In this document: piece by piece, positions 1 through 52,452 of the stretch
Numbering within the stretch: position 1 is the stretch's first letter
How the letters are laid out: every line of letters starts with the position of its first letter
NCBI GenBank assembly: GCA_016213405.1
Contig: JACRAM010000113.1
Span: 1-52,452, forward strand
Reading direction: 5' to 3'
DNA length: 52,452 nt
DNA from: Bacteroidota bacterium
Lineage (GTDB): Bacteria; Bacteroidota; Bacteroidia; Palsa-948
Made by a program: the position numbers and the translations under genes
Notes under the pieces: model-generated
Databases searched by the model: none
The model's input: the letters and a program-made list of their open reading frames with translations, nothing else
What the model was told of the DNA's origin: nothing

Positions 1-72
1 ACGAGCTGGATCTTGTCCGCTCTGTTTGCTCTAAGGCAAGAAATTAAATTGGTCTTGCAAGGGCAAAAATAG
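1..72 (+). CDS. Possible 3' end of an unidentified gene
   Basis: Frame 1 is open from the window edge to a TAG at 70-72 and encodes 23 residues ending in LVLQGQK. Hydrophobic and basic residues alternate in a protein-like way, but a second frame is open for 14 codons, so the call is weak. No family can be recognised from so short a tail. It would converge on the biotin carrier gene. Confidence 0.2.
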   Translation, partial: TSWILSALFALRQEIKLVLQGQK

Positions 73-127
73 AAAAGTTTTAAATAGTGAAATAGTATAT
101 AAAAATCTTCAAAAAAAATTTGGAGAT

Positions 128-170
128 AACACAGAATCTGCTCAGTGTTCTCTGTGTTAAAGATTTTTTT
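128..170. repeat. Short-word inverted repeat downstream of the biotin carrier gene
   Basis: AACACAGA at 128-135 pairs perfectly with TCTGTGTT at 151-158, and the loop carries the related words CAGTG and TCTC. T-rich tracts lie on both sides (A-run at 111-118 read as T on the minus strand; T-run at 164-170). It could end transcription of the minus-strand gene, but it also belongs by style to the other short-word hairpins of this window. Confidence 0.45.
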
Positions 171-238
171 CATTGGTAATATATCTAAAATCAAGCACAT
201 AAACCCTTATTCGGAATAATGTCTTCTGCTTTTTTTGA

Positions 239-709
239 TTAGGTGAAACTTACCAGCAATTGATTTTTCTCAATCGTATCCTCTTTCTTGATATGAATTT
301 TTTTAATGATTGCCTCTACGGGCGACTTTAAAATATTTTCCATCTTCATTGCCTGAAGCACAACGAGTGCATCTCCTTTTTTTACGGCATCGCCTTCCTT
401 TACGCGCACATCCACCACCAACCCGGGCATGGGCGCTTTCATCGCTTTGATTTTTGCTGAAGAAGCATTTTCTATTCCGAGTTCTTTCAGCAGGTCATCA
501 TATTTATCTTTTATCTGCACGTTGTATTTATTTCCATTCACACGAATGACAAAACTTTTTTCTTCTCTGTTTGCTTTCAGCACTTCTGCGTTATACGATT
601 TATGGTCTTTGATGATGTGAAAGATTCCTTGTTTGACTTCGATAATATCAAAATCCTTTTCATTGCCCTGAATGGTGAAATCGTATTTGTTATTTACTTT
701 GGCTTTCAT
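239..709 (-). CDS. Biotin carboxyl carrier (biotinyl/lipoyl attachment) protein
   Basis: 156 residues. The C-terminal half (about 88-156) is a biotinyl-attachment domain: APMPG near 92-96, then the biotinylation motif AMKM with the acceptor lysine at about residue 122. The N-terminal 85 residues are a small beta-rich segment typical of stand-alone carriers of acyl-CoA carboxylases (acetyl-, propionyl- or methylmalonyl-type) or oxaloacetate decarboxylase. The carrier shuttles carboxybiotin between a biotin carboxylase and a carboxyltransferase in the cytoplasm. Neither partner is in view; they may lie left of the window. Its ATG overlaps the stop of the upstream GH9 gene by one base (TAATG), which suggests translational coupling to a functionally unrelated gene. 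Which carboxylase it serves cannot be decided here. Confidence 0.85.
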   Translation of the reverse strand: MKAKVNNKYDFTIQGNEKDFDIIEVKQGIFHIIKDHKSYNAEVLKANREEKSFVIRVNGNKYNVQIKDKYDDLLKELGIENASSAKIKAMKAPMPGLVVDVRVKEGDAVKKGDALVVLQAMKMENILKSPVEAIIKKIHIKKEDTIEKNQLLVSFT

Positions 710-2823
710 TATCGCGTGATAATTATTTTTTGTGTTTTAGTAAATGCTCCGTTGTTGATTCTGCAAAAATAAATTCCGTTCGCTTCGCTTAGGTTTACTG
801 TTTCCTGTTTTTGGTTTACGGTTTTATTGTAAACAATTTGTCCTATTGAATTGAAAACTTGTATTTCAACCGGAGACTGTAAACCAAAGACTATAAACTT
901 TCCCGAAGAAGGATTAGGATAAATTTTTAAATCATTTTCAGTTGCAGTATTTTCTATACCAGTAGTCACCGAAGTTGAATCCGCAAACTTGGAAAGCAGC
1001 TTTACGTAAGCCGCGTTCACATAAATTCCCACTTCAGAAATTTCCCATGAGTTTTCGGGAAAGGATGTGTTCCAGTCCTTATAACTTTTCTGAACGGGCT
1101 GATTTTGAGGAGGAGAAATCGGTGGACCTGTATAAGCAGCATCTGGTTGATAATCTTTGTTCACGCCTCCGGGAATAAATGCAGGAGGAGCGCCTATATA
1201 TGGACTTGCTCCTCCATCGTAAATCGTTCCATCGCCAAACCATCCGTGATAAATCTCCTGAGTGAAATTATCTCCGCCAAATACATTTGCGTTCGTCAGA
1301 AAAGCAAGTCCATGTGGATTTACTCCGTGCAGATAATGAATGTATCCTTCAGCAGCGTTTCGGTATTTAGTTTGGTTGGGTGCATCTAAATTGTATTGTA
1401 CCATATTATATAAGATGCTTCCCTCTTCGCATTTGAACTGATTATTTCCCCACACATAATCGTTGTCCTGCATCTGCGCCATGTAAGCATCTGTATTATT
1501 ATTGTAAGCGGGAAGCAAATCATTATTGTTTGATGAAACTGAAGTGATGCAATTATTTTTTATCGTGTTCACCACGCTTGCGGTCGCACCAATTGTATTG
1601 CAATAATAAAGAAGAGCATCTTGGTAAGGAGATTCAAAAGGATACCAATACGTCCACTGCAATGGCTGAATGTTGTAATTGTTGTCCACGTAAGTTCTGT
1701 AAGTAGTATTTCCTGTAGCGGCATAAAGATAAATCGCTGCGGTGAGCGAAGCGGAATTCTGGTCATAAGCCGAAACTTCAGGATTCGCGCTGGAGAAGCC
1801 GGAGTTGTTGTAGTTGGAATTTCCCGGATTATTCTGAAGCCATGTCCAGGCGAGTTGGGCTTTTGTCAGAAGAGTTGTTGAATAGGTTTGTAAAGATGGA
1901 ATGGTATTATACATAATACTTGCATGTGCGAACAAACTCGCTGCAGTTCTGGTAGAAGATGAAGATGCTGGACCGTAAAGCCGTTGAGCAGTATCTGTAC
2001 TTGGAGGAGATCCTCCAGTAAATCCCAATGTGGAAACTTTCATCAGTACTGAGCCGTCTATATTCTGCATTTTCAAAAGCCAGTCGAGTTCATATTTTAT
2101 TTCATCCAGAATATCGGGAATACCGTTTCCGCTTTCAGGAATATTATAATTGTCTTTGAACACAGTTGGATTCTGTTCGTACGCATCCAATAAATAATTT
2201 ACGGTTGCAAAACAAAAATTGGTGTACTTGTTGTAATCCCCCGCATCGTGCCACCCTCCTGATAAATCTTTTTCAAGCGAAACATTGCTGGGCTGTGTCA
2301 CATCTCTGCAATTCAAATCCTGCATCGTTCCTTCATGGCAAATCACGTCTGTATAATTTGTTCCTGCATACTGCGCAGTCTTCGCCATGCCGCATCGCTG
2401 ATGATAAAAAAAACGAATGGCGTATTTCAGCGCATCGTTGTAAACATTATTTCCAATCGTGAAAGTATAAGTGCGCTTGTTGTTTTGGCTGTCATATATA
2501 TAGTAATCATCGGGAGCGACCACATTGCTGAAATCAAACCACCAGGCTTTGTCTCCGCTCTGCACATGCGTTGCTCCGCCATTCCACGGAATTGCAGGAC
2601 CAATTGAAACAGTTGCATTATCCGACTGCCTTTTTACAAAGAGCGTATCATTCGGAGTGTAAGGGTCAGGAGCATTGTAACCCGTCTGCGGATCGGAGAT
2701 AACACAGATTTTTCGGTCGTTCAGCTTGTAACCAATCTGATCTAACTTGAAGTGATTATCTATTGTTTGGGTAAACAAAGATGCAAACGGATAAAACAAA
2801 CAGATGCAAACGGATAATTTCAT
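709..2823 (-). CDS. Secreted glycoside hydrolase family 9 (cellulase-type) with T9SS type A tail
   Basis: 704 residues from the ATG at 2821-2823. The frame stays open 35 codons further upstream, but only this start puts a signal peptide (MKLSVCICLFYPFASLFTQ) at the N-terminus. Next is a CelD-type Ig-like domain (starting near HFKLDQIGYKL), then the GH9 (alpha/alpha)6 barrel with the catalytic-base motif SGGWHDAGDYNKY at about residues 185-197 and the acid region SEVGIYVNAAY near 595-606. A T9SS type A sorting domain (about 630-704: YPNPSSGKF, GIYFCRI) ends the protein. It should hydrolyse beta-1,4-glucans at the cell surface or outside the cell. Both the signal peptide and the sorting tail contain short-word repeats. 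It is divergent from the epimerase-CBS gene, 85 bp away. Confidence 0.9.
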   Translation of the reverse strand: MKLSVCICLFYPFASLFTQTIDNHFKLDQIGYKLNDRKICVISDPQTGYNAPDPYTPNDTLFVKRQSDNATVSIGPAIPWNGGATHVQSGDKAWWFDFSNVVAPDDYYIYDSQNNKRTYTFTIGNNVYNDALKYAIRFFYHQRCGMAKTAQYAGTNYTDVICHEGTMQDLNCRDVTQPSNVSLEKDLSGGWHDAGDYNKYTNFCFATVNYLLDAYEQNPTVFKDNYNIPESGNGIPDILDEIKYELDWLLKMQNIDGSVLMKVSTLGFTGGSPPSTDTAQRLYGPASSSSTRTAASLFAHASIMYNTIPSLQTYSTTLLTKAQLAWTWLQNNPGNSNYNNSGFSSANPEVSAYDQNSASLTAAIYLYAATGNTTYRTYVDNNYNIQPLQWTYWYPFESPYQDALLYYCNTIGATASVVNTIKNNCITSVSSNNNDLLPAYNNNTDAYMAQMQDNDYVWGNNQFKCEEGSILYNMVQYNLDAPNQTKYRNAAEGYIHYLHGVNPHGLAFLTNANVFGGDNFTQEIYHGWFGDGTIYDGGASPYIGAPPAFIPGGVNKDYQPDAAYTGPPISPPQNQPVQKSYKDWNTSFPENSWEISEVGIYVNAAYVKLLSKFADSTSVTTGIENTATENDLKIYPNPSSGKFIVFGLQSPVEIQVFNSIGQIVYNKTVNQKQETVNLSEANGIYFCRINNGAFTKTQKIIITR
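788..893. repeat. Inverted short-word repeat inside the GH9 sorting tail
   Basis: Words of the type GGTTTACNGTTT occur at 791-830 and return inverted at 882-893 region (ACTGTAAACCAAAGACTATA). The same words occur intergenically upstream of carB (39438-39480). In the minus-strand reading they encode the loop YNKTVNQKQETVNLS of the type A tail. Confidence 0.55.
2779..2816. repeat. Direct repeat of a 14-mer within the GH9 signal peptide
   Basis: AGATGCAAACGGAT occurs at 2779-2792 and again at 2802-2815. Read on the minus strand, these bases encode most of the hydrophobic core of the signal peptide (SVCICLFYPFASLF). The same words make the intergenic hairpin at 44043-44115. Confidence 0.7.
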
Positions 2824-2908
2824 GTCATAAAAATACAATATTCTTTTTGGCGGGGAGTTTATCACACATTCTAACGAATCATTCTTTATTTCTAAATTTA
2901 CCGCTTCT

Positions 2909-3913
2909 ATGAAGATTTCCGCATCCATATATTCAAGTAAAGAAAAATCACTTCCTGATTTGGTAAAAGAACTTGACGATTATATTGTTGATTATTTTCA
3001 TATTGACTGCAACGATAACCTTTCTGTTTTTGACGATATAAAAACAATCCGAAGTCTCAGCAAAACTCCTGTTGATTTGCACATCATCAGTTCTCAACCA
3101 GAAATGTTTTTTCAAAAAATTATTGAGAACAATGTTGACCTTGTTACTTTTCAATACGAAAATCTAAAAAACGGCATTAACATCCCAAAGGAAATAAAAT
3201 CAAAACTCGGACTGGCAATCGTTTCGGAAACAGAGACTGAAGTGTTTGAAAAATATAAAGACAGTTTTGATTTTATCCTGTTCATGACTACTACGCCAGG
3301 GAAAAGCGGAGGAACATTCAATAAGGAAAATTTTAAAAAGATTCGTGAGTTTCATAATAGATACCCCAATAAAAAAATTCATGTAGATGGTGGCGTTACT
3401 GCTGATATTTCTTTTGTGCTTCGCAACATGGGAGTTTATTCCGTTGTGTCAGGTTCGTATCTAGTCAACTCATTGATGATGGGCAACGCAATGCATAACT
3501 TGAGAAGCCAGTATTATGTTCCTTCGGGCATGCACGTGCGAGATGTAATGATGAGCAAAGAGGAAATCCCAATTATCAATGAAAAATCTTCTTTTGCCGA
3601 TGTTTTAAAAAGCATTGATGAATTTAATTTCGGATTCACCACCGTTGCTGATGAAAGCGGAAAACTGAAAGGACTCATTTCAAATGCGGATGTTCGCAAA
3701 GGACTTATCAAAAAAATTTCAGACCTGAATAAAGTGGAAGTGAACGACATTGTCAACAGAAAGCCCATTCACGTTTATGATGATTTTACTATTACAGAAA
3801 TGATAGAGTTCATCAAAAACACAAAGCAGAACATTCTATATTTGCCTGTGGTTGACCGCAATAATAATCTCATTGGTGCTATAACATTCACTAATCTTAT
3901 TAAAGGGGAATAG
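2909..3913 (+). CDS. Ribulose-phosphate 3-epimerase-like barrel fused to two CBS domains
   Basis: 334 residues. Residues 1 to about 205 form a ribulose-phosphate 3-epimerase TIM barrel: His31/Asp33 in HIDCND, His58 in VDLHII and Asp160 in HVDGGV match the family's metal and acid/base residues, and TPGKSGGTF resembles the phosphate-binding loop. Residues 208-334 are a tandem CBS pair (VRDVMMSKEEIPII and VNDIVNRKPIHVYDD), which usually bind adenine nucleotides and regulate the attached enzyme. This fusion is unusual: in Kdo synthesis the isomerase KdsD carries the CBS pair on a SIS domain. The gene is first in a compact operon (2-bp gaps) with a DAHP-synthase-type aldolase and a KdsC-like phosphatase. 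It probably interconverts a pentulose phosphate feeding that pathway. The substrate is inference. Confidence 0.8.
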   Translation: MKISASIYSSKEKSLPDLVKELDDYIVDYFHIDCNDNLSVFDDIKTIRSLSKTPVDLHIISSQPEMFFQKIIENNVDLVTFQYENLKNGINIPKEIKSKLGLAIVSETETEVFEKYKDSFDFILFMTTTPGKSGGTFNKENFKKIREFHNRYPNKKIHVDGGVTADISFVLRNMGVYSVVSGSYLVNSLMMGNAMHNLRSQYYVPSGMHVRDVMMSKEEIPIINEKSSFADVLKSIDEFNFGFTTVADESGKLKGLISNADVRKGLIKKISDLNKVEVNDIVNRKPIHVYDDFTITEMIEFIKNTKQNILYLPVVDRNNNLIGAITFTNLIKGE

Positions 3914-3915
3914 TT

Positions 3916-4917
3916 ATGATTATTAAATTGAAAAATTCAGTTGACGAAACCAAAGCAAACGAACTTGGAAAAGAATTGCAGTCGTTTGTGTTGAAGCAAA
4001 ATGGCTCTTTTCTTCTTGTCACACCAAATAGACTCAAAGAAGTTGAAGAGAAGCACAAGTCATTGGTTGCTGAAAGTTTTGTTTTCAATGACGATATCCA
4101 GCTCGCGAGTAAAAAATATTTTAGCGGAACACGAGAAATAAAAATTTCTGATGAAATTTCAATAGGGGGAAAAACAAATAATACAGTTGTCATTACCGGA
4201 CCCTGCTCGGTAGAATCTGAAGAGCAAATAGAACAAGCCGCACAACTTTGTAAAAAACTCGGTGTAAAAATTCTCCGTGCTGGTGCTTTCAAGCCGAGAA
4301 CTTCTCCTTATACTTTTCAGGGAATGGGGGTTGATGGGTTGAAACTGCTTGATAAGATGCGCAACAAATACGGACTGAAAATTATTTCTGAAGTACGAGA
4401 CAGTACTCATGTTCAGGAAATTATTCAGTATTCTGATATTATTCAGATTGGAGCGAAGTCAATGTACGACCACGGAATTCTGAAAGCATGTGCGAAAATA
4501 AAAAAACCCGTTCTCCTTAAGCGCGGATTCGGAACAACTGTTCAGGAATTCGTTCAGGCAGCAGAGTTTATTTTATCGGGCGGAAATGAAAACGTGATTC
4601 TCTGCGAGCGCGGCATCCGCACTTTTGAAACTAAAACAAGATTCACATTGGATTTGTGTGGAGTGGCATGGTTGAAAGAACATACGAATCTCCCTGTTAT
4701 TCTTGACCCAAGCCATGCAATTGGTTATGCATATGGTGTTTCTGATTTAACACGTGCATGTATGGCGATGGGATGCGATGGCTTACTGATTGAAACACAT
4801 CCAAATCCTGCTGTTGCAAAATCAGATGCTTCTCAGCAATTAAACTTTGATGAGTTCACAAAACTTTATGAATCACTCAAGCCGATTGCAAAAGCTATTG
4901 GCAGAAATATTATTTAA
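3916..4917 (+). CDS. 3-deoxy-7-phosphoheptulonate (DAHP) synthase-type aldolase
   Basis: 333 residues. An N-terminal ferredoxin-like regulatory segment (about 1-68) precedes the class I-beta DAHP synthase barrel: GPCSVES near 95-101, KPRTSPYTFQG near 126-136, LLKRGFGTT, LCERGIRTFE, DPSHA and the HPNP motif near the end. The family condenses phosphoenolpyruvate with an aldose phosphate to a 3-deoxy-ulosonate phosphate. The KPRTSP motif is the erythrose-4-phosphate type; Kdo-8-phosphate synthases have KANRSS. Some usually conserved positions deviate from the form I recall: IGAKSMYDH where DAHP synthases have IGARNMQNF, and SHAIGYAYGV instead of SHATGKR. It sits 2 bp after the epimerase-CBS gene and 2 bp before the phosphatase. 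It may be the cell's shikimate enzyme or a specialised paralogue. Confidence 0.82.
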   Translation: MIIKLKNSVDETKANELGKELQSFVLKQNGSFLLVTPNRLKEVEEKHKSLVAESFVFNDDIQLASKKYFSGTREIKISDEISIGGKTNNTVVITGPCSVESEEQIEQAAQLCKKLGVKILRAGAFKPRTSPYTFQGMGVDGLKLLDKMRNKYGLKIISEVRDSTHVQEIIQYSDIIQIGAKSMYDHGILKACAKIKKPVLLKRGFGTTVQEFVQAAEFILSGGNENVILCERGIRTFETKTRFTLDLCGVAWLKEHTNLPVILDPSHAIGYAYGVSDLTRACMAMGCDGLLIETHPNPAVAKSDASQQLNFDEFTKLYESLKPIAKAIGRNII

Positions 4918-4919
4918 CC

Positions 4920-5387
4920 GTGAATCCGAAAATAAAATTCCTAACCCTTGATGTGGACGGTGTTCTCACTGATGGAGGCGTTTACATTACCGAAAAAGGC
5001 GACATCGCAAAAAAATTTAATGTGAAGGATGGAGTGGGTATTCGCACGGCAATAAAAAAAGGAATCTATGTGGCGTTTATCAGTGCCGGGAAAAGCAAAA
5101 AACTCCACAACGCCCGCGCCAAAATGCTCGGAATTAAATTTGTTTATTCAGGCGATGAAGAAAAACTGGAGGTTGTTTCCCGCTGGTGCAAAAAATTAAA
5201 AATCAGCTTGGATGAAGTCGCTCACATTGCGGATGATACCAATGATATTAATTTACTTTCCGCTGTTGGATTTTCCGCCTGCCCGAATGATGCAGTCGAA
5301 GAGGTCAAGAAAATTGTAAAAGTTATTCTTGACAAAAAAGGCGGTGACGGTTGCGTTAGGGAGTTTATCGAAAAGCATCTGCTGTAA
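4920..5387 (+). CDS. KdsC-like HAD phosphatase
   Basis: 155 residues from a GTG at 4920; no ATG is available, and the GTG lies two bases after the previous stop. HAD motif I is LDVDGVLTDGG (Asp11, Asp13), motif II lies in FISAGKSKK, and motif III/IV is HIADDTNDINLL near 103-114. The C-terminal GGDGCVREFIEKHL matches the KdsC tail. KdsC enzymes are tetrameric phosphatases that remove phosphate from Kdo-8-phosphate or related ulosonate phosphates. As last gene of the operon it would dephosphorylate the product of the aldolase encoded just upstream. ISAG and ADD replace the more usual ISGR and GDD, so the substrate may differ. The gene converges on the transporter gene with an 18-bp gap. Confidence 0.82.
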   Translation: MNPKIKFLTLDVDGVLTDGGVYITEKGDIAKKFNVKDGVGIRTAIKKGIYVAFISAGKSKKLHNARAKMLGIKFVYSGDEEKLEVVSRWCKKLKISLDEVAHIADDTNDINLLSAVGFSACPNDAVEEVKKIVKVILDKKGGDGCVREFIEKHLL

Positions 5388-5405
5388 TTTCCCGAAATTA
5401 TTTTC

Positions 5406-6638
5406 TCAGCTCAATATTCCCGCAATGCTGGCGGAGAGATAGGATGCAAGTGTTCCGCACAGCAAAGCTTTCAATCCGAGTTTTGCCAGATCCGCTCTTC
5501 GTTCCGGAACCAAAGCGCTGATGCCGCCAATCTGCATACCCACGCTGCTGAAGTTAGCGAAACCGCATATCGCAATACTCACTATTAAAGTTCCTTTTTG
5601 TGTGAGAACAGGAACGGCAGAACTCGTGAGATTTTTAAATGCTACAAATTCATTGATAGTAAGTTTTTGTCCAAGTAACGTGGCTGCGCTGTTCAAATCC
5701 TGCGCGGGAACTCCCATTGCCCACGCAAAAGGAAAAAAAACTTTCCCGAACAAATAATCCAGCGATAATCCAGCGTGAACATGCCCGAGCAGCCAATTGA
5801 TCAAAGCGATGAGCGCAATAAAACCGATGAGCATGGCAATCACGTTCATAGAAATTTTAAAACCATCTGCCGCACCATGGCTGATGGCATCAATCAAATT
5901 GCTGTAACTGCTTTTCACTTCGAGTTTCACATTTCCCATCGTTTGTGATTCTTCTGTTTCGGGATAAACAATTTTTGCAATCACCAGCGCTCCGGGAGCC
6001 GCCATCAAACTTGCGGCAATTAAATATTCTGCTTTCGCGCCCATGCTGGCGTACACAATTAAAATTCCTCCAGCGATGCAAGCCAGACTTCCGCTCATGG
6101 AAGCAAGCAATTCGCTTTTTGTCATTCCGCTCAGATACGGTCGAATCATCACCTGCGCTTCTACTTGTCCGACAAAAGCGCTCGCCACATTGCTTAATGC
6201 TTCTGCCCCACTCACACGCATGATAAAGTTCATCGCTTTTGCAATCACAGAAACTATCCGCTGCATAAGTCCGATGTGATAAAATATAGCAACCAGCACG
6301 CAAACTAAAATAATGGTAGAAGTAATATTGAAAGCAAAAACAAAAACGTGAGGCGCTGTGTAATTCTCTACTTTGCCTGTGTAATTAACCGCTGCAATTC
6401 CTCCGTAGGCAAAATCGGCTCCCTGCTTGGCGAACTGCTCAATCTTTTGCATCCCTTTTCCAAGCAGTTGAAAGAATTTTGTGACGGGTTCTACTTTCAG
6501 AACCAATACGGCAATTATAATCTGAAGTATGACACCGCTGATAACGAGGCGGTAATTGATGGCTTTGCGGTTGTTGGATGCGAGGAAGGCAATTCCGAAA
6601 ATCAGAGCGATGCCAATCAATCCGGTAAATCTTTCCAT
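5406..6638 (-). CDS. Concentrative nucleoside transporter (NupC/CNT family)
   Basis: 410 residues with about ten hydrophobic segments. The family's three parts are visible in order: N-terminal membrane domain (about 8-80), gate domain (about 105-200, with SGAEALSNVASAFVGQVEAQ) and C-terminal core (about 205-408, with FVAFKNL and the SxAICGFANFSSVG signature). These proteins import nucleosides using a sodium or proton gradient across the inner membrane. It is transcribed alone and converges on the phosphatase gene. Its upstream region is occupied by a short-word hairpin. Confidence 0.92.
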   Translation of the reverse strand: MERFTGLIGIALIFGIAFLASNNRKAINYRLVISGVILQIIIAVLVLKVEPVTKFFQLLGKGMQKIEQFAKQGADFAYGGIAAVNYTGKVENYTAPHVFVFAFNITSTIILVCVLVAIFYHIGLMQRIVSVIAKAMNFIMRVSGAEALSNVASAFVGQVEAQVMIRPYLSGMTKSELLASMSGSLACIAGGILIVYASMGAKAEYLIAASLMAAPGALVIAKIVYPETEESQTMGNVKLEVKSSYSNLIDAISHGAADGFKISMNVIAMLIGFIALIALINWLLGHVHAGLSLDYLFGKVFFPFAWAMGVPAQDLNSAATLLGQKLTINEFVAFKNLTSSAVPVLTQKGTLIVSIAICGFANFSSVGMQIGGISALVPERRADLAKLGLKALLCGTLASYLSASIAGILS

Positions 6639-6647
6639 CTATAATGA

Positions 6648-6738
6648 GATTACACAGATTTTAGAAAGATTACACTGATTATTTTTTTGCTTTTTATCGC
6701 TGTAATCTATTTTTGCCTTTTCGGAAATCGGTGTAATC
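6648..6738. repeat. Gene-free short-word hairpin between nupC-like and DUF151 genes
   Basis: GATTACACAGATT (6648-6660) and GATTACACTGATT (6668-6680) return inverted as ATCGCTGTAATC (6696-6707) and AATCGGTGTAATC (6726-6738). Each arm is itself a near-tandem pair of the same word. The 103-bp intergenic space is almost entirely this element. Confidence 0.75.
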
Positions 6739-6742
6739 ATTT

Positions 6743-7348
6743 TCAAGATTTTTTTCTCTTGTTCAGCTCATCGCGGATGCGGGATGCGCGTTCGTAGTTT
6801 TCTCCGTCAATGGCGTTCTTGAGCATCTCTTTCAGCTCTTCGGTAGATTTTTTTGTGAGGTCTTTGTCATCTTTCTCTGAAGATTTTTTTACAACGGGTT
6901 CTTCGATGGCGGAGGAACCCAATCCTTCTTTCGGCTGGTCTTCCAGAATAATTCCCGCGGCAGAAAGAATAAATTCATAGGTAAAAATAGGGCAGTCGAA
7001 ACGAACGGCAAGCGCGATGGCATCGGAAGTGCGTGCGTCAATCTCCACTTCTTTTTCTCCGTCATTGCAAATCAGCTTGGCGTAAAAAATTCCTTCAACG
7101 AGATTGTAAATGATTACTTCAATAAGTTTTACGTTGAATGTATCGGCAAAGTTTTTGAAAAGGTCGTGCGTGAGCGGACGGCTGGGTGTCATTTTTTCCA
7201 GTTGAATGGCGATTGCCTGCGCTTCAAATCCTCCTATGATAATCGGCAGGCGTCTTTTGCCTTTCATTTCACCGAGCACCAATGCGTATGCTCCTGCCTG
7301 TGTCTGGCTGTAAGAGAGTCCGATAATATCAAGTTTTACCTTTTTCAC
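6743..7348 (-). CDS. Bifunctional nuclease family (DUF151/BFN) protein with UVR motif
   Basis: 201 residues, starting at a GTG (7346-7348), with no ATG nearby. Residues 1 to about 130 are a BFN/DUF151 domain (LGEMKGKRRLPIIIGGFEAQ, RPLTHDLFKN, ARTSDAIALAVRFDCPIF). A lysine/serine-rich linker follows, and then a UvrB/UvrC-type UVR motif (KEMLKNAIDGENYERASRIR, about 170-197). This domain combination is common in Bacteroidota; a member from plants has in vitro nuclease activity, but the bacterial role is not settled. The UVR motif suggests contact with a protein partner in DNA or protein quality control. Confidence 0.88.
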   Translation of the reverse strand: MKKVKLDIIGLSYSQTQAGAYALVLGEMKGKRRLPIIIGGFEAQAIAIQLEKMTPSRPLTHDLFKNFADTFNVKLIEVIIYNLVEGIFYAKLICNDGEKEVEIDARTSDAIALAVRFDCPIFTYEFILSAAGIILEDQPKEGLGSSAIEEPVVKKSSEKDDKDLTKKSTEELKEMLKNAIDGENYERASRIRDELNKRKKS

Positions 7349-7392
7349 AAACCTTTCTACTGGTATTACGAATTTACAAAATAATTAGAAGC

Positions 7393-7467
7393 GGAATATT
7401 GGAAGAATGGAATGATGGAAGAATGAAAATTATCAACCTTCCAATTTTCCGGTCTTCCATTCTTCCT
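7393..7467. repeat. Gene-free short-word hairpin between DUF151 and etfA
   Basis: Left arm words GGAAGAATGG, GGAATGATGG and GGAAGAATG (7400-7435) return inverted as CCTTCCAA, TCTTCCATTCTTCC (7437-7467). The word family is the same as in the hairpin at 36514-36582. Confidence 0.75.
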
Positions 7468-7473
7468 TTTTAT

Positions 7474-8460
7474 TTAATGTGCTGATTTAAACTTTTTGAT
7501 TTCTTCAATCAGTTTCGGAACCACTTCAAATGCATCTCCGCAAATTCCGTAGTTGGCGGCTTTGAAAAAAGGCGCTTCTTTATCTGTGTTAATTGCCACC
7601 ATCACTTTGGAAGAATTTACTCCGGCAAGATGTTGAATAGCTCCTGAAATTCCTATGGCGATATAAAGATTCGGAGCGATGGTGATTCCTGTCTGCCCAA
7701 CGTGCTCGTGATGCGGACGCCATCCCACATCGGCAACAGGTTTTGAGCAGGAAGTTGCGGCACCGAGAAGTTCAGCCAGTTGTTCAATCATTCCCCAGTT
7801 CTCAGGTCCTTTCAATCCTCTTCCGCCAGAGACAACAATCTCCGCTTCGGTGAGAACAATTTTATCAGATGTCTTTTTGGTTTCTTTGAATGTTGAATTA
7901 AAATCTGAATCACTGAAGGAGGGAGAAAAACTTTCTATCGCTGCGCTTCCTTCTCCGGTATCAAGATGAAAAGAGTTTGGATAAAGACCGATTATTTTTA
8001 TTTCGGAAGAAATGGTTACATCCGTCAATCCCTTTCCTGAAAAACATTTTTTGCGGATGGTGAGACCACCCCCTGCCCCTCCTCCAGAGGAGGGGAGTTG
8101 AACAGCACCTGCTACAAGTCCTGCTTTTAATTTCACGGCAACTCTTCCGGCAACAGAACGACCTGAATAAGTGTAAGAGACAATAACCACTTTCGCATTT
8201 TCTTTTTGTGATGCCTGCGCGATGGCGGAAGCGAATGCGGAAGGGTTCAGCGCATTCAGTTTATCGTTCTTCACCGACAAAACTTTTTGCGCTCCGTATT
8301 TTCCGAGCGACTTCATATCCTCATCGCTCACATTGCCGATGACAACAGCAGTTACATTTCCGCCAACTTGTTTTGCGATTTCAGAACCGTAAGAAATTGC
8401 TTCGTAAGTTGATTTCTTGAACTTACCTCCCCAATTCTCTGCAAAAATTAATACTGACAT
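7474..8460 (-). CDS. etfA: Electron transfer flavoprotein, alpha subunit
   Basis: 328 residues. The N-terminal domain (about 1-195) is the ETF fold shared with EtfB. The C-terminal FAD domain (about 205-325) carries VVSGGRGLKGPENW, VADVGWRPHHEHVGQTG, the FAD motif GISGAIQHLAGV and the tail VVPKLIEEIKK. With EtfB it forms the soluble heterodimer that passes electrons from acyl-CoA dehydrogenases to the quinone pool. It is the second gene of an etfB-etfA operon. A GC-rich palindrome at 8076-8095 encodes LPSSGGGAGGG at about residue 122-132, an extra glycine loop I do not expect in the family; it looks like an in-frame repeat insertion. Confidence 0.93.
   Translation of the reverse strand: MSVLIFAENWGGKFKKSTYEAISYGSEIAKQVGGNVTAVVIGNVSDEDMKSLGKYGAQKVLSVKNDKLNALNPSAFASAIAQASQKENAKVVIVSYTYSGRSVAGRVAVKLKAGLVAGAVQLPSSGGGAGGGLTIRKKCFSGKGLTDVTISSEIKIIGLYPNSFHLDTGEGSAAIESFSPSFSDSDFNSTFKETKKTSDKIVLTEAEIVVSGGRGLKGPENWGMIEQLAELLGAATSCSKPVADVGWRPHHEHVGQTGITIAPNLYIAIGISGAIQHLAGVNSSKVMVAINTDKEAPFFKAANYGICGDAFEVVPKLIEEIKKFKSAH
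8076..8095. repeat. GC-rich palindrome inside etfA
   Basis: CCCCTCCTC and GAGGAGGGG form a 9-bp perfect stem with a 2-base loop, within an otherwise conserved gene. It is similar in composition to the intergenic palindromes at 8475-8531 and 10508-10556. Confidence 0.7.
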
Positions 8461-8474
8461 ATATTTATTTTTAA

Positions 8475-8531
8475 AATCCCCCTGCTCGCAGGGCTCGCTT
8501 TCCCCCTTTAAAAGGGGGAGAAAGGGGGATT
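8475..8531. repeat. GC-rich palindrome between etfB and etfA
   Basis: AATCCCCC at the left pairs with GGGGGATT at the right, and an inner CCCCCTTT/AAAGGGGG stem sits between. It fills the etfB-etfA spacer, so both genes are probably still co-transcribed through it. The etfB stop codon lies in its right edge. Confidence 0.7.
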
Positions 8532-9267
8532 AAATTGCTTTCGCTTCCGTATGTAATAAGTTTACAAGTTCAGCCACATTATTCGGGTCAATCATTTTGC
8601 ATTCTCCTTTTGCCGGTGGCAAATCAAATTGAGCCGAACTGCTCAGCACTTCGCAAGCAGCAGGTTCAACCACCACAAGAGGTTTTGATCTGGCTGTCAT
8701 AATTCCGCGCATGTTCGGGATGCGTGGTTCTGACATTCCTTTCTGCGCGCCAGCCACAAACGGCAGTTTCATTTCCACCACTTCTTTTCCTCCGTCAATT
8801 TCTCTTTCGAGTGTTGCGGTTGTTCCGTTGATATCCAGTTTCGTAGCGACAGAAACCGATGGAATGCCCAACAATTCTCCAATCATCATCGGAACCTGTC
8901 CTCCGTTATAATCAATAGATTCTTTTCCTGAAAGAATTACATCGTATGTATTTTTCTTTATCACTTCCGCAATCTGAAAAGCCACAAAGTAAGCATCGGT
9001 TGGTTCTGCATTCACGCGGGTGGCATCATCGGCACCAATGGCAAGGGCTTTGCGGAGGTTGGGTTCGGTGTTGGCTTGCCCCACATTTATTACAGACACA
9101 GTTCCGCCCAATGCTTCTTTCAATTCAAGAGCTCGGGTTAAGGCAATTTCGTCAGAAGGATTTATTATGAACTGAACGCCTTGTGCGTTAAACGCTTTTT
9201 TATCAGGAGTGAAAGTTATTTTGGTGGTGGTGTCGGGAACCTGAGAAATGCAGACAAGAAATTTCAT
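8530..9267 (-). CDS. etfB: Electron transfer flavoprotein, beta subunit
   Basis: 245 residues from the ATG at 9265-9267. The longer open frame (44 more codons) is rejected because the family begins MKFLVCISQVPDT. Recognisable parts are NPSDEIALTRALELKE, IGADDATRV, GKESIDYNGGQVPMMIGELLG (the ETF-beta signature near 125-150) and MTARSKPL. EtfB binds AMP and pairs with EtfA. It is the first gene of the pair; a -7 box TATCTTTG lies 25 bp upstream. Confidence 0.94.
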   Translation of the reverse strand: MKFLVCISQVPDTTTKITFTPDKKAFNAQGVQFIINPSDEIALTRALELKEALGGTVSVINVGQANTEPNLRKALAIGADDATRVNAEPTDAYFVAFQIAEVIKKNTYDVILSGKESIDYNGGQVPMMIGELLGIPSVSVATKLDINGTTATLEREIDGGKEVVEMKLPFVAGAQKGMSEPRIPNMRGIMTARSKPLVVVEPAACEVLSSSAQFDLPPAKGECKMIDPNNVAELVNLLHTEAKAI

Positions 9268-9291
9268 AAATAATATTTTTTCAACGGGAAG

Positions 9292-9299
9292 CAAAGATA
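9292..9299 (-). promoter_or_regulatory. Putative -7 box of etfB-etfA
   Basis: TATCTTTG on the minus strand matches the Bacteroidota -7 consensus TAnnTTTG. No clear TTG is seen 19-20 bp upstream. Confidence 0.45.
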
Positions 9300-9424
9300 G
9301 AAGAAAATGGAAAGGTGGAATAGCGAATGAAGGAATAATGAGCCATCGCTTTGTAACATTCTTTTTTCGGTTATGGAATTTAATAATGACCTGCATCATG
9401 TTCTCAAACTAAAAACAAACTACC

Positions 9425-10495
9425 ATGAACAACACTACTTACTTCCGCAACCTTATCCGGATAAATTCCAAAAACAGCATTTGCAGCACACGCCTTGCTG
9501 AACAGTTCAGTAAACGGTTTATGATTGCCCTTGCACTTGTATCGGGTGGATGGCTCTTACATGCAAACGAGGCATCTGCCCAGAAAAAAAATGACAAACC
9601 AGTTTATACCTGCCGATTGCCTTTGAATGACCGACCCTACACCTGTTGCTTGAAATCAATCAAAGTCTGTGAATTGCCTGTTAGTGATTGTAAGAATAAT
9701 GTATTGCCTTCAAAAGAAACCGAGCAAGTAAAGGAAAATGACTATGCACCGAAAGTTCACCCCAAATGCGGACTGGATTTGCTTATCAAAACGGTTGAAG
9801 TGAGAGATGAATCAGAAAATCTTGCGGATAAACCGATTGAAAACCTGTTGGTTATTGAAACACTTCCGAAAACAATTGTTGAAGAGAACGTTGTCATTAA
9901 AGACATTGAATCAGAAATTCCTGAACCGCTGGAGGAACTAACATCAGATATTCAGGAAGCACCTTATGAGGAATTTATTCAGCCCATCACGTATACCTGC
10001 GTGCTTTATGATCCATATCCGGCAGAAGAAATCCTTCCCCTAACTGACCCGATTGTTGAATCTGAGCTGGGAGCAGGCGGACTAGTGACTATGGGTGAAG
10101 ACTTTCAGACTATAAAGGGAGAAGAAGTGTATGAAATGGATAATGTAAAATGGCTAATGGCTAATGGAAATACATCAACCATCAACCCCGTAGGAAACAA
10201 TTCCAACGGGGTAAACCATCATCAACCATTAACCATTGATTTGACTTGTTATCCCAATCCAACAGCAAACGGTTTGGTTACAATAAAATATTCGGTGAAA
10301 GAAAACAGTTCAACCGGCATGGTGCTGTTTGATATGAATGGAAACCTTGCAAAGACATTGCTTGCTCCGCAAAATTTAGAGGCATCAGATTATCAAAGCC
10401 AATTTGACCTGAGCGATTTGCAGGACGGAATTTATTTCTGCCAGTTAATATCGGGAGGAAATAAAACTACAACGAGAATCGTTATAAGTAAATAA
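9425..10495 (+). CDS. Secreted protein of unknown function with T9SS type A tail
   Basis: 356 residues. A signal peptide with a long basic lead (hydrophobic core FMIALALVSGGWLL, cleavage after EASAQ) is followed by a Cys-containing segment (YTCRLPLNDRPYTCC, VCELP) and a strongly acidic middle part rich in Glu, Ile and Pro (about 90-230), with a second YTCVLYDPYP motif near 193. The type A sorting domain begins at CYPNPTANG (about 278) and ends TTRIVISK. I recognise no catalytic domain; the acidic, Pro-rich body suggests an extended surface protein. The stretch before the tail (10143-10240) contains short words TAATGG and CCATTA in inverted order. Confidence 0.75.
   Translation: MNNTTYFRNLIRINSKNSICSTRLAEQFSKRFMIALALVSGGWLLHANEASAQKKNDKPVYTCRLPLNDRPYTCCLKSIKVCELPVSDCKNNVLPSKETEQVKENDYAPKVHPKCGLDLLIKTVEVRDESENLADKPIENLLVIETLPKTIVEENVVIKDIESEIPEPLEELTSDIQEAPYEEFIQPITYTCVLYDPYPAEEILPLTDPIVESELGAGGLVTMGEDFQTIKGEEVYEMDNVKWLMANGNTSTINPVGNNSNGVNHHQPLTIDLTCYPNPTANGLVTIKYSVKENSSTGMVLFDMNGNLAKTLLAPQNLEASDYQSQFDLSDLQDGIYFCQLISGGNKTTTRIVISK
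10143..10242. repeat. Short-word inverted repeat upstream of a type A sorting domain
   Basis: GGCTAATGGCTAATGG on the left and AACCATTAACCATTG on the right, with ATCAACCATCAACC between. It encodes KWLMANGNTS and HHQPLTIDL directly in front of CYPNPT. Confidence 0.55.
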
Positions 10496-10507
10496 CTCAA
10501 TCCAACA

Positions 10508-10556
10508 CCCCCTCTACGTCTCCCCCAAGGGGGAGATGTCCGAAGGACAGAGGGGG
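10508..10556. repeat. Nested GC-rich palindrome
   Basis: Outer stem CCCCCTCT (10508-10515) with AGAGGGGG (10549-10556); inner stem CTCCCCC/GGGGGAG at 10520-10535. It lies 13 bp after a gene stop and may stop transcription, but no T-run follows. Confidence 0.65.
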
Positions 10557-10588
10557 CAGGGTATGAGGCAACAGGGGCAGGGCGAAGG

Positions 10589-10610
10589 TCCGAAGGACTC
10601 CTTCGGAGAA
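10589..10610. repeat. Dispersed palindrome TCCGAAGGACTCCTTCGGA, copy 1
   Basis: The 19-base palindromic word is followed by GAA. Closely related copies lie at 34067-34093, 36361-36382 and 45619-45641. Confidence 0.7.
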
Positions 10611-10624
10611 TCTGTTCCTGCCTG

Positions 10625-10660
10625 CCTGCCGAAGCGAAAGCATAGGCAGGTTTTTGTTTT
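10625..10660 (+). terminator. Probable intrinsic terminator
   Basis: Stem CCTGCC (10625-10630) with GGCAGG (10645-10650), followed by TTTTTGTTTT. A nested GC-rich loop may extend it. It would end the transcript of the secreted protein gene ending at 10495. Confidence 0.5.
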
Positions 10661-10726
10661 CACTCATAAGCAGGAAAGAGCCCTAACTCTTTTTTTGCTA
10701 TAAAAAGCGAGCTTTTTGAAACAGAA

Positions 10727-10936
10727 AGCCAGCTTAACAAAATGGTTAGCCAGCTAACCAGCTTGAAAAGCCAGCTAACCAAAACGGATAGCCAGCTAAC
10801 CAACTTGAAAAGCCAGATTAACCAAACGGATAGCCAGCTAACCAGTTTGAAAAGCCAGATTAACCAAACGGATAGCCAGCTAACCAGCTTGAAAAGCCAG
10901 ATTAACCAAACGGATAGCCAGCTAATCAAGTTTTAA
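10727..10936. repeat. Array of about ten 21-bp units
   Basis: Units of the form GCCAGCTAACCANNTTGAAAA alternate with GCCAGATTAACCAAACGGATA. The array therefore has a 21-bp unit and a 42-bp higher period. 21 bp equals three 7-bp words, and CTAACC/TTAACC words recur within units. Both strands are open through the array, so open frames here are expected by construction. The rest of the 512-bp gap (10496-11007) holds the palindromes and terminator listed separately. Confidence 0.9.
10742..10936 (+). CDS. Possible small heptad-repeat (coiled-coil-like) protein
   Basis: 64 residues made of seven-residue units SQLTSLK and SQINQTD repeated to the stop. Leu or Ile and Ser recur at fixed positions, as in a coiled coil, because the DNA unit is 21 bp. 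There is no signal peptide, domain or convincing promoter; the frame is open 24 codons further upstream without a usable start. It could be a real coiled-coil peptide or merely the translation of a tandem repeat; I favour the latter slightly. Confidence 0.25.
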   Translation: MVSQLTSLKSQLTKTDSQLTNLKSQINQTDSQLTSLKSQINQTDSQLTSLKSQINQTDSQLIKF

Positions 10937-10973
10937 AAGCCAGCTTAATGTGAAGGAATAGTTGAGATTTATT

Positions 10974-11003
10974 TTGCGCTGTGAAAAGAAAGAGGTAGAT
11001 TTG
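10974..11003 (+). promoter_or_regulatory. Putative promoter of the gene at 11008
   Basis: TTG at 10974-10976, a 19-bp spacer and TAGATTTG at 10996-11003 fit the Bacteroidota -33/-7 pattern well. The start codon follows only 5 bp later, so the transcript would be nearly leaderless, or translation would start at the second ATG (11014). Confidence 0.5.
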
Positions 11004-11007
11004 TGGA

Positions 11008-12972
11008 ATGAAAATGAAATTACTTTCCTTGTTTATTGTTATTAGTGGGATTGCAAATGCGCAATGCCAGGCTGCATTCACATATAGCGTAAGCGGCAAT
11101 AATATATATCTGACTGATGCTTCCACTTATAGCACTGCTATCAACTATGAATGGACATTCTACAACAATTGCGGAAGCGAATTAACGTATTTCAGCAATC
11201 CCCCGCAATGGCCCTTTACTACTCCTTATGCAGGTGATTACAAAGTTTGGCTTCATATTTCAGACGGTAATTTATGCAACAGCACTTTTTATGATACAAT
11301 TACGGTTAGTGGAACTCATCCGCCATGCAGTGCATCGTTTTCTAATTGGAAAGATACTTCAATACATAAAATGGGATTCTATGTAAATGCACCCTGCTAT
11401 TCCAAAAAATGGTTCTGGGATTTCGGAGATGGAAATCAAGACACTGCGATAAATTTGGGTTATGCACCAGCAGTTTATCATAATTATTTTACATCTGGAA
11501 CTTATACAGTTTGCACAAAAGTTATTACCCAGGCAAACGATACTTGTTCTTTTTGTGATACAGTTAATATAGTTATACCTGCCAGCCTTAACGGAACAAT
11601 ATTTTCAGATGCAAATTCCAACTGTATAAAAGACGGAGGGGATATTTCTCTTGCCAACTGGATGGTTCAGGCGCAAAATACATCTTCGCTAACTAACTAT
11701 TATGGAGTGGCTGCATCGAATGGCGATTACAATGTGCAGGTTCCAGCGGGTAATTATGATGTGAGTTTATTGCCTCTGAACAATTATTGGAATCAGGTTT
11801 GCCCTTTATTACCTTCTTCCTATTCTGTTTCTGTAAATAATGATGATACAGTTCTCAATTTAAATTTCGGAATGCAGGCAGCAGTCAGTTGTGCCGATTT
11901 AACAGTGGGAATCGGAACAGCGAATCAGCGCAGATGTTTGAAGAATAATTTTTTCTATATACAAGGATCTAACAACGGAACAGTTCCTGTTTCAAATGCA
12001 TTGTTGAAAGTGAATTTCGATGCTAAAATTATTCCACTAAGTTCAACACTGCCCTGGGATAGTATTTCCGGTACAGAATATTTTTGGAAACTTGGAACAA
12101 TGAATCCGGGGCAATCGGTTTCATTCACTGTTACTGATTCTGTTTCATGCAGCGCATGGTGGGGAGATACACTTTTATCCTATGCTCAGATTTTACCTTT
12201 GGCAGGCGATTGTAATACACTTAATAATTATGTGGAAGATGTATCAGTTGTTACTGGTTCTTTTGATCCGAACGAAAAAAAAGCAGTTACTACTACGAAC
12301 AAAGCTCCAATCATTCAGGGAAATATTTTACAAACAGACACAATTACTTATACGATAGCTTTTCAGAATACCGGAACGGATACTGCTTTCAATGTTACTG
12401 TGTTCGATGAGCTTGATCCGAGTCTAACTGTATCTTCAGTGATAAGCGGGATAAGCAGCCATCCATATACTCTTCAAATACTCGGAACAAATGTTCTTAA
12501 ATGGACATTTAACAATATTCTTTTGCCCGACAGTAATGTGAATGAACCTGCAAGCCATGGATTCATTAAGTTTAAAGTTCTGCAAAAGCCGAATAATCCC
12601 ATCGGAACAGTTATAAGCAACTATGCTGGAATTGTATTTGACTATAATACTTCTGTGAATACTGATACGGTTATGCTGATAGTAAGCACTCCAACAGCAA
12701 TTTATGAAAGCAAAGGAGAAAATAATTCAATCAGTGTTTCCCCCAACCCCACCAGCGGAGTTTTCACCATCCAATCCTCAGACCCTTCGGCTTCGCTCAG
12801 GGTGACAGCAATTGAAATTGTAAATCTTCTTGGAGAAAAAACCTATTCAACTCAGTTAACTCAATCAACTCAATTAACCATTAACCTTTCCGACAAGCCC
12901 AACGGAGTTTACTTTCTCCAGTTCACCACCGAGAAAGGCATAGCGAGAAAGAAAATTGTAATCAGCAAATAA
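11008..12972 (+). CDS. Secreted multidomain surface protein with T9SS type A tail
   Basis: 654 residues: signal peptide MKMKLLSLFIVISGIANAQ, two PKD-like Ig domains (about 24-110 and 111-195; WFWDFGDGNQDT is the PKD signature), an SdrD_B-like domain (about 197-290, GTIFSDANSNCIKDGGD), a domain with DUF11-like features common in Bacteroidota (about 380-550; FDPNEKKA, ITYTIAFQNTGTDTAFNV, GIVFDYN) and a type A sorting domain (from about 573, VSPNPTSGVF, ending ARKKIVISK). Likely a large adhesin or matrix protein anchored after T9SS export; no enzymatic domain is seen. The sorting tail includes two repeat-derived inserts (12776-12896). Confidence 0.85.
   Translation: MKMKLLSLFIVISGIANAQCQAAFTYSVSGNNIYLTDASTYSTAINYEWTFYNNCGSELTYFSNPPQWPFTTPYAGDYKVWLHISDGNLCNSTFYDTITVSGTHPPCSASFSNWKDTSIHKMGFYVNAPCYSKKWFWDFGDGNQDTAINLGYAPAVYHNYFTSGTYTVCTKVITQANDTCSFCDTVNIVIPASLNGTIFSDANSNCIKDGGDISLANWMVQAQNTSSLTNYYGVAASNGDYNVQVPAGNYDVSLLPLNNYWNQVCPLLPSSYSVSVNNDDTVLNLNFGMQAAVSCADLTVGIGTANQRRCLKNNFFYIQGSNNGTVPVSNALLKVNFDAKIIPLSSTLPWDSISGTEYFWKLGTMNPGQSVSFTVTDSVSCSAWWGDTLLSYAQILPLAGDCNTLNNYVEDVSVVTGSFDPNEKKAVTTTNKAPIIQGNILQTDTITYTIAFQNTGTDTAFNVTVFDELDPSLTVSSVISGISSHPYTLQILGTNVLKWTFNNILLPDSNVNEPASHGFIKFKVLQKPNNPIGTVISNYAGIVFDYNTSVNTDTVMLIVSTPTAIYESKGENNSISVSPNPTSGVFTIQSSDPSASLRVTAIEIVNLLGEKTYSTQLTQSTQLTINLSDKPNGVYFLQFTTEKGIARKKIVISK
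12776..12896. repeat. Two dispersed-repeat pieces inside a type A sorting tail
   Basis: GACCCTTCGGCTTCGCTCAG (starts 12780) is palindromic and encodes SDPSASLRV. At 12847-12890, near-tandem words CTCAGTTAA, CTCAATCAA, CTCAATTAA encode QLTQSTQLTIN. Both lie in loops between the beta strands of the tail. Confidence 0.55.
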
Positions 12973-13117
12973 ATAAGGAATACTTTGTATCATTATCCCG
13001 AAGGGGATTCCTTTGGAGTTCGGAGAGACTCTTCGGGAAAAGAGACCCCTTCCCTCATAGGGACAGCGTCCGGCAAAAATTACTTCCTCTTTATTAGGCA
13101 GTCTGCTTTGATAAACG

Positions 13118-13198
13118 TACCTTTGTTCAGTTTAAAAAGATACCTTATATTTTTTTTCATAACTAAAGGCAACCAATGATGATTTTCTCGTCATATTA
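13118..13198 (+). promoter_or_regulatory. Promoter and conserved leader of the first giant PKD protein
   Basis: TACCTTTG at 13118-13125 followed by TTCAGTT, then the leader block CTAAAGGCAAC at 13163-13173 and ATTTTCTCGTC at 13182-13192. The same order and spacing occur in front of the gene at 17083. The remaining upstream gap (12973-13117) holds palindromic words around CCGAAGGGGATTCCTTTGG. Confidence 0.6.
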
Positions 13199-13204
13199 AT
13201 AGAT

Positions 13205-16200
13205 ATGAAGAACATTAATAAAACATTTTTTTATTTTTTTCTGAAAAGTTTATTTCTTCTTCTCATTTTATTTAGCTTTTGTATTGACGGTTTCCCGCAA
13301 AAGAATGTAGGAGCGAACAAAATTATTTCTGATTCAGCAGCTATTCCTTTTTACATTACAAAAAACAAAGTATTGCCTGTTGAAAAAAATCACAACCCAC
13401 AACAAAAACCCATCGCACCTTCTGCAAAAAAAATTCCTCCTATAACTTTCGCTGGAGAAATTTGTAACAATGGTATTGACGATGACGGTGATGGCTTGAT
13501 TGATTTGAATGACACAGCGGAATGCGTGTGCAACGGATTTGGCGGAGGCAGCAGTTCTGTTCCATCCTTAATACCTAATCAATCATTTGAACAAATGAAT
13601 TGCTGCCCCAGTAGTTATAGTCAGGTTTCATGTGCTACCGGATGGATACAAGCATCAACTGCCACCTCTGATTACATGAATACCTGCGGTATTGTTTTTG
13701 GTGCGGCTACTTCTGCAGGGCTTGTTCCTTTCCCTGATGGTAATGGAATTTTGGGTGCAATTTTTAGTCCGGGCTGGCAGGAATATGTTGGTTCTTGCTT
13801 ATCATCACCCATGCTTGCAGGACAATCATACACTCTTCAAATGAATATTGCTTCAACTCCTATTGATAATTTCGGTGGTGTTTGTAATGGTGGCGTGATA
13901 GATTTTTCAGCAATTGACATAGTTATTTATGGAAGTACTAATTGCGGCAACCTGCCTTTCTCCGGAGTGGGATGCCCTCCTTCTCCATGGCAAGTGTTAG
14001 GATTCACTAATTACACACCTGTAAGTTCATGGGGAATAATATCCATCACTTTTACACCACCCGTAAATATTAATGCAATAATTTTTGGCTCACCCTGCAC
14101 ACTTCCTCCGAGTTATTCTCCGCCATCAGGATGTTATCCTTATTTTTATTATGATAATATATTGCTGAATACTACCGCCTCCTTTTCCCCTCTTACCATT
14201 AACCAAACTGGAATCTATTGTCAAAACAATATCGTCATAACATCGCATACCGATACTTCGGGCGGAACGTGGCAATGGTATGAAAACGGAATAGCCATTG
14301 CTGGGCAAAACGATTCCATTTTAGATATTTCCGGTAATAATTTGCCTCCAGGAGCTTACACGGCTGTTTATACAGTTGGAAGCAATTGTGATATGATTAC
14401 AGATACTGTTCCTGTACCTCCCCCACCTATCGTTGCCAACTTCAGCGCCACATCAGTTTGCCTTGGCAATCCAACCCTGTTTACCGATCTTTCTACAGGC
14501 GGAGCAACTTCATGGAGTTGGAGCTTTGGCGATGGCAATACTTCTACGCTGCAAAATCCTTCCAACACGTATGCAGCCGCAGGAAATTATACTGTAACAC
14601 TTACTGTTTTAGGAGCAGGGGGTTGTGATTCTGCCATTCCATATCCTATAACAGTATATCCACAACCCCTTGCTGCTTTTGTCGCTACAACGGTTTGTCT
14701 TGGTAATGCCACCCAATTCACCGACCAATCCACAGGCGGTGGAACAGCATGGAACTGGAATTTTGGAGACGGAAACACTTCCACCCTTCAAAGCCCTTCA
14801 CACACTTACTCTGCTTCCGGAACTTATACCGCCACATTAAATGTATCTGCAACACCGGGCGGATGTAATTCTGTTATTACGCAGGTGGTGACGGTAAACG
14901 CTCAGCCAACAGCAAATTTTTCTGCAACCTCTGTTTGCATAAACAATCCCACACAGTTCACCGATTTGTCTACCGGTGGAGGAACTTCATGGAGCTGGAA
15001 CTTTGGCGATGGAAATACATCCACTCTGCAGAATCCTTCCAACACCTATGCTGCTTCTGGAAATTATACTGTGACATTAACTGTAACCGCGCCTGGTGGA
15101 TGCACGTCAACATTTTCTCTTCCTGCCACGGTGTATCCGCAAGCAATTGCTAATTTTTCTGCAACCACCGTTTGCGTGAACACACCTTCCACTCAGTTTG
15201 CTGATTTGTCAACAGGTGCTGCCACCTGGAACTGGAATTTTGGCGATCCTGCATCAGGAGGAAATAATATTTCCAGCCAGCAAAATCCATCACACTCCTA
15301 TACAGCATCGGGAACCTATTCTGTTACACTTATTGCTACTACCAACAACGGATGTTCTGATACGCTCACGCAAATCATCACCGTAAATCCAAAACCCGCA
15401 GCAACATTCATTGTAACAACCGCCTGTTTTAATAACGCTACTGTTTTCACCGATTTATCCACCGGAAATCCTACCCAATGGGATTGGGATTTTGGCGATG
15501 GAAATGACACAACACTGCAAAATCCTTCTCACACCTACAACACAGCGGGAACTTATACCGCCACACTCATTGCCACAAACACTAACGGATGCAAGGATAC
15601 TATTGCTCTTGTTGTTACCGTGAACCCGCTTCCGTTCGCCAACTTCAGTGCAACAAGTGTTTGCGTTGGCAATACAACCTGCTTTGTTGATTCAACAACC
15701 ATTTCTTCAGGAGCCGTTACCGGCTGGGGCTGGAATTTTGGAGATCCCAATTCGGGAGCAAATAATATTTCCAATCTTCAAAACCCTTGTCATCTTTTTA
15801 CCGCTTCAGGAAATTTTGTGGTGATACTCACCGCTACATCCAACAACGGATGCCAGAGTACAACCAACCTGCCTGTGGTGGTTTATTCTCTTCCGGTTGC
15901 CGCTTTCACTGCTAACAATGTTTGTCAGAACATACAAACATCTTTCACCGATGGTTCATTCAACGTAACGCAGTGGGCTTGGAATTTTGGTGATGGAAAT
16001 ACTTCTGCCCTTCAAAGTCCCGGTCATATTTATCAGCAGAGCGGAACATACACCGTAACGCTCATTGTTACTTCAGCCGGAAGTTGCACCGATACCGTCA
16101 CCGGTACTGTTACGGTATATCCTCTTCCTGTTCCCAGCTTCATTGCCGACAGTGTTTGCGAAGGGCTGCCCACTTCCTTTACCGATTTATCCTTGGTGTC

Positions 16201-16942
16201 AGGTGGAACCATCAGCACATGGAACTGGAACTTTGGCGATGGAACTCCGATAGATAACGGGATGAATCCTTCTCACATTTATTCTTCTGACGGAAATTAT
16301 AATGTCACGCTTACCGTTTCATCCAATAACGGATGCATCAGCTCTTTAACAATTCCTGTAATTGTATTTCAGCTTCCTGCTGCAGATTTTTCTTATTCAC
16401 CCGGTTCGCCCATTGGTCTTTCCGATGATGTATCATTCACCGACATATCCATCGGAGGTGCCGTGCAGTGGTGGTGGGATTTCGGAGACACAGCCACATC
16501 GCTTTCTCAGAATCCCATTCATGTTTTCACCGATATTGGAACTTATGTTATCACGCTCATAGTAGCTACCAATCACGGGTGCATGGATACCGTTCAGCGA
16601 CCGCTCGAAATACAGGACTATACGTTTTACATTCCCAATGCTTTCACTCCGAATGGAGATGGAAATAATGATTTTTTCTTTGGTGTGGGAATCGGCATAG
16701 TGGAATATGAAATGTTCATCTTTGACCGGTGGGGAAACCGGATTTTCTATTGCAAAGTGAACGACCCCGGTTCAAACGGGGCAGGGCTTCCGCAAACACT
16801 TCCCTGCATGTGGGATGGAAAAGTGGATGGTGGAATTTCAAGCGAGCGCGTGCAGGAAGATGTGTACGTTTGGAAAGTTCGCCTCAAAAATGTTTTCAAT
16901 CTGGAATATAATTTTATCGGCACTGTCACGGTGGTGAGATAG
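13205..16942 (+). CDS. Giant PKD-repeat surface protein with T9SS type B (gliding-type) tail
   Basis: 1245 residues. Signal peptide (hydrophobic 8-28, FPQ cleavage), a calcium-loop motif NGIDDDGDGLIDLND near 92-106, a jelly-roll-like domain (about 117-320), one Ig-like domain, then nine PKD domains in tandem (about 405-1135), each with a W-x-F/W-GD core such as WNWNFGDGNTSTLQNPS. The tail (about 1138-1245: IPNAFTPNGDGNNDFFF, FDRWGNRIF, VYVWKVRL, GTVTVVR) is the gliding-motility-associated type B sorting domain. It should be exported by T9SS and held at the surface through a PorP/SprF-like protein. It is paralogous to the next gene. A 21-bp palindromic insertion splits its tail at 16765-16787. 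Confidence 0.93.
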   Translation: MKNINKTFFYFFLKSLFLLLILFSFCIDGFPQKNVGANKIISDSAAIPFYITKNKVLPVEKNHNPQQKPIAPSAKKIPPITFAGEICNNGIDDDGDGLIDLNDTAECVCNGFGGGSSSVPSLIPNQSFEQMNCCPSSYSQVSCATGWIQASTATSDYMNTCGIVFGAATSAGLVPFPDGNGILGAIFSPGWQEYVGSCLSSPMLAGQSYTLQMNIASTPIDNFGGVCNGGVIDFSAIDIVIYGSTNCGNLPFSGVGCPPSPWQVLGFTNYTPVSSWGIISITFTPPVNINAIIFGSPCTLPPSYSPPSGCYPYFYYDNILLNTTASFSPLTINQTGIYCQNNIVITSHTDTSGGTWQWYENGIAIAGQNDSILDISGNNLPPGAYTAVYTVGSNCDMITDTVPVPPPPIVANFSATSVCLGNPTLFTDLSTGGATSWSWSFGDGNTSTLQNPSNTYAAAGNYTVTLTVLGAGGCDSAIPYPITVYPQPLAAFVATTVCLGNATQFTDQSTGGGTAWNWNFGDGNTSTLQSPSHTYSASGTYTATLNVSATPGGCNSVITQVVTVNAQPTANFSATSVCINNPTQFTDLSTGGGTSWSWNFGDGNTSTLQNPSNTYAASGNYTVTLTVTAPGGCTSTFSLPATVYPQAIANFSATTVCVNTPSTQFADLSTGAATWNWNFGDPASGGNNISSQQNPSHSYTASGTYSVTLIATTNNGCSDTLTQIITVNPKPAATFIVTTACFNNATVFTDLSTGNPTQWDWDFGDGNDTTLQNPSHTYNTAGTYTATLIATNTNGCKDTIALVVTVNPLPFANFSATSVCVGNTTCFVDSTTISSGAVTGWGWNFGDPNSGANNISNLQNPCHLFTASGNFVVILTATSNNGCQSTTNLPVVVYSLPVAAFTANNVCQNIQTSFTDGSFNVTQWAWNFGDGNTSALQSPGHIYQQSGTYTVTLIVTSAGSCTDTVTGTVTVYPLPVPSFIADSVCEGLPTSFTDLSLVSGGTISTWNWNFGDGTPIDNGMNPSHIYSSDGNYNVTLTVSSNNGCISSLTIPVIVFQLPAADFSYSPGSPIGLSDDVSFTDISIGGAVQWWWDFGDTATSLSQNPIHVFTDIGTYVITLIVATNHGCMDTVQRPLEIQDYTFYIPNAFTPNGDGNNDFFFGVGIGIVEYEMFIFDRWGNRIFYCKVNDPGSNGAGLPQTLPCMWDGKVDGGISSERVQEDVYVWKVRLKNVFNLEYNFIGTVTVVR
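16765..16787. repeat. Palindromic insertion in a type B sorting tail
   Basis: CCCCGGTTCAAACGGGGC is a short stem-loop that adds PGSNGAG between NDP and LPQTLP. The paralogue at 17083 reads NDVPQTLP with no insert at the equivalent site (near 20983). Confidence 0.7.
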
Positions 16943-17000
16943 TATTGTTTTTGTTTATAAAATAGTCCTTCCTTTTTTTATGTATTCTCCTTTGAAAACC

Positions 17001-17078
17001 TATCTTTGTTTAGTTATAAACACTAAATGTTTTCTTTCTGCACTAAAGGCAACTAAATAATAATTTTATCGTCCTAAT
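17001..17078 (+). promoter_or_regulatory. Promoter and conserved leader of the second giant PKD protein
   Basis: TATCTTTG at 17001-17008 followed by TTTAGTT, then CTAAAGGCAAC at 17043-17053 and ATTTTATCGTC at 17063-17073, 10 bp before the ATG. This matches the leader at 13118-13198. Confidence 0.6.
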
Positions 17079-17082
17079 CAAG

Positions 17083-20000
17083 ATGAACAGTTTTTATAAT
17101 ATATTTTTTTCTTTATTCATCCGCGTCAGCTATTTTCCTGCACTTATTCTATCCTTGATAAGTTCGTCCAATGTTTTCTGCCAGACAACCGTAAATTTTA
17201 ATTATACAGGATCAGCGCAGACATGGATTGTTCCTAACTGTGTGAACACAATTACAGTAACTGCTGTTGGCGCACAGGGTGGCGGACCTAATGGCGGTTT
17301 AGGCGCCACTGTTACCGCTACCGTTGCTGTTACGCCCGGACAAGTATTACAGATAAATGTAGGCGGGCAAGGAACAGTACCCGGTGCCGGTTGGAATGGA
17401 GGAGGGGCAGGACAAAGTGCGATAGGTACCCCTTCCTGTTTCCCTCCTTACACAGCCCTCGACAATACTTCTTTTGGTGGAGGAGGCGGGTCAGATATAA
17501 GGATAGCCCCCAACACTCTTGCTAACCGTTTAATTGTTGGTGCAGGCGGAGGCGGCATGGGTGGCGGAGATACCGATGCAAATGGTGGAAATGGTGATTG
17601 CAATACGGGAACTAACGGTGTGAGTCCTTTTGGACAAGGTGGTTTTGGTGCAACACAAATAGCCGGAGGCGCTGGCGGTCCGCCATGGATAGCAAGTGGC
17701 AACGCGGGGCAATCTGGTGTGTTGGGTGTAGGAGGCGCGGGTGGTTCAGACCCATGTTATAACGTAGGTCCGGGTGGAGGCGGAGGCGGAGGTTATTATG
17801 GAGGTGGCGGTGGCGGAAGCGATTGTTTTTCAAGTTGTCCGCTCGGTGGAGGCGGAGGCGGAGGCGGTTCATGCCTTGTACCTGCTGGCGGAAGCTGCAC
17901 CGGAGCTAATAATCCCGGAAACGGACAGATAACAATAGCTTATGTCGCAGCCGGTTTCACTTCTACTACCTCATCTGCAAATCCTAACTGTAGTGGAGGA
18001 ACAGGAAGTGCATGTGTCACACCAGGAGGTGGAACTCCTCCTTATACATACGTATGGAGTCCAAGCGGAGGAAATTCTTCCTGCGCGACAGGATTATCAG
18101 CAGGAAATTATACTGTAACCGTTACCGATGCCAGTGCCAGCGGATGTTCATCTACAAATACTGTCACCATCACCCAGCCAGCGGTACTTAACGCTGCTAC
18201 GAGTTTTACAAATGAACTCTGCGGTCAATCAAACGGAACGGCAACGGTTAGTCCTTCAGGAGGTACTCCCGGATATAATTTTTTATGGAGTAACGGTCAA
18301 ATAGCTTCCACCGCCACAGGGCTTGCTGCCGGCAATTATTCTGTAACCATTACCGATGCAAATGGATGTACTTACAATACGGTTGTTGCTGTAGGTTCTA
18401 CAGGAGGTCCCACTGCCACAACCTCTGCAACCAATGTTTCCTGCAAGGGCGGAAGCAATGGAACAGCAAGTGTAACAGCATCAAACGGAACGCCTGCTTA
18501 CACGTATGTATGGAGCAACGGGCAAACTACTGCCACTGCCACAGGTCTTTCAGCAGGAAATTATTCCGTGATTGTTACGGATGCTTCCTGTTCTCCATCG
18601 GGAGTGGAGTTAGTAAACAACGGAGACTTCAGCGCGGGCAACGCTGGTTTTTCAAGCGGCTATTCTTATTGCAATATGCCCGGATGCATGGGACCCGAAG
18701 GCACGTATGGAGTTGGCACCAACCCCATTTTTTACAATGGCGGTTTTTGTGTTTGCGGTGACCACACTTCCGGTTCAGGAAACATGATGGTGGTGAACGG
18801 TGCGGGAATTCCCGGAAGCAATGTTTGGTGCCAGACAATTCCTGTCACTCCAAACACAACATATAATTTTTCTACATGGGTCACCAGCATTAATCCGAGC
18901 AGCCCTGCCATCCTGCAGTTTTACATAAACGGCATTCCGCTCTGCGCCTCTTTTAACGCACCTCCTGCCTGCTGCGTTTGGCTGCAGTTCTTCTGCGTGT
19001 GGAATTCAGGAGCGAACACATCGGCAAATATTTGCATTGTAAATCAAAACACAACGCTTGGCGGAAATGATTTTGCGCTGGATGATATTTCTTTTCAGGC
19101 ATGTACTTCGTGCAGCACAACGGCAGTGATTACCGTCACGGAACCGCCTGCACTCGTTATTACAAACGTAAGTTCAACGAATGAATTCTGTAATCGTTCT
19201 GACGGAACGGCAACAGTAGCAGCGGCAGGAGGAACAGGCGGATTCACCTATTTGTGGAATCCCTCCGCGCAAATCACTTCCACTGCCACAGGGCTTGCTG
19301 CAGGAAATTATTCTGTGACTGTTACCGATGCCAACGGATGCACGCATGACACCATGATTGTTGTGAACTTCACGCCCGGTCCCACCGCCAATGCAGGAAC
19401 GGACGCAAGCATTTGTTTCGGCTTCTCAACTTCTCTCAGCGCAACAGGTGGAGGAAGTTATGTATGGTCGCCAGCAGCGGGACTGAACAATCCTGCCATT
19501 TCAAATCCGGTCTCTACTCCTGCTTCCACCACTTCCTATACCATCACCGTAACCGATGCAAACAACTGCACGGCAACCGATGATGTGCTGATTACGGTGA
19601 ATCCGAAACCTATTGCCTCTTTCACGGTGACCTCCAATTGCTTCAACAACCCGACTGTCTTTACCGACCAATCTTCCAATGGAAATATAACACAGTGGAA
19701 TTGGGATTTTGGCGACACGCCTCCTGCTTTTTCCACTTTGCAAAACCCTTCGCACACCTACAATGCAGCAGGCACTTATACCGCCACTCTTATTGTTACC
19801 ACTGCTGAAGGATGCAAAGACACTGCTTCCTTAACGGTGGTGGTATTCCCGGTTCCTTCGGTGAATTTTTCTTCCGGCAACGTATGCATCAATTCTCCCA
19901 CTTGCTTCACTGACCTGTCCACTATTTCTTCCGGCAGCATTTCCGCATGGAGCTGGAATTTTGCCGACCCCAATTCAGGAGCGAATAATATTTCCAACTT

Positions 20001-21141
20001 GCAGAACCCCTGCCACACTTACACTGCCGCAGGCACTTACACGGTGGTGCTCACCGTTTCCTCAAACAACAATTGCCAGAGCACCACCATTCTTCAAACC
20101 ACTGTTTTAACTCCGCCCGTTGCTTTATTCACCGCGCCCGATGTTTGCCTGAACGCGCCCACTGTTTTTACTGACGGCTCAACAGGACCCACCAGCTGGT
20201 CATGGCAATTTGGCGATGGAGGAACTTCGGGTGTGCAGAATCCGCAGCACACGTATCTCGGTTATGGAAATTATATTGTCACGCTCATTGTTTCTTCGGG
20301 AGCCACTTGCGCGGATACCGCTTACGATACGGTGCTGGTGAATCCATTGCCGGTGGTGAATTTTGCTGCCGATAAAGTTTGCATAGGAGATACAACTTCT
20401 TTCACTGATTTGTCGTTCATTCCTGCCGGAACTATTTCTTCTTGGAACTGGAATTTTGGCGATGGCAATTCCGACACGGTTCAATTTCCTGTTCATGCGT
20501 ACGCCTCCGCAGGAAACTATAATGTTACGCTTACCTGCACCTCCAACAATAATTGCACGAGCTCCGTTACGATTTCTGTGTTGGTTTATCCTCTTCCTAT
20601 AGCTGACTTTTTATCTTCTCCCGCGCCCACCATTGATTTGATTGACCCGGCTGAATTCAACGACCTCTCCACCGGAGCGCCCGTGCAATGGTTTTGGAAT
20701 TTTGGCGACAGCACAGGCGACACCGTGCAGAATCCTTTTCATCTTTATGCCGACACAGGCGCGTATGTGGTTACGCTCATAGTTGTTTCCAACAACGGAT
20801 GCAGGGATACGGTGCAGAAGACGGTTGAAGTAAAAGATTTTGTTTTTTATATTCCCAACACCTTCACTCCGAACGGTGACGAGCTGAATGATTTTTTCTT
20901 CGGCACGGGGCTTGGAATCACCCAATACGAAATGAGCATCTTTAACCGCTGGGGCAATTTAATTTTTACCTGCAAGGTGAACGATGTTCCGCAAACGCTG
21001 CCCTGCATGTGGGATGGTAAAGCAAGAGGCGGCAGTTCAAAGGAACGGGTGCAGGAGGATGTGTATGTATACAAAATAAAATTCACCAGCGTGTTTGGCA
21101 GGGAATATAATTTTGTGGGGCAGGTGAACGTAGTGAAATGA
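17083..21141 (+). CDS. Giant glycine-rich/SprB/PKD surface protein with T9SS type B tail
   Basis: 1352 residues. Signal peptide (cleavage near VFCQ), a glycine-rich beta domain (about 40-290, with long runs of Gly around GGGGGGYYGGGGGG), SprB repeats from about 296 (TPPYTYVWS, LSAGNYTVTVTDA), a 173-residue carbohydrate-binding-like domain nested in the fourth SprB repeat (about 504-676), further SprB/Ig units, five PKD domains (about 840-1245) and the type B tail (IPNTFTPNGDELNDFFF to VGQVNVVK). SprB is the mobile adhesin of gliding Flavobacteria, so an adhesive, possibly motile role is likely. The PKD-plus-tail part is paralogous to the preceding gene. No PorP/SprF gene is adjacent; it may use one of those at 45.7 or 49.5 kb. 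Confidence 0.93.
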   Translation: MNSFYNIFFSLFIRVSYFPALILSLISSSNVFCQTTVNFNYTGSAQTWIVPNCVNTITVTAVGAQGGGPNGGLGATVTATVAVTPGQVLQINVGGQGTVPGAGWNGGGAGQSAIGTPSCFPPYTALDNTSFGGGGGSDIRIAPNTLANRLIVGAGGGGMGGGDTDANGGNGDCNTGTNGVSPFGQGGFGATQIAGGAGGPPWIASGNAGQSGVLGVGGAGGSDPCYNVGPGGGGGGGYYGGGGGGSDCFSSCPLGGGGGGGGSCLVPAGGSCTGANNPGNGQITIAYVAAGFTSTTSSANPNCSGGTGSACVTPGGGTPPYTYVWSPSGGNSSCATGLSAGNYTVTVTDASASGCSSTNTVTITQPAVLNAATSFTNELCGQSNGTATVSPSGGTPGYNFLWSNGQIASTATGLAAGNYSVTITDANGCTYNTVVAVGSTGGPTATTSATNVSCKGGSNGTASVTASNGTPAYTYVWSNGQTTATATGLSAGNYSVIVTDASCSPSGVELVNNGDFSAGNAGFSSGYSYCNMPGCMGPEGTYGVGTNPIFYNGGFCVCGDHTSGSGNMMVVNGAGIPGSNVWCQTIPVTPNTTYNFSTWVTSINPSSPAILQFYINGIPLCASFNAPPACCVWLQFFCVWNSGANTSANICIVNQNTTLGGNDFALDDISFQACTSCSTTAVITVTEPPALVITNVSSTNEFCNRSDGTATVAAAGGTGGFTYLWNPSAQITSTATGLAAGNYSVTVTDANGCTHDTMIVVNFTPGPTANAGTDASICFGFSTSLSATGGGSYVWSPAAGLNNPAISNPVSTPASTTSYTITVTDANNCTATDDVLITVNPKPIASFTVTSNCFNNPTVFTDQSSNGNITQWNWDFGDTPPAFSTLQNPSHTYNAAGTYTATLIVTTAEGCKDTASLTVVVFPVPSVNFSSGNVCINSPTCFTDLSTISSGSISAWSWNFADPNSGANNISNLQNPCHTYTAAGTYTVVLTVSSNNNCQSTTILQTTVLTPPVALFTAPDVCLNAPTVFTDGSTGPTSWSWQFGDGGTSGVQNPQHTYLGYGNYIVTLIVSSGATCADTAYDTVLVNPLPVVNFAADKVCIGDTTSFTDLSFIPAGTISSWNWNFGDGNSDTVQFPVHAYASAGNYNVTLTCTSNNNCTSSVTISVLVYPLPIADFLSSPAPTIDLIDPAEFNDLSTGAPVQWFWNFGDSTGDTVQNPFHLYADTGAYVVTLIVVSNNGCRDTVQKTVEVKDFVFYIPNTFTPNGDELNDFFFGTGLGITQYEMSIFNRWGNLIFTCKVNDVPQTLPCMWDGKARGGSSKERVQEDVYVYKIKFTSVFGREYNFVGQVNVVK

Positions 21142-21186
21142 GAAATGCCTTTCCTGATAACTATCGGGACGAAAGTTTGTTTTTCA

Positions 21187-21245
21187 TCGGCAGTTTCTTC
21201 TGACCCTTCGGAGGTTTGCTCCGTGCTTTCGAAACTTTCTGCCGA
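21187..21245. repeat. Hairpin after the second giant gene
   Basis: TCGGCAGTTTC at 21187-21197 returns as GAAACTTTCTGCCGA at 21231-21245, with GACCCTTCGGAGG in the loop (a word shared with 12780). The spacer 21142-21298 contains nothing else I can name. Confidence 0.55.
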
Positions 21246-21298
21246 CCCTTGGTACATAAACACAATTAACTATTTTTACCATTCTTTTTTTGAAATCT

Positions 21299-22279
21299 AT
21301 GCAAAACGTTTTCATCACAGGAGGAGCAGGATATGTGGGAGCAGTGCTTGTGCCAAAACTTCTTACTAAAGGCTACAAAGTAACTGTTCTTGATTTGATG
21401 ATTTATGGAGAAGAGGTGCTTCCCAAACATCCTAATCTAAAATCTATAAAGGGAGATATACGCGACCAAAAACTTTTGAAAGAACTTTTGCCCGGTCATG
21501 ATGCGGTGATTCATCTCGCTTGTATCTCTAATGACCCAAGCTTTGAACTCAATCCAACTCTTGGCAAATCCATCAACCTCGATGCCTTTGAACCGCTTGT
21601 GAAAATCTCTAAAGATTCCGGAGTAAAGCGATTCATGTATGCCTCTTCCTCCAGCGTGTATGGAATAAAAGAAGAGTCCAATGTTCACGAGGGAATGAAA
21701 CTCGAGCCGCTCACCGACTATTCTCTTTTCAAAGCGCAGTGCGAAGAGGTATTAGAAAAATATCGTAGTGCTGATTTCACTACGCTAACGATTCGTCCTG
21801 CCACCGTTTGCGGATACAGCCCGCGCCTGCGTTTGGATTTAACGGTGAACATTCTCACCAATCTTGCTGTGAACAAAGGAGAAATCACCGTGTTTGGCGG
21901 AGAGCAGAAGCGCCCGAATATTCACATTGAAGACATGACGGATTTATACATCATGCTGCTCGAACTTCCGAAAGAAAAAATTTCCGGAAAGATTTGGAAT
22001 GCCGGTTATGAAAATCATAAGGTGAAAGAAATTGCGCAGATGGTGAAGAATGTTGTCGGGGAGAATGTGAACATCATCACCACTACCACCAACGATAACC
22101 GCTCGTATCATATTTCTTCCGAAAAAATAAAAAAGGATATTGGATTTGTCCCAAAGCATACCATTGAAGATGCGGTGAAAGATTTGAAAAATGCTTTTGA
22201 AAAAGGATTGATCCCGAATTCTTTTACTGACGATAAATATTTTAATGTGAAACTTATGCAACACATTAATTTGCAATAA
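21299..22279 (+). CDS. NAD-dependent sugar-nucleotide epimerase/dehydratase (extended SDR)
   Basis: 326 residues from the ATG at 21299; a TTG nine bases upstream is in frame, but the Rossmann strand begins right after this ATG. NAD motif is TGGAGYVG (about 7-14); the catalytic part is ASSSSVYG with YSLFK (Tyr-x3-Lys) near 145-150. Members act on UDP-, GDP- or dTDP-sugars, or on ADP-heptose. It opens the surface-glycan cluster, followed by a DegT aminotransferase. The exact substrate cannot be told; in context it could supply the keto-sugar for the aminotransferase, or be the missing heptose epimerase. Confidence 0.88.
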   Translation: MQNVFITGGAGYVGAVLVPKLLTKGYKVTVLDLMIYGEEVLPKHPNLKSIKGDIRDQKLLKELLPGHDAVIHLACISNDPSFELNPTLGKSINLDAFEPLVKISKDSGVKRFMYASSSSVYGIKEESNVHEGMKLEPLTDYSLFKAQCEEVLEKYRSADFTTLTIRPATVCGYSPRLRLDLTVNILTNLAVNKGEITVFGGEQKRPNIHIEDMTDLYIMLLELPKEKISGKIWNAGYENHKVKEIAQMVKNVVGENVNIITTTTNDNRSYHISSEKIKKDIGFVPKHTIEDAVKDLKNAFEKGLIPNSFTDDKYFNVKLMQHINLQ

Positions 22280-22287
22280 AAAATATT

Positions 22288-22374
22288 GGAACGCTGATGA
22301 CGCTGATAAGACTGATTTTCACGGATTTAATCTGCGTGCATCTGCAACATCTGCGTTATCCGCGTTCTATTTTC
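22288..22374. repeat. Gene-free hairpin with the same words as GxxExxY copy 1
   Basis: The left arm starts GGAACGCTGATGACGCTGAT at 22288, and the right arm read inverted is AGAACGCGGATAACGCAGAT. The words match the right arm of the GxxExxY gene at 25603-26025 (also AGAACGCTGATGACGCTGAT inverted). Here the arms are separated by only a few bases instead of a gene. It fills the spacer between the epimerase and aminotransferase genes. Confidence 0.8.
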
Positions 22375-22376
22375 CT

Positions 22377-23486
22377 ATGAAAGTACCATACATTAATTTA
22401 GCACTTCAGCATCAGGACATTAAGCAAGAACTTCTTTCTGCTGTTGAAAAAGTTTTGGTGAGCGGACAATTTATTCTGGGAGAAGAAGTAAAAAAGTTTG
22501 AAACAAGTCTTGCGAAGATTGCCGGAACAAAATACGCCATTGGCGTTGACAATGGAACAGATGCTTTGGTTCTTGCTTTAAAAGCGCTTGGAATCGGAAA
22601 AGGAGATGAAGTGATTACCGCTCCAAATTCTTTTCTGGCTTCCGCTTCGTGCATTTCTCTCGTTGGAGCAAAAATTGTTTTTGCCGATGTGCGCGATGAT
22701 TTCAACCTTGACCCTGAAAAAGTGGAGAAAGCAATCACGAAAAAAACAAAAGCAGTCATAGCCGTTCATCTTACAGGCAGACCTGCCGGCATGGATGCGC
22801 TTCAAAAAATCTGTAAGCGAAAAAAAATCCATCTTATAGAAGATTGCGCGCAGGCAGTAAGCGCTGAATACAACGGAAAGCGTGTCGGTTCTTTCGGAAT
22901 CGTAAACATATTTAGTTTGCATCCATTAAAAAATCTCAGCGCGGCAGGAGATGGGGGAGCGCTGACCACAAATAATGACAAACTTTACTCATGGCTTTCC
23001 CGCGCGCGCAATCACGGATTGAAAAACCGTGATGAATGTGATTTCTGGAGTATGAACTCGCGATTGGATAATCTTCAGGCGGCAATACTGAATGTGAAGC
23101 TGAACTATTTTGAACAGTGGACAGAGCGAAGAAGAAAAATTGCTGCTATCTATTATTCCCGATTGAAACATCTTGATATGATTGTTCCGCACGACCAACC
23201 GAATGAGAAAGCGGTATATCACACATTCATCATACAAACAAAATTCCGCGATGAGTTGAAAAAGTTTTTATCCGATAACGGAGTTGATTCAAAAGTTCAT
23301 TATCCGATCCCGATTCATTTTCAGAAATCGGCAAAGAGTTTGGGATACAAGAAGGGAAGTTTTCCTGTAACTGAAAAGCAAGTAAAAACCATTTTGAGCT
23401 TACCCATCTACGCTGAACTCACCGATGAACAGGTGAATTATGTGTGCGATAAGGTAGTTGAGTTTTATAAATTGAAAAAGAATTAA
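22377..23486 (+). CDS. DegT/DnrJ/EryC1/StrS family sugar aminotransferase
   Basis: 369 residues with the fold-type I PLP layout: GTDALVLALKALGIGKGDEV near 60-80, HLTGRPAGMD, EDCAQAVSAEYNGK (Asp binding the PLP nitrogen) near 156-168, and SLHPLKNLSAAGDGGAL with the Schiff-base lysine near 186. These enzymes transfer an amino group from glutamate to a keto-sugar nucleotide. It follows an SDR epimerase, consistent with an amino-sugar for a surface polysaccharide or glycoprotein. Confidence 0.92.
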   Translation: MKVPYINLALQHQDIKQELLSAVEKVLVSGQFILGEEVKKFETSLAKIAGTKYAIGVDNGTDALVLALKALGIGKGDEVITAPNSFLASASCISLVGAKIVFADVRDDFNLDPEKVEKAITKKTKAVIAVHLTGRPAGMDALQKICKRKKIHLIEDCAQAVSAEYNGKRVGSFGIVNIFSLHPLKNLSAAGDGGALTTNNDKLYSWLSRARNHGLKNRDECDFWSMNSRLDNLQAAILNVKLNYFEQWTERRRKIAAIYYSRLKHLDMIVPHDQPNEKAVYHTFIIQTKFRDELKKFLSDNGVDSKVHYPIPIHFQKSAKSLGYKKGSFPVTEKQVKTILSLPIYAELTDEQVNYVCDKVVEFYKLKKN

Positions 23487-23497
23487 TGAAATTATGT

Positions 23498-23513
23498 CCC
23501 CCGCTGGCGGGGG
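23498..23513. repeat. GC-rich palindrome
   Basis: CCCCCGC and GCGGGGG form a 7-bp perfect stem around TG, in the spacer before the methyltransferase gene. Confidence 0.6.
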
Positions 23514-23562
23514 CAGGTGTGTATAACAATCAGAGAACAAAAATCAGAAGAGCAATTACAAC

Positions 23563-24594
23563 ATGAATAACCCCTTGGAACAAAAATTTCTTTCGGTGCT
23601 TGAAAAGGACCGAAGCAAATTCATCAGCAAATGGATGATTGCCTGGGATTATCAGGAAATACGGAAGAAGCGTGGACTAAAATACAACGATGAACTTCCC
23701 GAAGATTTTTTTTCATATGGAGGGAAAGAAGATTTGGTGAAATGGATGAACTGGTTTCATTTTGATTTCCCCGATTATTTCCCTTCATCGCTTACAGAAG
23801 ATTTGATTAAAGCAAGTTTGGAAAATGATAAAAGAATTCTCAGCAAGCTGAATCTCACTTATGATTTTCAGAATTATAATAAAAGAGTCGGAATTAATAA
23901 CGCGCATGATTTTCTTTTTCCGAATTTCTATCCCGTTCCTGAAAGGAACAAAATAAAAAACATAATTGATTTTGGCGCAGGTTACGGCAGGCAGGCAAAT
24001 CTTTTCACTTCAAAAATTTCTGAGTGCATTTATACAGCGGTTGACGCCATTCCAAATTCATATTGCCTGCAGAATTTATATTTCTCCCATCTCGACAAAC
24101 CTTTTTACGAATACATCGACAGTCAGGATAATTTCAAAATAGAAAACAACAGGAAAGGAATTTATCATCTGCCAACCTGGAGAAAAGATTTATTGCCCGA
24201 TAATTTTTATGACTTGGTAATGTGCGTTCAGGTTCTTCCTGAATTGAATTCTACGCTGGTACGTTCAATGCTGAAAGAGTTTCACCGTGCCCTCAAGCCC
24301 GGTGGAATGTTGTATATTCGTGACCATGCCAGTACGTGGAAACCCGCAGGGAAAATCAATGTGGACGAATTCCTTTCTGAGAATGGTTTTATACTTGAAT
24401 TCAAGCCGCACATCATCAATGAAAAAGACCTGCACGGAATTCCGCGCATCTGGAGAAAAATTGATTCTGAAGTTGTGAAATCTCAAACGATGTCGTTTGA
24501 CCGAAAACTAAAACAAACTATTGAAGATATTGATACGCTTTCTGGAGGATTGCTCCGAAAAGTTGTGAAGAAAGTAAAATCCCCGAAGGGGTAA
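23563..24594 (+). CDS. Class I SAM-dependent methyltransferase (putative sugar O-methyltransferase)
   Basis: 343 residues. A helical N-terminal part (about 1-125) precedes a Rossmann methyltransferase core: IIDFGAGYGRQANLF (motif I, about 131-145), YTAVDAIPN (motif II acid), LVMCVQVLPEL and ALKPGGMLYIRDHAS. It is flanked by sugar-nucleotide genes and its stop is 5 bp from the next start, so it probably methylates a glycan or glycan precursor. The N-terminal part belongs to no family I can name. Confidence 0.78.
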   Translation: MNNPLEQKFLSVLEKDRSKFISKWMIAWDYQEIRKKRGLKYNDELPEDFFSYGGKEDLVKWMNWFHFDFPDYFPSSLTEDLIKASLENDKRILSKLNLTYDFQNYNKRVGINNAHDFLFPNFYPVPERNKIKNIIDFGAGYGRQANLFTSKISECIYTAVDAIPNSYCLQNLYFSHLDKPFYEYIDSQDNFKIENNRKGIYHLPTWRKDLLPDNFYDLVMCVQVLPELNSTLVRSMLKEFHRALKPGGMLYIRDHASTWKPAGKINVDEFLSENGFILEFKPHIINEKDLHGIPRIWRKIDSEVVKSQTMSFDRKLKQTIEDIDTLSGGLLRKVVKKVKSPKG

Positions 24595-24599
24595 ACAAA

Positions 24600-25589
24600 A
24601 TGAAAGCAATTGTAACAGGCGGCTGTGGATTCATCGGAAGCCACATGGTGGACAGGTTGGTTCAGGAAGGGTTTGAAGTTGTCATCATTGATAATCTTTC
24701 CAGCGGCTCTGTTAGGAATATTGAACAGCATCAGAATAATCCGCGCGTTCAGTTTGTGCATGCGGATATAAGCAATCACCTTGCGATTGAACCGCACTTC
24801 AAAAATGTTGACTGGGTTTTTCATCTTGCAGCGCTGGCTGATATTGTTCCGTCTATTGAACGCCCCATGGAATATTACAATTCAAATGCGAACGGAACTA
24901 TCAATGTTCTGGAATCTGCACGCACACATGGAGTGAAAAAAATTGTTTACGCTGCATCGTCTTCCTGCTATGGAATTCCTGACAAGTATCCGACAAGCGA
25001 ATCGGCAGAGATCCGTCCTCAATATCCTTATGCGCTTACAAAATATTTAGGTGAAGAACTTTGCATGCACTGGCATCAGGTGTATAAAATGAATATTGCA
25101 TCGCTGAGATTTTTTAATATATACGGACCGCGCGCCCGCACTTCTGGAACATACGGAGCAGTATTCGGAGTTTTTCTCGCGCAGAAACTGGCTGGAAAAC
25201 CTTTCACGGTGGTTGGAGACGGAAAGCAAACTCGTGATTTTACTTTTGTAACCGATGTGGTGAATGCCTGCTTCATGGCAGCGAAAAATGAAAACTCATC
25301 TGGAGAAATAATTAATGTAGGCAGCGGAAACACCTATAGCATTAATAAACTTGTAGAATTACTCGGTGGAAAAATAACGTATATCCCCAAACGCCCGGGC
25401 GAACCGGATTGTACCTTTGCTGATACAAAAAAAATACAAAGTGTTCTGAACTGGAAACCGAAAATAAGTTTTGAAGAAGGCGTTAAAATAATGCTTGACA
25501 ACATTGACTACTGGCGCGAAGCTCCTGTGTGGGAGCCGGATTCCATTGCCAACGCTACGAAGGATTGGTTTAAGTATCTTAGCAAATAA
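24600..25589 (+). CDS. NAD-dependent UDP-sugar 4-epimerase-like protein
   Basis: 329 residues: TGGCGFIGSHMVDRL (NAD binding, about 6-20), AASSSCYG and YALTKYLGE (catalytic Tyr-x3-Lys near 143-147), RFFNIYGPRA, GDGKQTRDFTFV and the C-terminal PKISFEEG. It resembles the GalE/WbpP group (UDP-glucose or UDP-GlcNAc 4-epimerases). It is co-directional and tightly spaced with the methyltransferase; the downstream GxxExxY cassette begins 4 bp after its stop. Confidence 0.9.
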   Translation: MKAIVTGGCGFIGSHMVDRLVQEGFEVVIIDNLSSGSVRNIEQHQNNPRVQFVHADISNHLAIEPHFKNVDWVFHLAALADIVPSIERPMEYYNSNANGTINVLESARTHGVKKIVYAASSSCYGIPDKYPTSESAEIRPQYPYALTKYLGEELCMHWHQVYKMNIASLRFFNIYGPRARTSGTYGAVFGVFLAQKLAGKPFTVVGDGKQTRDFTFVTDVVNACFMAAKNENSSGEIINVGSGNTYSINKLVELLGGKITYIPKRPGEPDCTFADTKKIQSVLNWKPKISFEEGVKIMLDNIDYWREAPVWEPDSIANATKDWFKYLSK

Positions 25590-25593
25590 AAAC

Positions 25594-25613
25594 AGAACGC
25601 AGATGACACAGAT
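25594..25613. repeat. Left inverted arm of GxxExxY cassette 1
   Basis: AGAACGCAGATGACACAGAT; its inverted partner is 26026-26045 (AGAACGCTGATGACGCTGAT when reverse-complemented), 16 of 20 identical. Similar words continue to about 25630 and run into the start of the gene. Confidence 0.8.
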
Positions 25614-26025
25614 AAAACAGATGAGAGCGGATAATACAGAGTTGCTACACAGCGACATCACTAAAAGAATTATTAAATGCTTCTATGAAGTTTATAATAC
25701 GTTGGGTTATGGGTTTCTTGAAAAAGTTTATGAAACCGCTCTTTATCTTGAATTGAAAAATGAAAATCTTATTGTGGATAGACAAAGACCGATTGAAGTG
25801 TATTACAAAAATGAATTAGTTGGAAATTATTTTGCTGACCTGATAATTGAAAATAGTGTAATTGTAGAAATAAAGGCGGCAGAGGGAATTGCAGAGGAGC
25901 ACGAATTTCAGTTAATAAATTATTTAAAGGCTACAGATATTGAAGTTGGATTACTCTTGAACTTTGGAAAGAAACCTGAATTCAAAAGAAAAATATTTTC
26001 AAATGATTCTGTGAAAATCCGTTAA
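25603..26025 (+). CDS. GxxExxY protein, copy 1 (PD-(D/E)XK nuclease-like)
   Basis: 140 residues from the ATG at 25603 (a second in-frame ATG is at 25621). The longer upstream frame overlaps the epimerase gene and is rejected. The name-giving motif is GFLEKVY (about 35). A PD-(D/E)XK-like core follows: FADLIIENSVIVEIKAAE, i.e. an Asp, then Glu-Ile-Lys. The family (TIGR04256/PDDEXK_3, from memory) has no settled function. The N-terminal residues MTQIKQMRAD are encoded by the left repeat arm, and the stop codon touches the right arm. It interrupts the glycan operon without an obvious pathway link. Confidence 0.85.
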   Translation: MTQIKQMRADNTELLHSDITKRIIKCFYEVYNTLGYGFLEKVYETALYLELKNENLIVDRQRPIEVYYKNELVGNYFADLIIENSVIVEIKAAEGIAEEHEFQLINYLKATDIEVGLLLNFGKKPEFKRKIFSNDSVKIR

Positions 26026-26045
26026 ATCAGCGTCATCAGCGTTCT
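26026..26045. repeat. Right inverted arm of GxxExxY cassette 1
   Basis: ATCAGCGTCATCAGCGTTCT, inverted relative to 25594-25613. It lies immediately after the GxxExxY stop codon. Confidence 0.8.
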
Positions 26046-26053
26046 ATAAAAAC

Positions 26054-27571
26054 ATGAAATCAAAAATAATATCCTTAGAAGAACTTGGAAAGATTTCCGC
26101 GAAGCTGAAGATGAGCGGAAAAAAAATTGCGCAGTGCCACGGCTGTTTTGATCTGCTTCATCCCGGACATATAAAACATTTTGAAGCGGCAAAAAATGTG
26201 GCTGATGTGGTGGTGGTGACGCTAACTCCCGACCGCTTTGTGAATAAAGGACCCGGTCGTCCGGTCTTCAACGAAAAACTTCGCCTTGAATCTATTGCTG
26301 CGCTTGAAGCGGTTGATTATGTGGCGCTGAATAATTGGCCCACGGCAATTGAAACGGTAAAAATTGTGAAACCGGATTTTTATGTGAAAGGACAGGATTA
26401 TAAAGACCGGGGAAAAGACATCACAGGAAATATTCAGAAAGAAGTAGATGCGGTGAAATCGGTCGGAGGAAAAATTTATTTCACGGAAGAAATTACTTTT
26501 TCTTCTTCTTCCTTAGTGAATGCGCATTTCAGTCCGCACAGCGATAAGGCAAAAGAATATCTTACCGCATTCAGAAAAAAACATTCCGCGGAAAAAATAA
26601 TTTCTGAGATTGACAAACTGAAGGATGTAAAAGTGCTGGTGATTGGCGATACCATTATTGACGAATACCATTACTGCCTCCCGCTCGGAAAATCCACCAA
26701 GTCGCCAAATATTTCAGCAGTATATCTTCGGGAAGAAGTTTTTGCTGGCGGAGTGCTGGCTGTGGCAAATCACCTGGAACAGTTTGCCGGCAAGGTGGAA
26801 CTTGTTACTATTCTGGGAAAAGAAAACTCCCGTCAGAAACTGATTGACGATAAATTATCTTCAGGCATTGAAAGAAAATATTTTTTCAGAAAAGATTCTC
26901 CTACCAACTGCAAGCGCAGGTATCTTGACCGCTACCTCAACATAAAACTTTTTGAAATCACTTTCATAAATGATAAACATATTGAAAAAGAACTGGAAGA
27001 AGAAGTGATTTCTCATCTGAGAAAAAAGATAAAAGACTATGATGTGGTGCTGGTCGCTGATTTCGGACATGGATTTATTTCCCCCGGCATTATTAAATTC
27101 CTGGAAGGTTCAGAAAAATACCTTGCCATCAACGCGCAGACCAACAGTAACAATTACGGATACAACTACATTACCAAATATCACCGCACAGATTATATTT
27201 CCATTGACGAGCGCGAACTGCGTTTGCCATTTGGGGATAATTACGGAGAATTAGAAAAGATAGTTGACCAACTGAAAAAAATAACTAACGCGAAAAAAAT
27301 TCAAATCACGCTCGGGCAGCAGGGAACGATGCTGTATGAAAAAAATAAATTCAGTTATACACCTGCCTTTGCCACCTCGGTGCGCGATTCGGTAGGAGCG
27401 GGTGATGCAGTGCTTTCTGTAACAGCTTTATGCTCTTATAAAAATGTTTCAAACGATGTAACAGGATTTATCGGCAACTGCGTTGGTTCGCTTGCGGTTC
27501 AGATTATCGGCAACGAGCATCCCGTTTATAAAAAAGATTTAACAAAATACATTCAACATTTTTTAAAATAA
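26054..27571 (+). CDS. Bifunctional nucleotidyltransferase-PfkB kinase (HldE/RfaE-like, reversed domain order)
   Basis: 505 residues. Residues about 25-160 are a cytidylyltransferase-like nucleotidyltransferase (GCFDLLHPGHIKHFEAAK with the HxGH motif at 36-39, and TFSSSSLVN as the SST-type motif). Residues about 190-500 are a PfkB/ribokinase-type kinase (VLVIGDTIIDEYHYC, NSNNYGYNYI, and the catalytic SVGAGDAVLS near 445-454). HldE normally has the kinase first and the nucleotidyltransferase second; here the order is reversed. HldE phosphorylates and then adenylylates a heptose phosphate. The GmhA-like isomerase gene two genes downstream supports a heptose-type nucleotide sugar. Substrate specificity is inferred. 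Confidence 0.85.
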   Translation: MKSKIISLEELGKISAKLKMSGKKIAQCHGCFDLLHPGHIKHFEAAKNVADVVVVTLTPDRFVNKGPGRPVFNEKLRLESIAALEAVDYVALNNWPTAIETVKIVKPDFYVKGQDYKDRGKDITGNIQKEVDAVKSVGGKIYFTEEITFSSSSLVNAHFSPHSDKAKEYLTAFRKKHSAEKIISEIDKLKDVKVLVIGDTIIDEYHYCLPLGKSTKSPNISAVYLREEVFAGGVLAVANHLEQFAGKVELVTILGKENSRQKLIDDKLSSGIERKYFFRKDSPTNCKRRYLDRYLNIKLFEITFINDKHIEKELEEEVISHLRKKIKDYDVVLVADFGHGFISPGIIKFLEGSEKYLAINAQTNSNNYGYNYITKYHRTDYISIDERELRLPFGDNYGELEKIVDQLKKITNAKKIQITLGQQGTMLYEKNKFSYTPAFATSVRDSVGAGDAVLSVTALCSYKNVSNDVTGFIGNCVGSLAVQIIGNEHPVYKKDLTKYIQHFLK

Positions 27572-27580
27572 TCAATAAGG

Positions 27581-27606
27581 ATTGTTTCGCAAAGGAACGC
27601 AAAGAA
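27581..27606. repeat. Left inverted arm of GxxExxY cassette 2
   Basis: ATTGTTTCGCAAAGGAACGC followed by AAAGAA: two CGCAAAG words. The partner at 28011-28055 reads ATTGTGTCGCAAAGGATTCG when inverted. Confidence 0.8.
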
Positions 27607-27624
27607 AAAGAAGAACCACCATGG

Positions 27625-28005
27625 ATGGACGAAAATGAAATTTCTAAAATAATTATTGGTTGCGCAATTGAGGTTCACAAAAAACTTGGACCCGGATTGT
27701 TAGAATCAGCATATGAAGAATGCCATTCGTATGAATTAATACAAGCGGGATTAGTTGTTGAACGACAGAAAGCTTTGCCTTTAGTATACAAAGAAGTAAA
27801 AATGGAATGCGGTTACCGATTAGATATTATGGTCAATAAAAAAGTGATTACTGAAATTAAAGCGGTTGAAGCAATAACGGACATACATTGCGCTCAACTA
27901 TTGACATATTTAAGAATTACAGGATGTAAATTAGGGCTTTTAATTAACTTCAATGTTTTGAAATTGTCTGAAGGTGGATTAAAAAGAATAGTAAACAATC
28001 TCTGA
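27625..28005 (+). CDS. GxxExxY protein, copy 2 (PD-(D/E)XK nuclease-like)
   Basis: 126 residues from the ATG at 27625. Motifs: EVHKKLGPGLLESAYEE (GLLESAY is the GxxExxY motif, about 27-33), then YRLDIMVNKKVITEIKAVEA with Asp and Glu-Ile-Lys of a PD-(D/E)XK core, and LLTYLRITGCKLGLLINF. This is the canonical form of the family. It is only about 35-40 percent similar by eye to the other two copies, so the three are not recent duplicates. It sits between the HldE-like and GmhA-like genes, with its own pair of inverted short-word arms. Confidence 0.9.
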   Translation: MDENEISKIIIGCAIEVHKKLGPGLLESAYEECHSYELIQAGLVVERQKALPLVYKEVKMECGYRLDIMVNKKVITEIKAVEAITDIHCAQLLTYLRITGCKLGLLINFNVLKLSEGGLKRIVNNL

Positions 28006-28010
28006 TGTTC

Positions 28011-28055
28011 TCTTTGCGATTCTTTGCGTTTTCTTTTGCGAATCCTTTGCGACAC
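28011..28055. repeat. Right inverted arm of GxxExxY cassette 2
   Basis: Four words of CTTTGCG or TTTTGCG type (TCTTTGCGATTCTTTGCG onward), inverted relative to 27581-27606. Confidence 0.8.
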
Positions 28056-28069
28056 AATATATAACAACA

Positions 28070-28684
28070 ATGGACATACAAAAATTCGTAAAAAAATATT
28101 CTGCTGACTTTGCTTCATTGCTTAATTTGCTGGAAGCAACGGATTCTTCTTCAAGGAAATTATCTTATGAAGAAGGAATAGAGAAAGCAGTAGAAATGGT
28201 AAAGAAAGTGCAATCGGCAAATAAAAAAATAATGATGGTGGGCAACGGAGGCAGTGCCGGAATTGCCAGCCATCAGGCAGTGGATTACTGGAAGAACGGT
28301 GGAGTGCGAGCAACCGCATTTAACGATTCATCTTTGCTGACCTGTATCTCTAATGATTTCAGCTATGCGGAAGTTTTTTCTGTACCCATTGAAAAATTTG
28401 CTGACAAAGACGATATTGTTTTCTGCATCAGCAGTTCGGGCGGATCAAAAAATATTCTGAACGCTGCAGAGCAGGCAAAAAAATCTGGATGTTTAGTTGT
28501 TACTTTTTCAGGATTCAAGAATGATAATCCTCTGCGAAAACTTGGGGACTTGAATTTTTATCTTCCTTCTCATTCTTATGGTTACGTGGAAATTCTGCAC
28601 CTGTTTATCATTCACAATATACTGGACGCGAAACTTTATTGCTCGGACAAAGTAGATGTGTTTAATAAAAACTTGCCGCTATAA
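28070..28684 (+). CDS. SIS-domain phosphosugar isomerase, GmhA-like
   Basis: 204 residues: N-terminal helix, then a SIS domain with MMVGNGGSAGIASHQAVDYW (about 55-74), FCISSSGGSKNILNAAEQAK (about 122-141) and the C-terminal helix with YVEILHLFIIHNILDA, the position of the GmhA catalytic His. GmhA converts sedoheptulose 7-phosphate to glycero-manno-heptose 7-phosphate. Together with the HldE-like protein it forms two steps of a heptose pathway; a GmhB-type phosphatase is not visible. The gene ends one base before the convergent methyltransferase gene. Confidence 0.82.
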   Translation: MDIQKFVKKYSADFASLLNLLEATDSSSRKLSYEEGIEKAVEMVKKVQSANKKIMMVGNGGSAGIASHQAVDYWKNGGVRATAFNDSSLLTCISNDFSYAEVFSVPIEKFADKDDIVFCISSSGGSKNILNAAEQAKKSGCLVVTFSGFKNDNPLRKLGDLNFYLPSHSYGYVEILHLFIIHNILDAKLYCSDKVDVFNKNLPL

Positions 28685-28685
28685 T

Positions 28686-29372
28686 TTAAATTTTCTCTGC
28701 TGAAATCCTTACCCTGAAATTTTTATTTGGAACAGTGGGATATTCCAGTTTGCTTGTTCTCAGATTTTTTGTTGTGTAGATTGCACATAGGGTATTGGAG
28801 AGATGATAAATATTTTTTCTTTTATCTGCAGGAGCGCCATCCAGAATTCCAGCCAACACAGGCCAGCAAATAGTTTCAAACGCAGTTCCGTAATCGTGCC
28901 ATACGATTATTGAATTGTCATCCTTTAAAAGTTTGAAAACATTTGCTGTATCGCTTTTCACAGCCGGATATTCGTGGTCTCCATCCACAAAAATCAAATC
29001 AAATTTTTTATTCAGCGATGAAAAATCAAATGTCTTTGAATTGTGCGTGACATACTGAATATTCTTTTTCTCCTTTGAAAAAAATCGCTGAACGCCAATC
29101 ATCTTCTCAGGAAATTTCATATGCCTCATTTCTTCGTCAGACAAGCTGATGGAAACACATTCTTTTGCCGCATCAGAAATATTTGCAATACTTTCTCCTC
29201 GCCACGTTCCTATTTCCATATACGAGCAGTCTTTGTATGTAGAGGCAAGCGCTTTTAAGATGGCGATGTCAATGGTAGTGGATGTGCCGTTTAGAAATGT
29301 GTAGGGAGAAATTTCCGTATTGAAACCCGGAAGCAAATCAAGAAGATCAAGAGAAGGAAGTCCGTTTTTCAT
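28686..29372 (-). CDS. Class I methyltransferase (CmcI/Methyltransf_24-like), N-terminus uncertain
   Basis: 228 residues from the ATG at 29370-29372: YMEIGTWRGESIANI (SAM motif I, about 51-65), KKFDLIFVDGDHEYPAVKSD and NSIIVWHDYG are typical of this small family, often O-methyltransferases of glycan or antibiotic clusters. The same frame stays open another 50 codons upstream to 29523 and reads like protein (LILPFFRILLTKPSIVLKSL and ESVAKKYEMKNGLPSLD), but contains no ATG, GTG or TTG. The true protein may start at a rare codon such as the ATT at 29514-29516, or the 5' end may be damaged. Confidence 0.75.
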   Translation of the reverse strand: MKNGLPSLDLLDLLPGFNTEISPYTFLNGTSTTIDIAILKALASTYKDCSYMEIGTWRGESIANISDAAKECVSISLSDEEMRHMKFPEKMIGVQRFFSKEKKNIQYVTHNSKTFDFSSLNKKFDLIFVDGDHEYPAVKSDTANVFKLLKDDNSIIVWHDYGTAFETICWPVLAGILDGAPADKRKNIYHLSNTLCAIYTTKNLRTSKLEYPTVPNKNFRVRISAEKI

Positions 29373-29520
29373 TTCGTATTTTTTGGCAACACTTTCTCGT
29401 TTTAATTCATTTGAGACAACGTGAAATAAAGATTTAAGAACAATACTCGGTTTAGTAAGGAGAATTCTGAAAAAAGGTAATATGAGAGAACTGCGTCTCG
29501 TAGCGGGAGATTTAATAAAG

Positions 29521-30732
29521 TTATTCTACAATAAATTTACCCCAGCCAATTTTTTTATTTTCATTAATCACTTCAAAAAAATAGACCCCTTGCTGAAGAT
29601 TTTTTCTTTCAATATTCATCTTGTAAGAAATGATTTTCTCTTCTCTGTTTAATTTTCCGGTAATGTCAAAAATTTTTAATTCGCAATTATTATTTTGATA
29701 GGGAGAAATTATTTCGAGCGTGGCTGAATTTGAAAATACAGTTGGATGAATAGAAACAAAATTATTTATTAATTCATTTTCAAATATTCCATTTCCGTCA
29801 CAACTAAATTTCCACCAATCATTATACATATTTGTAAATCCATTGTTGGAACCCAAACCAGCGTATGCAGTTCCATTAATAACACAGCTAACTGATACCC
29901 ATCTGTTTCCTCCGCCAAAATTTGTTGCTTGTGACCATGTATTGCCAAAATAATTGTATTCCCAAATATCTGAGTAGGCATTTCCATTAGACTGACCAAG
30001 CCCCACATAACTCTTGTTGCAAGCCTTAAATCCGATAGCATAATTTCTTGCGGTGCCTGCAAAATTCGCCTTTTGAATCCATGAATCATTCGTTGCATCA
30101 TACATATAAAGGTCATTATGAAAAGAACCCGAGTATCCTAATCCCACATAACCAAAATTATTTAATTCAAATCCAGTGCAGCCGTATCTTGCTGTGCTGG
30201 GGAAATTTGTTTTTTGAATCCATGTATCATTTGTTGGATTATATTCCCATAATTCATTTGTAAAAGGACCGGAAGAAGATCCTTCATTGCCACAAACAAT
30301 ATATGCTTTATTTCCTATAACAAATGTTGCCGGACTATATCGGGGGCTGCTTGGAAAATTATTTTTTTGAACCCAGGAATTATTAGATGGGTTAAATTCC
30401 CAAACTTCTTGTATGGTTGGTGATGAAAGAGTAGTGGCACCTAAGCTTACATATCCTTTTCCATTTACGGCAAATGTTGCACAAAGACGCCTTCCTACAG
30501 TAATTCCTGCTTTTTGTGTCCAGCTATTTGCTCCGGGATCGTATTCCCATAAATCTCCATAATGATTTGTTCCATCATAACCCATTCCAACATATCCCTT
30601 ATTTCCAATATCGAATGATGAAGAACCCCATCTTGCAGCAGATGGAAAACTTGTCAATTGTGTCCAAGTTCCTTGCGCGAAAAAATCGTGGCTAAGAAAA
30701 AGGCAAATGAGATAAAAGAATGTTTTTTTCAT
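29521..30732 (-). CDS. Secreted Kelch-repeat protein with T9SS type A tail
   Basis: 403 residues: signal peptide MKKTFFYLICLFLSHDFFAQ, then about six Kelch-type blades (repeats such as GTWTQLTSFPSAARWGSS and GNKGYVGMGYD, about 48 residues apart) forming a beta-propeller (about 20-320), and a type A tail (about 328-403, with GVYFFEVINENKK). No catalytic motif. Probably a surface binding protein; why it sits inside the glycan cluster is unclear. Unlike four other type A tails here, its tail shows no short-word repeat. Confidence 0.88.
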   Translation of the reverse strand: MKKTFFYLICLFLSHDFFAQGTWTQLTSFPSAARWGSSSFDIGNKGYVGMGYDGTNHYGDLWEYDPGANSWTQKAGITVGRRLCATFAVNGKGYVSLGATTLSSPTIQEVWEFNPSNNSWVQKNNFPSSPRYSPATFVIGNKAYIVCGNEGSSSGPFTNELWEYNPTNDTWIQKTNFPSTARYGCTGFELNNFGYVGLGYSGSFHNDLYMYDATNDSWIQKANFAGTARNYAIGFKACNKSYVGLGQSNGNAYSDIWEYNYFGNTWSQATNFGGGNRWVSVSCVINGTAYAGLGSNNGFTNMYNDWWKFSCDGNGIFENELINNFVSIHPTVFSNSATLEIISPYQNNNCELKIFDITGKLNREEKIISYKMNIERKNLQQGVYFFEVINENKKIGWGKFIVE

Positions 30733-30751
30733 TTTTGATTTATTATTTTAA

Positions 30752-30759
30752 CAAATATA
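30752..30759 (-). promoter_or_regulatory. Putative -7 box of the Kelch gene
   Basis: TATATTTG on the minus strand, 20 bp upstream of the ATG, matches TAnnTTTG. Confidence 0.4.
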
Positions 30760-30778
30760 AAAACTATTTTCCAAACAA

Positions 30779-31870
30779 TTAAAGTATTCTGCTTATTTTT
30801 GTTATTATCCTCTCCGTTGCATTTCCATCCCACAGCGGAGGAACAGTTCCTTTTTTGAAATTTCCCTTTTCAATTTCCGAAATCTTTTTTTCAATAAGCG
30901 GCAAATCATAGGGAATAATTTCATTGGTTCCCACCTCAACTGTAATCGGTCGTTCTGTGTTCGGGCGCAGAGTAAGGCAGGGAATTTTTCTGAAAGTTGA
31001 TTCTTCCTGCACGCCACCGCTGTCGGTAATGATGCAGAGCGTTTCAGAAACTAATTTCTGGAATGAAAAATAATCCATGGGTTCTGTGATGATAAGATTC
31101 TTTATAATTCTGAATTCTCCGAGCAAATTATTTCTTTCCATGTTTTTTACAGTTCTCGGATGGATGGGAAATACAACAGGATGTCTTTTGCACAGCATTT
31201 CCAATAGTGAGAAAAGTTTTTCAAGCCCATCTCTTGTGTCCACATTTGAAGGGCGGTGCATCGTCATTAAAATAAACTTTCCCATTTCAATATTCAGCTC
31301 AGATAGAACAGGTGATTTCTGAATCAATTCGTCAAAAGCAACCAGCGTGTCAATCATTGTGTTGCCGACAAAAAAAATGCTTGTGTCTTTTCTTCCTTCG
31401 CGCTTCAGGTTCTCAACTCCGCTTTGCTCGGTAACAAATAAATAATCCGCCAGCACATCGGTTGCAATGCGGTTGAATTCCTCGGGCATCGTTCGGTCAA
31501 AACTTCTCAGTCCGCTTTCAATGTGAGCCAGTTTGATAGTGCATTTATTGGCAGTGATGGCAGCGGCAAAAGTAGAATTCACATCTCCCGGCACCATTAC
31601 TAGATCAGGCTTATACTCTCCAATTATTTTTTCCAGTCCAATCATTATTTCTGCCATCTGGGAATTTGGCGATGTGGGACTGATGTTCAGAAAAAAATCC
31701 GGCTGAAGGTTAAACTGCTGAAAAAATATATTGGATAATTTCTGTTCGTAATGCTGCCCCGTATGGGCAATTTTTATTTCTAAGTGCTCATAAACTGAAG
31801 CAACTTTTTTGAATTGAGTTATCTTGATGAAATTCGGGCGGGTGCCTACAACAATAAGAATGCGCTTCAT
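30779..31870 (-). CDS. wecB: UDP-N-acetylglucosamine 2-epimerase (non-hydrolysing)
   Basis: 363 residues. GTRPNFIKI at the N-terminus, HTGQHYEQKLS, MVPGDVNSTFAAAI, HIESGLRSFDRTMPEEFNR, and ITDSGGVQEES with LRPNTERP near the C-terminus are the GT-B-like epimerase signatures, with catalytic acids and His in place. It makes UDP-ManNAc from UDP-GlcNAc for surface polysaccharide. It is followed downstream (toward lower coordinates) by the Kelch gene and preceded by a glycosyltransferase. A -7 box TATCTTTG lies at 31890-31897. Confidence 0.93.
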   Translation of the reverse strand: MKRILIVVGTRPNFIKITQFKKVASVYEHLEIKIAHTGQHYEQKLSNIFFQQFNLQPDFFLNISPTSPNSQMAEIMIGLEKIIGEYKPDLVMVPGDVNSTFAAAITANKCTIKLAHIESGLRSFDRTMPEEFNRIATDVLADYLFVTEQSGVENLKREGRKDTSIFFVGNTMIDTLVAFDELIQKSPVLSELNIEMGKFILMTMHRPSNVDTRDGLEKLFSLLEMLCKRHPVVFPIHPRTVKNMERNNLLGEFRIIKNLIITEPMDYFSFQKLVSETLCIITDSGGVQEESTFRKIPCLTLRPNTERPITVEVGTNEIIPYDLPLIEKKISEIEKGNFKKGTVPPLWDGNATERIITKISRIL

Positions 31871-31889
31871 GGTTTTTCAAAAAGGAATT

Positions 31890-31897
31890 CAAAGATA
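31890..31897 (-). promoter_or_regulatory. Putative -7 box of wecB
   Basis: TATCTTTG on the minus strand, 19 bp upstream of the ATG. No clear -33 TTG. Confidence 0.4.
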
Positions 31898-31919
31898 AAT
31901 AAATTGTAAAGCCGAAATT

Positions 31920-33215
31920 CTAAGCGATGGAATCAAGAAGAGCAGCCATTTGAGCTGTTTTATTTTTTCTTGAATACGTTGCTATATCCGAACTGCTTAC
32001 AGACAGACTTTTGTTTGTAAACTGCTCAAGCATCTTCAGTAATTCTTCTTTCATTTTTTCTTTGTCTTTGAAATCGCAAACAATTCCTGCGTTGGTTTCT
32101 GAAATTATTCGTGCAGAATCACCTTTTGGATTTCCGATTGCGAAAATGGGACGTTTGGCGGCAAGGTATTCAAATATTTTTCCAGGAATGATTCCCATTA
32201 TGTTAGGGGTATCGTTGAGAGGCAAAAGAAGAACCTGCGAAGAGCATATCTGCTTCATCACTTCGTCATGAGGTAAATAGGAAATCAGTTCAGTGAATTG
32301 ATTTAATCCGTTTTTCTCAAGGCTTTCCAAAACTGAAATATCGTTTTTTCCTATGAGGCGAATCTTTAAAATATTTTTCAGATGTTTATTTTCATTTACA
32401 AGTTCTTTTAAAGCCATCCAAAACTGATGGGGGTTTCTATCTTTGTTCATCGCGCCAATATGGCTGATGGAAAAATTTTCGTGCAGTTTTGTTTCGCTGT
32501 AAATAAAATCCGCTTCATCAAAGCCGTTCGTAATAACGTCAACTTCTCTAGAATATATTTTCTGAAAATCTTTCGCCCAGCTCCAGCTTACCGATACAAC
32601 TTTATCAGCATTCTTCAGAACTTCCAACTCCATCTTTTTATGTTTTGCATCTGAAAATTTTGTAAGCATGAGTTTGTCATAGAAATCAATATTTGTCCAC
32701 GGATCGCGGAAATCAGCAAGCCAGGGAATATTTAATTTCTTTTTTATTCCAAGTGCAATCAAGTGCATGCTATGCGGAGGTCCTGTTGAAACCATAGCAT
32801 CCACCGGATTTTTTTTCAGGTGTTCAGAAAGAAAATCAATTGATGGGTTTATCCAGAACTTCCTCGCATCCGGAATGAACCAGTTGCCGCGTATCCATAC
32901 GGAAATTTTTTCTGTAAGACCGGGCTTTTTCTTTTCGGTAAGAAATCCTGCATTAATTTTTTCATCTTTCTTCTGCCCGATAAAACCTTTGTATAAATTA
33001 TAGGGCTCCCATATTTTTGTTTTAAGCACAGTAAGGTTTTTCGGAATATCTTTCTGAAGAGAATTGTCTATGGCTGGAGCTTCCGGGTTTTCAGGCGTGT
33101 AAACAACGGGCTCCCAGCCAAACTCGCGCAGGTATTTTACAAACTTGAGCCAGCGCTGCACGCCCGCGCCACCGCTCGGAGGCCAGTAATAAGTGATGAT
33201 GAGAACTTTTTTCAT
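31920..33215 (-). CDS. Glycosyltransferase (GT4-like, GT-B fold)
   Basis: 431 residues. The N-terminus KKVLIITYYWPPSGGAGVQR holds the glycine-rich acceptor-side loop; ADFRDPWTN and VVSVSWSWAKDF precede the hinge; the C-terminal half has SHIGAMNKDRNPHQF and LLLPLNDTPNIMGIIPGKIFEYLAAKRP, the EYLA/E-x7-E-like donor-sugar region. Such enzymes extend lipid-linked glycans on the cytoplasmic side. The sugar is unknown. It lies 22 bp downstream of the third GxxExxY cassette. Confidence 0.88.
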   Translation of the reverse strand: MKKVLIITYYWPPSGGAGVQRWLKFVKYLREFGWEPVVYTPENPEAPAIDNSLQKDIPKNLTVLKTKIWEPYNLYKGFIGQKKDEKINAGFLTEKKKPGLTEKISVWIRGNWFIPDARKFWINPSIDFLSEHLKKNPVDAMVSTGPPHSMHLIALGIKKKLNIPWLADFRDPWTNIDFYDKLMLTKFSDAKHKKMELEVLKNADKVVSVSWSWAKDFQKIYSREVDVITNGFDEADFIYSETKLHENFSISHIGAMNKDRNPHQFWMALKELVNENKHLKNILKIRLIGKNDISVLESLEKNGLNQFTELISYLPHDEVMKQICSSQVLLLPLNDTPNIMGIIPGKIFEYLAAKRPIFAIGNPKGDSARIISETNAGIVCDFKDKEKMKEELLKMLEQFTNKSLSVSSSDIATYSRKNKTAQMAALLDSIA

Positions 33216-33230
33216 TTCCTTTTAAACTAA

Positions 33231-33260
33231 CAGCTAATTAACCCGAATAATGCGAATTGG
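33231..33260. repeat. Left inverted arm of GxxExxY cassette 3
   Basis: GCTAATTA, three unrelated bases, then CGAATAATGCGAAT (33233-33257). Its partner at 33681-33720 reads GCTAATTA, GCT, CGAATAATACGAAT when inverted. The stop codon and last residues (NSHYSG) of the GxxExxY gene are encoded in this arm. Confidence 0.85.
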
Positions 33261-33675
33261 AAGGCAAAGGATTTTTCTCTTCAGGAATATTAATTATCCT
33301 CTTGAAGAAAACCCCATCTTTTCCAAAGTAGGCGAGAATTCCTAATTGCAGTCCGGTGCTTTTCAGATATGCAATTACTTGTTTAGCATGCTTACGGTTT
33401 ATTTGATTTCCAGCTTTGAGTTCAACAATGACTTTTTCATCAACAATAAAGTCAGCAAAATATTTTCCTATTTCTTTTTCAAGAAACTTCATTGGAATAG
33501 GAGCTTGCTGTTTAAAATTTATGGTTTGTTCTTCAAAACCGGCAGTACACGCCCTTTGGTAATATTTCTCATGTAAGCCGGGACCAAGTTCATTATATAC
33601 ACGAAATAATACACCTACAATTCTGTAACTAAGTTCCGGTTCAATTAAATCTTCTCTCTTAACTCTTTTATACAT
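33238..33675 (-). CDS. GxxExxY protein, copy 3 (PD-(D/E)XK nuclease-like)
   Basis: 145 residues. Motifs: VYNELGPGLHEKYYQRA (GLHEKYY is the GxxExxY motif, about 32-38), YFADFIVDEKVIVELKAGN (Asp and Glu-Leu-Lys) and VIAYLKSTGLQLGILAYF. The start ATG at 33673-33675 lies just inside the right arm. It separates the glycosyltransferase gene from the YfhO gene on the same strand. Confidence 0.9.
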   Translation of the reverse strand: MYKRVKREDLIEPELSYRIVGVLFRVYNELGPGLHEKYYQRACTAGFEEQTINFKQQAPIPMKFLEKEIGKYFADFIVDEKVIVELKAGNQINRKHAKQVIAYLKSTGLQLGILAYFGKDGVFFKRIINIPEEKNPLPSNSHYSG

Positions 33676-33680
33676 TTTTT

Positions 33681-33720
33681 GTGGCTGCTATTCGTATTAT
33701 TCGAGCTAATTAGCCATTGG
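33681..33720. repeat. Right inverted arm of GxxExxY cassette 3
   Basis: Inverted partner of 33231-33260, about 21 of 25 positions. The stop codon of the upstream YfhO gene (33710-33712) is inside it. Confidence 0.85.
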
Positions 33721-36319
33721 TATATTGTCTCTTTGAAAGATTAATTTCTTTGAATGCGGCAAATCCACATAGCAGGAAGAGCATAACCAAACTGGCAGCT
33801 GAAATTTTTTCTCCTGTCGAAATGATGGACGGCTCAAACTTAAACTCCACGTTATGTTTTCCTGCAGGAACCCGCATCGCTCGCAAAACATAATTAACGC
33901 GGAAGTGCGGAGTTAATTTTCCGTCCACATAAGCATTCCATCCGTTCGCGTAATAAATTTCGGAGAACACCGCCAGCCCTTCAGCAGATGAATTTGATTC
34001 ATACACCAAGTCATTTGTCTTATAAGAAGTGAGTTTGATGTTTGCAAGCGAATCTTTCACCGGCTTGTCCGAAGGACTCCTTACGGAGAATCCTGAAACA
34101 TTTTCTTCAAAGCGCTTATCAAGAATTGCCGTGGTGGATGGATTAAAATTTTTCAGCGCGGTAATTTCAGAATCGGGATTGGCAACTATTTTATAGTCAT
34201 TTACAAACCAGGCATTGCCCAGCGCTTCGCGGTTGGGATAAGGCATGGGCTGGTTTTTTTCTCCAGGCACAATAATATATTTTGTATTCAACATATTTAT
34301 CACTGCCATATTTCTCTTGTTGATATGGAAGTCAATCAGCTCCTGATACCTGCGCAGCTTTGCACCGTGATAACCGCTGATGGATTTATGAAAGTAAGAA
34401 GTTGCGGCATCCTGATCGGGGCGCGAAAGCGTATTCCATACGCGGAAGTTTGGGTCGGTATCTTTATTGATTTCCAAATCGGCACCGTTCGGTCTGCCCA
34501 TCATAGCAAAAGGATTTTTCATATCCGAGCTTTTTGAAAAGCTGTCGTTGTTCAGATAGCGTCTGTCAACCACCACCATATCGAATATGATAAGCACAAT
34601 CAGTGAAGCAATAAGTATTTTTCTGTTCACCAATTTATTTTTTGCATAAAGCCAGATGGCTGCTGCGGCAAGCAAAATAAAAAAGAAACTACGCATGGCA
34701 TCCGATTTCACAATAACTTGTCTTGCTGTTATTACATCCGGCAATGTCTGATCGAGATACGTATTGATTTGCTGATCGGTCACTTCCGGATTACTTTGCT
34801 TGATTTGCCCGAAGAGTTCATTTTTTTCTCCGGGTGGTGAAAAATCGGTGAGCATGCCGGGAGCCAGCCAGCAGAGGAGAGCTATTCCGCCTGTGAGGAT
34901 GAAAGAAACAATCAGTATTTTTTGTCCGCTTAAAATTTGTTTAAACGGAAGAGAGAAATTTTCTTTCAGAAAGTTTTTATTCTTCATCAGTTGATCAATC
35001 GCCAGAACGCCAAGGAGAGGAATGCAGAATTCGGCAATGACCAGTATCATCGCTACTGCCCGAAATTTATTGTAGGCAGGAAAATGATCGAGCATAAAGT
35101 TGCTGAGGCCGAACGGGTCATTTCTTCCCCACGAAAGCCAGATGGAAATAATAGTGGAAAGCACAAGCGCCCATTTGAGCGGACCTTTCACGACAAACAA
35201 TCCGAGCACAAACAAAAAAATTACAATAGCTCCTGCATAAACAGGACCTGAGGTGAAGGGTTGGTCGCCAAAATACTGGTACATACGCGAAACCGCTTCG
35301 CGTTTATCAGGGTCAACTTTTTCAAGTGCGCTTTTGTTGTTGCCAATCGGAGTTGAAGCGCCTCCTTTGAAATTCGGAATCAGCAGCGTCATGGTTTCGC
35401 CAACACCATAGCTCCACGCAGTGGCATAATCTTTATCCAGTCCCGAAGTTACATTGTGTTCGTTTTTTGTTCCATCAGGATTGATGGTGAGTTCGGTTCC
35501 TCCGCGGATGGTGTATTTGCTGTAATCCGCAGTCGCCCACAGGCTCGTGATGTTAACTCCGAGGGCAATGATGCCTGCAATTCCAATCACGGCTGATTGT
35601 TTGAAGAATGCGGGAAGTTTTTTTTCTTTGAACGCGTTGAAAAGTTCAGACAACCCGTAAAATAAAATCAGGAAGCCGAGGTAATAAGTTATTTGCGGAT
35701 GGTTGACAAAAATTTCCATGGTAAGAAATAAAGCGGTGATAGCTCCGCCCAGCAGCATTTTTCCCCTATAGGTAAGCATGATGCCTGCCAGTGCGGGAGC
35801 CATGTAGGCGATGGCAGCCATTTTTGAATTGTGCCCCGCGTCAAGAGCAATGAAGAAGTAGGAGGAGAGCCCGAATGCAATGGCGCCTATGACGGAAAGC
35901 CAGGGATCAACCTTCAAGACCTGAAGCAGAAAATAAAAACCAATGAAGCAGAGAAAAATATACCGGATAGGATGAGGAAAAAAGAGCGAGAAAAATTTAT
36001 TGAGGTATTCTAATTTGCCCGCCAGATAAGTAGCTGAAATCTGGTAAGCGGGCATTCCGCAAAACATAGAACCCGTCCAATACGGTTCTTCATGATATTT
36101 TTCCCGAAAGTCAGTTATCTCTTTCGACATTCCTTTGAAGCGCATGATGTCTTCCTGGAAAAGTTCCTTGCCTCCGAAAATCATGGGAGAAAAATAGGCG
36201 GCAGTGATTGAAATAAAAACCACCACTGCGATTATGTGAGGAAGCCAGAGATTGGTTTGTGGTTTGTTGTTTGTGGTTGAAACCGTCTCTTGAACTTGAT
36301 GTGGATTTTTTTGCGCCAT
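33710..36319 (-). CDS. YfhO-family membrane protein (GT-C-like)
   Basis: 869 residues with a cytoplasmic lead (about 1-24), roughly a dozen transmembrane helices (first at about 27-45), the N-terminal periplasmic loop with the acidic motif LFQEDIMRFKGM, and a large C-terminal periplasmic domain (about 600-840) ending with a last helix (SLVMLFLLCGFAAF). Firmicute YfhO proteins are linked to glycosylation of teichoic acids, and the topology fits a lipid-linked glycosyltransferase. Here it closes the glycan cluster. Residues encoded at 34067-34093 (SVRSPSDKP) derive from the dispersed TCCGAAGGACTCC palindrome, and the stop codon lies in the arm of GxxExxY cassette 3. Confidence 0.85.
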   Translation of the reverse strand: MAQKNPHQVQETVSTTNNKPQTNLWLPHIIAVVVFISITAAYFSPMIFGGKELFQEDIMRFKGMSKEITDFREKYHEEPYWTGSMFCGMPAYQISATYLAGKLEYLNKFFSLFFPHPIRYIFLCFIGFYFLLQVLKVDPWLSVIGAIAFGLSSYFFIALDAGHNSKMAAIAYMAPALAGIMLTYRGKMLLGGAITALFLTMEIFVNHPQITYYLGFLILFYGLSELFNAFKEKKLPAFFKQSAVIGIAGIIALGVNITSLWATADYSKYTIRGGTELTINPDGTKNEHNVTSGLDKDYATAWSYGVGETMTLLIPNFKGGASTPIGNNKSALEKVDPDKREAVSRMYQYFGDQPFTSGPVYAGAIVIFLFVLGLFVVKGPLKWALVLSTIISIWLSWGRNDPFGLSNFMLDHFPAYNKFRAVAMILVIAEFCIPLLGVLAIDQLMKNKNFLKENFSLPFKQILSGQKILIVSFILTGGIALLCWLAPGMLTDFSPPGEKNELFGQIKQSNPEVTDQQINTYLDQTLPDVITARQVIVKSDAMRSFFFILLAAAAIWLYAKNKLVNRKILIASLIVLIIFDMVVVDRRYLNNDSFSKSSDMKNPFAMMGRPNGADLEINKDTDPNFRVWNTLSRPDQDAATSYFHKSISGYHGAKLRRYQELIDFHINKRNMAVINMLNTKYIIVPGEKNQPMPYPNREALGNAWFVNDYKIVANPDSEITALKNFNPSTTAILDKRFEENVSGFSVRSPSDKPVKDSLANIKLTSYKTNDLVYESNSSAEGLAVFSEIYYANGWNAYVDGKLTPHFRVNYVLRAMRVPAGKHNVEFKFEPSIISTGEKISAASLVMLFLLCGFAAFKEINLSKRQYTNG
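34067..34093. repeat. Dispersed TCCGAAGGACTCC palindrome, copy inside the YfhO gene
   Basis: GTCCGAAGGACTCCTTACGG with AGAATCC; one base longer than the intergenic copies. It stays in frame in the large periplasmic domain. Confidence 0.7.
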
Positions 36320-36360
36320 GGAAAAAGTTAATTGGTCAATTAGTCAACGGGTTGATTCAT

Positions 36361-36382
36361 GCCGAAGGGTTCCTTCGGAGAA
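36361..36382. repeat. Dispersed TCCGAAGGACTCC-type palindrome, copy 3
   Basis: GCCGAAGGGTTCCTTCGGAG followed by AA; same family as 10589-10610. Confidence 0.65.
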
Positions 36383-36513
36383 AATGCAAAACGAAAATAG
36401 TTAAAAGTTTGGGAATGGAGTGTGCCGCCATTGAGTTTCAGGAACTAATCCTACGCAATAATAAAAAAGGAGAAACTCTTGGGCACCTCTAATAACTCTT
36501 CTGCCAGACAAAG

Positions 36514-36582
36514 CGGAATAATGGAATGTTGGAATGTTGGGGAATTTCCCGCTCTTCCATTCTTCCACCATTCCATCATTCC
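36514..36582. repeat. Gene-free short-word hairpin downstream of carB
   Basis: GGAATAAT GGAATGTT GGAATGTT GG on the left returns as CCATTCTTCCACCATTCC and ATCATTCC on the right, with GGGGAATTTCCC-like bases at the tip. Same words as 7393-7467. Confidence 0.75.
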
Positions 36583-36617
36583 TGTTTTTAGGGGTTCCCC
36601 TTATGAAGAAGATAATT

Positions 36618-39434
36618 TTACCTGCTCAGATAAAGATTCCTTTCCCCATAAACCTTCTGGAAGAACTCATCCTCCAAATCATCAATGAAGTAAATTGCTT
36701 CACCGGTTGATTTCATTTCCGGTCCGAGTTCTTTATTCACATCCAAAAATTTATCGAATGAGAACACCGGAACCTTTATGGCATAACCTTTTTTCGTGGG
36801 ATTGAATTTGAAGTCCTTTAGTTTTTTTACGCCAAGCATTACTTTTGTAGCGTAGTTGATATACGGTTCATCATATGCTTTCGCAATGAACGGCATGGAG
36901 CGCGATGCGCGCGGGTTGGCTTCAATCACGAACACTTCTTCATTTTTTATTGCGAACTGGATATTGATGAGACCTTTCGTTTGAAGTGCAAGCGCAATTT
37001 TCTTTGTGTACTCTTCCATTTTCTTAATCACTTTTTCGCTGAGGTCGAACGGAGGAAGCACCGCGTTGGAATCTCCCGAGTGAATGCCCGCGGGCTCGAT
37101 GTGCTCCATCATTCCCATGATGTAATTATCTTCTCCATCGCAGATGGAATCGGTTTCGGCTTCAATGGCGTTCTCCAGAAAATGGTCGAGGAGAATTTTA
37201 TTTCCCGGAATGTCTTGTAATATTTTTATGATGTGTTCTTCAAGTTCCTGTTCGTTAATCACAATTTTCATGCTCTGTCCGCCCAGCACATACGAAGGAC
37301 GAACAAGAAGAGGAAATCCAAGTTCACGGGAAAGTTTCACCGCCTGTTCTGCATCTTCCGCGACTCCGAATTTCGGATACGGAATTTTTAAATCACTCAG
37401 CAGCGTAGAAAAACTTCCGCGGTCTTCTGCCAAATCAATGGATGCAAACGATGTTCCGATAATTTTTATTCCGTACTTCTCCATCTTCTCTGCCAGCTTT
37501 AAAGCGGTTTGTCCGCCCAACTGAACAATCACGCCTTCGGGTTTTTCGTGCTGAATGATTTCATACACATGTTCCCAGAACACGGGCTCGAAATAAAGTT
37601 TGTCGGCAATATCAAAATCGGTGGAGACAGTTTCAGGATTGCAATTAATCATGATGGTTTCGTAGCCCGCTTCTTTTGCGGCAAGCACTCCGTGAACGCA
37701 ACTATAATCGAATTCGATTCCCTGCCCGATGCGGTTAGGACCAGAGCCGAGTATCACAACTTTTTTCTTTTTCGAAGGAATGGATTCATTCTCTTCTTCG
37801 AAAGTGGAGTAGTAGTAAGGCGTTTGCGCTTCAAACTCTGCCGCGCAGGTGTCAACCAATTTGTAAACTCTTTTTATTCCGAGCTCTTGCCTCTTCTTGT
37901 ACACTTGCGATTCCAGACAGCGAAGCAAATGTGCAACTTGTCTGTCGGCATATCCTTTCTGTTTTGCTTCGAGCAATAAATCTTTTGGAATATCTTCAAG
38001 CGTATGTTTTTCAATTTCTTTTTCCAATGAAATAAGTTCTTCAATCTGATTCAGGAACCATGGATCAATCTTCGTGAGTTTGTGAATGGTCTTGAAAGGA
38101 ATTCCCATCTTGAACGCATCGTACACATGGAACAAGCGATTCCACAGTGGTTTTTCCAGGTTTGCCAGCAGTGTATTCTGGTCGGCAACTTCTCTTCCGT
38201 CAGCGCCCAATCCGTTTCGTTTTATTTCCAAACTCTGACAAGCTTTCTGCAATGCTTCCTGAAAGCTTCTTCCTATGCCCATGGATTCGCCAACCGATTT
38301 CATCTGTAAACCAAGGTGGCGATCGCTGCCTTTGAACTTATCAAAATTCCAGCGCGGAACTTTTACGATCACATAATCAATTGTTGGCTCGAAGAAAGCG
38401 GAAGTGGATTTTGTGATTTGATTTTTCAGTTCATCCAGATTATATCCGATGGCAAGTTTGGCAGCGATCTTCGCAATGGGATAGCCCGTTGCTTTGCTCG
38501 CCAGCGCGGAAGAGCGCGATACGCGGGGATTGATTTCAATCACAATCATCTGCTCTTCGTTGTCGGGGTTCACCGCAAACTGAATGTTGCATCCGCCCGC
38601 GAAGTGTCCGATTCCGTTCATACATTTTATCGCGGCATCGCGCATGCGCTGATAGCAAGTATCGGAAAGAGTCATCGCTGGAGCAACCGTTACAGAATCT
38701 CCTGTGTGAATTCCCATCGGGTCAAAATTCTCTATGGAACAGATGATGACCACATTATCGTTTGCATCGCGCAAAAGTTCAAGTTCGTATTCTTTCCAGC
38801 CGGAAACGCTTTGCTCAATCAATACTTCGTGAATGGGTGAAGCATGCAAGCCGCGGTTGAGCGCTGCATCAAAATCTTTTTTCTCGAAAACAAATCCTCC
38901 GCCTGTTCCGCCCAGCGTGAATGAGGGACGAATCACCAACGGAAATCCCACTTCCTGCGCGATTTCTTTTCCTTCAAGAAATGAAGTTGCTGTTCTTCCT
39001 TTGCAAACTCCCATTCCGAGTTCCAACATTCTCATGCGGAATTTTTCCCTGTCTTCGGTAGTGTGAATCGCATCCGTGTTCACGCCAATCATTTTCACAC
39101 CGTGTTTTTTCCAGAGCCCGGCTTTCTCACATTCAATCGCAAGGTTGAGCGCGGTTTGTCCGCCCATGGTGGGAAGCACGGCATCAATTTTATGTTTCTT
39201 AAGAATTTCTCCTATGGATTTTTTCGTGAGTGGTTTTAAATAAATATTATCAGCGGTAACTTTATCCGTCATGATAGTGGCGGGATTGGAATTGATGAGC
39301 GTTACTTCAATTCCTTCTTCCTTGAGCGAACGCGATGCCTGTGAGCCGGAGTAATCAAATTCGCATGCCTGCCCGATGATGATGGGACCAGAGCCGATGA
39401 TGAGAACGGATTTTATGGAGTTGTCTTTGGGCAT
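36618..39434 (-). CDS. carB: Carbamoyl-phosphate synthase large chain lacking the MGS domain
   Basis: 938 residues; enterobacterial CarB has about 1073. The two homologous ATP-grasp halves are intact: [20 protein letters not shown] (1-400 half), [12 protein letters not shown], the oligomerisation region (about 400-555), then [20 protein letters not shown] and [11 protein letters not shown] (second half). The protein ends right after the second ATP-grasp half, so the C-terminal MGS domain that binds UMP, IMP and ornithine in E. coli is absent. As far as I recall this short form is usual in Bacteroidota, so it is not a truncation. It makes carbamoyl phosphate for pyrimidine and arginine synthesis with CarA, which is not in view. 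Confidence 0.95.
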
Positions 39435-39437
39435 TTT

Positions 39438-39480
39438 TCGGTTTACAGTTTAAGGTCTACAGTTTACAGTTGAAATACAG
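39438..39480. repeat. Tandem heptamer repeat upstream of carB
   Basis: TTTACAG, TTTAAGG, TCTACAG, TTTACAG follow each other, then ATACAGTTTGAG. The words match those inside the GH9 sorting tail (788-893). Confidence 0.7.
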
Positions 39481-39497
39481 TTTGAGAATTGCGGTGG

Positions 39498-39505
39498 CAA
39501 ATTTA
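39498..39505 (-). promoter_or_regulatory. Putative -7 box of carB
   Basis: TAAATTTG on the minus strand, 64 bp upstream of the ATG; the heptamer repeat would lie in the leader. Confidence 0.4.
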
Positions 39506-39634
39506 GATAAAACTTCTCTCAGGGAAACGTTTCAAAGAGAAAAGGACAAAAATAGTTGAACAGGTTTTTGACAGGCAGTCACAAAATAGAATAAATAATA
39601 AAGGATGAATCTTTCTAAACAGTAACAACTATTT

Positions 39635-41251
39635 TTATTTATAATTAATATTCAAATACTCTTGGATTAAATAGCCAGGAATTGCAAAGCTGACACCTTC
39701 GGTGTTTTTTCCTACAAGTTTTGAATTCACTATTCCGTGAACAGTACCCTGTGCATCAAACAAGGGTCCTCCGCTGTTTCCTGCATTGATAGACATATTT
39801 AATTGTAATAGATTGTTGTTGTTATTTTTTCTTTCATTTGAAATTACACCAGTAGATACTGATTGTCCTAATTCAACAGATTTTGGTGCGCCAATAGTAA
39901 ATACTTCCTGTAAATTCTTGAATGACTTTGTAGTTGTTAATTTGAAAACTTTTTCAAATTTTTTATCTACTTTAATTAACGCTATATCTCTGTATCTATT
40001 ATACCTGACTATTGTTCCCTTCAATTCTTCACCATCAGAAGCAATAACTTTTATGTCTTTGAGTTTGTTAAAATATTTTCCGGATATAACATGAAAATTA
40101 GTTAAGATATAACCATCCTGAGTTATAGCAAATCCGCTGCCATGTCCTTCCTTTGATTTAATGATAACGGACGCAATAGATGCATCTGATTTATCATTAA
40201 TCACAGATTTTGTTGGTATGGGTGTTAAAGTTAAAGGGACATCTGTGCAGGCAAAATTGGTTTCTTGTTTTAAATATTTAGTAAACTTTGAATTTTTATG
40301 CAAGTTAAGATAAGAAATATCAACTGCATCACCGAACATTTTTTCGAAAGAGTCTGATTCCTTTTCTTTTGTAAAATCGCCCGAATATTCTTTTGTTTCA
40401 ATCGAATCCAGAATTTCACCATAAGAGTTTTCGACATACCAGGTCAAAAACATTTTAGTTTTATAGTAATACCCCATATGTTTTTTTCCATAAATGGTAT
40501 AAACGTAAATTTTGTTAATACTTCCTTCTAAGGTAAGGGTGTTATTATTATCATAAAAAAGTGTGTTAACGGTATCTACAAACCCAGTGTTTTTTAATGT
40601 TTTATACACATTGGTAGTAAACTTTGTATCCTCATACATTATTTTTTTTTCATCATCATCTTCTAATTTATTTTTGCTGTTTTTCTTTTTCAGTTCTTTA
40701 GCGTCTGCTTTATCAGATTTATCATTTGCATTTTTCTCAGTTGATTCTATTTTGGAGAGAAAATCCTGAGACGCATACGGTAGATAATACTCTTTAATAT
40801 CTTTATCTTTATTTTTAATGTTAAGTTTAATATTAGAAATATCAACATACTTATCATTCTCACCTCTTGTTACCAGTTTATAGTCTATCGGAATTTTAAC
40901 AACATTATCGTATATCAAATTTTTCGGAACATAAGAGTCTATCCAAAATCCATAGTAAAGAGAAAGTAAATTAAGTGGCTGCAAACACCAGTATGCTATG
41001 GGGCGTTTCGTTTGCACCATTGCCTGATAGGTATCTTTAAAACCAGGTGTTTTTATTAGAATTTGTTTTGCACCGTTTTTCTGAATTTTTTGAGTGACAG
41101 ATTTTCCTTTACCCATTTCCTCTTTATCAACATATATCTTTGCATCTTTATTATCAGTAGTAAATGTTACTTTTTGCATTTTAGGAATAAAAATTGCGGC
41201 ACAACCTGATAGAATAACAGTGACGGTTAATAATAAAATAATTTTTTTCAT
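39635..41251 (-). CDS. Lipoprotein with C-terminal trypsin-like (HtrA-type) serine protease domain
   Basis: 538 residues. Lipobox LSGC with the lipid cysteine at residue 17; a PEGA-like segment (about 25-75), a hydrophobic patch near 82-98, a lysine/aspartate-rich linker (about 170-205) and a beta-rich middle domain. The protease domain is about 350-538: His in ILTNFHVI (about 385), Asp in RYRDIALIKV (about 421), Ser in SINAGNSGGPLFD (about 491), a complete triad. No PDZ domain. It is probably anchored to a membrane facing the periplasm, with a role in envelope protein processing or stress; the substrate is unknown. Confidence 0.88.
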   Translation of the reverse strand: MKKIILLLTVTVILSGCAAIFIPKMQKVTFTTDNKDAKIYVDKEEMGKGKSVTQKIQKNGAKQILIKTPGFKDTYQAMVQTKRPIAYWCLQPLNLLSLYYGFWIDSYVPKNLIYDNVVKIPIDYKLVTRGENDKYVDISNIKLNIKNKDKDIKEYYLPYASQDFLSKIESTEKNANDKSDKADAKELKKKNSKNKLEDDDEKKIMYEDTKFTTNVYKTLKNTGFVDTVNTLFYDNNNTLTLEGSINKIYVYTIYGKKHMGYYYKTKMFLTWYVENSYGEILDSIETKEYSGDFTKEKESDSFEKMFGDAVDISYLNLHKNSKFTKYLKQETNFACTDVPLTLTPIPTKSVINDKSDASIASVIIKSKEGHGSGFAITQDGYILTNFHVISGKYFNKLKDIKVIASDGEELKGTIVRYNRYRDIALIKVDKKFEKVFKLTTTKSFKNLQEVFTIGAPKSVELGQSVSTGVISNERKNNNNNLLQLNMSINAGNSGGPLFDAQGTVHGIVNSKLVGKNTEGVSFAIPGYLIQEYLNINYK

Positions 41252-41367
41252 GTTATATAATATTATGATTTATTTAGAAATGTAAATATCGTAATTTATG
41301 ATTGAGTGGTAAGATTTTATAAGTTTTTATATTCCATTGAATGAGCATGTGCGCCATAGAAATGTAG

Positions 41368-43509
41368 TTAGCGAACTAAGGTCACAAACCCTTTTTTATT
41401 TTCTTCGTTAGCGGTGAGGAGATAGTAGTAAGTTCCTTCGTTTGCAATAACTCCGGCTGGAGTTCTTCCGTCCCAGTAATCTTTTTGTTTGGTGGTGGCA
41501 AACATGGGAACTCCCCATCGGTCAAAAATCTTCAGCGAAAATTCTTTGCACATATCTATTCCGCTGATGACAAATAAATCATTCACTCCATCTCCGTTAG
41601 GAGAAAAAGTGTTTGGCAAAAATAATTCACCTGTACAATCTTTTTCCACAAACACTTTTGCGCAGGATGAATCTGTGCATCCGTTTGAATCGGTAACAAA
41701 AACACAATAAACAGTAGTAATTGTGGGCGTATCCGTCACGCTTGCCGTTGTTGCTCCGTTAGTCCATGAATACGTATTTCCTCCTGATGCTGTAAGTGTA
41801 ATGCTTTGTCCTGCAGTAATTGTTGTGCTGCCTGATATTGTAATGGGGGTTGGAGGAGGTTCGGTAATTGCAATTGAATCAGTTGCAGAAAATCCTGAAG
41901 CATCTGTTACAAGAACAGAATAGTTTCCGGGACAAAGACCTGTAATGGTTTGTGTGCTTTGTGCCGGATTAGTATTCCACAGATAAGTATAAGGAGAAGC
42001 GCCTCCGAGCATTGCAGCAGTTGCTGTTCCGTTACACTGACCATTACAAAGTGCATTGGTAGCGGTAGCATTCATGGTAACATAATTAAAACATGAATTA
42101 TCAATTTTTGCAACGTAGATATCTTTCTTGCCCAGCCCGATAAGTGAATTACTTCCGAAGGAAGCATTCGTCACATAATATCCTGCATTATACAGATTGC
42201 ACGAATCATCGCATGCGAGTGCAGTGCCTCGGTCTTCATCAGTTCCTCCGCCCGCTAAAGCCCATTTCCATTTTCCGGAAGTGTCAATGGCTGCGACAAA
42301 AACCTGTAAGCTGTCGGCAGCAGCCGATAAAGTGATGTTTGCTCCGAAAGATGCGATTCCCTTAAATTGTCCGGTGACAAAAAGATTTCCTTTTTTGTTG
42401 GAAATAATTCTGTCGCCTCTGTCGCTTCCACTGTTTGAACCGGCTTTTTTTGCCCAAATCCAATTACCGTTTGTTTTCATTTTTGAAACGAATATGTCGC
42501 GTCCGTTCGGTCCTCCATTATTATTTACAGTGTCTGTTCCAAACACAGCTTTATCTCTGAACTCTCCTGTTACATACACATCACCAAAATAATCAACGGT
42601 GATGGAATTTCCGCGGTCGTCTGAAATACCTCCCGCGCGTTTTGCCCAGATAAAATTTCCGTTGCTGTCATATTTTATGACAAACACATCGCGCCCTCCT
42701 GCACTGGTAAGCATGGTGGACCCGAATAATTTTGATCCGGCAAATCCCCCCGTGATATAAATATTGCTAAGTGTGTCAATCGCAATACGATTGTCGCGCT
42801 CGCCATCAATGCCATTAAAAGTTCTGACCCACTGAAACACTCCGGAAGGAGAAATTTTTGCCGCGAATGCAATGGAATCAGTAGACATGGGAACAGTAAT
42901 GCTTCCGAAATATCCCGGGTTGCCAAACCATCCGTAATGGTCTGAAAGAAAACCGGTGAGATAAATGTTTCCCTGCTTATCCGTTATCAGATCAAAACCG
43001 TGATCATCGCCATCACTTCCACCATGAATGTTCCATATGCAATTTCCGTTCAGATCAAATTTGCCTACAAATACTTCATCCGAAACTCCACCCGATGTAT
43101 AACAGCCGTTAAAATCATAGATATCATACCAGGTGCATCCGGTTGCATACACATAACCGTTCACTTTATCGGTGCACATGCCAAGCACCCGTTCATCATA
43201 TCCGCCTATCGCAGCATTCACCCACATCCATGTTCCGGAAGAATTGACTTTTGCAAGAAATCCTTCTTTGCCCCAGTCTACAGGAGGGTTGATGCTTCCG
43301 AAGCTGATGAGTGCAGTTGCAGGTTGCCCTACATTATAATAACCCGAAACATACAAGTTGCCCGAGGTATCAATATCCATGTCGGTGGCTTTGTCGCTAT
43401 AAATACCACCGGCTGTTATTGCCCACAACCATGACTGGGCATTTGATGTAACAGGAAAAAATGCAGCAAGAAGAAGAAACTTAAATAGAAATATTTTTCT
43501 GAAAAACAT
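41368..43509 (-). CDS. Secreted SBBP beta-propeller protein with SprB repeat and T9SS type B tail
   Basis: 713 residues: signal peptide (cleavage near TSNAQ), six or more SBBP-type blades (about 25-470; repeats like DIDTSGNLYVSGYYN and FVAKISPSGVFQWVRTFNG), a SprB repeat (about 478-545, CNGTATAAMLGGASPYTYLW, GLCPGNYSVLVTDASG), an Ig-like segment with Cys pairs and the type B tail (about 625-713, LPNTFSPNGDGVNDLF, IFDRWGVPMF, GFVTLVR). A T9SS-exported surface protein, likely adhesive. A TACCTTTG -7 box lies 24 bp upstream. Confidence 0.92.
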   Translation of the reverse strand: MFFRKIFLFKFLLLAAFFPVTSNAQSWLWAITAGGIYSDKATDMDIDTSGNLYVSGYYNVGQPATALISFGSINPPVDWGKEGFLAKVNSSGTWMWVNAAIGGYDERVLGMCTDKVNGYVYATGCTWYDIYDFNGCYTSGGVSDEVFVGKFDLNGNCIWNIHGGSDGDDHGFDLITDKQGNIYLTGFLSDHYGWFGNPGYFGSITVPMSTDSIAFAAKISPSGVFQWVRTFNGIDGERDNRIAIDTLSNIYITGGFAGSKLFGSTMLTSAGGRDVFVIKYDSNGNFIWAKRAGGISDDRGNSITVDYFGDVYVTGEFRDKAVFGTDTVNNNGGPNGRDIFVSKMKTNGNWIWAKKAGSNSGSDRGDRIISNKKGNLFVTGQFKGIASFGANITLSAAADSLQVFVAAIDTSGKWKWALAGGGTDEDRGTALACDDSCNLYNAGYYVTNASFGSNSLIGLGKKDIYVAKIDNSCFNYVTMNATATNALCNGQCNGTATAAMLGGASPYTYLWNTNPAQSTQTITGLCPGNYSVLVTDASGFSATDSIAITEPPPTPITISGSTTITAGQSITLTASGGNTYSWTNGATTASVTDTPTITTVYCVFVTDSNGCTDSSCAKVFVEKDCTGELFLPNTFSPNGDGVNDLFVISGIDMCKEFSLKIFDRWGVPMFATTKQKDYWDGRTPAGVIANEGTYYYLLTANEENKKGFVTLVR

Positions 43510-43532
43510 TTTGTGAAAGAAACGTGTTTAAG

Positions 43533-43540
43533 CAAAGGTA
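43533..43540 (-). promoter_or_regulatory. Putative -7 box of the SBBP protein gene
   Basis: TACCTTTG on the minus strand, identical to the box at 13118-13125. No clear -33 element. Confidence 0.4.
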
Positions 43541-43582
43541 AGAGAAAAAAATCTTACTTCTTTTCCAGCGTCAGAACTCTTG

Positions 43583-43653
43583 AGGTCGGGACCGGATTTG
43601 AACCGGTGTAGCAGCTTTTGCAGAGCTGAGCCTAACCGCTCGGCCACCCGACC
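43583..43653 (-). tRNA. tRNA-Cys (anticodon GCA)
   Basis: 71 nt without an encoded CCA. Acceptor stem GGTCGGG pairs with CCCGACC; discriminator is T, as in Cys tRNAs. The D arm is GCCGAGCGGTTAGGC, the anticodon stem CAGCT/AGCTG with loop CTGCAAA (anticodon GCA), and the T arm ACCGG-TTCAAAT-CCGGT. Confidence 0.95.
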
Positions 43654-43676
43654 ATTTTGGAGCGCGAATTTACAAT

Positions 43677-44027
43677 CTATTTGCTAATCACAGCACTTAC
43701 GCTTTTTGCTTCTCCGCCAACAGGTGGATTAATCTTTACCACTTTTACTTTTATCTTATTTACGGATGGGAATTTTTTTCTCAAAGAATCGTGAATCCGC
43801 TGAGCTACATGCTCAATAAGATTGGAACGGACGGACATTTCTTTTTTAGTTATGTTATATATCGCAACATAATCAACCGCATCTGAAAGTTTGTCGGATG
43901 AAGATGGTTTTGTAAAATCTGTATCTACTGTTACATCCACCAAATAATCACCTCCGGTTTTTGCTTCATCCGGATTGCATCCGTGAAAAGCGTGAAACTT
44001 CATTCCTTCAACAAAAAGTTTTCCCAT
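43677..44027 (-). CDS. folB: Dihydroneopterin aldolase
   Basis: 116 residues, the family's usual size. MGKLFVEGMKFHAFHGCNPDE at the N-terminus holds the pterin pocket Tyr/His-Gly region; SDAVDYVAIYNITKKEM and NLIEHVAQRIHDSL carry the conserved Glu-His region; the end (VKVVKINPPVGGEAKSVSAVI) includes the catalytic-lysine area K-x-NPP. It cleaves dihydroneopterin to 6-hydroxymethyl-dihydropterin in folate synthesis. It is transcribed toward the tRNA-Cys gene, 23 bp away. Confidence 0.92.
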   Translation of the reverse strand: MGKLFVEGMKFHAFHGCNPDEAKTGGDYLVDVTVDTDFTKPSSSDKLSDAVDYVAIYNITKKEMSVRSNLIEHVAQRIHDSLRKKFPSVNKIKVKVVKINPPVGGEAKSVSAVISK

Positions 44028-44042
44028 AATAATTAGAAAAAA

Positions 44043-44115
44043 GATTCAGATGGATTTAGGCAGATGCATACGGATGTATCCGTTTGAATCCGTTTTATCT
44101 GTTTGCATCTGCATT
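44043..44115. repeat. Gene-free short-word hairpin upstream of folB
   Basis: Left words GATTCAGATGGATTTAGG and CAGATGCATACGGAT; right words ATCCGTTTGAATCCGTTTTA and TCTGTTTGCATCTGC. The right arm inverted gives CAGATGCAAACAGAT and ACGGATTCAAACGGAT, the same words that encode the GH9 signal peptide at 2779-2816. Confidence 0.75.
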
Positions 44116-44159
44116 TTAATAATAGTTGGCAAAAGTAAAAATCTAATGAGAAAAGGAAA

Positions 44160-45581
44160 TCAATTTGTCTTGATTATTTTTTTTGTCAGAGAAGTTTTAT
44201 TGTCGGATACTTTCATCAGATAAATCCCCGCACAGAAAGAAGAAATATCGATTTGAAAATTTGATGATTGATTAATTTGAAAATTATCGGCCCGATAAAT
44301 TTTTTCTCCGTAAACATTATAAATTTCTATGCTGTTCATTTTCAAATCTTCAAATTGATTCATCTTCAAATTGAATTTTCCGGTGTTCGGATTCGGAAAA
44401 ATAATTACATCGGATGAAAAAGAATTTTCTTCATTCACTCCGAGCAGTTGCGTTCCATCCAGAACGAATAAGCCATTTGCAATGTCAGACCCGATGATAT
44501 GGCGCGAAGGAAGATAGGGATACACTCCCCAGCATCCGGGTCCATAGCCGGTATAATCTATGTCACCCGGATGTGTGTCATAATAGCCAGCCTGAAAAGG
44601 CGAAGAAGTATTTGAAATATCGAAACACTGAACGCCATCATGATAGTATGAAATAAAAACTTTTGTTCCTAAAATAAATGGATTGTGAGGAATGCTTCCG
44701 TTTGGTCCCATCGAATCAGAAACATTCAGCAGGTTGGAACGAAAAATACTTTTGAGAGTGGGATTATTAATATTTGATATGTCATAAACTTTCAATCCCA
44801 TGCCGTGTGTTTCATCCGCGAACACAACAGTTTTTCCGTCAGCGCTAACCCAACTGCTATGATTGTATCCTTGTTCCGGGTAACTGGTGATGCTTTGAAT
44901 GAGAGAAGGAGAAGTTGGGTTCTTGTAATCATAAATAAAAAATCCATCATTTCCTGCCGAAAGAAAAGCGGTGTCTTTCCTTACACACACATCATGCACA
45001 TAACTGAACAGGGGAGTAGATAAATCATTTATCACGACAGGAATTTCAGGGTTGCTAAGCGAAGCCACGCGTAATGTGATGGGATTTCCTCCATTGTCTC
45101 TCAAGCCCGCGAAATAGATCCGTCCGTTATCAATAAAAATATTGTGGGCTGTTTTGCAAATGCTATGGCTGTCATAAACTTTGACAACGGAATCGGGCAA
45201 ATATTGTAAATCGAAAATCTGGAGAGAAGAATTTCCTTCATCGCAAACAGCATACATATAATGCTGATATGTTTTATAATCACGGTGCACCACGTTGCCT
45301 GAAGATTCCATTCCGACTTGAAAACTTACTAGCACTGGAGTAGTTGGATTTGTTACATCAAAAATATGTGAACCAACAGTAGACCCGATGACCGCATATT
45401 CTCTGCCTAATGAATCAACATAGCCCCAGCAATCACTGAATCGTCCTCCTGTCCAGTTGGTCGGATAGGATGTGTTTGTCCAGTTAGAAAGCAGTGACAT
45501 GTTTAACTGCATTTGTGCGCTGGAAAAAATAGAAAGAGAAAATAAGAAGGAAAAAATTCCCGTTTGTATTTTTATTTTCAT
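44160..45581 (-). CDS. Secreted LVIVD-repeat (choice-of-anchor B type) protein with T9SS type A tail
   Basis: 473 residues from the ATG at 45579-45581; a TTG 24 bp upstream is in frame, but this ATG gives the better signal peptide (MKIKIQTGIFSFLFSLSIFS, cleavage SSAQ). The body is a beta-propeller of LVIVD-type repeats (VGSHIFDVTNPTTPVLVS, LQIFDLQYLPDSVVKVY, GLKVYDISNINNPTLKS). His and Asp residues recur (THPGDIDYTGYGPGCWGVYP). A type A tail starts at IFPNPNTGKFNL (about 400). Surface protein of unknown activity. Confidence 0.85.
   Translation of the reverse strand: MKIKIQTGIFSFLFSLSIFSSAQMQLNMSLLSNWTNTSYPTNWTGGRFSDCWGYVDSLGREYAVIGSTVGSHIFDVTNPTTPVLVSFQVGMESSGNVVHRDYKTYQHYMYAVCDEGNSSLQIFDLQYLPDSVVKVYDSHSICKTAHNIFIDNGRIYFAGLRDNGGNPITLRVASLSNPEIPVVINDLSTPLFSYVHDVCVRKDTAFLSAGNDGFFIYDYKNPTSPSLIQSITSYPEQGYNHSSWVSADGKTVVFADETHGMGLKVYDISNINNPTLKSIFRSNLLNVSDSMGPNGSIPHNPFILGTKVFISYYHDGVQCFDISNTSSPFQAGYYDTHPGDIDYTGYGPGCWGVYPYLPSRHIIGSDIANGLFVLDGTQLLGVNEENSFSSDVIIFPNPNTGKFNLKMNQFEDLKMNSIEIYNVYGEKIYRADNFQINQSSNFQIDISSFCAGIYLMKVSDNKTSLTKKIIKTN
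44262..44362. repeat. Short-word inverted repeat inside a type A sorting tail
   Basis: TTTGAAAATTTGATGATTG and TTAATTTGAAAATT on the left (44252-44285) against TTCAAATCTTCAAATTGATT and CTTCAAATTG on the right (44340-44372). They encode ADNFQINQSSNFQID and MNQFEDLKMN. Confidence 0.55.
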
Positions 45582-45602
45582 AATAGATTTTTTAATGGAG
45601 AA

Positions 45603-45610
45603 CAAAGATA
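45603..45610 (-). promoter_or_regulatory. Putative -7 box of the LVIVD protein gene
   Basis: TATCTTTG on the minus strand, 21 bp upstream of the chosen ATG. The dispersed palindrome at 45619-45641 lies where the -33 region should be. Confidence 0.45.
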
Positions 45611-45618
45611 GAAAGTTT

Positions 45619-45641
45619 GTCCGAGGGACTCCTTCGGAGAA
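45619..45641. repeat. Dispersed TCCGAAGGACTCC-type palindrome, copy 4
   Basis: GTCCGAGGGACTCCTTCGGA then GAA; same family as 10589-10610. Confidence 0.65.
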
Positions 45642-45668
45642 GACAAAATCAAAAAATGAAAAACAGGG

Positions 45669-46718
45669 TTAGAACATGAATCCGTATTTCTGTCTTTTAA
45701 ACCGGCTGACATCGTATTTCTTTTTCTTATCCAAACCAATATTTGAACTCCATGCCAGCATAATTTCGTGAGAGCCGCTTTGAAATGAACGCAGAGGAGA
45801 AGTAATTATATCGTAAGAGTAGCTTATATGAAACTCTTCCATGAAAGTTACTCCTGCATGAAGTGCAATAGCATCGCGCAACCTTACAGACACACCGCCA
45901 AAAACTTTTTGCAGATAATGAAGCCGAAGATTGTAATCAATCGTCATGGGGTTTGCCTGTGCGTATAAAACCTGCAAAGAGTTTTCCCAAATCCAATCCG
46001 GCTGCCCTGACCAATTGTATCCCACACTTCCATAAACGTGAGGCACCATTCGGATGTTTGTTTTGTGCACGGTATCGGTTTCGGGATAATAATTAATGGA
46101 TGGTTCAAGAAGATTCAGCAAACTCAATCCGAGATGAAAACGGTCGTTGTAAAATAAAAGACCTGCGCTGGCATCCCAAACTTTTTTCGTTTGGGAAGAA
46201 GCTAGATCAATGGCATTGTCTATCGGAATGTGCATGTGAAGTTTTGTTCCGTCAACCGTATAGGAAAGATTATGAACTGCAGCGCCAACGGAAAGTTCTA
46301 CATCATCAAACTTAGCATGGAAAGAATATGCAAAAGAAAAATCAGAGCGCTTGGTGGGTCCGGTTTTGTCAGTAAAATAGGCTGCTCCCACTCCCATTGT
46401 GCCGCCTAATATTCTCGAGTTGGCAGAAACTCCCATCGTTACAGGCGCATTATCAAATCCTGTCCATTGATTTCTGTAATTCATTCTGGCATCAACAATT
46501 CTTTTTGTTCCCGCTACTCCGGGATTGAGCATTATGCTGTTCGGCTTGAACTGTGTGTAATAAGGCATCTGCTGACAGATGGCAGATGGAAAAATTCCAA
46601 AACTCAAAAAACAAAACACAAATAATATCCAAGTCCCAAGTCCCAAGAAGCAGCCAGCCACGGTTGTTCTCTTGGAATTTGGGATTTGGGATTTGGAATT
46701 TGGAATTTTATTTGTCAT
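45669..46718 (-). CDS. PorP/SprF-like outer-membrane protein, copy 1
   Basis: 349 residues. The mature part begins QQMPYYTQFKPNSIMLNPGVAGTKR, the PorP/SprF N-terminal signature, and continues as an outer-membrane beta-barrel (alternating aromatic/hydrophobic strands, final strand near ISYSYDIITSPLRSFQSGSHEI with the typical SHEI motif), plus a basic tail. PorP/SprF proteins bind exported type B clients and are needed for their secretion or surface retention. It lies 24 bp downstream of a type B client (46743-47615) on the same strand. The unusually long signal peptide (about 50 residues) is written largely by the inverted repeat 46629-46710. Confidence 0.92.
   Translation of the reverse strand: MTNKIPNSKSQIPNSKRTTVAGCFLGLGTWILFVFCFLSFGIFPSAICQQMPYYTQFKPNSIMLNPGVAGTKRIVDARMNYRNQWTGFDNAPVTMGVSANSRILGGTMGVGAAYFTDKTGPTKRSDFSFAYSFHAKFDDVELSVGAAVHNLSYTVDGTKLHMHIPIDNAIDLASSQTKKVWDASAGLLFYNDRFHLGLSLLNLLEPSINYYPETDTVHKTNIRMVPHVYGSVGYNWSGQPDWIWENSLQVLYAQANPMTIDYNLRLHYLQKVFGGVSVRLRDAIALHAGVTFMEEFHISYSYDIITSPLRSFQSGSHEIMLAWSSNIGLDKKKKYDVSRFKRQKYGFMF
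46629..46710. repeat. Inverted heptamer repeat spanning the PorP copy 1 signal peptide
   Basis: CCAAGTCCCAAGTCCCAAG at 46629-46647 (CCCAAGT heptamers) faces CTTGGAATTTGGGATTTGGG and further TTTGGGA/TTTGGAA heptamers at 46671-46710. Minus-strand translation gives NSKSQIPNSK on one arm and LGLGTWILF on the other. Confidence 0.8.
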
Positions 46719-46742
46719 TTGATGCTTGTCATATGTAATTTA

Positions 46743-47615
46743 TCATCTTATGATAGTTACCGCCCCCTGCATTTTTGATTTTCCGCTTCCGGGACTCAAT
46801 ACATAATAATACGTGGCGCAGGGAAGATCAACCCCGTCAACTCTTCCGTTCCAGTCATTTAAATAAGGCGATGCCTGATAAACAAGTTTGCCATTGCGGT
46901 TGAATACTTCAAATTTACTTTCAGGATATTTTTGAATATTTCCGATATAGAAAACATCATTCAAGCCATCTCCGTTTGGAGTGAATGCATTGTAAACAAC
47001 AAGTTCATCGCTTGGAATAACAAACAGAACCATGCAATCGTAATTTGCACAGCCATTTCCATCAACCCCTCCAACACAATATATAGTTGTATCAGAAGGT
47101 TCAGCAATTGGATTTGCTGAATTCTGATTGTAAAGAGTTTGCCAGGGATACCAATAGTAATTCACCGCACCGCTGCCAAGGAGCTGCGTATTTGTTCCTT
47201 CAATAATTGTCATATCAGGTCCTGCACTTACGTTTGGCAACGGAAAAGTATCTACAAAAATAATATCTACGGAAGAATTTCCAACTGCATCTGTAACGGT
47301 AAGTGTATAATCGGTTGGCGTGGAAGGAAAGGCATTTGGATTGGGTGAATTCGGAAAATCAAGTCCTGAAGTTGGCTGCCAGGAATAGGTGTAAAGAGGC
47401 GTTCCGCCCGTTGCTGAAGGATTGCCTCCTATCTGCACAGAATCATTCGGACAAATGCCTGTATTGTTTCCCGCATTGGCAGAAAGAGGAACGAAAGATT
47501 GAGCGTTTAAATGGCAGAAGGCAGAAGGCAGAAAGCAGAAAATAAAAATCCTCAAGAAGTATTTTTCAACGTGTAACGTGTAACTTGTAACTTGTAACCT
47601 ACTGCGCGCGTTCAT
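46743..47615 (-). CDS. T9SS type B (gliding-type tail) surface protein, PorP partner 1
   Basis: 290 residues from the ATG at 47613-47615, which overlaps the end of the membrane-protein gene by 17 bp; an internal TTG (about codon 21) would give a tidier signal peptide RIFIFCFLPSAFCHLNAQ. Body: two Ig/PKD-like domains with Cys pairs (NAGNNTGICPNDSVQIGG, VDGNGCANYDC). The tail NAFTPNGDGLNDVFYIGN, FEVFNRNGKLVY, GAVTIIR is type B. It pairs with the PorP/SprF gene immediately downstream. Heptamer repeats encode much of the N-terminal 35 residues. Confidence 0.88.
   Translation of the reverse strand: MNARSRLQVTSYTLHVEKYFLRIFIFCFLPSAFCHLNAQSFVPLSANAGNNTGICPNDSVQIGGNPSATGGTPLYTYSWQPTSGLDFPNSPNPNAFPSTPTDYTLTVTDAVGNSSVDIIFVDTFPLPNVSAGPDMTIIEGTNTQLLGSGAVNYYWYPWQTLYNQNSANPIAEPSDTTIYCVGGVDGNGCANYDCMVLFVIPSDELVVYNAFTPNGDGLNDVFYIGNIQKYPESKFEVFNRNGKLVYQASPYLNDWNGRVDGVDLPCATYYYVLSPGSGKSKMQGAVTIIR
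47513..47599. repeat. Heptamer repeats encoding the N-terminus of the type B protein
   Basis: GGCAGAA repeated three to four times at 47514-47540 (encodes FCFLPSAFCH on the minus strand) and GTGTAAC/TTGTAAC repeated four times at 47570-47598 (encodes LQVTSYTLHV). Confidence 0.75.
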
Positions 47616-47952
47616 CTCTTTTCTTTATTGCGTTAAATATGCTTGTTACTATCCACATTACTATACTGAACAACAACGCCTGCCAGAATCCGTTCACGCG
47701 AAATCCGTCAACCAGTTTATCAGCAAGAAGAATTATCAATGTATTTATTACAATCAGAAATAATCCGAAAGTAAAAATTACTGCCGGAAGTGAAAATAAA
47801 ATCAAGAGAGGTTTTACTAGAACATTGAGGCATCCAAGAACAAAAGCAACAATTACTGCAGTCACAAAACTATCTACATAAACTCCCGGTAAAATATAGG
47901 CAGTCACAAGAACAGCCAGCGTGGAAATAATCAGTCGGATTAAAAAATTCAT
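47599..47952 (-). CDS. Small four-helix membrane protein (phage holin 4_2/DUF360-like family)
   Basis: 117 residues with four predicted membrane helices (about 4-24, 29-50, 54-77, 88-108) and a charged tail KKRDERAQ. NVLVKPLLILFSLPAVIFTFGLF is the family signature. Despite the Pfam-style holin name, such genes are common housekeeping-like membrane proteins with unknown function. It sits between two divergent client/PorP pairs. A -7 box TATATTTG is at 47988-47995. Confidence 0.85.
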   Translation of the reverse strand: MNFLIRLIISTLAVLVTAYILPGVYVDSFVTAVIVAFVLGCLNVLVKPLLILFSLPAVIFTFGLFLIVINTLIILLADKLVDGFRVNGFWQALLFSIVMWIVTSIFNAIKKRDERAQ

Positions 47953-48230
47953 ATTGAAACAAAATAAAATTTCCTATTTTTGAAGGGCAAATATACAATT
48001 CTACGCAAAGGAAATAAGCAGCGATTCAATCAGAAACTATTATTACCAAATCGGAATACTGAATAAGTTATTTTTCATCACTTTTTTCGTCTATGATTTT
48101 TTACATTCTGTCGAAGAAAACACAACATCTGCCGAAAACAGAGCTCTGGCTATTGATATAGTTATATAATGTATGCACCTTTGTGTAGCGATTCTGAAAA
48201 GCAGTGCAATATTTAAATGTTATTTATGAA
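47953..48230. other. Divergent intergenic region
   Basis: 278 bp. Minus-strand -7 box TATATTTG at 47988-47995 for the membrane-protein gene. On the plus side the A+T-rich stretch TATAGTTATATAATGTATGC (48155 onward) followed by ACCTTTG (48177-48183) may serve the gene at 48231. No gene or strong hairpin is seen. Confidence 0.4.
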
Positions 48231-49457
48231 ATGAAAATTTACTTTTCTCTTTTTATTAAAAAACGCAGCATCACTCATGCGGTTTTTTTATTGTTCGTCA
48301 TCGGACTTCGCTCATCTCAATGCTTTTCACAGGACTTTGTAAATAATGGCGATGTTATTTCTAACCTCAACGGCAACATTATTTTTGTTAACGGAAACAT
48401 CAGCGATCTTTCAAACGGAACTTTTGAAAATACCGGCTCCATTTACTTAACCGGTGATTGGACAAACAATGCCGGCAATCCTGCATTTACAATTACGCCT
48501 GGCGGAACCGTGTTGATGGTGGGTGCTACTCAGAATATTCAGGGAAGCAGTGTAACCGAATTTTACAATCTCACCCTTTCAGGCAGCGGTGTCAAACAAT
48601 TAACCGGCATTGATGCCATAGTGAAAAATACACTTAACCTTAATGACCGCGAATTGTCCACCAACACAAATACTGCTTTTGTAACTAACACATCCCTAAA
48701 TGCAATTACCCGCACAAGTGGTTTTGTTAGCAGTTTAGGAAACGGAGCATTGGTGCGCAGCATGGCATCAACAGGCACTTATCTTTTTCCGGTTGGTTCG
48801 AGTATTGCACCTGCACGATACCGACCGGTGGATATTGTAACGGCAACTAGTTCGGCAAATGCTTTTGCTGTTCGATTGGCTAACACGGAGGCTACCAACG
48901 AGGGATTCAATATTTTTCAAAAACAATCCACCATTCAAAATGTTAATCCGCTGTATTATCACCGCATCCGAAGAGACAGTGGCAGTACGGCTGCAGACAT
49001 TACTATTTATTTTGATGCAGTGCTTGACGGAAATTTTGCAGGCATCGCGCACTGGCAAAATCAGCCGCAATGGGAAGATATAAATGCAGGTTCTGCATCA
49101 GGTAATTATGGATTAAGTGCGTTGAGCAAACAGGTATGGAACGACTTTTCTCCTGATGCATTTGCTTTGATAAACGATGAATGTGGAGAATTTTTTGTTC
49201 CTACTGCTTTCTCTCCTAACAACGATGGTCAAAATGATTTTGAATGTGTTTACGGAAAGTGTATAGAAACTCTTTTGTTTTCCATCTATGACCGCTGGGG
49301 AGAAAAAGTGTTTGAGACCGAAGACAAAAATCTGTGTTGGGATGGAAAATACAGAGGCAAACTAATGAATACCGGTGTGTTTGTTTACACCCTGCACGCT
49401 ACTTTCAAGTCGGGTCAAGAAATAACTAAAAAAGGTAACATAGGATTAGTGCGATGA
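48231..49457 (+). CDS. T9SS type B (gliding-type tail) surface protein, PorP partner 2
   Basis: 408 residues from the ATG at 48231; the GTG at 48204 would add nine residues ahead of the signal peptide (KIYFSLFIKKRSITHAVFLL, cleavage near CFSQ). The body (about 35-310) is rich in Asn/Gly/Thr and resembles a beta-helix or adhesin stalk (NGDVISNLNGNIIFVNGNIS), followed by a beta-sandwich. The type B tail (about 322-408: VPTAFSPNNDGQNDFE, SIYDRWGEKVFE, KKGNIGLVR) is clear. The next gene, 34 bp downstream, encodes its likely PorP/SprF-type carrier. Confidence 0.9.
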   Translation: MKIYFSLFIKKRSITHAVFLLFVIGLRSSQCFSQDFVNNGDVISNLNGNIIFVNGNISDLSNGTFENTGSIYLTGDWTNNAGNPAFTITPGGTVLMVGATQNIQGSSVTEFYNLTLSGSGVKQLTGIDAIVKNTLNLNDRELSTNTNTAFVTNTSLNAITRTSGFVSSLGNGALVRSMASTGTYLFPVGSSIAPARYRPVDIVTATSSANAFAVRLANTEATNEGFNIFQKQSTIQNVNPLYYHRIRRDSGSTAADITIYFDAVLDGNFAGIAHWQNQPQWEDINAGSASGNYGLSALSKQVWNDFSPDAFALINDECGEFFVPTAFSPNNDGQNDFECVYGKCIETLLFSIYDRWGEKVFETEDKNLCWDGKYRGKLMNTGVFVYTLHATFKSGQEITKKGNIGLVR

Positions 49458-49491
49458 GAAATTTGAGAATACAGAATACAGAATTCAGAAG

Positions 49492-50598
49492 ATGAAAAAC
49501 AAAAGCAAAAAGTTTTTAATTCAAAATTCAAAAGAGTTGTTCCTTTTGACTTTTGAATTATTCCTCTTTTGCCTTTTTTGCCTACTGCCTACTGCCTACT
49601 GCTTTTCACAGGACATTCACTTCTCGCAGTTTTATATGAATCCGCTTGCCATGAATCCGGCAAATGCTGGTGCAGATAGAAATGAGATGCAGGCAATTCT
49701 GAATTATAAGGACCAATGGAGAAGTGTTGCTTCTCCCTATAAAACTATTGCCCTTTCCTGCGATAAGAGAATTCAAAAGAAAAAAAGTGCTATGGATTTT
49801 TGGGCAGTGGGCATAAATTTTTTTAATGACAAAGCAGGGGATATTAATATGAAAACATTTCAGGCAAATATCTCGGCTGCCTATCATCATTATCTGAGCA
49901 AGGAAAAATATTCTTCTGTTGGTGTTGGATTGCAAACCGGTTTTGCACAGCGAAGCATTAGTTATGACGCGGTAACCTGGGGCAATCAATTTGACGGGAA
50001 CAGCTACAATCCCTTTCTCCCTACAGGCGAACCTGCCAGTGGCACTTCCTACGCCTATGGAGATTTTCTAAGCACCGGAGTTTTATATTCCTATAATAAT
50101 ACGTCCGGAAGAATAAAAGTCACTGATAATCATGAGTTGAAAGTTAATCTGGGATTTTCTGTTTTTCATATCACGCAACCCAAGTATTCATTTTATGAAT
50201 CGGGAGAGAAAATATATATGAAATATGTTTTGCATGGCAACGCTCTGCTTAGTGTGCCCAATACGAATATTGCCTTTGCTCCCGGTTTTATGTATTTCAG
50301 ACAAGGTCCGGCTCAGGAAATTTATCCGGGCACATTGATCAGATATAAACTCAGGCAAGCAAGCAAGTACACCGGTTATTATAAGTCAATGGCAATTTCA
50401 GTGGGCGCTTTCCTGAGAATGAAAGATGCCATTGCTCCTGTTGTATTATTCGAAAATGCGGGTTATAGTATCGGACTCAGTTATGATGTAAATGTCTCTG
50501 ATTTGAAAGTAGCTTCAACAGGCAGAGGAGGATTTGAAATTTCTCTGAAGTATCAAATGCCTGTTAGAGCCATTTACGGAAGCAGGTCTAAATTTTAA
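49492..50598 (+). CDS. PorP/SprF-like outer-membrane protein, copy 2
   Basis: 368 residues. Mature start QDIHFSQFYMNPLAMNPANAGAD is the classic PorP/SprF signature; the rest is an outer-membrane beta-barrel ending with SYDVNVSDLKVASTGRGGFEISLKYQM. It is the downstream partner of the type B protein at 48231. The signal peptide (about 40 residues; LFCLFCLLPTAYCFSQ) is built on GCCTACT heptamers and a TTCAAAAG/CTTTTGAA inverted pair. Confidence 0.93.
   Translation: MKNKSKKFLIQNSKELFLLTFELFLFCLFCLLPTAYCFSQDIHFSQFYMNPLAMNPANAGADRNEMQAILNYKDQWRSVASPYKTIALSCDKRIQKKKSAMDFWAVGINFFNDKAGDINMKTFQANISAAYHHYLSKEKYSSVGVGLQTGFAQRSISYDAVTWGNQFDGNSYNPFLPTGEPASGTSYAYGDFLSTGVLYSYNNTSGRIKVTDNHELKVNLGFSVFHITQPKYSFYESGEKIYMKYVLHGNALLSVPNTNIAFAPGFMYFRQGPAQEIYPGTLIRYKLRQASKYTGYYKSMAISVGAFLRMKDAIAPVVLFENAGYSIGLSYDVNVSDLKVASTGRGGFEISLKYQMPVRAIYGSRSKF
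49521..49602. repeat. Short-word repeats encoding the PorP copy 2 signal peptide
   Basis: TTCAAAATTCAAAAG at 49521-49535 with inverted CTTTTGAA at 49550-49557, then GCCTACT three times in a row at 49580-49600. They encode IQNSKE, LTFELF and LLPTAYC. Confidence 0.8.
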
Positions 50599-50666
50599 TG
50601 AAGAACACAAGCAAAAAAAAGTAGTATTATATATTATATAAAGGAACAAACTTCACTCTGAATAAC

Positions 50667-52452
50667 ATGAAAAAATTAATCATCACATCCGCAACAGTTT
50701 GCAGTTTGCAATTTGCCATCTGCCATCTGCCATCTGCCATCTTACATGCGCAGCAAAACACAGGCATAGGAACTCTTACCCCTGATCCCTCGGCAAAGCT
50801 GGATGTGGTTTCCACAACGCAGGGTGTGTTGGTTCCGCGCATGAACACTGCCCAGATGAATGCCATTGCTGCTCCCGCAAACGGACTTATGATTTACAAT
50901 ACAGATACCTTATGCTTCTTTTATTATAAATCAATTGCATGGATTTCACTTTGCAATGCAGGAGGCGGTTCATGTCCTGCTGGTCCACAAGGTCCTACTG
51001 GTGCAGCAGGAACCAATGGAACTAACGGAACAAATGGCACGAACGGCACAAACGGAACAAATGGCACTAACGGAATTAATGGCGTAACCGGTCCCACTGG
51101 TGCAGCGGGAGCAAATGGAACTAACGGAACAAATGGAATAACCGGACCAACTGGCGCTGCATCCACAATACCCGGACCTACCGGACCAACAGGTAATGGA
51201 ATCAGTTGCTGGGATTTGAACGGAAACGGAATAAATGATCCTGCTGAAGATTTGAACGGTGATGGTAGCTGGAACTCTCTTGACTGTGTGGTGGGTTCTC
51301 CCGGTCCTACCGGACCAACCGGTGCAGCAGGCATAAACGGTACTAATGGAACAAACGGAATAAATGGCGTAACCGGTCCTGCCGGAGCAAATGGAACTAA
51401 CGGTACCAATGGAACAAACGGAATAAATGGTGTAACCGGACCAACAGGTGCAGCAGGCATAAACGGTACTAATGGCACAAACGGAACAAATGGCGTAACC
51501 GGACCAACTGGCGCTGCATCCACAATACCCGGACCTACCGGTCCAACAGGAAATGGAATCAGTTGCTGGGACTTGAACGGAAACGGAATAAATGATCCTG
51601 CTGAAGATTTGAATGCGGATGGTTTCTGGAATTCTCTTGACTGCGTGGTGGGCTCTCCCGGACCAACCGGTCCAACAGGTGTAGCAGGCGCGAACGGTGC
51701 AACCGGTCCTGCCGGAGTTGCAGGTCCAACAGGTGCAGCCGGAGCGAATGGAACCAATGGAACCAACGGAGTGACCGGACCCACAGGAGTAGCCGGAACA
51801 AATGGCACGAATGGTATTAATGGAATAACCGGCACAACCGGACCGGCAGGAGTTGCCGGGCCCGCAGGACCCACAGGTGCAGCGGGAGCAAATGGTACGA
51901 ACGGAACCAACGGAGTGACCGGACCTACAGGTGTTGCAGGAACAAATGGCACGAACGGTATTAATGGAGTAACCGGCACAACCGGACCGGCAGGAGTTGC
52001 CGGACCCGCAGGTCCCACAGGTGCAGCCGGAGCAAATGGTACGAACGGAACCAATGGCGTAACCGGATCCACAGGTGTCGCAGGAACAAATGGTATTAAT
52101 GGAGTAACTGGCACAACCGGACCTGCAGGAGTTGCCGGACCCGCAGGACCCACAGGTGCAGCGGGAGCAAATGGCACCAACGGAACCAATGGCGTAACCG
52201 GACCCACAGGAGTAGCCGGAACAAATGGCACGAACGGTATTAATGGAGTAACCGGCACAACCGGACCGGCAGGAATTGCCGGACCCGCAGGACCAACAGG
52301 TGCAGCCGGAGCGAATGGTACGAACGGAACCAATGGCGTAACCGGACCTACAGGAGTAGCCGGAACAAATGGCACGAACGGTATTAATGGAGTAACAGGC
52401 ACAACCGGACCTGCAGGAGTTGCCGGACCCGCAGGACCAACAGGTGCAGCGG
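50667..52452 (+). CDS. Collagen-like surface protein, 3' end beyond the window
   Basis: At least 595 residues, open from the ATG at 50667 to the window end with no stop. Signal peptide MKKLIITSATVCSLQFAICH to about Gln29, then an N-terminal module common in Bacteroidota surface proteins and fibre-like proteins (TGIGTLTPDPSAKLDVVS, TQGVLVPRMNTAQMNAI, GLMIYNTDTLCFFYY; about 31-95). From about residue 103 a Gly-x-y collagen-like region (PAGPQGPTGAAG, NGTNGTNG) is interrupted twice by a calcium-loop-like segment DLNGNGINDPAEDLN flanked by two Cys. From 51726 it becomes a regular 48-residue repeat. It likely forms a trimeric fibre at the surface; the tail (possibly a T9SS signal) is not visible. 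Confidence 0.9.
   Translation, partial: MKKLIITSATVCSLQFAICHLPSAILHAQQNTGIGTLTPDPSAKLDVVSTTQGVLVPRMNTAQMNAIAAPANGLMIYNTDTLCFFYYKSIAWISLCNAGGGSCPAGPQGPTGAAGTNGTNGTNGTNGTNGTNGTNGINGVTGPTGAAGANGTNGTNGITGPTGAASTIPGPTGPTGNGISCWDLNGNGINDPAEDLNGDGSWNSLDCVVGSPGPTGPTGAAGINGTNGTNGINGVTGPAGANGTNGTNGTNGINGVTGPTGAAGINGTNGTNGTNGVTGPTGAASTIPGPTGPTGNGISCWDLNGNGINDPAEDLNADGFWNSLDCVVGSPGPTGPTGVAGANGATGPAGVAGPTGAAGANGTNGTNGVTGPTGVAGTNGTNGINGITGTTGPAGVAGPAGPTGAAGANGTNGTNGVTGPTGVAGTNGTNGINGVTGTTGPAGVAGPAGPTGAAGANGTNGTNGVTGSTGVAGTNGINGVTGTTGPAGVAGPAGPTGAAGANGTNGTNGVTGPTGVAGTNGTNGINGVTGTTGPAGIAGPAGPTGAAGANGTNGTNGVTGPTGVAGTNGTNGINGVTGTTGPAGVAGPAGPTGAA
50714..50741. repeat. TGCCATC heptamer, four tandem copies, in the collagen-like signal peptide
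   Basis: TGCCATC repeated exactly four times (50714-50741) after GCAGTTTGCAATT. It encodes AICHLPSAI, part of the signal-peptide core. Confidence 0.85.
51726..52452. repeat. 144-bp tandem repeats of the collagen-like gene
   Basis: Unit starts at 51726, 51870, 52014, 52149, 52293 and 52437, so spacing is 144, 144, 135, 144, 144 bp; the third unit lacks one NGT-type triplet (9 bp). Each unit encodes 48 residues (16 Gly-x-y triplets). Upstream, a 357-bp block carrying the DLNGNGIND segment is duplicated (about 51190 and 51547). Confidence 0.88.

Follow-up and report, generated by a model that had tools for sequence, protein, structure and literature searches.

The locus studied here raises the question of how a hairpin that holds no gene came to stand between two protein-coding genes, and why it is written in the same words as the inverted arms that bracket a nuclease-like gene a short distance downstream. 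The window, by which we mean the whole stretch of 52,452 nucleotides that was analysed, is contig C113 of a draft genome (G000; 3.65 Mb in 127 contigs). An initial annotation had described the two forms as the full and empty states of a mobile unit with non-autonomous derivatives. The hairpin and its neighbours are placed as follows:

21290 to 22279, plus strand: NAD-dependent epimerase/dehydratase gene, 329 aa, TTG start as listed, upstream of the hairpin
22289 to 22367, no strand assigned: gene-free hairpin of 79 nt (word inspection, folding, arm alignment)
22289 to 22326, plus strand: left arm of the hairpin, CTGAT-type words (from the sequence)
22330 to 22367, minus strand: right arm of the hairpin, CAGAT/CGGAT-type words (from the sequence)
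22377 to 23486, plus strand: DegT/PseC-like sugar aminotransferase gene, 369 aa, downstream, its ATG 10 nt after the hairpin

The cassettes of the window with which it is compared are these:

25595 to 25633, plus strand: left arm of cassette 1, GAACGCAGATGACACAGAT... (words, arm alignment)
25621 to 26025, plus strand: GxxExxY gene of cassette 1 (TIGR04256; PF13366 PD-(D/E)XK; D, E-x-K and Q-x3-Y residues)
26007 to 26044, minus strand: right arm of cassette 1, reverse complement GAACGCTGATGACGCTGAT... (words, arm alignment)
27580 to 28058, plus strand: cassette 2, a GxxExxY gene (27625-28005) inside GCAAAG-word arms
33292 to 33636, minus strand: third GxxExxY gene of the window, with CGAATAATACGAAT words in its arms

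The left half of the hairpin consists of four words (GAACGCTGAT GACGCTGAT AAGACTGAT TTTCACGGAT), its centre is TTA, and four reverse words follow (ATCTGCGTGC ATCTGCAAC ATCTGCGTT ATCCGCGTTC). It lies inside the co-directional gene pair, with 9 nt between the epimerase stop codon (22279) and the hairpin and 9 nt between the hairpin and the aminotransferase ATG (22377); it contains no remnant of a gene, and the word GAACRC.GAT is present in its inverted arms. When folded it beat all of 200 dinucleotide shuffles (z of -4.6 as RNA and -3.9 as DNA). The reverse complement of its arm agrees with the right arm of cassette 1 at 32 of 38 positions, and its agreement with the left arm extends to 27 of 39; in 30 shuffled windows the top 38-nt match of this same arm ranged from 21 to 25. 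The initial annotation was therefore right that the hairpin between the epimerase and aminotransferase genes shares the words of cassette 1 (32 of 38 positions against at most 25 in shuffles). It was also right that cassette 1 lies 3.2 kb away (left arm from 25595), that the hairpin is inverted relative to it, and that one pair of arms encloses a nuclease-like gene, now specified as TIGR04256/PF13366, and the other a few bases; the two 20-mers that it quoted are correct in sequence. Chance or low complexity as the origin of the hairpin was ruled out by the shuffles, the arm match and the Markov control given below.

The reading frame of cassette 1 starts within the left arm and stops within the right arm, and its product matches TIGR04256 (4e-41) and PF13366 (PD-(D/E)XK; 7e-43). 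Residues D63, E73, K75, Q87 and Y91 fall in invariant columns of a 31-sequence alignment, D / E-x-K and Q-x3-Y being the residue pattern of RecB-type nucleases. In the structure model (mean pLDDT 91.9) the nearest PDB chain is 4ic1 (SSO0001), which we take to be a Cas4 protein, and the matches that follow include LHK and lambda exonucleases. By the modelled fold and the D / E-x-K residues, cassette 1 is predicted to encode a PD-(D/E)XK protein. Spread by viruses was considered and rejected, as viral_contigs held no relative of this protein. Annotations of GxxExxY and four-helix-bundle proteins are widespread in the genomes of Bacteroidota and their relatives, though we know of no function for these proteins.

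Cassette 1 has company in its genome, which holds 11 GxxExxY genes and 23 four-helix-bundle (TIGR02436) genes. The two flanks match each other inversely above the 95th percentile of all mismatched flank pairs at 32 of the 34, and above the 99th at 26 of 34. The words vary by cassette (GCAAAG, CGAATACGAAT, GTTTACAG, CCAAGT, TTAAGGAT and others), and the genes are not recent copies of each other, the top pair among the 11 GxxExxY genes having 66% identity and most of the 23 four-helix-bundle genes being likewise no recent mutual copies. The 23 four-helix-bundle genes (S23/IVS-type; L028-L050) stand nearly all in inverted arms with words of their own, and they are IVS-like cassettes outside rRNA.

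We surveyed 38 stretches of this genome, the window and 37 others, which together make up 782 kb or 21% of it. With the loop no longer than 140 nt and the score at least 32, there were 43 inverted repeats, compared with 1 in one first-order Markov control; part of them are RAYT-type or terminator-like, and many are written in words known from particular cassettes. A cassette arm matched a gene-free hairpin at a score of at least 26 for 14 of the 34 cassettes, as against 5 of 34 with reversed arms, and at a score of at least 30 for 11 as against 2. Wide inverted pairs (250-900 nt, score at least 36) came to 13, the control having 0, and a GxxExxY or four-helix-bundle gene lies within 8 of the 13. 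These counts (14/34, 8/13) extend the full and empty pattern beyond cassette 1. Two further gene-free inverted repeats were noticed in the window itself: one at 46584-46748, whose CCAAGT/CAAAT words resemble the arms of the four-helix-bundle cassette L046, and one at 49498-49579, whose TTCAAAATTCAAAAG words resemble those of the four-helix-bundle cassette L040.

Across genomes the canonical unit measures 79-80 nt. It begins with four degenerate words, each roughly 10 nt long, and after a short centre continues with four in reverse, a build found in several genomes of several families. Among 127 inward word pairs, 31 were spaced at 79-80 nt and 47 at 401-560 nt, that is, at the sizes of the empty and the full form, the proportions of these length classes having no meaning because selection of the loci rested in part on the gene. 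One Bacteroidales MAG carries at least 11 near-identical hairpins of about 80 nt, in rows that flank a GxxExxY gene on both sides (L243, 722-2303).

The word was found to go with one subfamily of GxxExxY genes. The subfamily set comprised 80 loci fetched for close relatives of the cassette 1 protein together with L052 and L087, hence 82, the fetched loci being mostly from Bacteroidota but also from Ignavibacteria, Delongbacteria, Marinimicrobia, Calditrichia/Caldithrix, Cloacimonadota and one Methylobacter bin. GAAC[AG]C.GAT occurred in at least one arm at 74 of the 82 and in both arms at 48, while 8 of 82 had it in neither; the 82 are not as many independent events, because orthologous sites of related species are included. 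The same word was present in the arms of none of 30 other high-scoring GxxExxY loci from a sample of the phylum, where GxxExxY was found in 152 of 296 genomes. It was present at 2 of 25 loci from the genus, one of which (L143) is a member of the subfamily at the same site as L198, and at 1 of the 11 GxxExxY loci of the genome itself, namely cassette 1. Protein similarity and arm similarity were correlated across 148 loci (Spearman 0.62; permutation maximum 0.11 in 500) and across the 64 loci outside the subfamily (0.36; permutation maximum 0.12 in 1,000), close pairs with flanks common by descent adding to both values. A test of own against other arms, pooled over the 148 GxxExxY loci, gave no separation (45 of 148 above the 95th percentile) because one word is common to most of these loci; this test is informative within a genome only, as in the 32 of 34 reported above.

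A scan of 395 genomes of the phylum with the pattern GAACRCDGATDACRCDGAT, allowing up to one mismatch, yielded about 1,180 matches in 125 genomes, versus 11 matches for the reversed control pattern. A search of these genomes with the cassette 1 protein placed a subfamily gene in 57 (E at most 1e-33) and only other GxxExxY genes in 125, the remaining 213 having none at E 1e-8. At least three word matches were found in 48 of the 57 subfamily genomes, 24 of the 125 with other GxxExxY only and 5 of the 213 with none; for at least five matches the figures were 42, 19 and 3, a threshold that covers one or two cassettes and not more, because the arms of a cassette yield up to two matches each. Within each of the four best-sampled families taken alone, genomes with the gene had more words (Mann-Whitney p of 4e-5, 0.003, 4e-5 and 0.02). 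The association has exceptions on both sides: 5 of the 57 subfamily-positive genomes had no word match, and 22 genomes without the subfamily gene had at least five, the highest count being the 182 matches of G102, which holds a truncated gene only. The window's own genome has the subfamily gene in cassette 1. The pairing of full and empty forms is thus specific, the word family going with one GxxExxY subfamily.

Comparison of the same sites between genomes revealed how empty forms arise. G011, which belongs to another family, holds in the slot of the window hairpin a GxxExxY gene of the same subfamily within outer arms GAACGCTGAT / ATCTGCGTTC, next to an aminotransferase gene whose product is 71% identical to the window's. 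In G050 the slot is occupied by a gene-free hairpin with quite different words (AACTATGAAC), so that the slot attracts hairpins in general; the gap between epimerase and aminotransferase holds a hairpin or a cassette in all three genomes that have this gene pair. At 27571-28070, where the window has a full GxxExxY cassette in GCAAAG arms, G011 and G050 are empty, and G003, of the same genus as the window, has kept the GCAAAG arms around ATGAATGAAAATGAATTATAA, which amounts to six codons similar to those at the beginning of the gene, plus a stop. The slot upstream of a gene that we named hisS from its sequence contains in G005 CGAATACGAATC arms with a GxxExxY gene of which about 29 codons are left, most of the remainder being missing; here it contains a gene-free hairpin in the words of G005, with a full cassette one gene further upstream. 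A third decayed GxxExxY gene in kept arms is that of G004 (L178:1600-2060), inside which we also observed a nested inverted repeat in other words (GGTTTTTAGTTTATTAG). Lastly, one intergenic slot carries in this genome a cassette with GATTACAG words (L022) and in G004, of the same genus, a cassette of the other subfamily with GAACGC words (L143), so that gene and words change together. GxxExxY genes are therefore lost while their arms persist, and slots are reused. What the initial annotation had said of full and empty forms stands to this extent: the pairing is real and specific to one GxxExxY subfamily, and empty forms arise by deletion at orthologous sites.

Its idea of a non-autonomous mobile derivative fared less well, since eight of the nine full-length copies in the genome sit in longer repeats or in flanks resembling terminal repeats. 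Searching the genome with the hairpin yielded 16 matches with E values up to 10, nine of them full length, and the window hairpin aligns end to end with the eight other gene-free copies; seven of those are within repeated elements and one is so probably. L002-L005 have about 155 bp in common, bounded by terminal repeats GTAACTGTTTAAATTT and flanked on either side by TAA/TTA (L002:1474-1626). L007-L009, which may be fewer than three copies because they are located at contig ends, have 138-140 identical bp in common and ends GGACTTTCGCAA, and L006 has other, probable, terminal repeats. Many hairpins of G102 likewise lie inside elements, ending in GAGACCTCTGAAAAAT or CAATGCTGTCAA; in one stretch of 16.4 kb three such hairpin-bearing elements are absent from G136, whose flanks are 77-80% identical, and one of the three insertions has a 5-bp TAGTA duplication. 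Distinct terminal inverted repeats together with a target-site duplication, the mark of a MITE, were found in L002-L005 and in that one G102 insertion, and the window copy shows neither, having no terminal repeats because just 9 nt per side separate it from coding sequence. The same hairpin core has been picked up repeatedly, by at least two types of terminal-repeat element here and by others in G102; as at least two and probably three terminal-repeat types carry it in this genome, the core must be older than each of them. Copy number is thus largely a matter of hitch-hiking on terminal inverted repeats (TIRs), and becomes weaker evidence that the nuclease moves hairpins.

The suggestion that arms with a gene in them always enclose GxxExxY was answered in part. 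Among 30 loci from an unbiased word search, in which enclosed GxxExxY and four-helix-bundle genes were scored, one encloses the former and none the latter, and most appear gene-free or unpaired. A relaxed search for mates at 30 loci of the phylum was noisy (100 real matches versus 57 for the reversed pattern).

We next consider what the window copy is. The account that we favour, with modest confidence, takes it as a solo hairpin that stayed behind when a GxxExxY gene was lost from this very gap, the system being REPIN-like with a PD-(D/E)XK nuclease as its partner. The hairpin would be a gene-free member of a family belonging to one GxxExxY subfamily (small PD-(D/E)XK nucleases of RecB/Cas4 type), whose words also bracket the subfamily gene in cassettes such as cassette 1; a cassette would once have occupied the operon gap, and the loss of its gene with retention of the arms would have left the window copy. 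The nuclease may recognise its words as DNA, probably in an extruded or single-stranded hairpin, and such recognition could insert, maintain or spread the units. In favour of this account are the subfamily gene in the same slot of G011, the GxxExxY genes deleted inside kept arms in G003, G005 and G004, the link of word and subfamily with the correlation of protein and arm similarity, the hairpin row of L243, the lack of room for terminal repeats and the conserved catalytic residues. Against it count the hairpin in other words that fills the slot in G050, the 22 genomes rich in the word but lacking the subfamily gene, the 5 subfamily genomes and 8 subfamily loci that lack the word, and the fact that no bare hairpin was seen to move. 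Against gene loss in particular speaks, beside the missing gene remnant, the full-length alignment with the eight gene-free copies, which is expected if a ready-made hairpin was copied and not if it arose by local deletion. This leads to a competing view that we consider rather unlikely yet worth weighing, namely that the GxxExxY protein of the subfamily copies the bare 79-nt hairpin into gaps in trans, as REPINs are mobilised, and that the window copy is one such insertion. The discrete unit of 79-80 nt in several families, the association of its words with the subfamily gene across genomes, the similarity of dispersed copies over their full length and the row of hairpins adjoining the gene in L243 would all follow from it. 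Nevertheless, no empty and filled pair of sites for a bare hairpin was found in the genomes compared, the three tested G102 inserts moved within terminal-repeat elements, and G011 carries the gene in the same slot. If the hairpin were simply passive cargo of MITE-like elements spread by ordinary transposases, the elements L002-L005 and L007-L009 and the G102 insertions absent from G136 would be accounted for, and we accept this for most of the other copies. For the window copy it is very improbable, with just 9 nt per side, a core older than each of its several terminal repeats and a link to one nuclease subfamily that would be left unexplained.

A role in RNA was given little credence for other reasons. 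A host-useful element in the mRNA, acting on processing, stability or translation of the aminotransferase in the manner of intercistronic REP sequences or of an IVS cut by RNase III, would agree with the position of the hairpin within a co-directional pair, ending 9 nt before the ATG, with the filling of this gap by a hairpin or cassette in all three genomes that have the gene pair, and with the Coxiella IVS, a small ORF within inverted ends that is excised by RNase III (PMC4990558). The alignment A3 of 23 hairpins (one to three per locus, from 36 of 76-84 nt) argues otherwise: arm pairing was 85.7% as observed and 85.7% with shuffled partners, the covariation score among the 23 hairpins was not raised (0.098 versus 0.091 +/- 0.009 shuffled), and word centres are often mismatched, two of them being unpaired in 17 of 23 and 20 of 23 hairpins. 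That the arms pair is a consequence of words conserved on both strands, and this appears to fit selection on a recognised DNA word better than on an RNA stem. At columns 7-80, 17-71 and 37-51 the word centre is usually mismatched, often as A/A or T/T, one arm tending to have CAGAT and the other CTGAT. Periodic mismatch was tried as a structural signature and dropped, as two of the four centres pair less than expected, one more and one about as expected. No Rfam family matched above threshold at the hairpin, the sole match with E<1 being Ref68, in the aminotransferase gene and below its gathering score; identity with a structured RNA was rejected, as neither an Rfam match above threshold nor covariation was found.

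The proposition that this is an ordinary RAYT/REPIN repeat, served by a REP-associated tyrosine transposase, is extremely improbable. Genes of the RAYT type (Y1_Tnp) do occur in 10 of 10 genomes tested, with 8 matches in the window's genome, and REPINs are hairpins of paired repeats (PMC3116915). However, GAACRC.GAT was found within 300 nt of Y1_Tnp at only 2 of 30 loci in 10 genomes, many of which have palindromes of their own (for example CCACGACCTTTAGGTCGTGG). RAYT/REPIN identity for this word was rejected on that count, and its partner is GxxExxY. Searches of open-access literature yielded no report of GxxExxY genes with inverted words, and the papers found there to name GxxExxY do so once each, in passing.

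Several known systems bear comparison with the hairpin, which in the preferred account is what the loss of a gene has left. The hairpin resembles MITEs in being short, gene-free and palindromic, and some copies of the core ride in TIR elements; it differs from them in that the window copy lacks separate terminal repeats, as well as room for any, and in that several different TIRs carry the core. Within the Bacteroidota, the BrickBuilt MITE of Porphyromonas gingivalis is likewise intergenic, contains short repeats internally and has small inverted ends, but it is made of tandem 23-nt units and its abstract describes no nuclease-gene partner (PMC4596501). A closer parallel is the 23S rRNA IVS with an S23/four-helix-bundle ORF (Coxiella, Leptospira), where a small ORF stands in terminal inverted arms and the gene decays while the arms are kept, the 23 four-helix-bundle genes here having the same arm architecture. 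The differences are that our hairpin lies between two protein genes with no Rfam match nearby, that the gene is GxxExxY and not S23, and that the arms are quasi-repeats of a word specific to the locus or subfamily.

The likeness to REPIN/RAYT systems (Pseudomonas, E. coli) is that of short hairpins of two inverted repeats, several per genome and extragenic (as checked for the window copy), and of repeat groups that each go with one type of enzyme and bracket the gene for it, with clusters beside the gene as in L243. The partner here is, in contrast, a GxxExxY protein, PD-(D/E)XK nuclease-like, and not a Y1 (HUH) transposase, the arms are four degenerate 10-nt words, and genes are often inside one hairpin; RAYTs in these genomes coexist with other palindromes. 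Taking the comparison further, GxxExxY proteins may be the catalytic, non-HUH half of REPIN-like systems, each subfamily recognising an alphabet of words of its own and spreading or maintaining it in trans, with the S23 four-helix-bundle set as a parallel and, in a genome like this one, a dozen or more pairs of enzyme and word together with the empty hairpins of each, a generalisation that we offer tentatively as possible rather than probable. Strict pairing of subfamily and word, if true, would provide orphan nucleases with a direct, testable substrate, and may explain a share of the palindromes of the genome (43 versus 1 in the control, some being RAYT-type or terminator-like). It would also bring a second enzyme class, beside the one known from REPIN/RAYT, to the question of how bacterial genomes come to keep short hairpins.

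Follow-up and report, generated by a model that had tools for sequence, protein, structure and literature searches.

The stretch of DNA analysed here (the window) is a contig of 52,452 nucleotides, number 113 of the 127 contigs in a 3.65-Mb genome of a Bacteroidota bacterium. It raises the question of why the signal peptides (SPs) of several of its exported proteins should be written in tandem words of seven base pairs. Signal peptides are loosely constrained and fast-evolving. The first-pass annotation, which was made from the sequence alone, had listed five exported proteins of this kind and proposed that repeats insert at 5′ ends, survive where sequence demands are loose and become SPs. We find that each genome of this uncultured genus has hundreds of 7-bp tandem repeats dispersed through it, and that these have repeatedly been turned into SP-coding DNA. 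The arrays are enriched at the starts of exported genes, lie there in the hydrophobic orientation, occupy particular positions within proteins and change their words between orthologues. The explanation that we favour, with a probability of about 80%, is that heptamer elements were inserted or expanded, were kept at sites where hydrophobicity is the sole requirement and function today as SPs.

Sequence Sample and Definitions

The sample comprised about 1.08 Mb of stretches from the same genome which, together with the window, made 1.13 Mb. Because some of these stretches had been picked for containing repeat matches, a repeat-blind subset of 491 kb was analysed apart. Gene calling relied on a home-made program built on an in-frame hexamer model. 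Arrays are lag-7 runs that reached a threshold score of 12 at +1 per match and −2 per mismatch. To keep the N-termini out of the labelling, exported genes were recognised by profile HMMs, grown from window-derived seeds, of PorP and of the T9SS sorting domains at the C-terminus. The remaining genes had their SPs assigned by a simple rule based on hydropathy; for genes with arrays this is partly circular, whereas the C-terminal label is not. The sister-species comparison covered five species, with one genome per species. Three MAGs of the same genus, palsa_971, nzgw126 and NC_groundwater_1592 (G001, G002 and G005), are the nearest named relatives found, with a prolyl oligopeptidase 74-76% identical to that of the window genome.

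Heptamer-Encoded Signal Peptides in the Window

Copy 1 of PorP/SprF (PorP1; 45669-46718, minus strand; PF11751, E=3.6e-56) starts with the translated SP MTNKIPNSKSQIPNSKRTTVAGCFLGLGTWILFVFCFLSFGIFPSAICQ, and Tandem Repeats Finder reported two arrays in its codons, one encoding KIPNSKSQIPNSK in the n-region (46672-46708) and a CTTGGGA array encoding FLGLGTW in the hydrophobic core (46629-46647). BLAST, an alignment of copies and RNA folding support a dispersed hairpin element at 46619-46712 on the same strand, which consists of an (ATTCCAA/ATCCCAA)n arm, a spacer and a (CTTGGGA)n arm and which reads as the n-region followed by the core. That the two arrays are the two arms of one dispersed hairpin had been overlooked in the first-pass annotation. 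The element has 65 BLAST matches in its own genome, more than 20 of them substantial, and 24 copies aligned from the sample share the arm-spacer-arm structure and are mostly intergenic. Hence, a dispersed hairpin family with a common spacer, as in MITEs and palindromic elements, was found for the subset of arrays related to the PorP1 element and not for all arrays.

The neighbouring gene encodes a CHU_C T9SS cargo protein of type B (46743-47615, minus strand; PF13585, E=2.4e-23) with the SP MNARSRLQVTSYTLHVEKYFLRIFIFCFLPSAFCHLNAQ. Two arrays were located in it by Tandem Repeats Finder, both on the minus strand: a GTTACAA/GTTACAC array in the n-region (47568-47598) and a TTCTGCC array that encodes IFCFLPSAFCH in the hydrophobic core (47513-47541). 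In PorP/SprF copy 2 (PorP2; 49492-50598, plus strand; PF11751, E=6e-40; SP MKNKSKKFLIQNSKELFLLTFELFLFCLFCLLPTAYCFSQ), three units of TGCCTAC (49579-49602, plus strand; Tandem Repeats Finder) encode CLLPTAYC. The SP codons of this gene also contain an inverted pair, AATTCAAAATTCAAAAG and CTTTTGACTTTTGAATT (49517-49560, plus strand), which is visible in the sequence and in the RNA fold and had likewise escaped the earlier annotation. The collagen-like protein (50667-52452, plus strand, running off the window; PF01391, E=9.9e-58) has the SP MKKLIITSATVCSLQFAICHLPSAILHAQ, in which a CAGTTTG array and four units of TGCCATC (50695-50742, plus strand; Tandem Repeats Finder at 50714-50742) encode TVCSLQFAICHLPSAIL. 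The word TGCCATC is also found in SPs of other genes, for instance in loci L012 and L013.

The fifth gene listed, a GH9 enzyme (CDS 709-2928, minus strand, likely start near 2823), did not hold up as a heptamer case. Its probable SP codons carry AGATGCAAACGGAT at 2779 and again at 2802 (2779-2815, minus strand), which is a 14-bp direct repeat at a 23-bp offset, and there is no lag-7 array. Heptamer-encoded SPs were thus upheld for four of the five proteins by Tandem Repeats Finder and translation.

It had also been suggested that the repeat arms fold over the start region and so tune translation initiation. The start regions of PorP1 and PorP2 do fold more stably than shuffled sequences (z −3.61 and −3.27, respectively), but those of the type B and collagen-like genes show no extra stability (z +1.2 and 0.0). 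Since folding is absent in these two genes, tuning of translation is not a general explanation, and a general start-codon hairpin was rejected with only two of the four window genes folding.

A Dispersed Population of Heptamer Repeats

The 1.13 Mb from the genome contained 180 lag-7 arrays, compared to none in a second-order Markov simulation, and 3, 17, 32, 16 and 1 arrays with periods of 5, 6, 8, 9 and 10, respectively. In agreement with the view that the words also occur as non-coding repeats, 63 of the 180 sampled arrays were intergenic, with many dispersed copies. An inverted partner lay within 130 bp of 35 of the 180 arrays and of none of 180 control arrays pasted at random sites. The arrays represent 92 distinct words; neither TAACTGA nor a rotation of it was among the commonest of these, that is, those occurring at least twice in the sample. 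As in the heptanucleotide long simple sequence repeats and STRR-type heptamers, there is a tandem 7-bp excess that is specific to this period and dispersed between genes. According to PMC4679880, Mrazek and colleagues have proposed for heptanucleotide repeats that a 7-nt contact of the polymerase favours slippage. RAYT transposases were rejected as movers of the repeats, and with them REP-type elements: the genome has eight Y1_Tnp matches, which have no adjoining arrays, the one array found being well away from its gene.

Enrichment at the Starts of Exported Genes

An array was present at the 5′ end of 16 of the 86 exported genes labelled by their C-terminus and of 8 of the 402 cytosolic genes (p=5.5e-8). 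The repeat-blind stretches gave the same picture (7/34 exported versus 5/179 cytosolic genes, p=6e-4), as did the sister species (16/104 versus 1/85, p=5e-4), and 30 of the 224 other SP genes, scored by hydropathy, had a 5′ array. An origin of the SP codons from repeats had been held to be incompatible with an equal repeat content in cytosolic starts, which thus proved to be far poorer in repeats. Only period 7 was raised at gene starts, other periods being nearly absent from both exported and SP starts; across the two counts made, 7-8 of the 402 cytosolic starts had a period-7 array. When synonymous codons were resampled while the peptides were kept, a mean of 0.8 genes had an array, compared to the 46 observed, which implies that the repetition resides in the DNA and is not a by-product of hydrophobic peptides.

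In the blind stretches, the array density in the first 150 nt was 1.37/kb for labelled exported genes and 0.72/kb for other SP genes, compared to 0.27/kb in intergenic DNA, 0.19/kb in cytosolic starts and 0.034/kb in other coding DNA. The corresponding densities in the five sister species were 1.15/kb for SP genes, 0.108/kb for intergenic DNA, 0.078/kb for cytosolic starts and 0.043/kb for other coding DNA. The SP zones exceeded even the intergenic DNA, with 18 arrays in 20.4 kb versus 15 in 56 kb in the blind stretches (p=0.001) and 18 in 15.6 kb versus 6 in 55.5 kb in the sister species (p=5e-8). Pure tolerance would predict less, so that retention or positive selection has to be invoked in addition. 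Within 200 bp ahead of the gene, there were 0.33 arrays/kb for exported and 0.63/kb for cytosolic genes; the upstream range of 0.31-0.63/kb, versus 1.0-1.5/kb in the SP zone, differs from the placement just upstream of starts that characterises repeats of the TAACTGA type.

Orientation and Position of the Arrays within Proteins

Since 7 leaves a remainder of 1 on division by three, a stop-free heptamer array gives the identical seven-residue repeat in any frame. The array passes through all three frames in turn, and the peptide is therefore set by the strand and not by the frame: words of the pyrimidine-rich strand give peptides rich in Leu, Phe, Cys, Ile and Tyr, and those of the other strand give peptides rich in Lys, Asn, Ser and Gln. 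The coding strand was the more hydrophobic one in 43 of 54 arrays of the SP zone, compared to 13 of 45 mid-gene arrays, and 38 of the 46 SPs with an array had it overlapping their strongest hydrophobic stretch. In eight array-bearing SP genes, an n-region array from the opposite arm, rich in Lys, Asn, Ser and Gln, precedes the core, as in PorP1 and in L065 (KVQSTKYKVQGT).

The signal peptide and the sorting domain are the two portions that are removed from a mature T9SS protein. In 83 genes with a T9SS domain, the N-end held 16 arrays and the last 240 nt, which encode the sorting domain, held seven, whereas the 122 kb of mature part had none. The difference between sorting domain and mature part is significant (p=1e-6), and the absence of arrays from the mature part has a probability of 6e-5 at the cytosolic mid-gene rate. 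T9SS cargo genes of the sister species had 1.15 arrays/kb at the N-end and a single array in 51 kb of mature part, located at the start of the sorting domain. Arrays also occur between genes, in the sorting domain of T9SS cargo and, reading the hydrophilic strand, inside cytosolic enzymes. Hence, the proposal that repeats enter at 5′ ends and become SPs is supported as regards the SPs, by their enrichment and the turnover of words, but the repeats are not confined to 5′ ends.

Turnover of Words between Orthologues

The prolyl oligopeptidase of this genome has the SP MKKIFFWLLASGFWLFVACTSTINHQPSTIAHLPYPQTKK, encoded by CTTCTGG and CATCAAC arrays, and in three relatives, where identity over the protein is about 75%, the orthologue starts with an ordinary lipoprotein SP that has no array. 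PorP1 has orthologues that are 64-76% identical and have the same neighbour gene (a syntenic comparison across four species). Their SPs are written in different words: the ATTCCAA/CTTGGGA hairpin in this genome, TTCTGCC in G004, TGTCATT in G006 and AAGTTAA with TTTTTCA in G001. The orthologues are without the hairpin element and their SPs are also rewritten, which leaves no clean empty site to be read. The heptamer words in the SPs of an amidohydrolase and of a TPM-domain protein likewise change from species to species, and in the amidohydrolase the SP array persists across species with its word changed. Since the orthologues of PorP1, the amidohydrolase and the TPM-domain protein carry different words, the SP is rewritten between species while the mature protein is conserved. 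Shared residues in orthologues, the other finding named as contrary to a repeat origin, were thus not what these comparisons gave, the SPs being either ordinary or made of other words.

Discussion

How repeats could come to encode SPs may be pictured as follows. Dispersed heptamers would arise and spread by slippage and/or insertion, landing or expanding widely, and most coding positions would reject the arrays. The core of an SP would accept an array in one orientation, in which the array could extend, replace or become the core, because an SP has to offer no more than a basic N-terminus, a hydrophobic core and a site for cleavage. A hairpin could supply both parts of the SP, with its purine-rich arm as the n-region and its pyrimidine-rich arm as the core. 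An array that encodes a needed core would be protected from deletion by that function, while intergenic copies would decay. The array-encoded SPs are predicted to work in export, and insertion followed by retention is their probable history.

Another explanation is that the arrays are putative phase-variation switches, in which a surface protein would be turned off by the frameshift that results when one 7-bp unit is gained or lost. It is a live rival because the unit lies within codons and is not a multiple of three (7 mod 3 = 1), because Neisseria opa has repeats in its leader codons too (PMC3960869) and because one exported gene with a T9SS domain (L059:2472-3368) has its MKK start and core off-frame to the mature part; the array genes moreover encode surface and secreted proteins. 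However, most arrays have only 3-5 units, and nearly all sampled array-bearing SP genes are in frame, compared to about one third expected under neutral switching. The array left in the single off-frame gene is short and degenerate (score 8), and the intergenic and cytosolic arrays would need a separate reason. We therefore consider switching unlikely as the explanation of the arrays.

The repeats could instead be DNA or RNA signals at gene starts, such as binding sites or translation hairpins, with the coding of SPs being incidental. This would be in keeping with the TAACTGA heptamers directly upstream of start codons in Maribeggiatoa (PMC4679880) and with the folding of the PorP1 and PorP2 arms. 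It fits poorly, since neither cytosolic starts nor the upstream 200 bp are enriched and the arrays of the type B and collagen-like genes, two of the four in the window, are without a stable fold. In addition, the orientation of the arrays tracks hydropathy and not the gene start, and orthologues carry different words, which makes such a signal improbable. More doubtful still is that starts were mis-called, the arrays being untranslated leader and the true SP starting downstream. The coding-score caller does put starts downstream of several arrays, but in many genes the array is preceded by an MKK start and followed by an A-Q or lipobox site, and no alternative SP is available, for example MKKIVSAIFIFAICHLPSAICHLSAQ. 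Their frame is open and their orientation hydrophobic, and the SP of the orthologue occupies the same place with other words. Finally, SPs are low-complexity and T-rich, so that hydrophobic codons might look repetitive by chance or composition, but the synonymous resampling, the Markov simulation and the lack of enrichment of other periods leave this a negligible probability.

Several elements of the proposed retention of heptamer arrays as SPs are already known from other systems: repeats in leader codons (opa), one MITE-derived SP in Yersinia, palindromic elements translated in frame in Rickettsia and heptamer arrays in Cyanobacteria, Beggiatoaceae and Bacteroidetes. The CTCTT coding repeats in the opa leader peptide (PMC3960869) likewise have a unit that is not a multiple of three and encode part of the SP of surface proteins. 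Opa, however, has one pentamer, one gene family and known phase variation, whereas here there are many heptamer words in unrelated genes, further copies between genes and in hairpins, and turnover of words, and switching is only putative. The YPAL/RU-2 MITE, which forms part of the SP of Yersinia YPO1552 (Delihas, as reported in PMC2229807), is similarly a dispersed palindromic repeat that furnishes SP codons; that report concerns a single gene, whereas here about 15-20% of exported genes are involved, with heptamer arrays and turnover. The Rickettsia palindromic elements (RPEs), families of 105-150 bp in metabolic and other conserved genes (PMC10969869, PMC2229807), are also hairpin-forming dispersed repeats translated in frame within genes, but the present arrays have 7-bp units and are concentrated in sorting signals.

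The TAACTGA direct repeats of Beggiatoaceae, Cyanobacteria and some Bacteroidetes (MacGregor 2015, PMC4679880) resemble the present arrays in being dispersed, mostly short heptamer arrays whose in-gene copies tend toward protein ends. They differ in being a single word, mainly upstream of starts, with a proposed regulatory role and no link to SPs; here, the sample has its 92 words and SP codons are the densest place. In archaeal Borg elements (PMC9879509), fast-evolving tandem repeats likewise become protein sequence, but they create disordered regions and not hydrophobic export signals, and are described as virtually absent from host genomes. Our searches of the open-access literature brought up no description of SPs encoded by heptamers in Bacteroidota. 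Four features appear to be new, namely the scale, the confinement to sorting signals that are removed, the rule of orientation and the turnover between species.

Occurrence beyond the genus is uncertain. The TGCCWWY word family is present in 46 of 395 genomes of the phylum. Small samples of two genomes of other families that have the word (G079 and G407) had arrays almost only between genes and none in SPs, and a phylum-wide use of heptamers in SPs was rejected on these two genomes; nine other sampled genomes of the phylum had too few arrays for comparison.

Sequence seldom reveals the source of new SPs. Here, the raw material can be seen, because the words recur as non-coding repeats and the SPs of orthologues are rewritten while the mature protein is kept. 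Annotation is affected as well, since gene callers tend to truncate array-bearing starts. A bolder possibility, to which we give little weight, is that heptamer elements are a standing source of export signals in this genus, a hairpin with one purine-rich and one pyrimidine-rich arm being an n-region and core already made. Their repeated capture and turnover would rewire or switch the set of exported surface proteins, with the arrays being positively selected there and not tolerated. In summary, the capture of heptamer repeats as SPs would account for the building up of repeat 'junk' in the removable ends of secreted proteins.

Heptamer Inserts within Coding Sequences

Three cytosolic enzymes of the window's own genome carry in-frame inserts encoded by heptamer arrays (sampled stretches L015:2941-4440, L019:3715-4575 and L045:4265-5395): a PGM/PMM, a GHMP kinase and an enzyme of aminotransferase fold. 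The inserts, of which the peptide SSFVPRPSSLS is an example, apparently sit in loops.

The C-terminal sorting domain of T9SS cargo proteins is a second hot spot of these arrays, which lie within the last 96-198 nt of cargo genes in L030, L034, L039, L052, L059 and L066 and encode, for example, the peptide YPNPNNG-QFTVYSLQFTVYSL-EIYN. The signal peptide of the T9SS cargo gene at L059:2472-3368 (minus strand) is off-frame, the frame of its MKKLSYIFFFFFLLTAYC start differing from that of ...CLLPTAVCFSQNLVPNPSF; the gene is in one state of a switch, or it is dead, or the assembly is in error at this point.

Other Repeats and Other Genomes

The window also holds an intergenic 42-bp tandem array (5.2 copies, 10725-10943) and a collagen-like coding region (50950-52452, continuing past the window end) built from nested repeats of 9, 18, 54, 63, 144 and 279 bp. 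A word-pattern search found TGCCAAC, TGCCTAC and TGCCTTC to be common to the distant Bacteroidota G079, G407 and G409 as long arrays, nearly all of them intergenic in the sampled stretches.

In the GH9 orthologue of another Bacteroidota genome, G003 (L265), the signal peptide ends in KLPSPLGEGLGGEVFSQ, which is encoded by a different palindrome, CTCCCCTCTCCTTTGGGAGAGGGG; signal peptides have therefore been entered by other repeat families too.
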